The notes under the pieces are model-generated. The model was given only the letters and a program-made list of their open reading frames with translations, searched no databases and had not been told where the DNA came from. From a virus: DNA of 37,120 nucleotides. The DNA lies in the IMG/VR virus record IMGVR_UViG_3300033233_000096, positions 1 to 37,120 of that record; one strand, written 5' to 3'. Shown here piece after piece: positions 1 through 37,120 of this stretch (positions are counted from its first letter, which is position 1; every line of letters begins with the position of its first letter). A program made the translations under genes and the position numbers.

Positions 1-241
1 CGTAAAGGAAGCCAATGAAGAAAGTTATGCCAGAGAAGTCAGGCAAGGCATTTGTCTTCTGGACTATGAGAGTCACCCAATAGATCGAAGCACAAAGAGC
101 GATGGCAGCAGCAATCCTCCCGAAGCTGGCAGCACCGCTATCAGAAAAGAGAGCTTGAAGAAAGGGGACTTTCCCCAAAGCAAAGGCAACTCCAATACCA
201 ACCAAAAACCCAGCAGCAAGATACAGAATGACATTGTACAT
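1..241 (-). CDS. Holin-like small membrane protein (3' end outside window)
   Basis: Starts at ATG 241 behind a GGAGG ribosome site (about 247-251) and runs off the left edge after 80 codons. The visible protein has three hydrophobic stretches: about residues 4-22 (VILYLAAGFLVGIGVAFAL), about 41-61 and from about 70. It has a charged turn (VQKTN) before the last. A small three-helix protein directly after an endolysin and an XhlA-like gene is what a phage holin would look like, but no family-specific motif is seen. The call rests on topology and context. It would permeabilise the inner membrane for lysis. Confidence 0.55.
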   Translation of the reverse strand, partial: MYNVILYLAAGFLVGIGVAFALGKVPFLQALFSDSGAASFGRIAAAIALCASIYWVTLIVQKTNALPDFSGITFFIGFLY

Positions 242-242
242 A

Positions 243-704
243 TTAAATCCTCCTTTCAAAGTGTGGTAGGTCAACAAATGTTTCTTCTGATATATTCTTG
301 TCACCATCCCAGTCAGACCCAGACCTAAGTGGTGCAGTTATCTCTTTCCTCTTATACATCTCATCAGATACTCCCAGGACATATCCAATGAACATATAGC
401 ACCGGCACATGGCCATGAGCTTCTGGGCAGTCCCGTTCTTTCCTTCAAGATCAGCCCAGCTGTAGGGATAGGGCATAGCATCCACAGCATCAGATTTTGT
501 CTTAGGAGGAACAACATTGTGCTTTGATCTTGGCCATGGTGTCTTTGATCTTTTCTCTGCCACTGCCTTGTCCTGATCTGCCCTTCCTCTTTCTCCACAC
601 TCAATGGTATGATCAAAAACAGTCAAGACTGCTCTGAATACCTTTTGAATGTCTTCATGGCAGGTTGACATCTTACCTTCTGACTGTGGGCTATAGGTGT
701 TCAT
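243..704 (-). CDS. Endolysin, M15-family L-alanyl-D-glutamate/D-Ala peptidase
   Basis: A 153-aa zinc peptidase of the phage M15 (VanY/T5 endolysin-like) type that would cut peptide cross-bridges of peptidoglycan at lysis. The metal ligands are all visible: His62 in SKHN, Asp75 in SDAVDAMPYP, and His148 in LPHFE. The family's GDWD segment is present as SGSDWDGD (about 128-135). The start is ATG 704, with AGGAGG about 5 nt upstream. It overlaps the stop of the preceding gene as ATGA. A longer in-frame extension to 785 lacks a ribosome site and would overlap the upstream gene heavily. No signal peptide is seen, so export would need the adjacent holin-like protein. The family assignment is firm; the exact bond cleaved is not. 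Confidence 0.9.
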   Translation of the reverse strand: MNTYSPQSEGKMSTCHEDIQKVFRAVLTVFDHTIECGERGRADQDKAVAEKRSKTPWPRSKHNVVPPKTKSDAVDAMPYPYSWADLEGKNGTAQKLMAMCRCYMFIGYVLGVSDEMYKRKEITAPLRSGSDWDGDKNISEETFVDLPHFERRI

Positions 705-913
705 CTTGCTCCTCCTGATAGAAGTACAGTCACAACTATCCCAAGGGCAGTAGCCAGGAATGTTATGATGCCTGATGTAAGCCATGACGGTCTTTGAGAA
801 AAGCGATCCAGCTTATCAAATATCTTAGTTAGAATATTCTCCAAGTTAATGATCCTCCTTTCATCACTCTCATGTCGAAGTTTACAGGCCTCATGATTGT
901 AATGCTCTTCCAT
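701..913 (-). CDS. XhlA-like (hemolysin XhlA) membrane protein
   Basis: A 70-aa protein with an N-terminal heptad-like charged region (about residues 8-40, DERRIINLENILTKIFDKLD) followed by one transmembrane helix (about 47-66) and a short basic tail. This coiled coil plus C-terminal helix layout is that of XhlA, a phage lysis accessory protein that works with holin and endolysin at the membrane. It has an AAGGAG ribosome site before ATG 913. Its stop overlaps the endolysin start (ATGA). The family call rests on architecture and lysis-cassette position. Confidence 0.7.
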   Translation of the reverse strand: MEEHYNHEACKLRHESDERRIINLENILTKIFDKLDRFSQRPSWLTSGIITFLATALGIVVTVLLSGGAR

Positions 914-933
914 GTTGTAAGTCTCCTTAATTA

Positions 934-1641
934 TTATGCTATTCTAAATCCTTGAAAATAACTTCCAGTTTGATCTGCCCCTACTTTTGGAATTGAACTA
1001 GCTCTTCCTATTGAAAATCTTATTGATGCATAGTCAGTCGAACCATTTAAATCTATTATGCAAGACCCATGATATGTACTATAATCCATGCTCGCATCAT
1101 TAGATTGCTGCCATGTTAATGATTTTACTACTACTCCATTTTTTGATAATCTCATGATGTTGTTTGATGCCACACTAGTCCAAGTATCCATATTAAGACT
1201 TCCTATAATAAAATATTTGCCAGGAACTTGCGGAGTAAATCTCCCTGTTGCTACATCATATGCTGATCCTAAATCATATTCTTCAGAATTGAATATGATT
1301 TCATCAACAGTACCACTACCAGTTAAATTAAATGCTGATCCAGATCTATAAGCACTAAATGCTTGGTTTGAAATTATATCAGCATTAGTCATTATATTTG
1401 CTAGCACTGTCTTCAGAGCATTGAAGTCAGCATCACTAACAGCATACCCCTTAGCAGCTAGCATCTCTCCCATAGCAGCTACAAAGGAAGACATCTGGTA
1501 TGCGAACTTGTTGAATACCTCTTTGTTGAATACTCCTGCTTGTGCACCGTTTACCCGAAAGGAATCAGCAAGATAAGTGGCATCATCTTCCTGATTGTTA
1601 CCGTTCGGATTGAACTGTTTGAAGTTATTTGATCCAGGCAT
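934..1641 (-). CDS. Tail fibre / receptor-binding protein with C1q-like head
   Basis: A 235-aa protein. Residues 1-90 look like a structural stem: NFKQFNPNGNNQEDDATYLAD, then a helical segment. From about residue 95 the sequence FSAYRSGSAFNL...FTPQVPGKYFIIGSL...RLSKNGVVVKSL, ending SYFQGFRIA, follows the C1q/TNF-like jelly-roll pattern that caps many phage fibres and binds host surface structures as a trimer. Its position after the DUF2612 tail protein and before lysis genes is the usual place for the receptor-binding gene. AAGGAG precedes ATG 1641. Confidence 0.72.
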   Translation of the reverse strand: MPGSNNFKQFNPNGNNQEDDATYLADSFRVNGAQAGVFNKEVFNKFAYQMSSFVAAMGEMLAAKGYAVSDADFNALKTVLANIMTNADIISNQAFSAYRSGSAFNLTGSGTVDEIIFNSEEYDLGSAYDVATGRFTPQVPGKYFIIGSLNMDTWTSVASNNIMRLSKNGVVVKSLTWQQSNDASMDYSTYHGSCIIDLNGSTDYASIRFSIGRASSIPKVGADQTGSYFQGFRIA

Positions 1642-1653
1642 GTTGAGTCTCCT

Positions 1654-2211
1654 TTATATGAATTTACCAGCATCAAGTCCTGATATGTAAACATTGTTAA
1701 AGTCAAACCCGAAGTAAGGACCAGCACCGAAGTCATAAGTGTACTGGACTCCCTCCGGCCTTGGCACAATTAATCCATTATTGATAAGATCAACAATGAT
1801 AGAAGAGAATGATCCATACATAGTTATGACAGCTGACATGTTTAAGCTATCATTTATGATAATAGACCCACCAGGGAATATTTCTTGCCAAATTGGAATG
1901 AGACTTTGTGTTTTGCCATCCCAATGATTCCATGCCACCTTGGCCTTGAGTAATAGCCGGTAAGTTTCATCATCAAGCGTGGCACTGCTCCCATCAGTAG
2001 GTTGGAAGGACATTATTCGAGACTGACCAAGGATCACTCCAAGGACATCAAGTTGCTTTCCTATGGCTAAGTCAATATCAAAATACTCCCACACATCATT
2101 AATAAATGATGTGGCATCTTCGATCTTCTGTACATGGCTAGCAAGATGTGCCATGAACTTAGGTGACATCTGGTATTGAGAAGATATGAGTCTTGAATAG
2201 TCAGTTGTCAT
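1654..2211 (-). CDS. DUF2612 baseplate/tail protein (P2 gpI-like role)
   Basis: A 185-aa protein matching the DUF2612 pattern: an N-terminal helical part with DIDLAIGKQLDVLGVILGQSR (about 50-70), DDETYRLLLKAKVAWNHWDGK (about 81-101), and a C-terminal GPYFGFDFNN segment. DUF2612 proteins sit between the baseplate J protein and the tail fibre in contractile phages and are thought to connect the wedge with the fibre. The ATG follows the baseplate-J stop directly (TAAATG), which suggests translational coupling. Confidence 0.85.
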   Translation of the reverse strand: MTTDYSRLISSQYQMSPKFMAHLASHVQKIEDATSFINDVWEYFDIDLAIGKQLDVLGVILGQSRIMSFQPTDGSSATLDDETYRLLLKAKVAWNHWDGKTQSLIPIWQEIFPGGSIIINDSLNMSAVITMYGSFSSIIVDLINNGLIVPRPEGVQYTYDFGAGPYFGFDFNNVYISGLDAGKFI

Positions 2212-3396
2212 TTATGCCTCTGTTATGACTATATTATTTACATCTCCCTGAGCAACAGCATCATAAGCAATAGCTATGGTTGTAGTTGAAGTACCAGGAA
2301 GGCCAGTCTTATTTGCCAATACAGATGTAATAGAGAAAGCAGGAAGCAAAGGATTTCCATCAGGATAAGTCATAGTGGCCCAATACAGGAATGAGTTTTC
2401 AATATCATCCCCGATCTGCCGTGAGTTTATCATAGCAGCTATCCAGAACTTGACAAGAGTTATAGTGTCAGCAGTGTAGCCAGCAAGGGGATGAATTACA
2501 ATTGTCACAAATATTGGTACTGCTGTGGGCCGATGGAACTTAACATCCATAGTGGCAGCAGTAACAGGATCAGTCACAACCACAGTTACTTCACCATCCA
2601 TGGCACACCCAGGAGTTTTATTTATGAAGATGGCCTGAGCAACATCTTCATCAGTACCACCCTCAACCACAGCAGCAATACAATGACGAGGTATGCCATC
2701 AGCATCAGTGGCATCAGTATAATTCTCATAGACCTTCTGACGAGTAACACCATCTATGATAGCTATAGCAGATGCAGTGCCAGAAACCAAGCTCTGAGAA
2801 GGAAGGGAAACGCTTTCAGACTGACGAGCTTTCAACTGAGTATCAGTTTCAATCGGTTCACCAGGAGATGCAGCAGCAGCATTGGTAACAGAAGTCCACC
2901 CATAGGTAGGAGTAGAGATAATGGATAAGTTACCAGCAAGGGCAGTAACTGCTCCTATCTCCTGGCAGGTAGCAATTACATCGACTGTTCCACCACCGCC
3001 GATTGTAATAACAGCAGGAAGGTCCCACTTCTTGCCATTTATGTCTGTAACTATTCCATTATTGATAACTGTACCGGCTGTTCCTGTTAAGGTAACAGTA
3101 CAGGTTGAATAGGTGGCAACCAGTCGTGAAAGTCCATTTAGCTTGACAATAGCATCTAGAGCAGAGCCAATAGAGGTCTGAGGACTCCTGCTGTTATATG
3201 CTAATTGAGCAGCCAGCATACAGTCATATACCTTCAGAGAAAATACTGATATGAATTGATAGTCTGCTGTGTCTGTATCAAGGTAAATATCCTGACCATA
3301 GATCGTTTTGGCTTGCTCAATAAGATCATCCAAAATATCCTGGTAGGAAGGAATGGTCATCCCAGATTCATCGATGTATGGAGCAACGTATGCCAT
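2212..3396 (-). CDS. Baseplate J-like protein
   Basis: A 394-aa baseplate J (P2 gpJ / T4 gp6-like) wedge protein. It shows the family's N-terminal helical part (SYQDILDDLIEQAKTIYGQDIYLD, about 17-40), the AYNSRSPQTSIGSALDAIVKLNGLSR segment, and the central GEPIETDTQLKARQSESV motif (about 180-197). It builds the baseplate periphery that opens on adsorption. AAAGGAG precedes ATG 3396. Confidence 0.93.
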   Translation of the reverse strand: MAYVAPYIDESGMTIPSYQDILDDLIEQAKTIYGQDIYLDTDTADYQFISVFSLKVYDCMLAAQLAYNSRSPQTSIGSALDAIVKLNGLSRLVATYSTCTVTLTGTAGTVINNGIVTDINGKKWDLPAVITIGGGGTVDVIATCQEIGAVTALAGNLSIISTPTYGWTSVTNAAAASPGEPIETDTQLKARQSESVSLPSQSLVSGTASAIAIIDGVTRQKVYENYTDATDADGIPRHCIAAVVEGGTDEDVAQAIFINKTPGCAMDGEVTVVVTDPVTAATMDVKFHRPTAVPIFVTIVIHPLAGYTADTITLVKFWIAAMINSRQIGDDIENSFLYWATMTYPDGNPLLPAFSITSVLANKTGLPGTSTTTIAIAYDAVAQGDVNNIVITEA

Positions 3397-3408
3397 TATG
3401 TGACTCCT

Positions 3409-3765
3409 TTAGTTGGATATGCCAACCTGTCCAAACTGAGTGTTCACTACTGCTGTGAATGTATATGCTCTTGAGCTAGAGTCATATGTGCTGGTAAGAG
3501 ATTCAATGCCAGTTACATATTGTGTCTTGAGGATTCTCTGCTGGATAAGATTATCCACAACTACTTTACTATTCCTTTGCCCCAATATGGACTGCCAAAG
3601 GGGAAGACCATCAGCAGTATCTTCCCACCACTCACCCATAAGAAGAAGCAGTCTTGACTTTATTATCTGGACTACAGCATCAAGATCTTCAATATAATCA
3701 CTCTTGCCTTGTCCAAAGACAGGTTCATAGTCAGCATCAAGTCTTCTCACTCGAATAGTACTCAT
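3409..3765 (-). CDS. Baseplate wedge protein, gp25/DUF2634-like
   Basis: A 118-aa protein starting MSTIRVRRLDADYEPVFGQGKSDYI. Features of the gp25/W-type wedge family are visible: the early VFGQGKSDYIEDLDAVVQIIKSRLLLLMGEWWEDTADGLP run, a linker LWQSILG, and a C-terminal beta-rich portion (SRAYTFTAVVNTQFG). ATG 3765 is chosen because it lies one base past the stop of the preceding gene with an AGG-type ribosome site. A possible 13-residue N-terminal extension to 3804 would lie inside that gene. Confidence 0.8.
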   Translation of the reverse strand: MSTIRVRRLDADYEPVFGQGKSDYIEDLDAVVQIIKSRLLLLMGEWWEDTADGLPLWQSILGQRNSKVVVDNLIQQRILKTQYVTGIESLTSTYDSSSRAYTFTAVVNTQFGQVGISN

Positions 3766-3766
3766 A

Positions 3767-4459
3767 TTATCCTGCCTTTGTTTTAGTTGTGCTGTAGTTT
3801 GCAAGAATAGGAGTCATAAGGACAGCAGGGACACCAGTAACTCCTCCACCTGCAACTACACCAGAATGAGTATGGGCATCATAGAGAGTAGCAAACCTCT
3901 CATCAATGAGTTTTTTCAAGGAGGCAGCATTACTCAATTCCACTACATCAGCAGATACCACAACCTTAGCAGCCTCAACTCTTACCTTAACTGTGCCGGC
4001 TGCATTCCTTAGTTCTGCTGCTGTAGTGCTGTAAGAGGTTATGACAACCGGCTGGCTCTTCACTCCACATATAGCAAAGCCATCTGATAGATCATGACGC
4101 CGTCTGTCCATCTGATTCTGTACACCACCAGACTGGTACCAAGCATCAAAGCAATTGTCTCCAAAGATGACAAGGCACTCATCACCAGCAGTCACTGGTA
4201 GGGTAAGAGAGAAGCCACCAGCACTCATCATAATGACAGGCACATCCACAAGCACAGGAATCTCAATGTCTTCAACTTCCCTTGATTCATTATTCAGCAC
4301 CTTCTCTCGAATGGCCAATCTGACTGTGGCTGTCTGCTTAGCAGCATTGAAGCTCTGTATAATTCCAGGAGCAGCAACCCGTAAGGAAGAAGAGAAGCCA
4401 TCAAACATCTTCCGAAGGAACTCAAGTTCATCCTGGAGTCTTTCAGGTACTGTTATCAA
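3767..4459 (-). CDS. Baseplate spike protein with Gp138-like N-terminal domain
   Basis: A 230-aa protein resembling Gp138-type spikes. It has an N-terminal helix, an OB-fold-like segment (APGIIQSFNAAKQTATVRLAIREKV...IEIPVLVDVPVIM, about 29-77), and GDECLVIFGDNCFDAWYQSGG (about 92-112). It also has the RRRHDLSDGFAICGVKSQP stretch and a C-terminal region with AHTHSGVVAGGGVTG typical of phage spike/gpV-like proteins. It would form the membrane-piercing tip. The start appears to be TTG 4459 in a TTGA overlap with the hub stop, 8 nt after AAGGAG. Confidence 0.85.
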   Translation of the reverse strand: MITVPERLQDELEFLRKMFDGFSSSLRVAAPGIIQSFNAAKQTATVRLAIREKVLNNESREVEDIEIPVLVDVPVIMMSAGGFSLTLPVTAGDECLVIFGDNCFDAWYQSGGVQNQMDRRRHDLSDGFAICGVKSQPVVITSYSTTAAELRNAAGTVKVRVEAAKVVVSADVVELSNAASLKKLIDERFATLYDAHTHSGVVAGGGVTGVPAVLMTPILANYSTTKTKAG

Positions 4460-5400
4460 TTTGTGTTCTCCTTGCTGCTTCTTACAAAGTCAGGAATGGC
4501 TTCACCAGATAATCCAAGAGGAGCTTTGCCACCTTTGTTAAGACAGATGGCATCAGTATACCATTCCTGGCCACGAGTGTCACCGGTATGAGTAATGCCA
4601 ATTACTATACCGAACATGTCTTGATCAAGCATAGATATGTACTGTCCTTGTATAGCTTTCTCCTGCTGTATGATGGAGTGATCCAGTTTTATCCTCATAC
4701 AAGGATTTGTTAATCTGATGTCAGGATTGAGAAGACATCTAAACCTAAATCCATTTTCGATCTGCTGAGGAGTACCTATGAGTCCAGTCTCAGGAGAGAT
4801 GACAAGGGCTTCATCCTGAGAGACATCAGTCACTTTCATGACATCTAGCTTACCATCATTGATATAGAACTGAGCACTATTGTCCAAGGCTATTTCCCGT
4901 GCCTTATCTCTCCAATCCCCAAATACAATCTTCCCTCTGGGTGCCTGTCCCTTCTTTAGATCGTCAGTGATATGATTGATGGGTATTACCGTCCTTGCAC
5001 TCTTTGCCATATTTGTTATTACAGCATTGTAGTCATACCCAGCCCCCATAGCAAAGTTGACAAAATTCATATGAAGAAGACTATCCCCATCAATACAATG
5101 AAGGGTCAACTTATAGTCAACCACATTCTCTCTATCAAATAAAGGCTGGAATACTTCCCCATCAAATATCTTGCCATAAGCCCCATCCTCATACCCAGCC
5201 TCAACTACAACCCTGTGTCCTTCTCGAATGATTGATGCCTCTGCTGAAGATGATAGGTTATAGATCGTAATGCTGGCATAGTTTACTGACTGTATTGCTT
5301 TCTTTTCGATCTGGAAAGTGCATCGAAGATCAGAGACATCAAGGGCAACATTATCCCTGTCAGTTATCAGCACCCGATATTTGCGAAGGTAGTTATTCAT
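4456..5400 (-). CDS. Baseplate hub protein (phage late control gpD / gp27-like)
   Basis: A 314-aa protein starting MNNYLRKYRVLITDRDN. It carries the hub signature NYASITIYNLSSSAEASII (about 39-57) and an EGHRVVVEAGYEDGAYGKIFDGEVF strand set. The C-terminal half reads RFRCLLNPDIRLTNPCMRI. It would form the trimeric hub under the tube that holds the spike. ATG 5400 shares a base with the upstream stop (TAATG). A GTG 21 bases further upstream is possible but overlaps that gene and leaves no spaced ribosome site. Confidence 0.8.
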   Translation of the reverse strand: MNNYLRKYRVLITDRDNVALDVSDLRCTFQIEKKAIQSVNYASITIYNLSSSAEASIIREGHRVVVEAGYEDGAYGKIFDGEVFQPLFDRENVVDYKLTLHCIDGDSLLHMNFVNFAMGAGYDYNAVITNMAKSARTVIPINHITDDLKKGQAPRGKIVFGDWRDKAREIALDNSAQFYINDGKLDVMKVTDVSQDEALVISPETGLIGTPQQIENGFRFRCLLNPDIRLTNPCMRIKLDHSIIQQEKAIQGQYISMLDQDMFGIVIGITHTGDTRGQEWYTDAICLNKGGKAPLGLSGEAIPDFVRSSKENTN

Positions 5401-5729
5401 TACAACACAGTATCTCCCCACACAAGAACAAAGTCTGTACCAAGGTTGGCATCAGTAGGATACTCAGCCTGTGTATGGCTTGCATTTATTAAGTAAGCAC
5501 TACCAATTCTCAGGTATGAATATTGCCCAAGGATATTCATAGAAGGAAGCAAAGGAATAGAATCAAGAATGATAACATTGGTGCTGGGATTTAAGATAGT
5601 CATTACCCAATAGCCAGCAACCTCATTGAAGATAATCTTGAATCCAAGGGTAATGTTCTCCCCATCAACTGTGAGAGTTGATTGAAAGGTCTGGTTAGGG
5701 TCACTTGTCAAGGGAAGTATTTGTCTCAT
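5400..5729 (-). CDS. Baseplate plug-like protein (cyanophage Pam3 gp18 type)
   Basis: A 109-aa beta-rich protein. It reads LPLTSDPNQTFQSTLTVDGENITLGFKI, then AGYWVMTILN, then a final segment TDANLGTDFVLVWGD. This order (PNQTF, GYW, LG.DFVLVW) matches the small plug family between the Dit-like protein and the hub in Pam3-like contractile phages, where it seals the baseplate end of the tube. The assignment is from recalled pattern, gene length and exact gene order. Confidence 0.72.
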   Translation of the reverse strand: MRQILPLTSDPNQTFQSTLTVDGENITLGFKIIFNEVAGYWVMTILNPSTNVIILDSIPLLPSMNILGQYSYLRIGSAYLINASHTQAEYPTDANLGTDFVLVWGDTVL

Positions 5730-6401
5730 TTATAATCCCATCTCAGAAAGTGCACTGCCAAGCTCTGGGGTAATAGGCTTAGGTTGTTTGACACCCTTCT
5801 TAGACTGACCACTTGTCTGCGGCCGAGTGCTTACCTTTACTACCTTTACTTGTGCTGATATGATCTGCTTAAAGGTAACTGAACAACGCAGACCTTCAAT
5901 AGTTTTGTAGTCATCAGGAGTGTGTATATTCTCTATGACCATGTTCTCATAGAAGTTCAAACGAGTCTCAACAATTACCGGCTGACGCTTGTATTGAAGC
6001 TCTTTCAACTTCTGGAATGCTGAGATTGACTTGGTGCTATATTCTTTCCACCGATCTGGCTGGTAACTGTCCATGACATCAGACATACCAATCTCAAGTA
6101 TGACACGCTCAGGAAGAACAAAGGAATGGTCAGCTATATTTGCACCGTTCTGAACAGGATGTTCTGTTATCCTCAGAGCAGTAGTGTGGTCAGTCTTCAT
6201 GATAGCATCGAAGACATGCACAGTTCCACCAGCTTCAATTATTGAAGTCTGTGCGGATGGCTTCCACTGAGGTGGCCGATAAGGAGTCTTTTGAAGCTCT
6301 ACCTCTGGCGGTCTTTTCTTTAAGAGCTTCCATACATTCCAGATCGCATTGAGTGCTGCCCATGCGGTGGAAGCTCTTGTGACTGCAGTGGGAAATCCCA
6401 T
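5730..6401 (-). CDS. Dit-like baseplate/tail protein (DUF6046-type)
   Basis: A 223-aa protein. The central segment EHPVQNGANIADHSFVLPERVILEIGMSDV (about 80-109) is the Dit-like N-terminal domain signature of tail proteins that ring the tube at the baseplate. A lysine-rich C-terminus follows (SGQSKKGVKQPKP). It lies between tape measure and plug, as expected. The start overlaps the tape measure stop (TAATG). Confidence 0.75.
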   Translation of the reverse strand: MGFPTAVTRASTAWAALNAIWNVWKLLKKRPPEVELQKTPYRPPQWKPSAQTSIIEAGGTVHVFDAIMKTDHTTALRITEHPVQNGANIADHSFVLPERVILEIGMSDVMDSYQPDRWKEYSTKSISAFQKLKELQYKRQPVIVETRLNFYENMVIENIHTPDDYKTIEGLRCSVTFKQIISAQVKVVKVSTRPQTSGQSKKGVKQPKPITPELGSALSEMGL

Positions 6402-7717
6402 TATGGCCTCACAACCTGCCTTGTATTAAGAGAAAGACGCTCACCGGCACTTATCACGCCATCACGTACAGACTTGAATATGTCCTGGGTTGTGGCGTTT
6501 GAACCTTGTACATTTACAGTAACACCGCCCACATTGATATCTGTCTTCTGGCTTCCTCCAAGAGTAGGCATACCGGCTGACTGCTGAAGACCTTGTGAAG
6601 CCATGCTCTGATAGTTGTTTGTGGCACGGTTGGCTCCAGATGCCATGGCTGATAATCCTTCTGCCATCTTTGCTGGTGCTACTTTTGGCTGCTTTGACTG
6701 GAATCCTTCAATGCCAGACCAAGCCCCAGCAACATCATCCACAATCTCTGATATAGTCTTCTTGTTAGTTCCTGTGATCTTCCCATATAGATTATCAATG
6801 AGGACCATGGCAGATACTATGCCACGAGTTATGAAGTCAATAGCTTTAGTCATCATTCCCCAGATGGGAGCTAAGGTCTTGCTACTCTTTCTTCCATCTA
6901 TGTAAGCATAGAAGTCATCAATGAGTAAGAGCAAGGCTGACACGATCTTTATAGCAGGAGAGATAGGAGCAAATGCCACAGCAAATGCTATTGCTACCTT
7001 CTTACCCCAGTCTGGCATCATGTCCCATATCTCTTTGAAGCCCATGAATAAGTTTTTGACAAACCGAAGAGCAGAGCCAATAAGCTGAATGACTACTGCT
7101 ATTATCCTTGCTACCTTCTCAGACCACTCAGGCATATGAGCTTGGATCCAGTCATTCATACCAGAAAGACCTTGCTTGATCTCCTTCAGGGGACCGGCTA
7201 GATACTTGAACAGCTGGTGCCCAATCCACTCCATGCCATAGGTTATTTCGATCTGAAGACGTTTGAATTCAAACTGAATGCTGCGAATGTACTTTAGCTG
7301 GGCCTCTGCCTCTTTTGGTGTCTCCATGCCTCTGGCCTGAGACTTGAGGGCAAAAAACTTCTCCCTCAGTTCAGGCATCCAAGCAATATCCTCTAAGGAC
7401 TCTCCAAGGGCATCTGCAGCAATCTTCATTTCTTTTGCTGCATCTTTCGACATGAACATATGCATGGCAAACTTCTGGTACTCAAGGTCAGCACTAGCAA
7501 TCTTATCCATCAGAGAGATAGTGGCAAACCCGATAGAAGCAAGGGCAGAAGTCACAATGGTAGTTGCCTTGAGATACTCCTTGGCCATACCAGTGGTGTG
7601 CTTCTCCACCTTGTCATCTACATCCTTGAGTGCTTTATTGAACTTGGCATAAGAGGACATGTCCAGTTCAAACCCAAGGGATACCAGATAGCTTTTCAAT
7701 ACATCAAGACCGTTCAT
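6401..7717 (-). CDS. Tail tape measure protein (short)
   Basis: A 438-aa helical protein just after the tail chaperone pair. Residues 1-60 are a charged helix (FNKALKDVDDKVEKHTTGMAKEYLKA). Hydrophobic segments follow at about 220-295 (ARIIAVVIQLIGSALRFV, KKVAIAFAVAFAPI, IVSALLLLIDDFYAYIDG). The C-terminus is low-complexity and glycine/alanine-rich (MASGANRATNNYQSMASQG). Tape measures set tail length and may enter the host membrane. At this size the tail should be short. ATG 7717 overlaps the stop of the frameshift extension (ATGA). Confidence 0.85.
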   Translation of the reverse strand: MNGLDVLKSYLVSLGFELDMSSYAKFNKALKDVDDKVEKHTTGMAKEYLKATTIVTSALASIGFATISLMDKIASADLEYQKFAMHMFMSKDAAKEMKIAADALGESLEDIAWMPELREKFFALKSQARGMETPKEAEAQLKYIRSIQFEFKRLQIEITYGMEWIGHQLFKYLAGPLKEIKQGLSGMNDWIQAHMPEWSEKVARIIAVVIQLIGSALRFVKNLFMGFKEIWDMMPDWGKKVAIAFAVAFAPISPAIKIVSALLLLIDDFYAYIDGRKSSKTLAPIWGMMTKAIDFITRGIVSAMVLIDNLYGKITGTNKKTISEIVDDVAGAWSGIEGFQSKQPKVAPAKMAEGLSAMASGANRATNNYQSMASQGLQQSAGMPTLGGSQKTDINVGGVTVNVQGSNATTQDIFKSVRDGVISAGERLSLNTRQVVRP

Positions 7718-7881
7718 GCTTGTCCTTTCATCAGGTCATCCCAGTCCTTCATTCTCTTCTGGTTTTCCAGTTTCACTTTTTGCATTTCATGCCAGTCCAG
7801 AAGATCTGCAAAGGAATAGGTGCCATCGAAGACTTCATGCTGCTGCCAAGCTCCTGCCATAAAAGGAGCATAGGCAAACAT
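7714..7881 (-). CDS. Tail assembly chaperone C-terminal extension (reached by -1 frameshift)
   Basis: A 55-codon reading frame (MFAYAPFMAGAWQQHEV...) between the chaperone and the tape measure. It could start at ATG 7881, but that ATG has no ribosome site. The same frame is open upstream as far as the slippery heptamer at 7953-7959 inside the chaperone gene, so the expected product is a 228-aa fusion: 149 residues of the upstream protein plus 79 from this frame. This is the lambda gpG/gpGT arrangement, in which the longer form bridges tube protein and tape measure. The stop overlaps the tape measure start (ATGA). Confidence 0.78.
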   Translation of the reverse strand: MFAYAPFMAGAWQQHEVFDGTYSFADLLDWHEMQKVKLENQKRMKDWDDLMKGQA

Positions 7882-7883
7882 GT

Positions 7884-8360
7884 CTACTCTTTCACACTGA
7901 ATAAGCTCTGGTCCTTGAGCCCTTCCATCATTCCCTTCAGTGCGTTTCCCTCGAAAAAAGAGGAGACATTAAAGAAGAGAGCATGAACCGTCAAGGCCAT
8001 GACAGTGCTGACATCAAACTCCAGATCAGCCACTCCCCAAGCTCCACTCTCCATCATCACAGCCACAGGAGCCTCCACTGTACCGGCCATTTGCATCTCA
8101 TGGCATACGCTGAGGCAGTCCTTCTGGAGAGAAAGGAAGTCAGCCTTGCTCATAGAGGCACGGCTGGACATCATGCCGGCTGCAAGAGCGTTAACATCAG
8201 GAGTCTCAGACTTCCCTCCCATAAGCTCTGCGATCATCGGCAGCATCTTTGTCATGACGGTGAATGCTATGTAGCTTCCTGTCAGGGCATCGAAGCGTCC
8301 AATGCGGAACTTCTTGCCAGCCAGTTCTACGATCTTGAATGGTTCACGCTTTGTGGTCAT
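7884..8360 (-). CDS. Tail assembly chaperone
   Basis: A 158-aa protein starting MTTKREPFKIVELAGKKFRIGRFDALTGSY. That N-terminus, with its beta motif followed by a helical body, is typical of gpG-like chaperones upstream of tape measures. ATG 8360 shares a base with the preceding stop (TAATG). An in-frame extension to 8399 lies within the zinc-ribbon gene and is not needed. A T TTT TTC heptamer in the zero frame near the 3' end (7953-7959) marks a programmed -1 frameshift. Confidence 0.82.
   Translation of the reverse strand: MTTKREPFKIVELAGKKFRIGRFDALTGSYIAFTVMTKMLPMIAELMGGKSETPDVNALAAGMMSSRASMSKADFLSLQKDCLSVCHEMQMAGTVEAPVAVMMESGAWGVADLEFDVSTVMALTVHALFFNVSSFFEGNALKGMMEGLKDQSLFSVKE
7953..7959 (-). 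promoter_or_regulatory. Programmed -1 frameshift site, T TTT TTC
   Basis: On the complement strand the heptamer T TTT TTC is aligned as codons TCT TTT TTC (Ser-Phe-Phe) of the tail chaperone. It is a canonical X XXY YYZ slippery sequence. Slipping back one base gives CGA GGG AAA next and stays open for 79 codons to the stop at 7714-7716. The zero frame ends at 7884-7886 (TAG). The frame was checked against the chaperone stop coordinate. Confidence 0.82.
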
Positions 8361-8524
8361 TAGTTTGGCCTCACTTCTTTTGATCCACACTTTGGACATT
8401 CCTCACCAAAGTTTTCTTCTGTTATCTTTGAAGATTTCCCACAGGCCTCACAGAAGATCGTCTTCATATCAGCATCTTTTGTCTTCCTCTTCTGTGCCTC
8501 TTCCAAGTGCATAAGTACACCCAT
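8360..8524 (-). CDS. Small zinc-ribbon protein with KTKD linker
   Basis: A 54-aa gene between tube and chaperone. The protein reads MGVLMHLEEAQKRKTKDADM and then two CxxC pairs: FCEACGK and ECPKCGS, spaced about 18 residues apart. That predicts a single zinc ribbon. AAAGGAG lies about 8 nt before ATG 8524. The stop shares a base with the chaperone start (TAATG). The N-terminal LMHLEEAQ..K.KDA segment recurs in the protein at 23329-24255. Function is unknown; its position suggests a role in tail assembly or regulation. Confidence 0.75.
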   Translation of the reverse strand: MGVLMHLEEAQKRKTKDADMKTIFCEACGKSSKITEENFGEECPKCGSKEVRPN

Positions 8525-8536
8525 GATAGTTCTCCT

Positions 8537-8977
8537 TTATGCCGTCAGGCTCTGAATGTCTGCTGCCATGAGCGTCCATGTAACCATCTGACCGTGTGAC
8601 TGATAGACCTTATCAGGAACCTTCTGGAAACTCATGCCCAGGAGCAAATGTGAAGTGCCGTCAGCTGTATTGCGAAGGGTTGCGCCCATCTGTGCCCACT
8701 GGTCAGCCGGTGCAACCATAAGAGCGTTGTAAGCAGCAAGAAGCCACCGATGGACATTCGAGGTCTGCTGGCACTGTATCTGGATGCTTCCATTGCTTCC
8801 TGCGATCTTGCTCACCATCACTGACCCGTCAGCAGCCACATCATGGGCGGTCTTGTCAGTAGCCATGGTCACTGTTACCTGCCCAACGCCTTTCCCATCA
8901 AAGGAATAGGCACCCAGTTCAGGATGGGCCACTGCACCTGAAAGGTCAAGAAATGAATAGGTAGTATGCTTTGCCAT
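8537..8977 (-). CDS. Tail tube protein, DUF3277
   Basis: A 146-aa protein. MAKHTTYSFLDLSGAVAHPELGAYSFDGKGVGQVTVTMATDKTAHDVAADGSVMVSKIAG is the DUF3277 pattern (N-terminal YSF.D...A, then a D.T.hdva.dG.vm.SkiaG strand pair). Members follow the DUF3383 sheath and form the inner tube. It has AAAGGAG at a good distance from ATG 8977. Confidence 0.9.
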   Translation of the reverse strand: MAKHTTYSFLDLSGAVAHPELGAYSFDGKGVGQVTVTMATDKTAHDVAADGSVMVSKIAGSNGSIQIQCQQTSNVHRWLLAAYNALMVAPADQWAQMGATLRNTADGTSHLLLGMSFQKVPDKVYQSHGQMVTWTLMAADIQSLTA

Positions 8978-8998
8978 TGTCTTCTCCTTTTCTTATGT

Positions 8999-10114
8999 TT
9001 AGCGATTAACGTACACGCCGATGAGCACGCTGTGGATTGCGCCAGCTTCCTTCACTGCTATGTAGATGGGAGGAGACTTGCGCAGTTGCCGATCTGCATC
9101 ACTCTGGGTGGAAAGAGCAGCAGCCTGAACAAGATACCCATTAGGCAGGAAGTCGCCATTGTTCAGGTTGAGGATAGCATTGCCAGTCCACTGACCGGCA
9201 CCAAGGAACCCTATGACCTGAGCAATATCACATGCCTGGTTGCAAGCATGGATGATCTGGTTAATGCCAGCTTCTGTCTGGGGAACTTTCGGATTGCCAT
9301 AGAGAAGATCCATGACATTAAGCTGAATGTTATTCTTCAGCATGTCAAGGTTGATGATCTCATCGAAGAACTGCCCATTGGCCATCTTCCCCTGCTCGAA
9401 AATGTTATAGTAGTTACCATAGGAGAGATACAAGTTTCCATTGTTCCCTTCGATGGTAGCAAGGTCAGTTGCTGATATTGCGTCTGTCAGCACACCAACC
9501 TCATTCTTGAACTTCAGGGTATAGGCAGAGTTTGCTAGGCCGGTGTTTGCTCCCATGGCATATCCCAGTATAGCAGCAATGGCATAGAGAGACTGTGTGG
9601 AATACTGCCCAATGGTACGGCTGAACCCTGCATCCTTGAGATACTCCATGACGTTTCCAGCAACGCCATTGAGCACAGCAGCATCAGCAGTTGTGTAGCC
9701 ATAGATGCTGGTGGGCTCTGCTGTTTCTATCCAAAGAGCTATTTCCTTGTGGTCAGCAGTCACTGCACCAGTAGCCATGACAGCATACCACTCAGAACTT
9801 TCTGCACGGCATGCCTGGATAGCTTCAAGGATAGACTCTCCAGCATCTATCATGCCAATCCAAACATACATGGGAGCAGGAGTCTGAGCAAAATACAGAG
9901 CAGCTGCTATGTATTCAGGATCAGTGGTGAGGAAGCCATCAGCCACCATGTCATCGACTGATGCGTACTTCTGAAGACGATCTCCCACAGCAATATGAGC
10001 ACTGGGACCAACAATCAGAAGCTGATTGAAGGTTGCTCTTGGTGCTGCCAAGGGACTTACATATACAACTACTTGTACCAAACTGTCTAAACTGAACGTG
10101 GTAGGTGCGGCCAT
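8999..10114 (-). CDS. Tail sheath protein, DUF3383
   Basis: A 371-aa contractile sheath subunit. The N-terminus has LDSLVQVVVYVSPLAAPRATFNQLLIVG (about 9-36), followed by RLQKYASVDDMVADGFLTTDPEYIAAALYFAQTP, the standard sheath N-terminal segment, and later the GYTTADAAVLNG and AMGANTGLANSAYTLKFK regions. The C-terminus ends in short strands (IHSVLIGVYVNR) suited to linking subunits. GGAGG precedes ATG 10114. Confidence 0.93.
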   Translation of the reverse strand: MAAPTTFSLDSLVQVVVYVSPLAAPRATFNQLLIVGPSAHIAVGDRLQKYASVDDMVADGFLTTDPEYIAAALYFAQTPAPMYVWIGMIDAGESILEAIQACRAESSEWYAVMATGAVTADHKEIALWIETAEPTSIYGYTTADAAVLNGVAGNVMEYLKDAGFSRTIGQYSTQSLYAIAAILGYAMGANTGLANSAYTLKFKNEVGVLTDAISATDLATIEGNNGNLYLSYGNYYNIFEQGKMANGQFFDEIINLDMLKNNIQLNVMDLLYGNPKVPQTEAGINQIIHACNQACDIAQVIGFLGAGQWTGNAILNLNNGDFLPNGYLVQAAALSTQSDADRQLRKSPPIYIAVKEAGAIHSVLIGVYVNR

Positions 10115-10126
10115 GGTATGTCCTCC

Positions 10127-10714
10127 TTATTCTATTGTAGTAATAATTGGTGAACCGTTCTCACCTTGTAGGTTAATTTCAGCACTTGCAATTGACTTCC
10201 CTGTGGTCTGGATTATTACAAGCTCATTGAAGAGCATTGTAAGGTCTTGTCTCTCCCACCATTGTTCCTCAAACTTCTCTGGCATACGCCTTGGCGTGGG
10301 TACATCAGGTATCAAATATACATTACTTCTTGCAAGAATGTCATGATACTCTTGAAGGAATATTTTGTTCTTTATGATTCGGATATTGTCATATGAATTG
10401 GGACCATACACTTCCCAATTGATTGAATTGACAATTGTGAATCCTGTCTCTGATAGATTGTTTTCAGTATCAGTCTGTGTTATAACATCTTCACGCTGAC
10501 GGTTATAAGGATTATCAATCTCAAAGCATTGAAGGAATATAACATCTTCAGTTATCTTCCAAGCCGGTGAACCTTTCTGTGGCCATGCTATTCTTACTTT
10601 ATAGGAAGAGGCATCAAGAGCAGGACCAGGAACCATACTCAGCCCAAGCATCTGCATGGTTATAGTCTGGAAGAGAACATTCAACTGAGCAAGTGTCAGG
10701 ATAGTATCAGCCAT
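10127..10714 (-). CDS. Neck/tail terminator-like protein (LIC_12616 family)
   Basis: A 195-aa protein. Visible features are VRIAWPQKGSPAWKITEDVIFLQCFEIDNPYNRQRED (about 44-80), NSINWEVYGPNSYDNIRIIKNKIF (about 97-120), and WWERQDLTMLFNEL (about 155-168). This is the pattern of the LIC_12616 family that lies just before the sheath gene in such phages and is placed at the head-tail neck. It overlaps the previous gene by 8 bases. Confidence 0.75.
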   Translation of the reverse strand: MADTILTLAQLNVLFQTITMQMLGLSMVPGPALDASSYKVRIAWPQKGSPAWKITEDVIFLQCFEIDNPYNRQREDVITQTDTENNLSETGFTIVNSINWEVYGPNSYDNIRIIKNKIFLQEYHDILARSNVYLIPDVPTPRRMPEKFEEQWWERQDLTMLFNELVIIQTTGKSIASAEINLQGENGSPIITTIE

Positions 10715-11189
10715 TATCTTTCACCACATATATTATAGCTTTGCGCATCTGAGCTGTATCTATCAAAGGCCGATCTGAACCTTTTGCTACTATTGTTCTC
10801 TCAGTATTAGGTGCCCACCCATTTCTTGGATCATCAAACCAAGCTCTTGCTGCATTCTGACCGATCATTCCAGCACGCTTTAAGTGCATCTTAGCTTGTG
10901 CTGGCTTTTTATCAAGGAGACTCTTTACAGCCTCTCCTAGCTCTGCTGTTATGGCTTCTTTGTTCTCTTTTGCTTCTAAGGCTGGTTCAATCACTGGTCT
11001 CTTAGGTATTCCCTTCAGCTGACTACCATTTGTATGTATATAGAGCAACTGAGCATTATTAACTGGCTCACCTTTCCTTGATGCTTTCTCTTCTGGAATG
11101 CCTACATATACTTGCATCTTGGCTATCTCCTTGAGAAGATCACCAAGAGGTTTACCATTATCTTGCTTCTTGACAGTAGTTTTAATCAC
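10707..11189 (-). CDS. Neck/minor tail protein, HK97 gp10-like
   Basis: A 160-aa protein with the layout of head-tail joining proteins. It reads MQVYVGIPEEKASRKGEPVNNAQLLYIHTNGS, IPKRPVIEPALEAKE, AGMIGQNAARAWFDD, and a C-terminal RPLIDTAQMRKAIIYVV. The "RP...P" and "PLIDTGQ(M/L)" blocks are shared by HK97 gp10-like and virion morphogenesis proteins. It sits between connector proteins and the terminator, as expected. Confidence 0.75.
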   Translation of the reverse strand: MIKTTVKKQDNGKPLGDLLKEIAKMQVYVGIPEEKASRKGEPVNNAQLLYIHTNGSQLKGIPKRPVIEPALEAKENKEAITAELGEAVKSLLDKKPAQAKMHLKRAGMIGQNAARAWFDDPRNGWAPNTERTIVAKGSDRPLIDTAQMRKAIIYVVKDNG

Positions 11190-11547
11190 CAGCAGTCCTC
11201 ACTCCAATGGCCTTATAGTATCCAAACTTTGAATAATCTTTTATCCAATGGATGCTATAGACCACTCCAAAATAATCTACACTATCAGAAGTTCCAGAGC
11301 CACTAACAGCATTGCGACTCATGTATATTGGCTTGGTTGAATAGAAAGTAAAAGCTTCTTTAACACGTTCAGCCTCAGGTAAAAGTTCATGCTCCTTGGC
11401 AGTGGAAGGAAGAACAACGCCCACCATAGGTATTACTTCAGGCATACCTTCCTGCCATCCCCCAAGCGCAAACTTGCCATTGCTCCGAGTCACAGTGAAC
11501 TTGGAAGCAAAGAGAGGATTCAAAATCATGCGCCCTATCTGCATCAT
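11182..11547 (-). CDS. Head-tail connector region protein of unknown family
   Basis: A 121-aa protein starting MMQIGRMILNPLFASKFTVTRSNGKFALGGWQEG. It has a VVLPSTAKEHELLPEAERVKEAFTFYST segment and a C-terminal VDYFGVVYSIHWIKDYSKFGYYKAIGVR. ATG 11547 overlaps the previous stop (ATGA). A longer in-frame reading back to 11619 would lie inside the DUF4054 gene. I do not recognise a named family. Length and position suggest a neck or stopper protein. Confidence 0.6.
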   Translation of the reverse strand: MMQIGRMILNPLFASKFTVTRSNGKFALGGWQEGMPEVIPMVGVVLPSTAKEHELLPEAERVKEAFTFYSTKPIYMSRNAVSGSGTSDSVDYFGVVYSIHWIKDYSKFGYYKAIGVRTAGD

Positions 11548-11918
11548 AATTGCATACCGCATCCACCAATCATTCTGGCCATACGAATATATTGCTGGCC
11601 ATAGGTGGTAAGGTTCCACTGACCAGCTTTGTCTTCAATAGTAGAAGAGGTATCAAAGCCAGCACTAACATCACCAACAGACTGGTTGCTGATAAGACCT
11701 GAACCTTGTCCTGGAGCACCTGCTTGATTGTTCTTTGCTAAGGTAATAAAATGGGCCAGGACAAGAGACATCCCTTGAGTATAAAGTGTTGTCCACTTTA
11801 CCTCACTGACATAAGCACTAGCAACAGACTCCCAGAATGTCATTACAGCATCTGGATAGTCTACCTTGCTAGCAAATTCAGGGAAGCTCTTTCGGAATGC
11901 CTCTTTGTCCATGGCCAT
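11544..11918 (-). CDS. Head-tail adaptor, DUF4054
   Basis: A 124-aa helical protein: DKEAFRKSFPEFASKVDYPDAVMTFWESVASAYVSE, then MSLVLAHFITLAKN, then GQGSGLISNQSVGDVSAGFDT, and TTYGQQYIRMARMIGGCGMQL. This order of FR..FPEF, AHf..L and the final TtYGqqY..L.r is the DUF4054 signature, a connector that docks on the portal ring. AGGAG precedes ATG 11918. Confidence 0.88.
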   Translation of the reverse strand: MAMDKEAFRKSFPEFASKVDYPDAVMTFWESVASAYVSEVKWTTLYTQGMSLVLAHFITLAKNNQAGAPGQGSGLISNQSVGDVSAGFDTSSTIEDKAGQWNLTTYGQQYIRMARMIGGCGMQL

Positions 11919-11921
11919 GGT

Positions 11922-12299
11922 TTACTCCTGCACTTTCTGTACAGCTGCCTCTTCAGCAGCCTTGTTAAGCATCTCAGCCTCTTCTTTGGCCTCAGCTATG
12001 ATGGCCTCAGCCTCTTCTTTGGCCTCAGCTATGATGGCCTCAGCCTCTTCTTTGGCAGCTGATACAATCTTCTTGGCTTCAGCTGAAACAGCTTTGCCAT
12101 TCTCCTTTACTACTGCTTCCTTCTTGGTACCTGAGATGGTGATGTTGCCACTCTCGATGTGAGCCTTGACAAACCAGTCATCAAGTACCTCAGAAGGGAT
12201 TACAATGCCAAGACCAGAAGGGATGACATGATCATATGATCCCTTCTTTCCTTTCATCTTGACAATGAGTTTTTGTTTCACATCATACTTGTTAGCCAT
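11922..12299 (-). CDS. Head-neck region protein with alanine/glutamate coiled-coil repeats
   Basis: A 125-aa protein. Residues 1-60 form a small beta-rich domain (VIPSGLGIVIPSEVLDDWFVKAHIESGNITI) often seen downstream of capsid genes. From about residue 75 on the chain is a charged helix with an 11-residue unit (EAIIAEAKEEA) repeated, encoded by a 33-bp tandem repeat. Near-identical repeat DNA suggests recent expansion. GGAGG precedes ATG 12299. Exact function is unknown. Confidence 0.65.
   Translation of the reverse strand: MANKYDVKQKLIVKMKGKKGSYDHVIPSGLGIVIPSEVLDDWFVKAHIESGNITISGTKKEAVVKENGKAVSAEAKKIVSAAKEEAEAIIAEAKEEAEAIIAEAKEEAEMLNKAAEEAAVQKVQE
11973..12057. repeat. 33-bp tandem repeat, about 2.6 copies, in the 11922-12299 gene
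   Basis: The phrase CTCAGCCTCTTCTTTGGC recurs at 11973, 12006 and 12039, exactly 33 bp apart. Copies are almost identical, and the last is truncated by a switch to GGCAGC. It encodes 11-residue units in a helix and stays in frame, so copy number can vary without breaking the gene. Confidence 0.9.
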
Positions 12300-12310
12300 G
12301 GGTCATCCTC

Positions 12311-13306
12311 CTAGATGCCGTCTGCATACTGCATGGTCTCAGGATACACCAGCTCAAGACAGCCAAGCCGTCCAAAGTAGGTGGTCAGTTGGAAGATGCC
12401 ACGATATTCGAGCGGAGTCCTTTGAAGAGGAACCATCGGATATCGGACACGCTCACGGTCCTTGGTGTAAGCAACCATGCGCTGGGTGGAACCGGCACCA
12501 CGGGATTCAAGCCACTTCACCGGAAGTATCTCCAGCTTCCGTCCGTTGATCTTGAGAGACAGGCTGTTGTCTTCAAGGTAAGAGAGGATAGACTTGTCAG
12601 CAAATCCGCTCACCTTCTGGCTCACGATGTATGCGAACTGCGTTGGCGGCAAGAGCAGCCGGTCAGGGCAAACAGCATAACCAGCAGCAGCCCAGGTTGT
12701 ATTGAGAAGAGTATTGACATCGGTGAGGATCTCATCAGGGGTCTTGTTAGCCCAGAATGTCGGCCCAGCAGCACCAGCAGCCACAGAACCGGTAGTGACA
12801 TCAGTGCGATTGAGCAGACCATACCGGCCAAGTTCATCATCACCAATGTACACCATTTCATCGATGTCCATCTGGTGCTTCAGCTGAAGGCCGGTGAGCT
12901 TCTGAACGTCAATGGGACGGCCAAGCCGCATTGCGCTTTCCAGTTCAGGGATGGTGTATGACACTTCCATGCCCCACAAGAACAAGGGCTGGGGAGTCTT
13001 TGCGATGTCCAGCTGGATGCCGGTGATGGACTTGGTATCTTTGCCGATCCATGACTTGCCACCAGGCTTGGTGCCACCAGCAGCTGCGAATGCAGAATTG
13101 GTGAAGCTCGAAGACTCATCAGCAATGCTGACGTCTTCCCGCAGGTCAATGTCCCTGCTCCAGGTTACTGAAACGAGCGGAGCGTGCATGGTCTGATCCA
13201 GACGCTCAAGCTCTCCGATCAGGAATGCGCCGGTGCTGTCGATGGTACGAGCATCGAAAGTCATCAGGCTATCCTTTGTGAATCCTCTTTTCTTGATCAC
13301 GTGCAT
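12311..13306 (-). CDS. Major capsid protein, DUF2184
   Basis: A 331-aa protein with the DUF2184 capsid pattern: DARTIDSTGAFLIGELERLDQTMHAPLVSVTWSRDIDLRE near the N-terminus. It continues with IQLDIAKTPQPLFLWGMEVSYTIPELESAMRLGRPID and a C-terminal RMVAYTKDRERVRYPMVPLQRTPLEYRG followed by TTYFGRLGCLELVYPETMQYADGI. It builds the icosahedral head. ATG 13306 is chosen because GGAGGGAG lies just upstream. An extension to 13351 overlaps the previous gene. Confidence 0.92.
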   Translation of the reverse strand: MHVIKKRGFTKDSLMTFDARTIDSTGAFLIGELERLDQTMHAPLVSVTWSRDIDLREDVSIADESSSFTNSAFAAAGGTKPGGKSWIGKDTKSITGIQLDIAKTPQPLFLWGMEVSYTIPELESAMRLGRPIDVQKLTGLQLKHQMDIDEMVYIGDDELGRYGLLNRTDVTTGSVAAGAAGPTFWANKTPDEILTDVNTLLNTTWAAAGYAVCPDRLLLPPTQFAYIVSQKVSGFADKSILSYLEDNSLSLKINGRKLEILPVKWLESRGAGSTQRMVAYTKDRERVRYPMVPLQRTPLEYRGIFQLTTYFGRLGCLELVYPETMQYADGI

Positions 13307-13319
13307 TTGATCTCCCTCC

Positions 13320-13829
13320 TTACCTTTCAATGTTGTACGAGACTTCGACAATCCCGTTTGCGTCTGCTGCTCCCATGAAGAAGCAATTGGTCACTGCAAT
13401 GTTATTGCCAGCATCTGCTCCTTCAAAAATCTCACCGATGGCATTTCCACCAGCAGTGTTGATACAGACATAGACCTGACCGCCCTTAGAGGCTGTAACA
13501 CCAGCAAAGTCCACCATGATATATCCACGCTTCAGGATATCACAAGGAAGCTCTTTGTTCGGAACACCAGCAGCACCAAGAGCAGAGCCAGCAGCAGTTG
13601 TCTCCTGTACGGGGTATGGCCTTGCAATGAAGCCATAGATGTCCCCAACAGCAGCAGCAGCTGGAAGTGTCCTGACCTTCCCAGACACCATCTTTGTCAG
13701 AGTACCGTACAGCACAGGAGGATAATTCTGGTCGATGATCTCCTGCTGGAGTGATGCCTCAGATACCCTGTTGACCATACCAGGGAATCCTGCAGGCATC
13801 CTTGTGACGTATGCATTTCCGAGTGTCAT
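13320..13829 (-). CDS. Head decoration / structural cement protein
   Basis: A 169-aa beta-rich protein: GNAYVTRMPAGFPGMVNRVSEAS at the N-terminus, a GDIYGFIARPYPVQE segment, LKRGYIMVDFAGVTASKGGQVYVC, and a final ADANGIVEVSYNIER. This is the order found in the DUF2190-like/structural cement proteins encoded between protease and capsid genes, which lock capsid subunits from outside. It has an AAAGGAGGG ribosome site. Confidence 0.8.
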   Translation of the reverse strand: MTLGNAYVTRMPAGFPGMVNRVSEASLQQEIIDQNYPPVLYGTLTKMVSGKVRTLPAAAAVGDIYGFIARPYPVQETTAAGSALGAAGVPNKELPCDILKRGYIMVDFAGVTASKGGQVYVCINTAGGNAIGEIFEGADAGNNIAVTNCFFMGAADANGIVEVSYNIER

Positions 13830-13831
13830 GT

Positions 13832-15085
13832 TTACTTCCCTCCTTTTCTGGCATCCCAGAACTTTTTGTTAGCATCATTGATGCTTGAAACGGAAACTGC
13901 ACCTCTCATAATGTCAGAGGTTTTGTGTTGGACGTTCTGCTTGCTGCCGATCTTCATGACCTCAGATGCACCGATGAAGGCAACATCCATGGACTTGCAG
14001 TCCATCGTCAGGAAGTCTGCTGGATGGCCCATAAGGAAAGGAAGGATAGCAGCCTTGCCATCTTCCGTCTTATAGGCAGCATCAAGGGACTTGCGCTTGA
14101 GCAGGCAGATGCTTTCATCAAAGGTCTTCTTGCTCATGGACTTGACAGTATCCATGGTGGGCCGGGAAAGGTCAGGTGCCAGAATCGAAGACCGATACAT
14201 GACTTCCTGGAGGATAGGAGCAGCATCTTTAGACTTGCCAAAAGGCTTGTCTTTCTCCTCTTCTTCCTCAGCGTCTTCTGTCTCCTTCTTCTTTTTCTTG
14301 GCAGCTTCTTCCTCTTCCTCAGCGTCTTCTGTCTCCTTCTTCTTTTTCTTGGCAGCTTCTTCCTCTTCCTCTTCCACAGCATCCTTGAACATCTTAACCA
14401 GAGAGGCCACTGATCCTTCGATCTTGTCAAGCCTCTGGTCAACCGTCAAGGAGGCATCCTTCACCAGTCCAAGGTCTTTGACCTCATCACTGGTAAGGGA
14501 TTTGAAAAATGCCTTCAGCTTCTCTTTCATACTCCCTCCTTTTTCGTCTTTTGTTTTTGCGTCGTGAATTGCACATAAGCTGCCACAGCGTCCTCGATCT
14601 ACCAGAGCAATATGATTGCCCCTTATGTTCATCTGCTTTCCCTTTCCTGGTGATGTTTCCACATAGTCTGCATCATAGCCATTGCTGATCTCTTTAATCT
14701 TTCCTGACATCACATCATCAATAGTCTGTCTTTCCATGATGAGTAAATCAGCTATAAGGGAATCAGCCTCAAGCCCACTACCACGCCGTACATTCTGTGC
14801 ATGGCCCTTAGACAACTCACTCCAATTGTCTGGGGTTACTGCATCTTCAGGATGATGCATGGTGATGGGCTTGCCCTCGAAAGAGGCAATGGCATCTGCA
14901 TTGAATACTTCCTCAGCATCCCGTGTTATGATGATAGCTCCACGAGCGTCTGCTGTGATAGGCACTTCTCCTTCATAATAGGTTTGGTCACCAGTACGAG
15001 CAATGGGAACATTCCTGCAGATCAGGAATCCCTCTGGGGTGAGTGACTTATTCTTGCTTATATCAACCTTAGTATGAAAGAGCAT
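13832..15085 (-). CDS. DUF2213 protein, likely prohead protease joined to a scaffold-like region
   Basis: A 417-aa protein. Residues 1-165 match DUF2213: EGFLICRNVPIARTGDQTYYEGE, ASFEGKPITMHHPEDAVTPDNW, KEISNGYDADYVETSPGKGKQ, and GNHIALVDRGRCGSLCAIHD. Members lie next to capsid genes and are taken to be capsid maturation proteases. After a linker (AKTKDEKGGSM) the chain becomes highly charged. It includes two 17-residue repeats (AAKKKKKETEDAEEEEE) and then a helical tail, as in scaffold or assembly domains. No separate scaffold gene is seen, so both jobs may lie in one polypeptide. The protease role is inferred. Confidence 0.78.
   Translation of the reverse strand: MLFHTKVDISKNKSLTPEGFLICRNVPIARTGDQTYYEGEVPITADARGAIIITRDAEEVFNADAIASFEGKPITMHHPEDAVTPDNWSELSKGHAQNVRRGSGLEADSLIADLLIMERQTIDDVMSGKIKEISNGYDADYVETSPGKGKQMNIRGNHIALVDRGRCGSLCAIHDAKTKDEKGGSMKEKLKAFFKSLTSDEVKDLGLVKDASLTVDQRLDKIEGSVASLVKMFKDAVEEEEEEAAKKKKKETEDAEEEEEAAKKKKKETEDAEEEEEKDKPFGKSKDAAPILQEVMYRSSILAPDLSRPTMDTVKSMSKKTFDESICLLKRKSLDAAYKTEDGKAAILPFLMGHPADFLTMDCKSMDVAFIGASEVMKIGSKQNVQHKTSDIMRGAVSVSSINDANKKFWDARKGGK
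14262..14363. repeat. 51-bp tandem repeat, two copies, inside the DUF2213 gene
   Basis: CAGCGTCTTCTGTCTCC recurs at 14269 and 14320, exactly 51 bp apart, with the intervening TTCTTCTTTTTCTTGGCAGC shared. Each unit encodes 17 residues of alternating lysine and glutamate runs. The copies look identical over the compared stretch, so the duplication is recent. Confidence 0.9.
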
Positions 15086-15103
15086 GGCGCCGGTCCTCGT
15101 TGT

Positions 15104-15577
15104 TTACTGCTTGATGTAGGTTACTGTGCCAACAACCGCAGAGCTTGTACCGGTAGTGGTTGAGCATAGCGTCTTAGCGCTGGGAACCTTTGCAATCGTA
15201 CCGCCATATCCAATAGCCACATTCGTACCAATGGCAGAGGTTACGCCGACAGTATGGGTAACATCAGCAGCACCAGTATCACAATGGGTGGTGGTGGTGG
15301 TACCACTTACGAGTTTGAACGTTGTCAGCGTTGTGGTGCCAGTAAGATATGCTGTCAGATTGCAGATGTAAATGGACTTAGCAGCAGTCAAGGCCACCAC
15401 ACTTGAGGTGGTATTTGTACCTGTACTGAAAATGGCACTGCTTTTTGCCGCACTAGGATTGCTGCACGGGTCAGCTGCAATCGGATAGATAACAACAGTA
15501 TCCGAAGGACCAGCCAGCGCACTGAATACTGCCACTACAAGAATCAACATCATTGCTAAAACACCGATCTTCTTCAT
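15104..15577 (-). CDS. Predicted exported protein of unknown function
   Basis: A 157-aa protein with a clear Sec signal: MKKIGVLAMMLILVVAVFSALA, then GPSDTVV. The rest is threonine/serine/alanine-rich with four cysteines (DPCSN, YICNL, HCDTG, TLCST), enough for disulfides outside the cytoplasm. ATG 15577 has AAAGGAGG 8 nt upstream; the GTG six bases earlier is too close. Encoded between fibre-like and protease/capsid genes, it does not resemble a known virion protein. It may be a cell-surface moron. Confidence 0.6.
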   Translation of the reverse strand: MKKIGVLAMMLILVVAVFSALAGPSDTVVIYPIAADPCSNPSAAKSSAIFSTGTNTTSSVVALTAAKSIYICNLTAYLTGTTTLTTFKLVSGTTTTTHCDTGAADVTHTVGVTSAIGTNVAIGYGGTIAKVPSAKTLCSTTTGTSSAVVGTVTYIKQ

Positions 15578-15603
15578 GTTCACTTCCTCCTTTGGGGTTT
15601 ATA

Positions 15604-16413
15604 TTATGGGACAACTGGTATATCCAGAATGTCCTCGATGAGTGAAAACTCAACTCCACCAGCTTGTGTCAATTTATACTTCTCTCCATCCTTATAGAGT
15701 GCTACAGCATAAAGGCCATCACAAGGAACAGCATCATCAGTATCAGCTGTCATGAAGGTGATAGAAAGAATTGACATGACACCATCAGCATTTGCACTGA
15801 TTACTCCATCAATAGGCCCAAGCTCATAGGTAGTATCATCAAGGTTTAGCTTGATGCCCATCTTCGCTGTGTATGCTGATATGTCTTTTGCTACACCTCC
15901 TTCCTTTATCTCCCATGAGAATGTTCTATGTTCTCCTTTTGCTATCTTTATGGGAAGGAACTCAGCTTCCATTCCTGGGAGAGAGATTACTGAATAAAGA
16001 AGACCAAGGAAAGATCCATTAACATCTGCCTTAGATGCTATAATAGTTGCTGGCAATCTGACATCATCATCTTGTAATGGACTGCCGAGGGCGAGGAGGG
16101 TGGATTCTTTGGCAACTCCAATATCCACCTGGCAGGTCTCGGCGAAATATTTTGTGCTCGCGCTCACATAGGCCCACGATACGGTATCAGATGCGGCCAG
16201 CGTGGCCAGTTCTCCGGCGGTAAGCTCTACATAGTGCATCTCTGTGTCGGCATCGTAGACCAGCGGGTTGGTCCAGTTCCCGCCTGTGTCAACATCGTTC
16301 ACGATCTTCCGTGCGGCTTCCCCGTGCTTGGACGTTGCGAAGTCATCAAGGGTGCCGATGAATCCTTTAATACGGCGATGGGCCGCGTCTGCGGTGAGAA
16401 GTATAGTTTTCAT
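15604..16413 (-). CDS. Fibre/baseplate-upper-like protein, apparent chimera
   Basis: A 269-aa protein starting MKTILLTADAAHRRIKGFIGTLDDF. Residues 1 to about 110 are encoded by GC-richer DNA. From about residue 113 (LGSPLQDDDVRL onward) the DNA returns to the AT-richer style of the phage. The C-terminal half, EAEFLPIKIAKGEHRTFSWEIKEGGVAKDISAYTAKMGI, resembles the Ig-like N-terminal domain of upper baseplate (BppU/DUF2479-like) proteins. ATG 16413 overlaps the previous stop (ATGA). Probably an adsorption-related structural protein. Confidence 0.5.
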   Translation of the reverse strand: MKTILLTADAAHRRIKGFIGTLDDFATSKHGEAARKIVNDVDTGGNWTNPLVYDADTEMHYVELTAGELATLAASDTVSWAYVSASTKYFAETCQVDIGVAKESTLLALGSPLQDDDVRLPATIIASKADVNGSFLGLLYSVISLPGMEAEFLPIKIAKGEHRTFSWEIKEGGVAKDISAYTAKMGIKLNLDDTTYELGPIDGVISANADGVMSILSITFMTADTDDAVPCDGLYAVALYKDGEKYKLTQAGGVEFSLIEDILDIPVVP

Positions 16414-17564
16414 AGGGTTTCCCTTATCTTTCGCATGAAGCCACTCGGGATGTTGTATAGGCTGAAGAAGTGCGGGTTTCTCATATCTGTCTTCCACGCA
16501 TAATAATCTGCCCAATCGAAGTCTGTACGTCCTGCGATGAGGGCAACGTCTTTTATGGCTATGTTGGCAAACGCAGTTGTCCCGGCTGTAGCCCCAAAAT
16601 ATAAAATATGATTTCCGAAGTTTCCGGTATTATTTGAGGCTGAATATTGTGTAGGGTTCTGTAATATTCCATCTTGTATATAATTTGCTTCTGCTCCACC
16701 TGTCCCTATTTTGGAATAATCATAAATAAAAACACTCGACTTTCTATTCTTATCAATGAGGTTTGTCTCTGTTGGATAATAATACCTGCCATTTATTCCT
16801 ACATTTCCACGCGTTCCTAATCTGAGAGGGTCATTTGCTACAGCACCCATCGTAAATGCTGAAATAGAACCAGCGTTAACAGAAAATGATACGGAAGATT
16901 CAAACACCGCCTTTGTTGCTAATAAGTTATAGTCTAAGAATTTCAAGTCCATCAGCAAACAGACTTTATCATAAGCCGTTAAATCTATCGAGCGAGTAGT
17001 CTGCAAACTATTTGATACGCCATTGAATACAGCACCGTCAGGGCCAATGTTACCGTTGTAGACTTCTCGGATAGTTAAATTATCTATGGTACAAGTTGCC
17101 CCACCTAAACCTCTGATTGAAATACTGCCATTCCCTGCACAGGTCATTGTTTGCTGTATTCCTACTCCTGTGCTGGTTACTATTGTTCCTGCAGTAGTTC
17201 CACATAGGATTCTCATCCCTGCGCCTGTAACGGAATCTACGTTCCAAATAAACTCATAAGTTTTACCAACAACAAAACGTGCCGCAACAGACAAATCTTG
17301 AAATAATGCATTAGAAAAACTCGCTTTCCCTCCCGCTATTGTCCACGCACCACTTATGTTAGTAAAAAACGGGTCTGCATCTATCTGGAAATCCCCGTGA
17401 CCATTCAGCACATCCGTAGCTATCAGGTGATTGCCACCAACTGAGTCAAGCAAATTATCCCGCAACCATGCGTGTTTCAGGTACGGGCCTGCGAAATACT
17501 CGGCGGCTGTGCGGTAGTCTAACACGCTCGCCCGATGTGACCGTATGTGGGTCAGGACATCCAT
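16410..17564 (-). CDS. Fibre-like protein with LamG/concanavalin-type segment
   Basis: A 384-aa protein. The stretch from about 60 to 180 (DPFFTNISGAWTIAGGKASFSNALFQDLSVAARF...YEFIWNVDSVTG...GNGSISIRGLGG...CTIDNLTIREV) resembles a carbohydrate-binding jelly roll. Residues from about 190 on (GAVFNGVSNSLQTTRSIDL...VCLLMDLKFLD...ILYFGATAGTTAFANIAIKDVALIAGRTDFDWADYYAWK) resemble a LamG-like jelly roll. Such pairs occur in phage adsorption or host-surface-binding proteins. The middle of the gene is AT-richer than both ends. The ribosome site is weak; it starts one base after the previous stop. Confidence 0.55.
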   Translation of the reverse strand: MDVLTHIRSHRASVLDYRTAAEYFAGPYLKHAWLRDNLLDSVGGNHLIATDVLNGHGDFQIDADPFFTNISGAWTIAGGKASFSNALFQDLSVAARFVVGKTYEFIWNVDSVTGAGMRILCGTTAGTIVTSTGVGIQQTMTCAGNGSISIRGLGGATCTIDNLTIREVYNGNIGPDGAVFNGVSNSLQTTRSIDLTAYDKVCLLMDLKFLDYNLLATKAVFESSVSFSVNAGSISAFTMGAVANDPLRLGTRGNVGINGRYYYPTETNLIDKNRKSSVFIYDYSKIGTGGAEANYIQDGILQNPTQYSASNNTGNFGNHILYFGATAGTTAFANIAIKDVALIAGRTDFDWADYYAWKTDMRNPHFFSLYNIPSGFMRKIRETL

Positions 17565-17565
17565 C

Positions 17566-18186
17566 TTACGGGTTTACCGTCTTGATGCCTTCAAGATTCG
17601 ACTGATCTACTCTGGCGCAGCAGGCCGGAGAGCTTGCTGCATATGCGTTGTTCAGGATCACCCGCATCCGGGCCGCTCCCATGGTGCTGTAGGACCGGGC
17701 GAACTTCTCTGCTTTGGTATAGTACGTCCCCTGCGCGGCTGCATAAGTGAGTGCTTCCCGTAGGGTGACGGTCTCCGATCCGCCGGTGATGACGCGGGCC
17801 TTGACTGCGCGTATTTCCGATTCTGTGGTGATCCCACCCTTGAAGAATATCTCATCGCCCACCGCCGGGACGCTGGCCCCGCACTCGATGACGGTGCTGC
17901 CAATAGCTTCGATGCCGTCAGTGACGATCGCGGTAGCCGCAGCGGTGCCGGTGATGATAGACTCAACAGTTATCCAGTTGTCAGTCCCGGTGGTTTTATA
18001 GCTCTTCTGGACGATGAACTGCATCCCCGTGGGTGCAGTGGCGTTGTCCAGACCGAAGAAAAACCCGAGGTCGAGCTGGAGCAGGACAGACACGTTGATG
18101 TCTGCAAGGACAACTACCTCCTGTGATGCAAGGGATCGCCATGCCTGGTATGCTATGTCGGCTGTCTGTTTTTGGGTGAGTGACAT
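17566..18186 (-). CDS. Hypothetical virion-type protein in the GC-rich island
   Basis: A 206-aa protein: MSLTQKQTADIAYQAWRSLASQEVVVLADINVSVLLQLDL, then a beta-rich TAPTGMQFIVQKSYKTTGTDNWITVES. It ends TMGAARMRVILNNAYAASSPACCARVD. No family is recognised. GGAGGTG precedes ATG 18186, which shares a base with the previous stop (TAATG). Codon choice is clearly more GC-rich (GCC, GGC, CGG) than in the flanking head genes, which points to acquisition from another phage. Confidence 0.55.
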   Translation of the reverse strand: MSLTQKQTADIAYQAWRSLASQEVVVLADINVSVLLQLDLGFFFGLDNATAPTGMQFIVQKSYKTTGTDNWITVESIITGTAAATAIVTDGIEAIGSTVIECGASVPAVGDEIFFKGGITTESEIRAVKARVITGGSETVTLREALTYAAAQGTYYTKAEKFARSYSTMGAARMRVILNNAYAASSPACCARVDQSNLEGIKTVNP

Positions 18187-18644
18187 TATTTCACCTCCGG
18201 GGCCGGAAGGACACCGGTGGTTTTGACGATGCCGGTCTCAACCAGGGCGGGGCCTTTTTGTAGAATTACCGGCTGGCCGTCTTCCATGAGGGGTGCAGAC
18301 TCGATGGAGTACTCCGTGCCCGGCGGCTGGATGTTCGTCTCGATCCATTTGATGACCTCGCCGCTGATGCCGCGCAGGTCGTAGCGCTTCTCCCGTCTGT
18401 CGAGCGGGGCGGGCTGGGCCAGTGCCATGATCTCATCTGCGGCGGGCTGGGGGACCATCTTCAGATAGACGAACAGGGCGAGCATTTCCTGTACCACGGG
18501 GATGGTCAGGTCCCACTCATAGGTGCTGTCGAACTGGTAGCGGACCTCTGCGGTTACGGTTCCATCCAACATGGCTTTGGCGAACGACATATTGGCGCTG
18601 TGCTTACTGAGTATGGTGAAAAATTCATTTTTGTTGACGATCAT
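18186..18644 (-). CDS. Hypothetical protein, first gene of the GC-rich island
   Basis: A 152-aa protein: MIVNKNEFFTILSKHSANMSFAKAMLDGTVTAEVRYQFDSTYEWDLTIPVVQEMLALFVYLKM, then a proline-rich middle and GTEYSIESAPLMEDGQPVILQKG. No recognised family. It shares the GC-richer codon style of the next gene and is coupled to it. A gap of about 50 bp separates it from the Mu F-like gene. Confidence 0.5.
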   Translation of the reverse strand: MIVNKNEFFTILSKHSANMSFAKAMLDGTVTAEVRYQFDSTYEWDLTIPVVQEMLALFVYLKMVPQPAADEIMALAQPAPLDRREKRYDLRGISGEVIKWIETNIQPPGTEYSIESAPLMEDGQPVILQKGPALVETGIVKTTGVLPAPEVK

Positions 18645-18697
18645 TTTATTACCTCGTCCCCTCTATCGCCTGTACACCGTCCAGCGCCCAGGCATAA

Positions 18698-19558
18698 TTA
18701 TGCAGCAAGTTGTTCAGTATTTGCTATTTTCTCAAACTTAGATCTGGTCATATATTGTATCTGCCCAGCATAGTACACTTTCATCGGCCATTGTAAAGAG
18801 GAAAGGGAAAGAACAGGTTGAGGATAACACCGATCATTTGGGGCATCACCTGCATGATAGTATCCTAACTTGCTCTTAATACCAATGAGCTTCTCAGGTG
18901 ATGGTGCTTCACTCCAAGACACAAGCACACCTTCCATATGCTGATGAGAATTTCTCACCCTTCCATCCTTGCTAGTCCTCCATACATACCAGTCAAGTTC
19001 CAGATCTTCAGCCCTTGCTCTTGTCAATGCAGTGGACGCCTTGCTAGTCTCTGTACGAGCTATCAGAGTAATGCGCTGCTGGGTTAGCTTCTTGACCAGC
19101 TTCTTTTCTACTAAGAGCTTGCTGATTGCTTCATACCTCATACCCTTAGCAGCCAGCTTCTGTACAAGAGCTGTAACCTTCTTTGATACCTCAAGAGGAA
19201 GAGAAGAGATAAGGTCAGCGTTGTTTCGTACAAGCTCTTGCACCTTATGCCCAGTTACTCCCTCAAGCTCATTCGAGAGCAGCTGGTGGATCTTCTTACC
19301 TTCTGTCCCTTCACTTGCTGCTTCTCTCCAAGTACTGGCAGAAGAGGCATATAGGCCGGTGATCATCCTTCTTGCAACAGAATTAGCCCACTCCAAGAAC
19401 TTAGGCTTGCTGCTGGCAGATCGAAGCACCTCAAGCTGCTCATCGTAAGAGTCCATACCTTCTACAGCCTTGCTGAAGAAAAAGTTAGCCATCTTCATCA
19501 TGCTAGATGAGTAGTCTGATTCTATGCGCTTCTTTGTCTGCCAGGATTGTTCTTTCAT
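18698..19558 (-). CDS. Minor head protein, phage Mu F-like
   Basis: A 286-aa protein. The C-terminal half carries the Mu F domain: LIARTETSKASTALTRARAEDL (about 165-186), WRTSKDGRVRNSHQHMEGV (about 193-211), and YYHAGDAPNDRCYPQPVL (about 234-251). The N-terminal half is helical. Mu F-like proteins sit near the portal, enter the head and are needed for assembly or are ejected with DNA. It is separated from the portal by four other genes, a wider gap than usual. Confidence 0.88.
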   Translation of the reverse strand: MKEQSWQTKKRIESDYSSSMMKMANFFFSKAVEGMDSYDEQLEVLRSASSKPKFLEWANSVARRMITGLYASSASTWREAASEGTEGKKIHQLLSNELEGVTGHKVQELVRNNADLISSLPLEVSKKVTALVQKLAAKGMRYEAISKLLVEKKLVKKLTQQRITLIARTETSKASTALTRARAEDLELDWYVWRTSKDGRVRNSHQHMEGVLVSWSEAPSPEKLIGIKSKLGYYHAGDAPNDRCYPQPVLSLSSLQWPMKVYYAGQIQYMTRSKFEKIANTEQLAA

Positions 19559-19566
19559 TTTATTTA

Positions 19567-20904
19567 TTAATGCTGCACATAATCACACCATGCGCCCTTT
19601 TTAAGTACATTGGCCTGTGCATTTGTTGAGTCTGCTATATAAAGTGTGGCGGTTCCTGCAGCTGTCACAGTGAAATACCCGTCAAGTCTATTCGGAGTGG
19701 TTTGTGCTATTGCTGTGGTTATGGATGCTGTGCATCCCGTACAGGTTGACGCCCATTGTGCAGTTATATTATCAGGAGCGGTTAGAGCGGTTGCACTTGC
19801 TGCTCTCCGCGTCATGTAAAAACTTATTGTACTAGTGGCCGGCAATGCCCAAGCATATCTGGCTGCGCTTGTTGTGGTGTCTGTAGTTGGAAGAAAACAG
19901 CTTATTGTATATGACCCAATAGCAACAGGGAAGGTAATATAGGTACTTGCTGCTGCTGTTGTTGAACTGAACGTCTGATCTGCTGTTGCCCATACTCTCC
20001 TTGGAGTGGGCGATGCTGAAGGGACGCCTCCATTTGATATATGCAATCCACCCGTCCCTGTTGTGGTAGACAGTACTCCTGCAGTCATGGAAACGGTGCC
20101 TGTTGAGCTTGCCCTTTTCAATACTGAACCAGTGGTAGAACTGAAAAGGACAAGCTCATTATCCACTGATGTTCCTGGTCCTGTTATTGGAGTTCCTCCA
20201 CCAGGAGCATTTTCTGTACAGTCTATCGTTATGCCGTCAGCGCTTGAACACCATTTTCCTGTTGTGATCGTTCCAATCTTCTTTGTGCTATCCTTGATGG
20301 TCTTTCCACCTGTACCATTAAACAACACTATTGCGTCAGCTGTAGAACTTGCTGGGCCTACAACATCACCAGTCCCAGCTGGTGCATCAGCAGTACAAGT
20401 TACTTTTGAATTTAATTCTGTACACCACTTTCCTAGTGTGATAGTTCCTATCTTCGCATTAATACTTGTGGTGATCTGTGTCGCTACATCACTTGCAGTT
20501 GTGTATGATGCAGAGTGTTTTGTATTATCGTGCGTCGTTGGAGTACGAGCATCTGTCAAACGTCCATCAGTAGATGCCACTATGCCACCATGAGCTGTCG
20601 TTGTATATCCTGAATGAGCAATTCCTGTATAAAGTCCATTAGCTACAGAAGTGGTACTATAATCTGCAGCTGTAGCAGTGGACATTGTTCCAAGCCCAGT
20701 TATGGTATTATTACTTTGTGAACCAGTTTGGTTAGATCGAAGGAAGGCATCACCATTCTTACCTTGCGGATCATACACAGCCTTAGTCATATCACCAGAC
20801 CCAGTGGCACCACCAGATGATCTAAGGTCTGAGGCATAGATAATACTAATAGCACAAAGAACTGCTATTAGTATTACTATTATGTATGGTATGAGCTTCT
20901 TCAT
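19567..20904 (-). CDS. Fibre-like repeat protein with N-terminal membrane/export signal
   Basis: A 445-aa protein starting MKKLIPYIIVILIAVLCAISIIYA, a strong signal anchor or signal peptide. It is followed by glycine/serine/threonine-rich fibre-type sequence. Two diverged repeats are visible: GKWCTELNSKVTCTADAPAG...DVVGPASSTADAIVLFNGTGG and GKWCSSADGITIDCTENAPGG...PITGPGTSVDNELVLFSSTTG. ATG 20904 is chosen, with GAGGAA just upstream. A 13-residue extension would overlap the previous gene. A fibre that carries an export signal is unusual; it may be a host-surface protein. Confidence 0.55.
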   Translation of the reverse strand: MKKLIPYIIVILIAVLCAISIIYASDLRSSGGATGSGDMTKAVYDPQGKNGDAFLRSNQTGSQSNNTITGLGTMSTATAADYSTTSVANGLYTGIAHSGYTTTAHGGIVASTDGRLTDARTPTTHDNTKHSASYTTASDVATQITTSINAKIGTITLGKWCTELNSKVTCTADAPAGTGDVVGPASSTADAIVLFNGTGGKTIKDSTKKIGTITTGKWCSSADGITIDCTENAPGGGTPITGPGTSVDNELVLFSSTTGSVLKRASSTGTVSMTAGVLSTTTGTGGLHISNGGVPSASPTPRRVWATADQTFSSTTAAASTYITFPVAIGSYTISCFLPTTDTTTSAARYAWALPATSTISFYMTRRAASATALTAPDNITAQWASTCTGCTASITTAIAQTTPNRLDGYFTVTAAGTATLYIADSTNAQANVLKKGAWCDYVQH

Positions 20905-20905
20905 T

Positions 20906-21259
20906 CTATTCCTCAAATATTGAAGCAGTAGTTGTTCCAGCACTTACTATGCCATAGATCGCAGCAGTGTTACGATCTAACACCATAGTCTCATCAGCTT
21001 TAAGAAGAAAACCAAGCCCTACAGTAACACCTCTGGGACCAACATACATGCTGACAAGGCCGGTATTCCTTATCAGGATAGACTTCCGGTTTATGTTTGC
21101 TGCCTTTATAAGTGTACCACCAGTAGGATTAGTAACTGTGATCTGACTGGTTAATACACTTATTGAAACAGCAGTTGAGACAGGAGCAGGAGTGCTTATG
21201 GTCTGAGCAAATGACAAAGAAGAAAGCAGACAAGCAATTATAATGATGAATGATCTCAT
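20906..21259 (-). CDS. Predicted exported beta-rich small protein
   Basis: A 117-aa protein with a signal peptide (MRSFIIIIACLLSSLSFA, then QTIST). A beta-rich body contains RKSILIRNTGLVSMYVGPRGVTVGLGFLLKADETMVLDR. That body resembles small phage proteins with a cupin-like or jelly-roll strand pattern ("iRNtG...myvg...vt...Gf.L.age...l"). These normally lack a signal. ATG 21259 overlaps the previous stop (ATGA). Confidence 0.55.
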   Translation of the reverse strand: MRSFIIIIACLLSSLSFAQTISTPAPVSTAVSISVLTSQITVTNPTGGTLIKAANINRKSILIRNTGLVSMYVGPRGVTVGLGFLLKADETMVLDRNTAAIYGIVSAGTTTASIFEE

Positions 21260-21585
21260 ACATACCTCACAATGTTTTCGATTGACCATGAAGTTGGAGT
21301 CTCTGCTATCTCAGACTTTACATATACAATGATCTTTGATACTGGCTTAAGTTCATTGTATCTGACAATCGCTCCAGGAGCAAGCACATAATCCTCAAGC
21401 TCAGTAAACTCAATCAACCCATTGAAGTTCAGCTTTGATGTTATCTTCAAGAGCATATTATTTACAAGTCCGGTATTCTTTATAGCAATGCCGATCTGAG
21501 ATGATGTTCTGGCATCCAATGATACTACAGCAGCATAGTCATTGGTAGTGTCTCCGATCTTATTTCCTTCCCCGGCTGGCAACAT
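21256..21585 (-). CDS. Small beta-rich virion protein
   Basis: A 109-aa protein: SLDARTSSQIGIAIKNTGLVNNMLLKITSKLNFNGLIEFTELEDYVLAPGAIVRYNELKPVSKIIVYVKSE. It is a strand-rich single domain without a signal, related in style to the following exported protein ("IxNTGLV"). No named family is recognised. ATG 21585 shares a base with the portal stop (TAATG). Confidence 0.55.
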   Translation of the reverse strand: MLPAGEGNKIGDTTNDYAAVVSLDARTSSQIGIAIKNTGLVNNMLLKITSKLNFNGLIEFTELEDYVLAPGAIVRYNELKPVSKIIVYVKSEIAETPTSWSIENIVRYV

Positions 21586-23201
21586 TATAATGCCACCTTC
21601 TTCTTGACATCTTCTATTGCTTCCTCTTTTGTATCTAGGTCTAAGTAAGAGAATTTAACCATGCCATTATTTCGAGCTTCCCAATGCCAGCCATTACCAT
21701 CTTCCCATACTTTATACTGCCAACCTGCATGGTAATAATCCTTTGTCTTCTCTTTCTTAGGCACAGCACCTTCTTCTTTCTCCACAGGAAGGTCAGTCAA
21801 AGGATCAACATCTTCCTCGCCCATTATCAAGTCAGGCTCTTTCTCAGCCTCAGTAATGTCCTCATCAGTTATGTTAGTGAACATACCGGTGATCCTGCTG
21901 CTTTGTTTCAATTCTTTAAGCACCATATGCTTCTTCAAGATGCCTGAGTTGAATAGGTTATTAAGTGAGTCGCCAATGTTCTTAGCAAGCTCCACCTTCT
22001 CTTTGTCTTGCATCTGCCAGAGAGGATTGAAGGCAATAGACCCATCTTCAGGGAAGGGCTTAGACAGAAGAGACATGCTCATGACACGCAAAATCGTCAG
22101 CAAAGGTTCATTCATCTGAGAGTTCTGGAGCTTGTTGATATCATCATAGTAGAAGCGCAGGTCAGACTCACCAGTAGCATTCATGCCGGTGGGTGACTGC
22201 CCGAAGAGGCGCACAAGAGGTATTTCACACGCTCCAGAAAGCTGCTGACCAAATTGAAGCAGGACATCAGACAGGCCAGAGAAACTATACTGGTGAGCAG
22301 CAAACTGATCCTTGCTATCAAGCAGCGTCAGCCCTTCATTGTTCTGCATAAGACGTATATATTCAAACTGCTTGATGAGTGCTGCTTCCATTACTCCACC
22401 AGCAGCAAGAATGTCTCGAAGACCATCAACCAAGATTGTGCGCAGATGAGCCTTATAAACTAGCTGGGCAGTTCCCTGTGTAGTAGAATCAAACGCCAGC
22501 AGCCGGTCATACAACCGCTCCACAACAGACTCACTCCACAAGTTCTCTGCTTGCTTCCAGAGGTAAGGCAACTCAATACCATCAAAGCGCAGCACACGAG
22601 TATGGTGCACCTTCATGGTAGGAAGCACTGAGGAGGAGGCAATGATATCATAATACTTTGGCATACCGAAGTCAGGCCCAAAGTCTTGCACAAGGTTGTT
22701 AAGGGAAGGATTCAGCAGCCACCTATCTAAGACCAGCAAGCCCTTGAAGCTATCCTTGCCCACTGTATCGATCTTCAAGGGCTTGTCCATCTTCTGTCCT
22801 TCTATACAGATAATGGCCACAGCACCACCATACAAGCGTCCCCACTTAATGGCGTTGGTAATGTTACGCCATACATTGAGACTGACCATCTTCTTCTGTA
22901 TGAGGTCTGTGTCCTCTGGTTTAAGTTCTGAGTTGATCTGGATGCCAGCACGGGTCATGTCCTCAGCCTTGGCATCTACGATCTTGCCCACAATCCAGCT
23001 GGTACGATACATAGCATCCAGCAGCACACGGTTACGAGTAAGGAATCCACCAAAGCCATACGAGCTACCAGAGGAAAGGTTGTCCCCATTACCTACACCC
23101 AAACGGGCAAATAAGTTCTGGTATCCATCAGAAGTCATAAATGCCTTGGCTTGCTTGATGGAGTCTTTCACTGCTGCTCTTTGGAATTTAGCTTGCTTCA
23201 T
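21585..23201 (-). CDS. Portal protein, DUF1073 family, with an added C-terminal domain
   Basis: A 538-aa portal ring subunit. Residues about 30-430 match DUF1073: LARLGVGNGDN, LDAMYRTSWIVGKIVDAKAEDMTRAGI, ITNAIKWGRLYGGAVAIICIEGQ, KVHHTRVLRFDGIELPYL, GACEIPLVRLFGQSPTGMNATGESDLRFYYDDI. After an acidic linker (EEDVDPLTDLPVEKEEG) and KKEKTKDYYHAG, the last ~50 residues (WQYKVWEDGNGWHWEARNNG...DTKEEAIEDVKKK) form a small separate domain resembling DUF2188-type strand-helix modules. ATG 23201 overlaps the previous stop (ATGA). Confidence 0.92.
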   Translation of the reverse strand: MKQAKFQRAAVKDSIKQAKAFMTSDGYQNLFARLGVGNGDNLSSGSSYGFGGFLTRNRVLLDAMYRTSWIVGKIVDAKAEDMTRAGIQINSELKPEDTDLIQKKMVSLNVWRNITNAIKWGRLYGGAVAIICIEGQKMDKPLKIDTVGKDSFKGLLVLDRWLLNPSLNNLVQDFGPDFGMPKYYDIIASSSVLPTMKVHHTRVLRFDGIELPYLWKQAENLWSESVVERLYDRLLAFDSTTQGTAQLVYKAHLRTILVDGLRDILAAGGVMEAALIKQFEYIRLMQNNEGLTLLDSKDQFAAHQYSFSGLSDVLLQFGQQLSGACEIPLVRLFGQSPTGMNATGESDLRFYYDDINKLQNSQMNEPLLTILRVMSMSLLSKPFPEDGSIAFNPLWQMQDKEKVELAKNIGDSLNNLFNSGILKKHMVLKELKQSSRITGMFTNITDEDITEAEKEPDLIMGEEDVDPLTDLPVEKEEGAVPKKEKTKDYYHAGWQYKVWEDGNGWHWEARNNGMVKFSYLDLDTKEEAIEDVKKKVAL

Positions 23202-23332
23202 CGCTCTCCAGTTATCGCTCGTTTAAGCTGAGACAAGAGCATTGTATTGAAAAAGTAGAACAACCTTTTGTCTTCCTTATTCTTTGCCATAGGGAAGGAC
23301 ATGGGCTTTTGGTTGTTTGGTTTGGGCTTCAT
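23198..23332 (-). CDS. 44-aa basic protein upstream of portal
   Basis: Small reading frame MKPKPNNQKPMSFPMAKNKEDKRLFYFFNTMLLSQLKRAITGER. It overlaps the previous gene by ATGA at its start and the portal by ATGA at its end, which is how real genes in this operon are joined. Strongly basic, single short helix. Function unknown; it may simply keep ribosomes loaded for the portal start. Confidence 0.6.
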   Translation of the reverse strand: MKPKPNNQKPMSFPMAKNKEDKRLFYFFNTMLLSQLKRAITGER

Positions 23333-24255
23333 ATATAACAATTGCACCTTTGCTGACTTTCTCCATATACAAGATAAGGGCATTTTGCATTCTTTCTAAC
23401 TTGATATTCATTATCTGGGACCTTACATCCTGAATAACAAGTTTCACTACCATCTGTATTCATGTTCTCACAAGTATGATAATCTTTTGTCTTTGCATCC
23501 TTCCCCTTAGCTCTCTCCATGCCATCTTTGAAGATGGTGGTGGATGAGTCAGCAGTCAGCTCCCATTCTTCAGAACTAAGAGAGCTTGTAATCACTTCCA
23601 TCGGAGCAACAGTCATGATCTCTCCCTTTTCAAATTCCATCCTTCCTTTCCAATCCTTCTTCTCACTCATGCTCAAGACAAACTTTGTTATTTTACCCTT
23701 TGAATTTGTCTTGACTGATTCAATTGTCCCTTGACCACCTGCTACTAGCCTCAATTTCTTGCCAATAAGTAACTGAGGGCCAGCATCCTTCATCTTCATC
23801 CTCTCCATGCCATCCTTGAAGATAGTGGGTGAGGAGTCTTTGCCAGGCATCTGTCTTGCTGATATGTCATCAAATACCTTATCAGCAATATCCAAAGTTT
23901 CCATCACTTGTGTTATTGTTGATCCTGTTAACTTAGATACTATTGTGAATGATGCTGCTCCATTCTGCATCAACTTATAAAACATATTCTCTCTTACAAG
24001 CATGGCATCCTTCACCTTAGCTCTCTGAGCCTCTTCCAGATGCATGAGAGAGTGGTTGTATGTACTTGCGTCTGATGTCTTGGAGTCAGCAGCCCTATGA
24101 GTAACTTGCTCACCATTTTTCTCAGCAAGCATAACTGTTACTTCATAACTCTTCTTTGCTCCAAACTGTTCAGCAGCAATAACCTGAGCTTTGTATGAAG
24201 TCTCTGCCATAACTTCAATCTGCTTCCCTTTATATATGGCTATGTATCCATTCAT
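23329..24255 (-). CDS. Multi-module structural-operon protein with repeated KDA linkers
   Basis: A 308-aa protein. Residues 1-55 (MNGYIAIYKGKQIEVMAETSYKAQ...KSYEVTVMLAEKNGEQVTH) are a small module also found alone in other phages. Next comes LMHLEEAQRAKVKDAM (about 70-85) and a helical part with a short helix-turn-like stretch. Two copies follow of IFKDGMERxKxKDA (about 144-157 and about 238-251), flanking a beta module LLIGKKLRLVAGGQGTIESVKTNSKGKITKFVLS. The last 45 residues hold six cysteines. Function unknown. The modular layout with shared linkers suggests shuffling. Confidence 0.6.
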   Translation of the reverse strand: MNGYIAIYKGKQIEVMAETSYKAQVIAAEQFGAKKSYEVTVMLAEKNGEQVTHRAADSKTSDASTYNHSLMHLEEAQRAKVKDAMLVRENMFYKLMQNGAASFTIVSKLTGSTITQVMETLDIADKVFDDISARQMPGKDSSPTIFKDGMERMKMKDAGPQLLIGKKLRLVAGGQGTIESVKTNSKGKITKFVLSMSEKKDWKGRMEFEKGEIMTVAPMEVITSSLSSEEWELTADSSTTIFKDGMERAKGKDAKTKDYHTCENMNTDGSETCYSGCKVPDNEYQVRKNAKCPYLVYGESQQRCNCYI

Positions 24256-25502
24256 GAGTTCACCGCCTTTAATAGATTTGAGTTGCTACCACGCCTCTGA
24301 ATATACCCATCCAGCATATACCGTATGCCATCCCAATGATGGTTATGCTTGTCCACAATTACCGGTAGTACCTCACGAGTCACAGGGTCAATCTTGTATT
24401 TGTACATACGAGTTTCCTGGTAGGGATTGAGGCACTTACGATCTAAGGTAGTGCATCGCTCATGGATGACCACTTCCTTGAATCCGTTGATATGAGCAAT
24501 GCCATCCTCGACTGAGCCCTGCCACTTCTCAGCAGCACTGATATTGAATCCCTGCCGGCGAAGATAGCTAATAGTCTCAGGCCTAGCACAATCTGCCTTA
24601 ATGGGCCACTTCCTGCTATCAGGTATCTGATCATACATCGCCGGTATGTCATCAATCTCACATCGTACCTTATGGATGCTATAGTCTATGAACAGAGTCT
24701 TGTCTATGATGAAGCCACGATCTAAGGTATTCGGGTCATTAGCAAACCCGAAGTCAGCACCAAAGAATATGCGCACTCCCTTCTCAGGAGTAGTAAAGGT
24801 ATCAATTCGGGCACGCTTAATGATATTAGCATCACTGATCTGCCGACATTTACCTTCCCATACCCAGTCATATGTCTCAGGATCAATAGCTCTGCATTCT
24901 TCCATATCAGCCCTGAGCACATCAGGGAAGAATGGATTATCACGGAAGCCAATCTCAATAACAACAGAGTCCACTGGTGGCTTCTCAACAAACCTCTTCC
25001 ATGTGGGATCAGTATCAGCATCAGGATTGAAGCTGATCCATATCTCTGAGTTGGCCTTGCGGATAGTTGGTATGAGGACATCCCAGCTTTCCTTGCTTAC
25101 CTTCTCAGCCTCTTCTACCCAGCAGATGTCAATACCTTCCATCGACTTGACTGCTGTTATGTTTGTCTTGAGGCCTGAGAAGATGAACTCAGATCCATTT
25201 ACCGATGTGATTGAGGTAAGAGTAATTCGGAAGTATGCCTGAAGGCCAAGAGCATATATCTGCTCTTCAAGAAGATGATGGACTGACTCTTTGATTGACT
25301 TCTGAAATTCACGGGCACAAAGTATGCGTAGCTCCATCTGAAGAGATAAGAAAATGAGGGCACGAGCAATTCCCCAAGACTTAGCACCACCACGTCCACC
25401 ATAAAGTATCTTATAGCGGGAAGGAGAAAACAGTGGTGCCAGCTTCTCAGGGAAGTCAGCGTTTATTTCGAGTGTATCATTTTCCAGAATGGGGCTTGAC
25501 AA
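24252..25502 (-). CDS. terL: Terminase large subunit
   Basis: A 416-aa packaging motor ATPase/nuclease. Walker A is YGGRGGAKSWG (about 34-44), Walker B is GIDICWVEEAE (about 123-133), and the nuclease metal site begins FFGADFGFANDPNT (Asp250). It fits the phage terminase large/Terminase_3 family. The reading frame starts with TTG 25502, overlapping the small subunit gene by 26 bases; no in-frame ATG lies nearby. It pumps DNA through the portal and cuts concatemers. Confidence 0.95.
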   Translation of the reverse strand: MSSPILENDTLEINADFPEKLAPLFSPSRYKILYGGRGGAKSWGIARALIFLSLQMELRILCAREFQKSIKESVHHLLEEQIYALGLQAYFRITLTSITSVNGSEFIFSGLKTNITAVKSMEGIDICWVEEAEKVSKESWDVLIPTIRKANSEIWISFNPDADTDPTWKRFVEKPPVDSVVIEIGFRDNPFFPDVLRADMEECRAIDPETYDWVWEGKCRQISDANIIKRARIDTFTTPEKGVRIFFGADFGFANDPNTLDRGFIIDKTLFIDYSIHKVRCEIDDIPAMYDQIPDSRKWPIKADCARPETISYLRRQGFNISAAEKWQGSVEDGIAHINGFKEVVIHERCTTLDRKCLNPYQETRMYKYKIDPVTREVLPVIVDKHNHHWDGIRYMLDGYIQRRGSNSNLLKAVNS

Positions 25503-25773
25503 GATTGATGCTCACCTTCATGCTAGTCTTAATTGGCCCACCATCTTCGCCGGTGATCTCAGTTTTGTTTGGCAGCAATCTGGTCATCGACTGAAGTACT
25601 GCTGCCTCACCTTTGGTAGTCTTGGCAACTTTGATTATGAAATCCTTGCCACCAAGCTCTTCAAACGCATCAAGGAATGCCTGCTTCACTGTAGTGAATT
25701 TGTTCGGCGTGCCTTTCTTGCGTCCTGACTTTGGGACTTTCTCCATGCCCTTCTTAAACTTTGGATTAGCCAT
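25477..25773 (-). CDS. terS: Terminase small subunit (DUF5681-like)
   Basis: A 98-aa basic protein: MANPKFKKGMEKVPKSGRKKGTPNKFTTVKQAFLDAFEELGG. The GR.KGTPNK motif followed by helices is typical of DUF5681/small terminase-like proteins preceding terL, which recognise phage DNA for packaging. It is the first gene of the leftward operon, 42-49 bases downstream of the predicted promoter at 25822-25851. Confidence 0.75.
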   Translation of the reverse strand: MANPKFKKGMEKVPKSGRKKGTPNKFTTVKQAFLDAFEELGGKDFIIKVAKTTKGEAAVLQSMTRLLPNKTEITGEDGGPIKTSMKVSINLVKPHSGK

Positions 25774-25821
25774 AATGTTTTGTACTTATTTCTGAAATAG
25801 AAATGGGGTTGTACTGAGGTG

Positions 25822-25851
25822 AGTATATACTCCCACTCAGTATGGAGTAAA
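25822..25851 (-). promoter_or_regulatory. Leftward late-operon promoter, TTTACT-N18-TATACT
   Basis: On the complement strand, -35 TTTACT (25851-25846) and -10 TATACT (25827-25822) are separated by 18 bp, with the terminase start about 49 bp downstream of the -10. The -10 lies inside a perfect 12-bp palindrome GAGTATATACTC (25821-25832), flanked by ACTGAG (25813-25818) and CTCAGT (25836-25841). It looks like a promoter covered by an operator. Confidence 0.65.
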
Positions 25852-25876
25852 GGACTATTTCATGACGATCTTCGCC

Positions 25877-26218
25877 CACCGGTGCAAATTGAAAGGAAAG
25901 GAAACTCCACACCCAGTTTATCCCAATGTTTCTCATGTTGTCTTAAAACACTCAGTAATTTGCACCGGAACACCGGTTTGCACCGGATGCTGTAACTTAT
26001 TAAAAGAAAAAGAAAAACTCATAATTACCGGTGCAAATACTAATTTACTATATTAAATATATTATAGTAATAATACTATAGGTAATAGGTAGTAATAAAG
26101 AATTAATAATAGTGTATATAAAAGATAGGGGAAAGGGCTTGCACCGGAATTGCACCGGGAGCTGAAGTTCCTTCTATATATACTCCCTTTTTTCCTTTAC
26201 CGGTGCATCCGGTGCAAA
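25877..26218. repeat. Iteron-like array of TTTGCACCGG around an AT-rich core
   Basis: Copies of TTTGCACCGG or its complement CCGGTGCAAA: 25879-25888 (-), 25959-25968 (+), 25977-25986 (+), 26028-26037 (-) and 26209-26218 (-). One-mismatch copies are 26138-26147 (+) and 26149-26158 (+). Partial copies are CACCGG 25971-25976 and CCGGTGCA 26200-26207. Two adjacent copies are 11 bp apart, one helical turn. Between them, about 26038-26120 is almost pure A/T. No gene fits this gap. Likely a replication origin and/or operator array. Confidence 0.75.
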
Positions 26219-26266
26219 TTCGCAGATCGAAGCTCCATACCCATACACTCAAGGTCATATTCATCA

Positions 26267-26320
26267 ACTCATAATAATAATAAGTCATATAAAAGTTCTT
26301 TACTTTACATTATTATGAGT
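26267..26320. repeat. 12-bp inverted repeat around the ribbon-helix-helix promoter
   Basis: ACTCATAATAAT (26267-26278) and ATTATTATGAGT (26309-26320) are perfect complements with a 30-bp spacer that holds the TTTACT -35 element. The right arm runs into the -10 region. This may be an operator for autoregulation by the adjacent ribbon-helix-helix protein. Confidence 0.6.
26286..26305 (+). repeat. 20-bp direct repeat, copy 1 (before the ribbon-helix-helix gene)
   Basis: CATATAAAAGTTCTTTACTT. The second copy at 26716-26735 differs by one base. Each copy ends with the -35 element of a promoter, so the repeat is a shared promoter upstream region or operator. Confidence 0.75.
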
Positions 26321-26327
26321 ATATCCT
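26299..26327 (+). promoter_or_regulatory. Promoter of the ribbon-helix-helix gene, TTTACT-N17-TATCCT
   Basis: -35 TTTACT (26299-26304) is followed 17 bp later by TATCCT (26322-26327). The overlapping TATATC at 26320-26325 is an alternative -10. The sequence GAGTATAT (26317-26324) overlies the -10, as in the promoters at 25822 and 33030. The start codon lies 29 bp further on, behind GGAGG. Confidence 0.55.
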
Positions 26328-26356
26328 TCGCTCATTCTAATAAGGAGGACTTTAGC

Positions 26357-26722
26357 ATGCCAAACATTACAGTATCTCTGCCAGCCGATCTTTACCTTGA
26401 GGTAAGTAAACTCAAGAATAAATCTGCCATAGTGACAGCAGCATTGAGGAAACATATTCATCCAATCATCACTCAAAAAGAATATTACTCACCTGAGTAC
26501 TGCAAGGCCCAAGGCATAAAGAGGAACTTGAAGCGTGGGTCAACTGATACATTTGAGGCAGAGCTTGCTAAGCAGGTTAAGGCTCAGAGTGATAGGATAG
26601 CAAAGCTCATGAATGATCAAGAGCAGGAGAGAATACAGCGTGAGGACATTCGATCTAAGTTGGAAAGTGAAGCCAAAAGAGAAATTAAAGAAGAACTCAT
26701 GGCTAAAATTAACGCCATATAA
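26357..26722 (+). CDS. Ribbon-helix-helix DNA-binding protein
   Basis: A 121-aa protein. Residues 1-33, PNITVSLPADLYLEVSKLKNKSAIVTAALRKHI, have the ribbon-helix-helix form: a short strand ITVSL that would insert in the major groove, then two helices. The rest is a long charged helix (EAELAKQVKAQSDRIAKLMNDQEQERIQREDIRSKLESEAKREIKEEL), probably a coiled coil. ATG 26357 follows AAGGAGG; an upstream in-frame extension crosses the promoter and is rejected. It sits between the iteron array and the replication gene, so it may bind the iterons or its own promoter. Confidence 0.75.
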   Translation: MPNITVSLPADLYLEVSKLKNKSAIVTAALRKHIHPIITQKEYYSPEYCKAQGIKRNLKRGSTDTFEAELAKQVKAQSDRIAKLMNDQEQERIQREDIRSKLESEAKREIKEELMAKINAI

Positions 26723-26735
26723 AACTTCTTTACTT
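26716..26735 (+). repeat. 20-bp direct repeat, copy 2 (before the replication gene)
   Basis: CATATAAAACTTCTTTACTT, matching copy 1 (26286-26305) at 19 of 20 positions. It covers the last codons and stop of the ribbon-helix-helix gene and runs into the -35 element of the next promoter. Confidence 0.75.
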
Positions 26736-26757
26736 AACAAAAGTTATTTAATATACT
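26729..26757 (+). promoter_or_regulatory. Promoter of the replication gene, TTTACT-N17-TATACT
   Basis: -35 TTTACT (26729-26734), a 17-bp AT-rich spacer, and -10 TATACT (26752-26757). Predicted transcription starts at about 26764, leaving a leader of about 129 nt before ATG 26893. It shares its -35 and upstream 20 bp with the promoter at 26299. Confidence 0.7.
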
Positions 26758-26776
26758 ATCGGCTGTGTGTCTCTCC

Positions 26777-26836
26777 TCCCTGCCCGCCTACAGGCTCTTT
26801 AAGGGAAGCGCAGCCCTTAGAGAGTCTGGGCAGGGA
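26777..26836 (+). ncRNA. Bulged 23-bp hairpin in the leader of the replication transcript
   Basis: Outer stem 26777-26785 / 26828-26836 (TCCCTGCCC with GGGCAGGGA, 9 perfect pairs). A 6-nt bulge GCCTAC (26786-26791) lies on the 5' side only. Inner stem 26792-26805 / 26814-26827 has 14 pairs, two of them G-U. The loop AAGCGCAG is at 26806-26813. G-U pairs favour an RNA rather than a DNA role. No U-run follows, so it is not a standard terminator. It begins about 13 nt after the predicted start site. Confidence 0.7.
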
Positions 26837-26892
26837 ACCATTAATACGAGAAGAGATAACACAAATGGTGAGACAGGAGATGAGCACACATC

Positions 26893-29154
26893 ATGTATTC
26901 CCCTAATCAACAGACTGTTTCAAAATCCAAGAAAAAATTTCATATAGAAGATGCCATCCCCATCACAGCTGCCTTTACCAAGAAGCTGTTCAAGGATTTC
27001 ATCACTACAAAGAACTATAAGTTTGAGACTCTTACTGCCCATGGTATTATACAAGGCCAAGCAGTCAGCTCAGATAGCTCAGACAAGAAGAGCAAAAACT
27101 CATACCCTATCATTGGCATTAAGATGGGTGAGCACAGTTACCATTGTGTCAGCTATACTACCTACCAAGACAACCTCCGCTTCATAAACGCCTCAGATAA
27201 ACAAAAACAAAAGCCCGATCTTAATTTGTTAGGCATTAGCATAAGTGCTCCTACAATCTTCTTGACTGAGGGATTCTGGGACATGCTTACGCTGTATGAG
27301 ATGGAGAGATATGCTATGGCTCTCCCGGGAGTGAATAACTTTCCTGATGAGTGGATGGGGTTATTTGAAAATAAGGAAGTGTACATTGTATTTGACAATG
27401 ACAAACCTGGGCAGGAATATGCAAGAAAGTGGTCAATAAAACTAAGCAGCATTGCTAGGTTTGTAAAGGTCATTCATCTGCCATCGAAGATCGAATATAA
27501 TGGAGAAGAGATAGCAGTCAAGGACATCAGTGATCTTTACCACAAAACTTCATTAGCATTTGCTGATGGGTTGCTTACTTCTCTCATAGAAGAGGCTGAA
27601 GAGGTAGAGTTCAACCCACAGCAGTCAATATCAGAAATAATAAACAGTCAAGGAACAGCAGAGCAGAAGTATGTTAACATAGCAACCTTCATTCAGCAGG
27701 ACATAGAGAGTAATGGCGGCAAGATCATACCTTATAATAGCAGTCAGGAATTTGCCATAGCTCTTAATGGTACTTCAATCTTAACTGATGAGCGTATTCA
27801 GACCCACCTCTGCCGTGTTTATGGCTTCCTTCCTTCTGTAACTCTCTGGCGTCAGATATATGACCACTTGTATCAGCTAGCACTCCAAACAACAGATAGC
27901 AAGGTTCATACCTTTAGCCATTATGACCATGATGGTGGTCTTCTCTATATAGGGACTAAGAACAATGGCATGATCAGGATAACATCAGATCGAAGTATCA
28001 GTGCCATATCTGTAGTTCCCCAAGGCTATGATGGCATCTACATTCAGTCCAGCAATGATCTTGACCTTTCCTTTATAGAAGACATGCACAGGATAAGGAC
28101 AGGTACTAGCCTTGAGAGTCTCTTCGATCTATTCCTTCATGATGGTGGTGATGCTCAGAAGTTCCTGCTCAAGACTTGGTTCTATCAGACATTCTTTGAG
28201 CCCCAGATGCGCAATATCTTATGTGTCATTGGTGAGCCTGGGTCTGGTAAGACTATGCTCCTTAAAATCATAAAGGGTATCTTAAATGGGTTCACTGATG
28301 GCCGGTTCAATCCCAATAGCATCCCTGAGGAAGACTACATCTTCCTTGAGATGATTAAGTCTTCCCGCCACCTCTTCTTTGATGAGTTCAATGAGTCAGA
28401 TCCAAGTATCAAGACAAAGTTCCGCATGCTGGCTACTGGCGCTGAGAGCGTATTCAGAGAGAAGTATGCACGCAAGAGCATAAAGTTCAGGCCGAAGGTC
28501 TGGCTGGCTGTATCTGCTCACTCTCCGAAGATTCGAGAGAATGATATTGCTCAGAGGCTCTGCATCATTCGCCTCTCCCACCCAGCTAAGAAGACAAAGC
28601 TCATCAATGAGTTTACCTTCTATAATAACCTAGAGAAAGAGCGTGCCACAATCTGGTCAAGCTTGCTCCTCAACTTGAACAATATACTAGCCAACCTCAA
28701 AGAGAATGGCAAGGCGCAGATCGAATTAAAGAACTATTGCCGGCAGGTGGAGATGGCTGACTTCGCATTCCAAGTCTTCCCGAAAGAGCGTGAGGTTTGC
28801 CAGCATTGCTTCGAGAATATGAATAAGCTCCAGGAAGGATTCTCTGCTGAGTTTGACCCGTTGCTTGACCTCTTGGATGACTGGATGATTCAGAGCAGCA
28901 AGAACTATCATAATGAGGGCAAGGTAGTGGTAGGAGCAAAAGACCTGTATAACGATCTCATGCCACTGGCTAAGGATAAGAACTTAAAGAGCTTCCCCAT
29001 ATCCATCCAAGGGTTTGGAAAGTGGATCCATGGGCGTGTGACTGTACTTGCTGAGATGTATGGGTATGAGCGCAGCAAGGATACAAACCATAACACATGG
29101 CAATATACATTTAACATTCGAGAGAAGATTGCTGGTGAGAAGGAGGTATTTTGA
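26893..29154 (+). CDS. Replication protein: toprim domain plus P-loop helicase-type ATPase
   Basis: A 753-aa protein. A toprim-like region spans about 120-200: PTIFLTEGFWDMLTLYE (catalytic-type Glu126), ALPGVNNF, and VYIVFDNDKPGQEYA (Asp168/Asp170). A P-loop follows, VIGEPGSGKTMLL (447-454), with Walker B RHLFFDEFNE (about 492-501) and a PKVWLAVSAHSPKI...RLCIIRLSHP segment like superfamily 3/DUF3987-type helicases. It would prime and unwind phage DNA. No N-terminal zinc finger is seen. ATG 26893 lies 13 nt after AGGAG, a long spacing. Confidence 0.82.
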   Translation: MYSPNQQTVSKSKKKFHIEDAIPITAAFTKKLFKDFITTKNYKFETLTAHGIIQGQAVSSDSSDKKSKNSYPIIGIKMGEHSYHCVSYTTYQDNLRFINASDKQKQKPDLNLLGISISAPTIFLTEGFWDMLTLYEMERYAMALPGVNNFPDEWMGLFENKEVYIVFDNDKPGQEYARKWSIKLSSIARFVKVIHLPSKIEYNGEEIAVKDISDLYHKTSLAFADGLLTSLIEEAEEVEFNPQQSISEIINSQGTAEQKYVNIATFIQQDIESNGGKIIPYNSSQEFAIALNGTSILTDERIQTHLCRVYGFLPSVTLWRQIYDHLYQLALQTTDSKVHTFSHYDHDGGLLYIGTKNNGMIRITSDRSISAISVVPQGYDGIYIQSSNDLDLSFIEDMHRIRTGTSLESLFDLFLHDGGDAQKFLLKTWFYQTFFEPQMRNILCVIGEPGSGKTMLLKIIKGILNGFTDGRFNPNSIPEEDYIFLEMIKSSRHLFFDEFNESDPSIKTKFRMLATGAESVFREKYARKSIKFRPKVWLAVSAHSPKIRENDIAQRLCIIRLSHPAKKTKLINEFTFYNNLEKERATIWSSLLLNLNNILANLKENGKAQIELKNYCRQVEMADFAFQVFPKEREVCQHCFENMNKLQEGFSAEFDPLLDLLDDWMIQSSKNYHNEGKVVVGAKDLYNDLMPLAKDKNLKSFPISIQGFGKWIHGRVTVLAEMYGYERSKDTNHNTWQYTFNIREKIAGEKEVF

Positions 29155-29348
29155 GTAAGAACAAATATAATGGCACAAGTCATATATCTATAGATTTTGT
29201 ATCATGCCCATTTTGTAAATCTCCAGAAGGTATTCCTTGCAAAACATTGCATCCATCAGTAAGAGCAGATAAGAGAGGGAGCAGGTATACAGAGACTCAT
29301 CAAGCAAGGATTAATAAATACTTTTTAAGTTTGAAGGAGACCAAATGA
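29151..29348 (+). CDS. Small zinc-finger protein of the phage CPxC..GxxC type
   Basis: A 65-aa protein: VSCPFCKSPEGIPCKTLH...RADKRGSRYTETHQARI. The spacing CxxC, then SPEGIPC, and a later H.AR is that of the small DNA-binding zinc fingers common in phages. It starts at TTG 29151 in a TTGA overlap with the replication gene stop, 4 nt after AGGAGG. Confidence 0.7.
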   Translation: MSKNKYNGTSHISIDFVSCPFCKSPEGIPCKTLHPSVRADKRGSRYTETHQARINKYFLSLKETK

Positions 29349-29536
29349 TGGTAAAAATAACCCTAATGATTGATGGATGGAAGAAAGATATAGAGATACC
29401 AAATGAACTTTTCAAGGCTGGTGTTATTGAAATTTCTTTCTTCCCTTCTATATATGCTAATGATGTTAGAGTAAGATTTTATCGTGACTATCAGAATTGT
29501 GGTGGTGTGCATCCAATCTTTAAGGCCAATCAATAA
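29345..29536 (+). CDS. Small hypothetical protein
   Basis: A 63-aa protein: MMVKITLMIDGWKKDIEIPNELFKAGVIEISFFPSI...RVRFYRDY. It looks like a single alternating strand-helix domain with no cysteine pair and no membrane segment. ATG 29345 overlaps the previous stop (ATGA) and follows AAGGAG. Family not recognised. Confidence 0.6.
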   Translation: MMVKITLMIDGWKKDIEIPNELFKAGVIEISFFPSIYANDVRVRFYRDYQNCGGVHPIFKANQ

Positions 29537-29763
29537 TGGCACGAATATTTGAAGGATACATAAGTCCGTATGACGTACACATGCTCATGAAGGGACCAAA
29601 TGCTGATGGTGACATGCTTCACCTTGGAGTTGTGTATAAAGAAAAGCGCAATGAGAACTATATGCATGTGAGACTTACATTTGAAGAAATAAAGGAGGAC
29701 ACACACAATGAAGAAGGAAAAAAGAGCAAAGGTGCAACACGATCTAAGGGTGGGAGAGGTTGA
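29536..29763 (+). CDS. Small hypothetical protein
   Basis: A 75-aa protein: MARIFEGYISPYDVHMLMKGPNADGDMLHLGVVYKEKRNENYMHVRLTFEEIKEDTHNEEGKK, ending in a lysine/glycine-rich tail. Its start shares a base with the previous stop (TAATG). The 3' end overlaps the next gene by 56 bases, more than usual here. The tail beyond residue 57 may therefore be under constraint from the other frame. Confidence 0.5.
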   Translation: MARIFEGYISPYDVHMLMKGPNADGDMLHLGVVYKEKRNENYMHVRLTFEEIKEDTHNEEGKKSKGATRSKGGRG

Positions 29764-30085
29764 GTTCAATCGTATCCAAGAAGGTGGACAGAAGTGTATA
29801 ATCATCCAGAGCATTGGTCAGTTCCAAGTTGGTGACGATCTGTTCTTGGTAGAAGTAAAGGATGATGGCGACCGGTGCTGCAATTTTGTCACCACAGGCC
29901 GAACATTTAAGACCTTCATCACAGATATCACAGAAGGGAATAACATCGCCGGTCTTAGGGAAGGGTATGCTGTGCTTTCCCTTTATGGTGGTGGGTTCCT
30001 TGAGATGGCTAAGGAAGGGAAGAAGCTGTCTGAGATTGCAGGAGTTAATGTAGTGGCTGAGACTGAGGAGGGAAGACTGCCATGA
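29708..30085 (+). CDS. DUF3850-like (ASCH/PUA-fold) protein
   Basis: A 125-aa protein: VQHDLRVGEVEFNRIQEGGQKCIIIQSIGQFQVGDDLFLVEVKDDG, then TTGRTFKTFITDITEG, then AGLREGYAVLSLYGG. This follows DUF3850 (H.lK...F..i..G.K..EiR.....fqvGD.l.L.E, TGr......I..I...gL..gYvvl). The fold binds RNA or modified bases in relatives; the role in phages is not known. GGAGG precedes ATG 29708. Confidence 0.7.
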   Translation: MKKEKRAKVQHDLRVGEVEFNRIQEGGQKCIIIQSIGQFQVGDDLFLVEVKDDGDRCCNFVTTGRTFKTFITDITEGNNIAGLREGYAVLSLYGGGFLEMAKEGKKLSEIAGVNVVAETEEGRLP

Positions 30086-30324
30086 AGACCAAAAAGCCAT
30101 CCAAGGCCGCAGTCGTAAGTGAGCAGAAGCTAGAACAGGGCTATCAAGACAGCATCACCAGTGGATGGCCCAGACCGGCGAAGCGTGCAGAGATAGTATG
30201 GGAATGTCCGATCTGCGTTGGCAGGATGACCATCCAAGGTGTTGGCCATCTTTACTGCAATAATTGCAATGAGTACTATACTGTCACCCAAGACGGTGAC
30301 TTGGAGAAGACATCATGCCCATAA
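30082..30324 (+). CDS. Zinc-ribbon protein
   Basis: An 80-aa protein with a basic N-terminus (MKTKKPSKAAVVSEQKLEQGYQDS) and a C-terminal ribbon: WECPICVGRMTIQGVGHLYCNNCNEYYTV. Two CxxC pairs are 15 residues apart. It overlaps the previous gene (ATGA). Nucleic-acid binding is likely but the target is unknown. Confidence 0.65.
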   Translation: MKTKKPSKAAVVSEQKLEQGYQDSITSGWPRPAKRAEIVWECPICVGRMTIQGVGHLYCNNCNEYYTVTQDGDLEKTSCP

Positions 30325-30509
30325 TATATTATGCCATATTGCTTGGACTGTTTCTTGTTGGTCCTGGGTGTGGGAATATGTTTACTGTTGAGATCAATAC
30401 TCCTCCAGTTCGAGGAATTGAATGTCCTGATGGGTTAGTAGCATGGCAAGTTCCTCCTGAAACATTGCCTCCTGACTATCCAATAACATTTATATGTGTG
30501 AAAAAATGA
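30315..30509 (+). CDS. Small exported or lipoprotein-like protein
   Basis: A 64-aa protein with a hydrophobic N-terminus, MPIIYYAILLGLFLVGPGC, that could be a signal ending in a cysteine. The residues before it (VGPG) are not a good lipobox. The remainder has a cysteine pair (IECPDG...FICVKK) and prolines. It overlaps the previous gene by 10 bases and has GGAG upstream. Could act in the periplasm; no family recognised. Confidence 0.5.
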   Translation: MPIIYYAILLGLFLVGPGCGNMFTVEINTPPVRGIECPDGLVAWQVPPETLPPDYPITFICVKK

Positions 30510-30817
30510 ACCTAACAATTGAGAATGGCAAGTTCATGCTTCGCTTTCCTTATGATGCTGCTCTGGTAACTCAGATCAGATTAATGAACTGTGGCACCTT
30601 CAATAAGGTCTACAAGGCATGGGAGTTTCCCCTCACAGCTGTAGCATATAAGAAGCTCAAGACATTAGGCATAAGTCATCCTGAAGTAGAGGCTTGGCTG
30701 GAAGATCGAAAGAAGGTCATCCATCTTTACAAGCATACCTTTAAGACTGAGTGCCTTCCCCATCAGGTAGAAGCTTTGAAGTTTACTCTCACAATGTTTG
30801 GCATGGAAGTGAAATGA
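30506..30817 (+). CDS. N-terminal part of a split SNF2-type helicase (HARP-like domain plus Q motif)
   Basis: A 103-aa protein starting MNLTIENGKFMLRFPYDAALVTQIRLMNCGTFNKVYKAWEFPLTAVAYKKLKTLG. This has the pattern of the HARP/annealing-helicase-like domain that precedes SNF2 ATPase cores in many phages. It ends TECLPHQVEALKFTLTM, the Q motif that should lead directly into the Walker A segment. Instead it stops. The matching core is 731 bp downstream at 31549-32952. ATG 30506 overlaps the previous stop (ATGA). Confidence 0.7.
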   Translation: MNLTIENGKFMLRFPYDAALVTQIRLMNCGTFNKVYKAWEFPLTAVAYKKLKTLGISHPEVEAWLEDRKKVIHLYKHTFKTECLPHQVEALKFTLTMFGMEVK

Positions 30818-30832
30818 AAGATAGGTGGCCCA

Positions 30833-31087
30833 ATGGCTAAGTGTAAAGTAGTTCATTGTCAGAAGTCTTACATGGGACATGTATTGAAGATTTGTGCTAT
30901 CTGCTGGGATAACTTTGAGGTGTGCCCTGACTGCCTTATCCGGTATGAGAAGATCGTTTGTCCTGATTGTATTGCTGAGGGGATGAGGGATGATTCTGTA
31001 GACCAGCTGGCAGTTGTGGTTGGTAAGTATTCTTTGAAGCAAGCCATCATGGAGAGAGCACAAAGTCCACTAGAGGAAGGAGAATAA
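30833..31087 (+). CDS. Cysteine-rich zinc-binding protein
   Basis: An 84-aa protein with seven cysteines in MAKCKVVHCQ, KICAICWDNFEVCPDCLIRYEKIVCPDC. The CxxC pairs suggest one or two small zinc sites. A helical C-terminus follows (DQLAVVVGKYSLKQAIMERAQS). It lies between the two parts of the helicase. Function unknown. Confidence 0.6.
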   Translation: MAKCKVVHCQKSYMGHVLKICAICWDNFEVCPDCLIRYEKIVCPDCIAEGMRDDSVDQLAVVVGKYSLKQAIMERAQSPLEEGE

Positions 31088-31088
31088 C

Positions 31089-31424
31089 ATGAATGCACAG
31101 CAGCTACAAAATGCAATCGCAGCTTGGAGTGATAAGACCTTTGGGTCAAGCATCTTAGATCGCACTGGCAAGCAGATGCCAATAGATCGAAGAGAAGGGC
31201 TCCTCAATCACATGAAGAAGGAGATTGAGGAGCTTAGATTGAAGCCAAACTCACCCACAGAGATGGCAGATATTTTCATGCTTCTCTTAGACTATGCTGC
31301 TCACTCTGGTGTGACAGTGGATATGCTTTTTGATGCCACTCTCAAGAAGCTGGCCATTAACATGAAGCGAAAGTGGGGACCAGTTCAGCCTGATGGTTCT
31401 ATTGAACATGTGAGGGAAGAATGA
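31089..31424 (+). CDS. dATP/dGTP pyrophosphohydrolase-like protein (DUF550, MazG-type)
   Basis: A 111-aa helical protein: AIAAWSDKTFG...REGLLNHMKKEIEELRLKPNSPTEMADIFMLLLDYAAHSGVTVDMLFDATLKKLAINMKRKWG. The metal-binding EIEEL...EMADIFML pair (EExxE...ExxD type) and final kl.iN..RkW fit the DUF550/dATP-dGTP pyrophosphohydrolase group of all-alpha NTP pyrophosphatases. It would trim nucleotide pools during replication. AGGAAGGAG lies before ATG 31089. Confidence 0.8.
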   Translation: MNAQQLQNAIAAWSDKTFGSSILDRTGKQMPIDRREGLLNHMKKEIEELRLKPNSPTEMADIFMLLLDYAAHSGVTVDMLFDATLKKLAINMKRKWGPVQPDGSIEHVREE

Positions 31425-31585
31425 TGGAAATAATTATTTACATAGGGTTTACAATAATCAATCTTATCATTCTTGGTTTGAATGTGAAGCTGTATACAGA
31501 ATATTTCAAAGATCGAAGTATGCTTCATAGGAAAGGAGGTGATGCCAAATGCCATGTCCAGAAGATAAAAAAGAGACTCTATTGA
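31421..31585 (+). CDS. 54-aa single-span membrane protein
   Basis: Starts ATG 31421 in an ATGA overlap with the previous stop. MMEIIIYIGFTIINLIILGLNVKLY gives one membrane helix, followed by a basic cytoplasmic tail (KDRSMLHRKGG...KIKKRLY). Its 3' end overlaps the next gene by 37 bases, and the strong ribosome site of that gene lies inside it. Function unknown. Confidence 0.5.
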   Translation: MMEIIIYIGFTIINLIILGLNVKLYTEYFKDRSMLHRKGGDAKCHVQKIKKRLY

Positions 31586-32952
31586 GTTTTGGAGCTGCTT
31601 TATTGATGGACATGGGGACCATGAAGACAAAAGTGGTCATTGACACAGCTGAGATACTTCATGCTGTGGGCCTTGTCCATAAGGTGCTCGTGGTTACTAT
31701 CCTTAACATCGTTGATGGATGGGGTGGTGATGGTGGTCAGCTGGATAAACATTCCTCCCAGTCTATCTGGTCATCAGCCATAGGAAGCAAGAAGGAACGG
31801 CTGAGAGCCATAGAAGATATAGACACCTATTCAGAAAATAATCCTGGCACTCTCTGCTGGGTGCTTATAAATGCTGAAGGACTTGATAGTGTGCTGCCTG
31901 AATTGCTTAGATCGAAGTTTAATATGGTGGTGGTAGATGAGTCTACAATCATAAAGACTAGGACAGCTGGTCGCACCAAGACCATGGTGGAGTATTTTAA
32001 GAAAGCTCCATTCAAGATAATTATGACCGGCAACCCGATACCCAAGGGTGCTGATGAGGCTTTCTCTCAGTACCACTTTGTTGATGAAGGTGTGTTTGGT
32101 GCTAAGTATTATCCTCATGTTGAGAGATATTTTGATGTAGACTATTTTGGCAAGGTGCTCTCAGTAAAAGATCCAGAGGGATTTGATGAAGAGCTTTACA
32201 GTATTGCCTATCGGGTGAAGAAGTCTGACTGCCTTTCCCTTCCACCAAAGGTCTATCAGACTGTATATGTAACCATGACACCAGAGCAGTCAAAGTCATA
32301 CCAAGCCATGTATGAGGATGCTGTCTCTTCTTATGATGACTTCTCATGTGCTGCTCCGATGGTCATTACAAAGTTCCTTCGATGTTCGCAGATCGCAGGT
32401 GGATTCTTCCCAGGAATTAAGCAGAGCGAAGAAGGAAGTGTTGGTGAGATGGATGCCAGACCGATATTGCCCAACCCAAAACTTGAGGCATTGGTTGAAG
32501 TGGTTGGCCGGTTGCGTGAACAGAAAGAGAAGATTGTCATTTGGGCACGCTTCCGAAAAGAGATAGAATCCATCCAAGAGCGTATGCTGAAAGAGGGACA
32601 CCGGTCAGTAGTATATTACGGTGGTGTAAACTATAAGACAAAGGTTGAGGCCAAGCAGAAGTTTAACAATGGTGGTGCTGACATATTCATAGGTAATGCT
32701 CAGAGCGCCGGCAAGGGTTTGAATGAGCTTGCTGGTTCCTCTTACTCTCTCTACTATAGCAATGACTACAGTGCTGAATGCCGGCAGCAGAGTGAAGATC
32801 GCACAACACGTCCTGGGATGGATGAGTCTGTATCTTGTACCTATATAGACTTTGTCTGCCGTGGTTCTATAGATGAAGAGTGCCTTGCTGTACTTCGATC
32901 TGACAAAGACTTCGCTGAGATAATCCTATCAAGATGCAATAAGCGTAAATAA
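31549..32952 (+). CDS. SNF2-type helicase core, lacking the Q motif and with altered Walker A
   Basis: A 467-aa superfamily 2 (SNF2-like) ATPase. Motif I is ALLMDMGTMKTKVVID (about 17-32), where family members read MGTGKTK; the glycine before lysine is methionine. The other motifs look intact: NMVVVDEST (DExx-type motif II, about 125-133), IIMTGNPIPKG, VIWARFRKEIES, FIGNAQSAGKGLNELAG, and the QQSEDRTTRPGM motif VI. The N-terminal domain and Q motif are in the separate gene at 30506-30817. ATG 31549 follows AAAGGAGGTGAT, a near-perfect ribosome site. Confidence 0.82.
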   Translation: MPCPEDKKETLLSFGAALLMDMGTMKTKVVIDTAEILHAVGLVHKVLVVTILNIVDGWGGDGGQLDKHSSQSIWSSAIGSKKERLRAIEDIDTYSENNPGTLCWVLINAEGLDSVLPELLRSKFNMVVVDESTIIKTRTAGRTKTMVEYFKKAPFKIIMTGNPIPKGADEAFSQYHFVDEGVFGAKYYPHVERYFDVDYFGKVLSVKDPEGFDEELYSIAYRVKKSDCLSLPPKVYQTVYVTMTPEQSKSYQAMYEDAVSSYDDFSCAAPMVITKFLRCSQIAGGFFPGIKQSEEGSVGEMDARPILPNPKLEALVEVVGRLREQKEKIVIWARFRKEIESIQERMLKEGHRSVVYYGGVNYKTKVEAKQKFNNGGADIFIGNAQSAGKGLNELAGSSYSLYYSNDYSAECRQQSEDRTTRPGMDESVSCTYIDFVCRGSIDEECLAVLRSDKDFAEIILSRCNKRK

Positions 32953-33029
32953 TAATGATTCTAAAGCATAGTTAAGGAGTTTCGATACTATAGGCCACTT
33001 TTATCGCTCAAAATAACGTACGATTTTCC

Positions 33030-33058
33030 TTTACTTGTATTTTGGTTTGGAGTATATT
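33030..33058 (+). promoter_or_regulatory. Promoter in the 33 kb gap, TTTACT-N17-TATATT
   Basis: -35 TTTACT (33030-33035), 17-bp spacer, -10 TATATT (33053-33058), overlain by GAGTATAT (33050-33057). It shares both elements with the divergent promoters at 25822 and 26299. It lies 79 bp after the helicase stop and about 368 bp before the next clear start codon. Confidence 0.6.
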
Positions 33059-33064
33059 CATTAC

Positions 33065-33425
33065 TAGATAGAACGAGGTTAGGACAAACCGGACATCCAC
33101 CCGACCAAAACCCGTTCCAAAAAACAAGGGCTGAAGCCAGCAAGGTAAGCAAGGGCTCAAACGAGATTCCCCAGATACCCCAGAGCAGTAAGCACCTTCA
33201 TAGTGAGTACACCAATACCGGTAAACGATAGGTTTCAGAGACAGGAAGACAAGAAGGTGATTGCCGAGAGGCAAGAGAAAACTTCTTAGAGTTGCCAAAG
33301 CTCTGGCCGGTGGTGACAAACTAGCTTCTATATATAAGGCAGGGGAAGAGGTCAGCAAAAGTCTCTTCCCTCACTTCATACCTAGAAGTAAACTTCACAG
33401 GGCTCAGCCCACAGGAGGTAGTACA
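33065..33425 (+). other. Long leader or candidate noncoding RNA after the 33 kb promoter
   Basis: About 360 bases with no well-started gene. Short stems are dense in the 3' half: TTGCC-GAGA-GGCAA (33261-33274, a GNRA-type tetraloop); GGGAAGAG / CTCTTCCC (33343-33350 with 33363-33370); GAAGT-AA-ACTTC (33384-33395); GGGCT-C-AGCCC (33400-33410) next to the ribosome site. CAAGGGCT occurs twice (about 33125 and 33150). A frame is open from TTG 33261 into the next gene but lacks a spaced ribosome site. It may be a regulatory leader or a separate RNA. Confidence 0.5.
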
Positions 33426-33719
33426 ATGGCAACCGCAACTGATATGGTAGTAGAAATGAAAAAAGATTATATGATGTTTGCAAATGATCAGCAGAAAGTG
33501 GATAGAATGTTTCAGCTGAAATATCGTTGGCTGGACGAATATCAATATGAAGATTTCAATGATTACATTGCTGAGATGAAGAAGATCATTCCTTCTCATT
33601 GGAAGTTTATTAAAGGTACTAAAAAGCCTTTTGGGTTTATTGTTACAATTTATGATATTAAAATTCACATCTTTACAACGCCACGGGGTACAATCGGCGG
33701 TAAGATAAGGAAAGACTAG
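33426..33719 (+). CDS. Hypothetical protein, first gene after the structured leader
   Basis: A 97-aa protein: MATATDMVVEMKKDYMMFANDQQKVDRMFQLKYRWLDEYQYEDFNDYIAEMKKIIPSHWKFIKGTKKPFGFIVTIYDIKIHIFT. Helical first half, strand-rich second half. Family not recognised. ATG 33426 follows AGGAGG. A 55-residue in-frame extension to 33261 is possible but unsupported. Confidence 0.6.
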   Translation: MATATDMVVEMKKDYMMFANDQQKVDRMFQLKYRWLDEYQYEDFNDYIAEMKKIIPSHWKFIKGTKKPFGFIVTIYDIKIHIFTTPRGTIGGKIRKD

Positions 33720-33721
33720 CC

Positions 33722-34465
33722 ATGGAAGATCGTGAGAAGATACTCCAACGCATCAAGAAGATGATGGCTCTTGCGAATGACCGTGCAGCCTCTTCTGGTG
33801 AGCGGGAAAATGCATTGGCCATGGTCTCAGAAATCCTCAACAAGTATAACCTTACAATGGCTGAGGCTGATGCCCAGCATCTGGGGAATGAAGAGAAGAG
33901 AATTAAGGAAGGAATTTTTGAAAAGAAGTATGGGCATGCTTGGTGTCGGAATATAGCCAATGCCATTGCCCAGCTTTACTTCTGCCACTACTTCATCACC
34001 CAGAGCAACAAAGGTCAGAAGGTAGAACACTACTTTGTAGGGAAGCAGAGCAACGTCTTCACTGCTCAAGAGATGACCAAGTATGTCTTGGACTCTATCA
34101 TGAAAGAGGCAAGGCAAGAGGCAAGAGAGCAGGAACAGAATGGAGCCTTTGAGCGCAACTTCTGCAAGGGTGCTTCTATATCTATCATAAACCGGTGCCA
34201 CAAGATGGTAGAAGAGGCGAAGAAAGCCAAGGCACCGAAGACCGCAAACAATTGTACTGCTCTGATCCTGGCATCTGTGTATGATGCTGAGCGTGCAGCC
34301 AACAAGAAGATGCTTGTAGAGATGAAGATAAGGCTCAAGAGCAATTCAGATCATCAGCGAAGCTCATCACCAGATGGATTCACAGAGGGAAGGATATTTG
34401 GTGGCAGGATATCTCTTAACACACAGCTGGGTGGAGCTAAGTCTTCCACTCTCAGGATTACATAA
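33722..34465 (+). CDS. DUF2786-containing protein
   Basis: A 247-aa protein. Residues 1-45 (REKILQRIKKMMALANDRAASSGERENALAMVSEILNKYNLTMAE) are the DUF2786 helix-turn unit. The middle reads KYGHAWCRNIANAIAQLYFCHYFI...VEHYFVGKQSNVFTAQEMTKYVLDSI, as in the DUF7168-like domain that follows DUF2786 in phages and plasmids. A basic helical region and a C-terminal tail follow. Function unknown. It starts two bases after the previous stop. Confidence 0.8.
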   Translation: MEDREKILQRIKKMMALANDRAASSGERENALAMVSEILNKYNLTMAEADAQHLGNEEKRIKEGIFEKKYGHAWCRNIANAIAQLYFCHYFITQSNKGQKVEHYFVGKQSNVFTAQEMTKYVLDSIMKEARQEAREQEQNGAFERNFCKGASISIINRCHKMVEEAKKAKAPKTANNCTALILASVYDAERAANKKMLVEMKIRLKSNSDHQRSSSPDGFTEGRIFGGRISLNTQLGGAKSSTLRIT

Positions 34466-34495
34466 CTCACCGCCCACAGGGCAAGGAGGATTCAA

Positions 34496-34699
34496 ATGCC
34501 AAGATCAAGAAGCATGTCAGAAGAGATGCTGAGGACGCCAGTCATCGAAGTCATGAAGGCCATGCATAAGTATGATGACACAAGCGATGATACATTGCTG
34601 ATGGAGTATACTTATGCAATACAGAACATCAGCAAGGTGAACAACCTCAAGGAAGTCTCAGAGCTTCGCATTGAGATATTGCGGAGGATGTATGAGTAA
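34496..34699 (+). CDS. Small helical hypothetical protein
   Basis: A 67-aa protein: [67 protein letters not shown]. Probably three short helices; no motif recognised. Directly upstream is GCCC-ACA-GGGC (34472-34482) followed by AAGGAGG. Confidence 0.55.
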   Translation: MPRSRSMSEEMLRTPVIEVMKAMHKYDDTSDDTLLMEYTYAIQNISKVNNLKEVSELRIEILRRMYE

Positions 34700-34973
34700 T
34701 TGGAAGCACAACAGTGCCAAGAAGATTGCCTTGGCATCTCCTGATAAAGAGGAACCAAGGTTTCAAGGCATAAATGGTGGCGACCTTGTCATGCTCTTGG
34801 CTGATGAGAATGAGTATAAGGTGGTGGGCCGGTATATTTCCTATAGAGATGGGAAGACGCCCATGCTCATCTTAGATCGAAAGGACTGGACAAATGCCAA
34901 GGGCCATCTCTCAGGAGTCCACTCAGTCGAAGAGGTCATAAAACTTCAACCAATCACAAGGAGTAAGAAATGA
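34692..34973 (+). CDS. Hypothetical protein
   Basis: A 93-aa protein starting [88 protein letters not shown]. The middle looks like a small beta barrel. ATG 34692 overlaps the previous gene by 8 bases; GGAGG is only 4 nt upstream. No family recognised. Confidence 0.55.
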
Positions 34974-35665
34974 AAATAACACAAGCTCTATTAGAATCAA
35001 AAGATGCTTGTAAAGAAGGCATCCAAGAATTTGTCAAGGCTTTTCCTGAAGGGTTTGACTTGTCTTTGTGGACTTATGAACGGCAGTTGGAGATAATCAA
35101 GACAGACCTCAGGAAATTCATAGGATGGGCATTCAGAGGAAAAATCATTTCCATGTGGTCAATGTCTGGTGCCAATCTGTCTCGTGCCAATCTGTCTCGT
35201 GCCGATCTGTTTTGTGCCAATCTGTCTGGTGCCAATCTGTCTGGTGCTGATCTGTCTCGTGCCAATCTGTCTCGTGCCGATCTGTCTGGTGCCAATCTGT
35301 CTGATGCCAATCTGTCTGGTGCCAGACTGTCTGGTGCTGATCTGTCTCGTGCCAATCTGTCTGGTGCCAATCTGTCTGGTGCTGATCTGTCTGGTGCCGA
35401 TCTGCCTGGTGCTGATCTGTTTTGTGCTAATCTGTCTGGTGTTGCTGATCTGTCTCGTGCCAATCTGTCTGGTGCCGATCTGTCTGGTGCCAATCTGTCT
35501 CGTGCCGATCTGTCTGGTGCCAATCTGTCTGGTGCCAATCTGTCTGATGCCAATCTGTCTGGTGCCAATCTGTCTGGTGCCAATCTGTCTGATGCCAATC
35601 TGTCTGATGCCAATCTGTCTCGTGCCAATCTGTTTGATGCCATAGGAGTCAAACATGATACCTAA
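34970..35665 (+). CDS. Pentapeptide-repeat protein
   Basis: A 231-aa protein. Residues 1-62 are a helical cap ([20 protein letters not shown]), then about 32 pentapeptides of the form [SRD][AG]-[ND]-L-S. These predict a right-handed quadrilateral beta helix. Repeats such as [10 protein letters not shown] and DANLS dominate; the L faces inward. One extra residue breaks the phase at LSGVADLS (extra codon GTT at 35441-35443). Relatives (Qnr/MfpA) mimic DNA and bind gyrase, but many pentapeptide proteins do other things. Start overlaps the previous stop (ATGA). Confidence 0.85.
35164..35643 (+). repeat. 15-bp tandem repeats encoding the pentapeptides
   Basis: About 32 units of GCCAATCTGTCTGGT and close variants (C/T, A/G and G/C swaps at fixed sites). 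Because 15 is a multiple of 3, other frames on both strands stay open here, giving long false reading frames. Near-uniform codon use (AAT CTG TCT) points to recent slippage-type expansion. Confidence 0.9.
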
Positions 35666-35918
35666 GACTCAACTTCAACCATATGGTGAGTTTTTCTACA
35701 TGATGCTGAGGAAGCTCGCATACCCAATCTGTAAGCACTGTCATGGCAGAGGCTATGAAGGGGTACAGGTGGGCACCGGTCAGTCTCAGGGTAAGAAGCA
35801 AGGCACCGGCTGGGAGGTCTTCTGCCATGGACGTGGTTGTGTGGGAAAGACTCTAGCAAAGTACCATGACCAACTGACTAAAACCAAAGCCCATAGGGCA
35901 AAGGAGGTAGCAAGATGA
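35655..35918 (+). CDS. Small DnaJ-type zinc motif protein
   Basis: An 87-aa protein. [48 protein letters not shown] contains CxxCxGxG and a CHGRGC unit, as in the cysteine-rich repeats of DnaJ. A zinc-stabilised hairpin is likely; chaperone function is not implied. It overlaps the previous gene by 11 bases. Confidence 0.6.
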
Positions 35919-36820
35919 CACAAGACAACAATAAAGGACTCAAAGGAGCAGTACGATCTGGTACAGACCCAAAGGCATTTGCCTCAATCATGGCTAACCA
36001 TGAGCACTCTCATCTCAGTGACAAGTACCAGTTCATCCCCACCACCAAGATCATCGACATACTGGCGAAGCAGGGATGGGATCCAGTCATGGCCCAGGAG
36101 AAGAGAGTGCGCAATGAAGATCGTGAGGGCTTTCAAAAGCACCTCATTCGCTTCAGGCAAGATGGTGCTCAGGCCATTGACGGTATCTTCCCTGAGGTGC
36201 TACTGACAAACAGCCATGATGGCTCTGCCTCTTTCGTCTTCATGGCTGGACTCTTCCGGCTGGTATGTACCAATGGGCTGATTGTCAGCAATGGCATGTT
36301 CGGTTCCATTAAGGTACGCCACATGAACTTCCAGCAGAGTGATGTCATTGAGGCTGTGGATAGGGTTGTAGAAGATACCCCGAAGCTCCTTGAGCATGTG
36401 GACATCTACCAGTCTATCCAACTGAGCAGGCAAGAGCAGTATGCCTTTGCTGAGTCTTCCCTCAACATGAAGTTCAAGAAGGAAGGCAGCAAAACAATAG
36501 GGATAGATGTCAGAGGAATGCCAACAGACAAAACAGGTTTGTATGAGCTTGAAGATCGCAGGTTCAATCTGAATACTCTTCTCACTCCTCTGCGTGGTGC
36601 TGACCATGAACCTTCTCTTTGGAATACCTTTAACATCATCCAGGAGAAGTTTATCAAGGGTGGCATCTTTGAGGATACTGTGAGGCCCAATGCCAATCCT
36701 CGAATTTCTCCTACCCATGTGAGCAAGGTACGGGATATCAAGGGCATCGATGAGTCCATCCGAGTCAACAAGGAACTTTGGGGACTGACAGAAGCGATGG
36801 CCAAGCTCAAGGCAGCATAA
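35915..36820 (+). CDS. DUF932 protein
   Basis: A 301-aa protein. Matches to DUF932: LSDKYQFIPTTKIIDILAKQGWDPVMAQEKRVRNEDREGFQKHLIRFRQ, EVLLTNSHDGSASFVFMAGLFRLVCTNGLIV, and IKVRHMNF. DUF932 proteins are widespread in phages and plasmids; their activity is not known. ATG 35915 has AAAGGAGG upstream, itself preceded by GCCC-ATA-GGGC (35889-35899). Confidence 0.88.
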   Translation: MTQDNNKGLKGAVRSGTDPKAFASIMANHEHSHLSDKYQFIPTTKIIDILAKQGWDPVMAQEKRVRNEDREGFQKHLIRFRQDGAQAIDGIFPEVLLTNSHDGSASFVFMAGLFRLVCTNGLIVSNGMFGSIKVRHMNFQQSDVIEAVDRVVEDTPKLLEHVDIYQSIQLSRQEQYAFAESSLNMKFKKEGSKTIGIDVRGMPTDKTGLYELEDRRFNLNTLLTPLRGADHEPSLWNTFNIIQEKFIKGGIFEDTVRPNANPRISPTHVSKVRDIKGIDESIRVNKELWGLTEAMAKLKAA

Positions 36821-36856
36821 CTTATCTATCATTTTGGTTGAAGGGAGGTGGAACTT

Positions 36857-37048
36857 TTGGCAACAAGTTTGATTGAAGCTCCAAGAAGCAAGGGGCAATG
36901 TGATAAGTGCAAGCATGAACCTTCTTGCAATGCTTGGTGGAGAAAAGATGTTGAGGATAGCAAGAGCCTCATAGTATGTCTTGGATTCAGATCACAAAAA
37001 AAGGAGGTGAGAGAAAGAAGAGAGTATGATGACTGGGCAGACATTTAA
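36857..37048 (+). CDS. Small cysteine-containing hypothetical protein
   Basis: A 63-aa protein starting at TTG 36857 (MATSLIEAPRSKGQCDKCKHEPSCNAWWRKDVEDSKSLIVCLGF). GGGAGG is 8 nt upstream. A GTG 9 bases earlier lies within the ribosome site and is less likely. The CxxCxxxxxC set plus a further cysteine (LIVCLGF) suggests a zinc site. A charged tail follows (QKKEVRERREYDDWADI). Confidence 0.5.
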   Translation: MATSLIEAPRSKGQCDKCKHEPSCNAWWRKDVEDSKSLIVCLGFRSQKKEVRERREYDDWADI

Positions 37049-37067
37049 CTGAAAGGATGGTGAGAGC

Positions 37068-37120
37068 ATGACAACTGAAAGTAGCACTGATCAAAATGCC
37101 GCAAGCACCATAGATATTAA
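37068..37120 (+). CDS. Start of a further gene, cut by the window edge
   Basis: ATG 37068 follows AAAGGATGG. The 17 visible codons (MTTESSTDQNAASTIDI) are open to the edge. Too short for any functional call. Confidence 0.45.
   Translation, partial: MTTESSTDQNAASTIDI

Follow-up and report, generated by a model that had tools for sequence, protein, structure and literature searches.

A proposed iteron-type replication origin beside a P4-family primase-helicase in an uncultured tailed phage

Here, we propose that a compact array of short repeats in the divergent gap of a phage genome is the replication origin of that phage, a reading to which we assign a probability of about 0.8 from analysis of the sequence. 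This is based on the repeat being specific to the array genome-wide, on the array coinciding with the minima of both melting stability and cumulative GC skew, and on the recurrence of this layout among independent phages and annotated origins. The original prediction had offered three functions for this site (a phage origin, a partition-like site or a master operator), and it is the first of these that gained support. The array is best read as belonging to an already known kind of origin, the iteron origin with a P4-family primase-helicase. It is probably served by such a P4-type enzyme, the predicted C-terminal winged helix of which would read the repeats, and on balance we take this primase-helicase to be the main binder of the array.

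Organisation of the array

The window, by which we mean the whole stretch of DNA analysed, is an entire IMG/VR virus record of 37,120 bases and has no end repeats. The leftward set of genes specifies terminase, portal, capsid, tail sheath and baseplate proteins, which identifies the virus as a contractile-tailed phage. The rightward set opens with the gene for a 121-aa protein, followed by that for a 753-aa primase-helicase, and the array occupies the divergent gap between the two sets, with the start of terS approximately 100 bp away. The array is made up as follows.

25879 to 26218, no strand assigned: iteron array (proposed replication origin), seven exact TTGCACCGG, one near copy and one partial copy
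25978 to 26036, no strand assigned: module A, a convergent pair of TTGCACCGG and, across a 41-bp purine-rich spacer, CCGGTGCAA, with 50 bp from one start to the other
26037 to 26138, no strand assigned: AT-rich inter-module tract with the minimum of stability and GC, proposed as DNA unwinding element
26150 to 26208, no strand assigned: module B, a convergent pair of TTGCACCGG and, across a 41-bp pyrimidine-rich spacer, CCGGTGCAT, with 50 bp from one start to the other

Nine full or partial copies in both orientations had been described within about 340 bp, and all were located: exact TTGCACCGG at 25879 (-), 25960 (+), 25978 (+), 26028 (-), 26139 (+), 26150 (+) and 26209 (-), a one-mismatch copy at 26200 (-), and the partial copy AACACCGG at 25969. 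Some copies do lie about one helical turn apart, with spacings of 11 and 9 bp; the remaining spacings are 18, 50, 81 and 111 bp. The genome-wide search found the motif to be specific to the array, since only one of its eight exact matches in the 37-kb record, at 8707, falls outside these 340 bp, against a chance expectation of 0.12 exact copies per record and 0.001 per 340 bp. A looser 10-mer search returned many matches at 35.2-35.6 kb, which are repeats within a pentapeptide-repeat gene; that gene (34970-35665, + strand) is highly repetitive.

The copies are ordered as two 59-bp modules. In both, TTGCACCGG faces CCGGTGCA over a 41-bp spacer, which sets the two members of each convergent pair exactly 50 bp apart. 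At their displacement of 172 bp, the modules are identical at 32 of 59 positions. Module A is preceded by the direct copy at 25960, and module B is flanked by the copies at 26139 (before) and 26209 (after). The copies bordering the AT-rich tract are directed away from it, with their TTT ends inward.

Between the modules lies the least stable 100 bp of the record (26035-26134), with a nearest-neighbour sum of -99.2 vs -110.5 for the next region, and this central stretch also contains the lowest-GC 60 bp of the record. The centre is AT-rich as originally described (79% A+T over 26038-26138, with the stability minimum of the record), although it does not consist of A and T only. Cumulative GC skew, which had been suggested as a check, has its minimum at the array and turns at 26-27 kb; gene direction turns at the same place, and the skew also follows the divergent gene order.

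Genes beside the array

The two genes that open the rightward set are the candidate binders.

26357 to 26722, + strand: 121-aa small protein upstream of the primase, with a ribbon-helix-helix (RHH)-like N-terminal pattern and a coiled-coil C-terminus
26893 to 29154, + strand: Toprim and SF3-like primase-helicase (PF13155, TIGR01613), proposed initiator and array reader

That the second gene is a toprim/P-loop replication gene was borne out: its product is a Toprim and P-loop/SF3-like protein that matches PF13155 above the cut-off and TIGR01613 (P4-family) with an E of 5e-5, below the cut-off, and in which Walker A, Walker B and SF3-like motifs are readable. No N-terminal zinc domain was seen in it. 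A C-terminal winged helix is predicted at residues ~656-741 (order H-E-H-H-E-E) in a low-confidence AF2 model with a mean pLDDT of 34, of which the C-terminal part is best (about 60-70) and the whole is too poor for a fold search. The alignment with P4 alpha is weak and colinear, with a shuffle P of 0.05-0.13 for the C-terminal domain. Scans of genome contigs and plasmids returned no relatives of the primase, and the window has no phage nucleotide match. Directly 3' of the primase-helicase gene, a 65-aa zinc-binding protein (PF24623) is encoded at 29151-29348 (+ strand); it is possibly a detached primase zinc finger, the primase-helicase itself being without a visible zinc domain.

The small protein had been called a ribbon-helix-helix protein. 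Its N-terminus (ITVSLPADLYLEVSKL..KSAIVTAALRK) does have the strand-helix-helix pattern of RHH proteins, but no family match, RHH included, was found for it in the libraries searched. An AF2 model places helices at residues 10-17 and 22-38 with low confidence, and a scan of viral contigs found no relatives of the gene.

The array in related phages

The closest relatives are two IMG/VR contigs (L009 and L010) that are identical to each other in this region and encode a primase-helicase 97% identical to that of the window. When the gap of L009 is compared with that of the window, the left half proves conserved; divergence is strong in the right half and in the small gene, at the end of which identity returns. 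Absence of the array from relatives that keep both neighbouring genes had been named as grounds for refutation. Both contigs keep the primase and retain the array in degenerate form, together with an almost wholly different small gene. Two exact 9-mers are left in L009, the 50-bp pair spacing is kept (5149/5199), and all five GCACCGG cores of the 14.3-kb locus fall inside the gap. Within the diverged right half, the 7-bp cores are 71% conserved vs 50% for their surroundings, a marginal difference (p 0.03) that is not significant when the comparison is restricted to 26046-26240. A further repeat tract is present in L009 at 13527-13962.

The primase-helicases of the window and L009 differ mainly at the C-terminus: residues 601-753 carry 24 nonsynonymous and 27 synonymous changes, compared with 10 and 113 in residues 1-600 (p 2e-8), and the amino-acid changes cluster at residues 728-735, the predicted wing. 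Such a cluster would be expected of a domain that reads the array, but a similar pattern would result from relaxed constraint.

More distant relatives were drawn from a terminase search that gave 80 loci, from which 40 records with related terminases were checked for TIGR01613. Matches, all below the curated cut-off, were found in 4 of the 40 (the window, L009, L016 and the L050/L124 record), and each of them carries an array in its divergent gap, with a repeat word specific to the lineage. In L016, the terminase genes diverge from the gene of a 676-aa primase-helicase with DUF3854 (Toprim-like by sequence) and DUF5906 that is too diverged for BLASTP against that of the window. All nine near-exact copies of AACTCACGTT in the 10-kb locus fall in the L016 gap, as do the 60 bp of lowest GC. 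In L124, nine copies of TTTGCCCTA lie upstream of the gene for a 1005-aa primase-helicase, around an AT-rich tract and with the polarity seen in the window. Both share with the window the divergent terminase and primase operons and the iteron array in the gap, and differ from it in their repeat words and in the small regulator, which is absent from L016 and replaced by an XRE-like gene in L124. In contrast, the closest terminase relative (L015, TerL 67%) lacks both the array and a P4-family primase; its P-loop gene reads, by sequence, as a DnaC-type loader. With an array in the TIGR01613 records, none in L015 and a variable small gene, the array therefore tracks the primase-helicase rather than the RHH-like gene or the terminase.

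This distribution bears on the view that the array is an operator for the 121-aa protein, which would coat the repeats and repress or activate the divergent operons. Ribbon-helix-helix proteins bind repeated sites, the gene adjoins the array and encodes the strand-helix-helix pattern, and the right half of the gap has diverged together with it. However, the L009 counterpart (BLASTP E 0.29) is barely recognisable as a relative and differs even in the putative DNA-contacting strand, whereas the GCACCGG cores are kept; the L016 and L124 arrays occur with no such gene; RHH family matches are lacking; and no predicted promoter is overlapped by an iteron copy. We thus consider this operator unlikely, and the original candidacy of the small protein as array binder was not supported. 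More likely, it is a regulator of the operon or of copy number and not the main binder, in a position comparable to that of ORF56 of pRN1.

Another element of the gap would fit the role of operator more readily.

25814 to 25842, no strand assigned: nested dyad ACTGAG..GAGTATATACTC..CTCAGT, overlapping the -10 of the leftward promoter
25822 to 25851, - strand: sigma70-like leftward promoter TTTACT-18-TATACT, upstream of terS

The dyad, with its GAGTATATACTC core at 25821-25832, is unlike the iteron in sequence and has no genome-wide over-representation; its L009 counterpart is altered in sequence with the dyad symmetry retained. We propose that it is an operator or leader hairpin of the terS operon, and as an operator it would be a better candidate than the iterons. 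With the copies clear of the predicted promoters and this overlapping dyad of different sequence, the master-operator suggestion found no support. Neither did the partition-like site, and no partner ParA ATPase was found among the genes scanned (a subset of the ORFs).

Beyond these relatives, viral contigs were scanned for paired TTTGCACCGG; of the 17 stretches recovered, all except one were judged to be repeats inside ORFs. The exception, in an unrelated contig (L107, 2789-2819, - strand), is a tandem run of three TTGCACCGG at 11-bp intervals that closely precedes a TTGACA-17-TATCAT promoter and lies between ArpU-like and ParB-like genes named from sequence only. Among the literature matches listed, the repeat word occurred in unrelated papers only. 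Further repeat arrays are present in terminase-related phages at L060:2811-2913 and L025:1953-2264, one of them beside a Prim-Pol/AAA replication gene; these are possible origins of another type.

Comparison with known origins

A wider check covered P4 and ten annotated phages with P4-family primases, an array being defined as at least six copies on both strands. Arrays were found at 7 of 14 P4-family loci vs 3 of 45 control loci (p 0.0008), or at 4 of 11 P4-family loci when the three first found through their arrays are set aside (p 0.022). By the same detector, the other 7 of the 14 P4-family loci have no array, so the link between array and primase is not universal. In Halomonas phage H4907, phi-adh and Mcat5, the array begins directly 3' of the primase gene.

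P4 alpha binds the origin repeats via its C-terminal winged helix, then unwinds and primes (PMC4234260), and the structure of that domain is available (1KA8). P4 ori and crr share with the window short iterons in both orientations, AT-rich DNA and an initiator with Toprim and an SF3-like helicase. The annotated ori and both crr repeats of P4 hold convergent pairs exactly 43 bp apart (three times), as compared with 50 bp (twice) in the window, in each case with the CACC ends inward, and the iterons (TGTTCACC in P4 against TTTGCACC in the window) are identical at 6 of 8 positions. Unlike P4, the window has one compact locus and no second iteron cluster resembling crr anywhere in the 37-kb record, and thus we do not file it as a P4 replicon. 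Unlike P4 alpha, its protein has no visible N-terminal zinc domain, and a separate small zinc-binding gene follows.

In phi-adh, the array is the annotated rep_origin and, as in the window, iterons point outward on both sides of an AT tract beside a P4-family primase; the differences are that this origin lies downstream of the primase, that its repeat word is AACTATACAC, and that its copies are mostly direct. In the replication operon of plasmid pRN1, orf56 and orf904 encode a small regulator and then a primase-helicase with a C-terminal winged helix (PMC4234260), an order matched in the window, where the winged helix is predicted. However, the pRN1 origin is a stem-loop downstream of the operon, with no iterons, and the primase is of the prim-pol type.

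Could the array instead serve packaging, as a pac or cosB-like site to which the small terminase subunit binds? The array immediately precedes terS-terL, lambda cosB sits at the corresponding place upstream of the terminase genes, and the L016 array is also beside terS. We nevertheless regard this as very unlikely, given that L015 has no array upstream of its terminase, that several genes separate array and terminase in L050/L124, that the arrays of phi-adh, Mcat5, P4 and H4907 are beside the primase or away from the terminase, and that three contigs assemble straight across the site. The least probable reading is that the gap contains activator sites, in tandem 11 bp apart upstream of a -10, that serve early or late promoters there: the 26139/26150 pair has this spacing and is followed by a conserved AAGTTCCTTCTATATATACTCC island, and the L107 triplet precedes a promoter, but the copies occur in both orientations and well away from either predicted promoter, a simple activator leaves the central AT minimum and the match to known origins unexplained, and the single L107 match may be chance among many tandem repeats.

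Proposed mechanism and implications

Returning to the array as an iteron origin, how might it work? The C-terminal winged helix of the primase-helicase would bind the iterons, and the protein would assemble on the convergent pairs so that helicase rings are loaded facing each other. The AT tract would then open, and the same primase-helicase would unwind the DNA and prime bidirectional replication. The small protein encoded upstream may regulate the operon or copy number.

More tentatively, and with considerable doubt, this may be a compact single-locus form of P4-type origin, with two symmetric modules of 50-bp convergent pairs, in which changes in the wing accompany changes in the iteron flanks from one close relative to another. 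If so, such phages would provide a natural series for the evolution of origin specificity, with the small regulator freely swapped alongside. The close-relative pair, with its altered sites and altered predicted wing, offers a ready test of initiator-origin recognition. In addition, the array provides a testable candidate origin in uncultured tailed phages of a group that is nearly without relatives in annotated collections, and it suggests a search rule: near P4-family primase-helicases, look for repeats that flank a melting minimum and are directed away from it.

Other features of the record

The ORF at 25862-26056 (64 aa), which spans the left half of the array, was rejected as a gene, with 19 nonsynonymous vs 1 synonymous change when the window is compared with L009. 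Folding predicts a structured leader between the small gene and the primase gene.

26776 to 26837, + strand: long near-perfect RNA hairpin of this leader

A 96-nt stretch here has an MFE of -42 kcal/mol (z -4.0), and L009 has the same structure; the hairpin may act as an attenuator in the leader or as a site of single-strand initiation. Further along the rightward set, a protein of the dATP/dGTP pyrophosphohydrolase family (PF04447) is encoded at 31089-31424 (+ strand).
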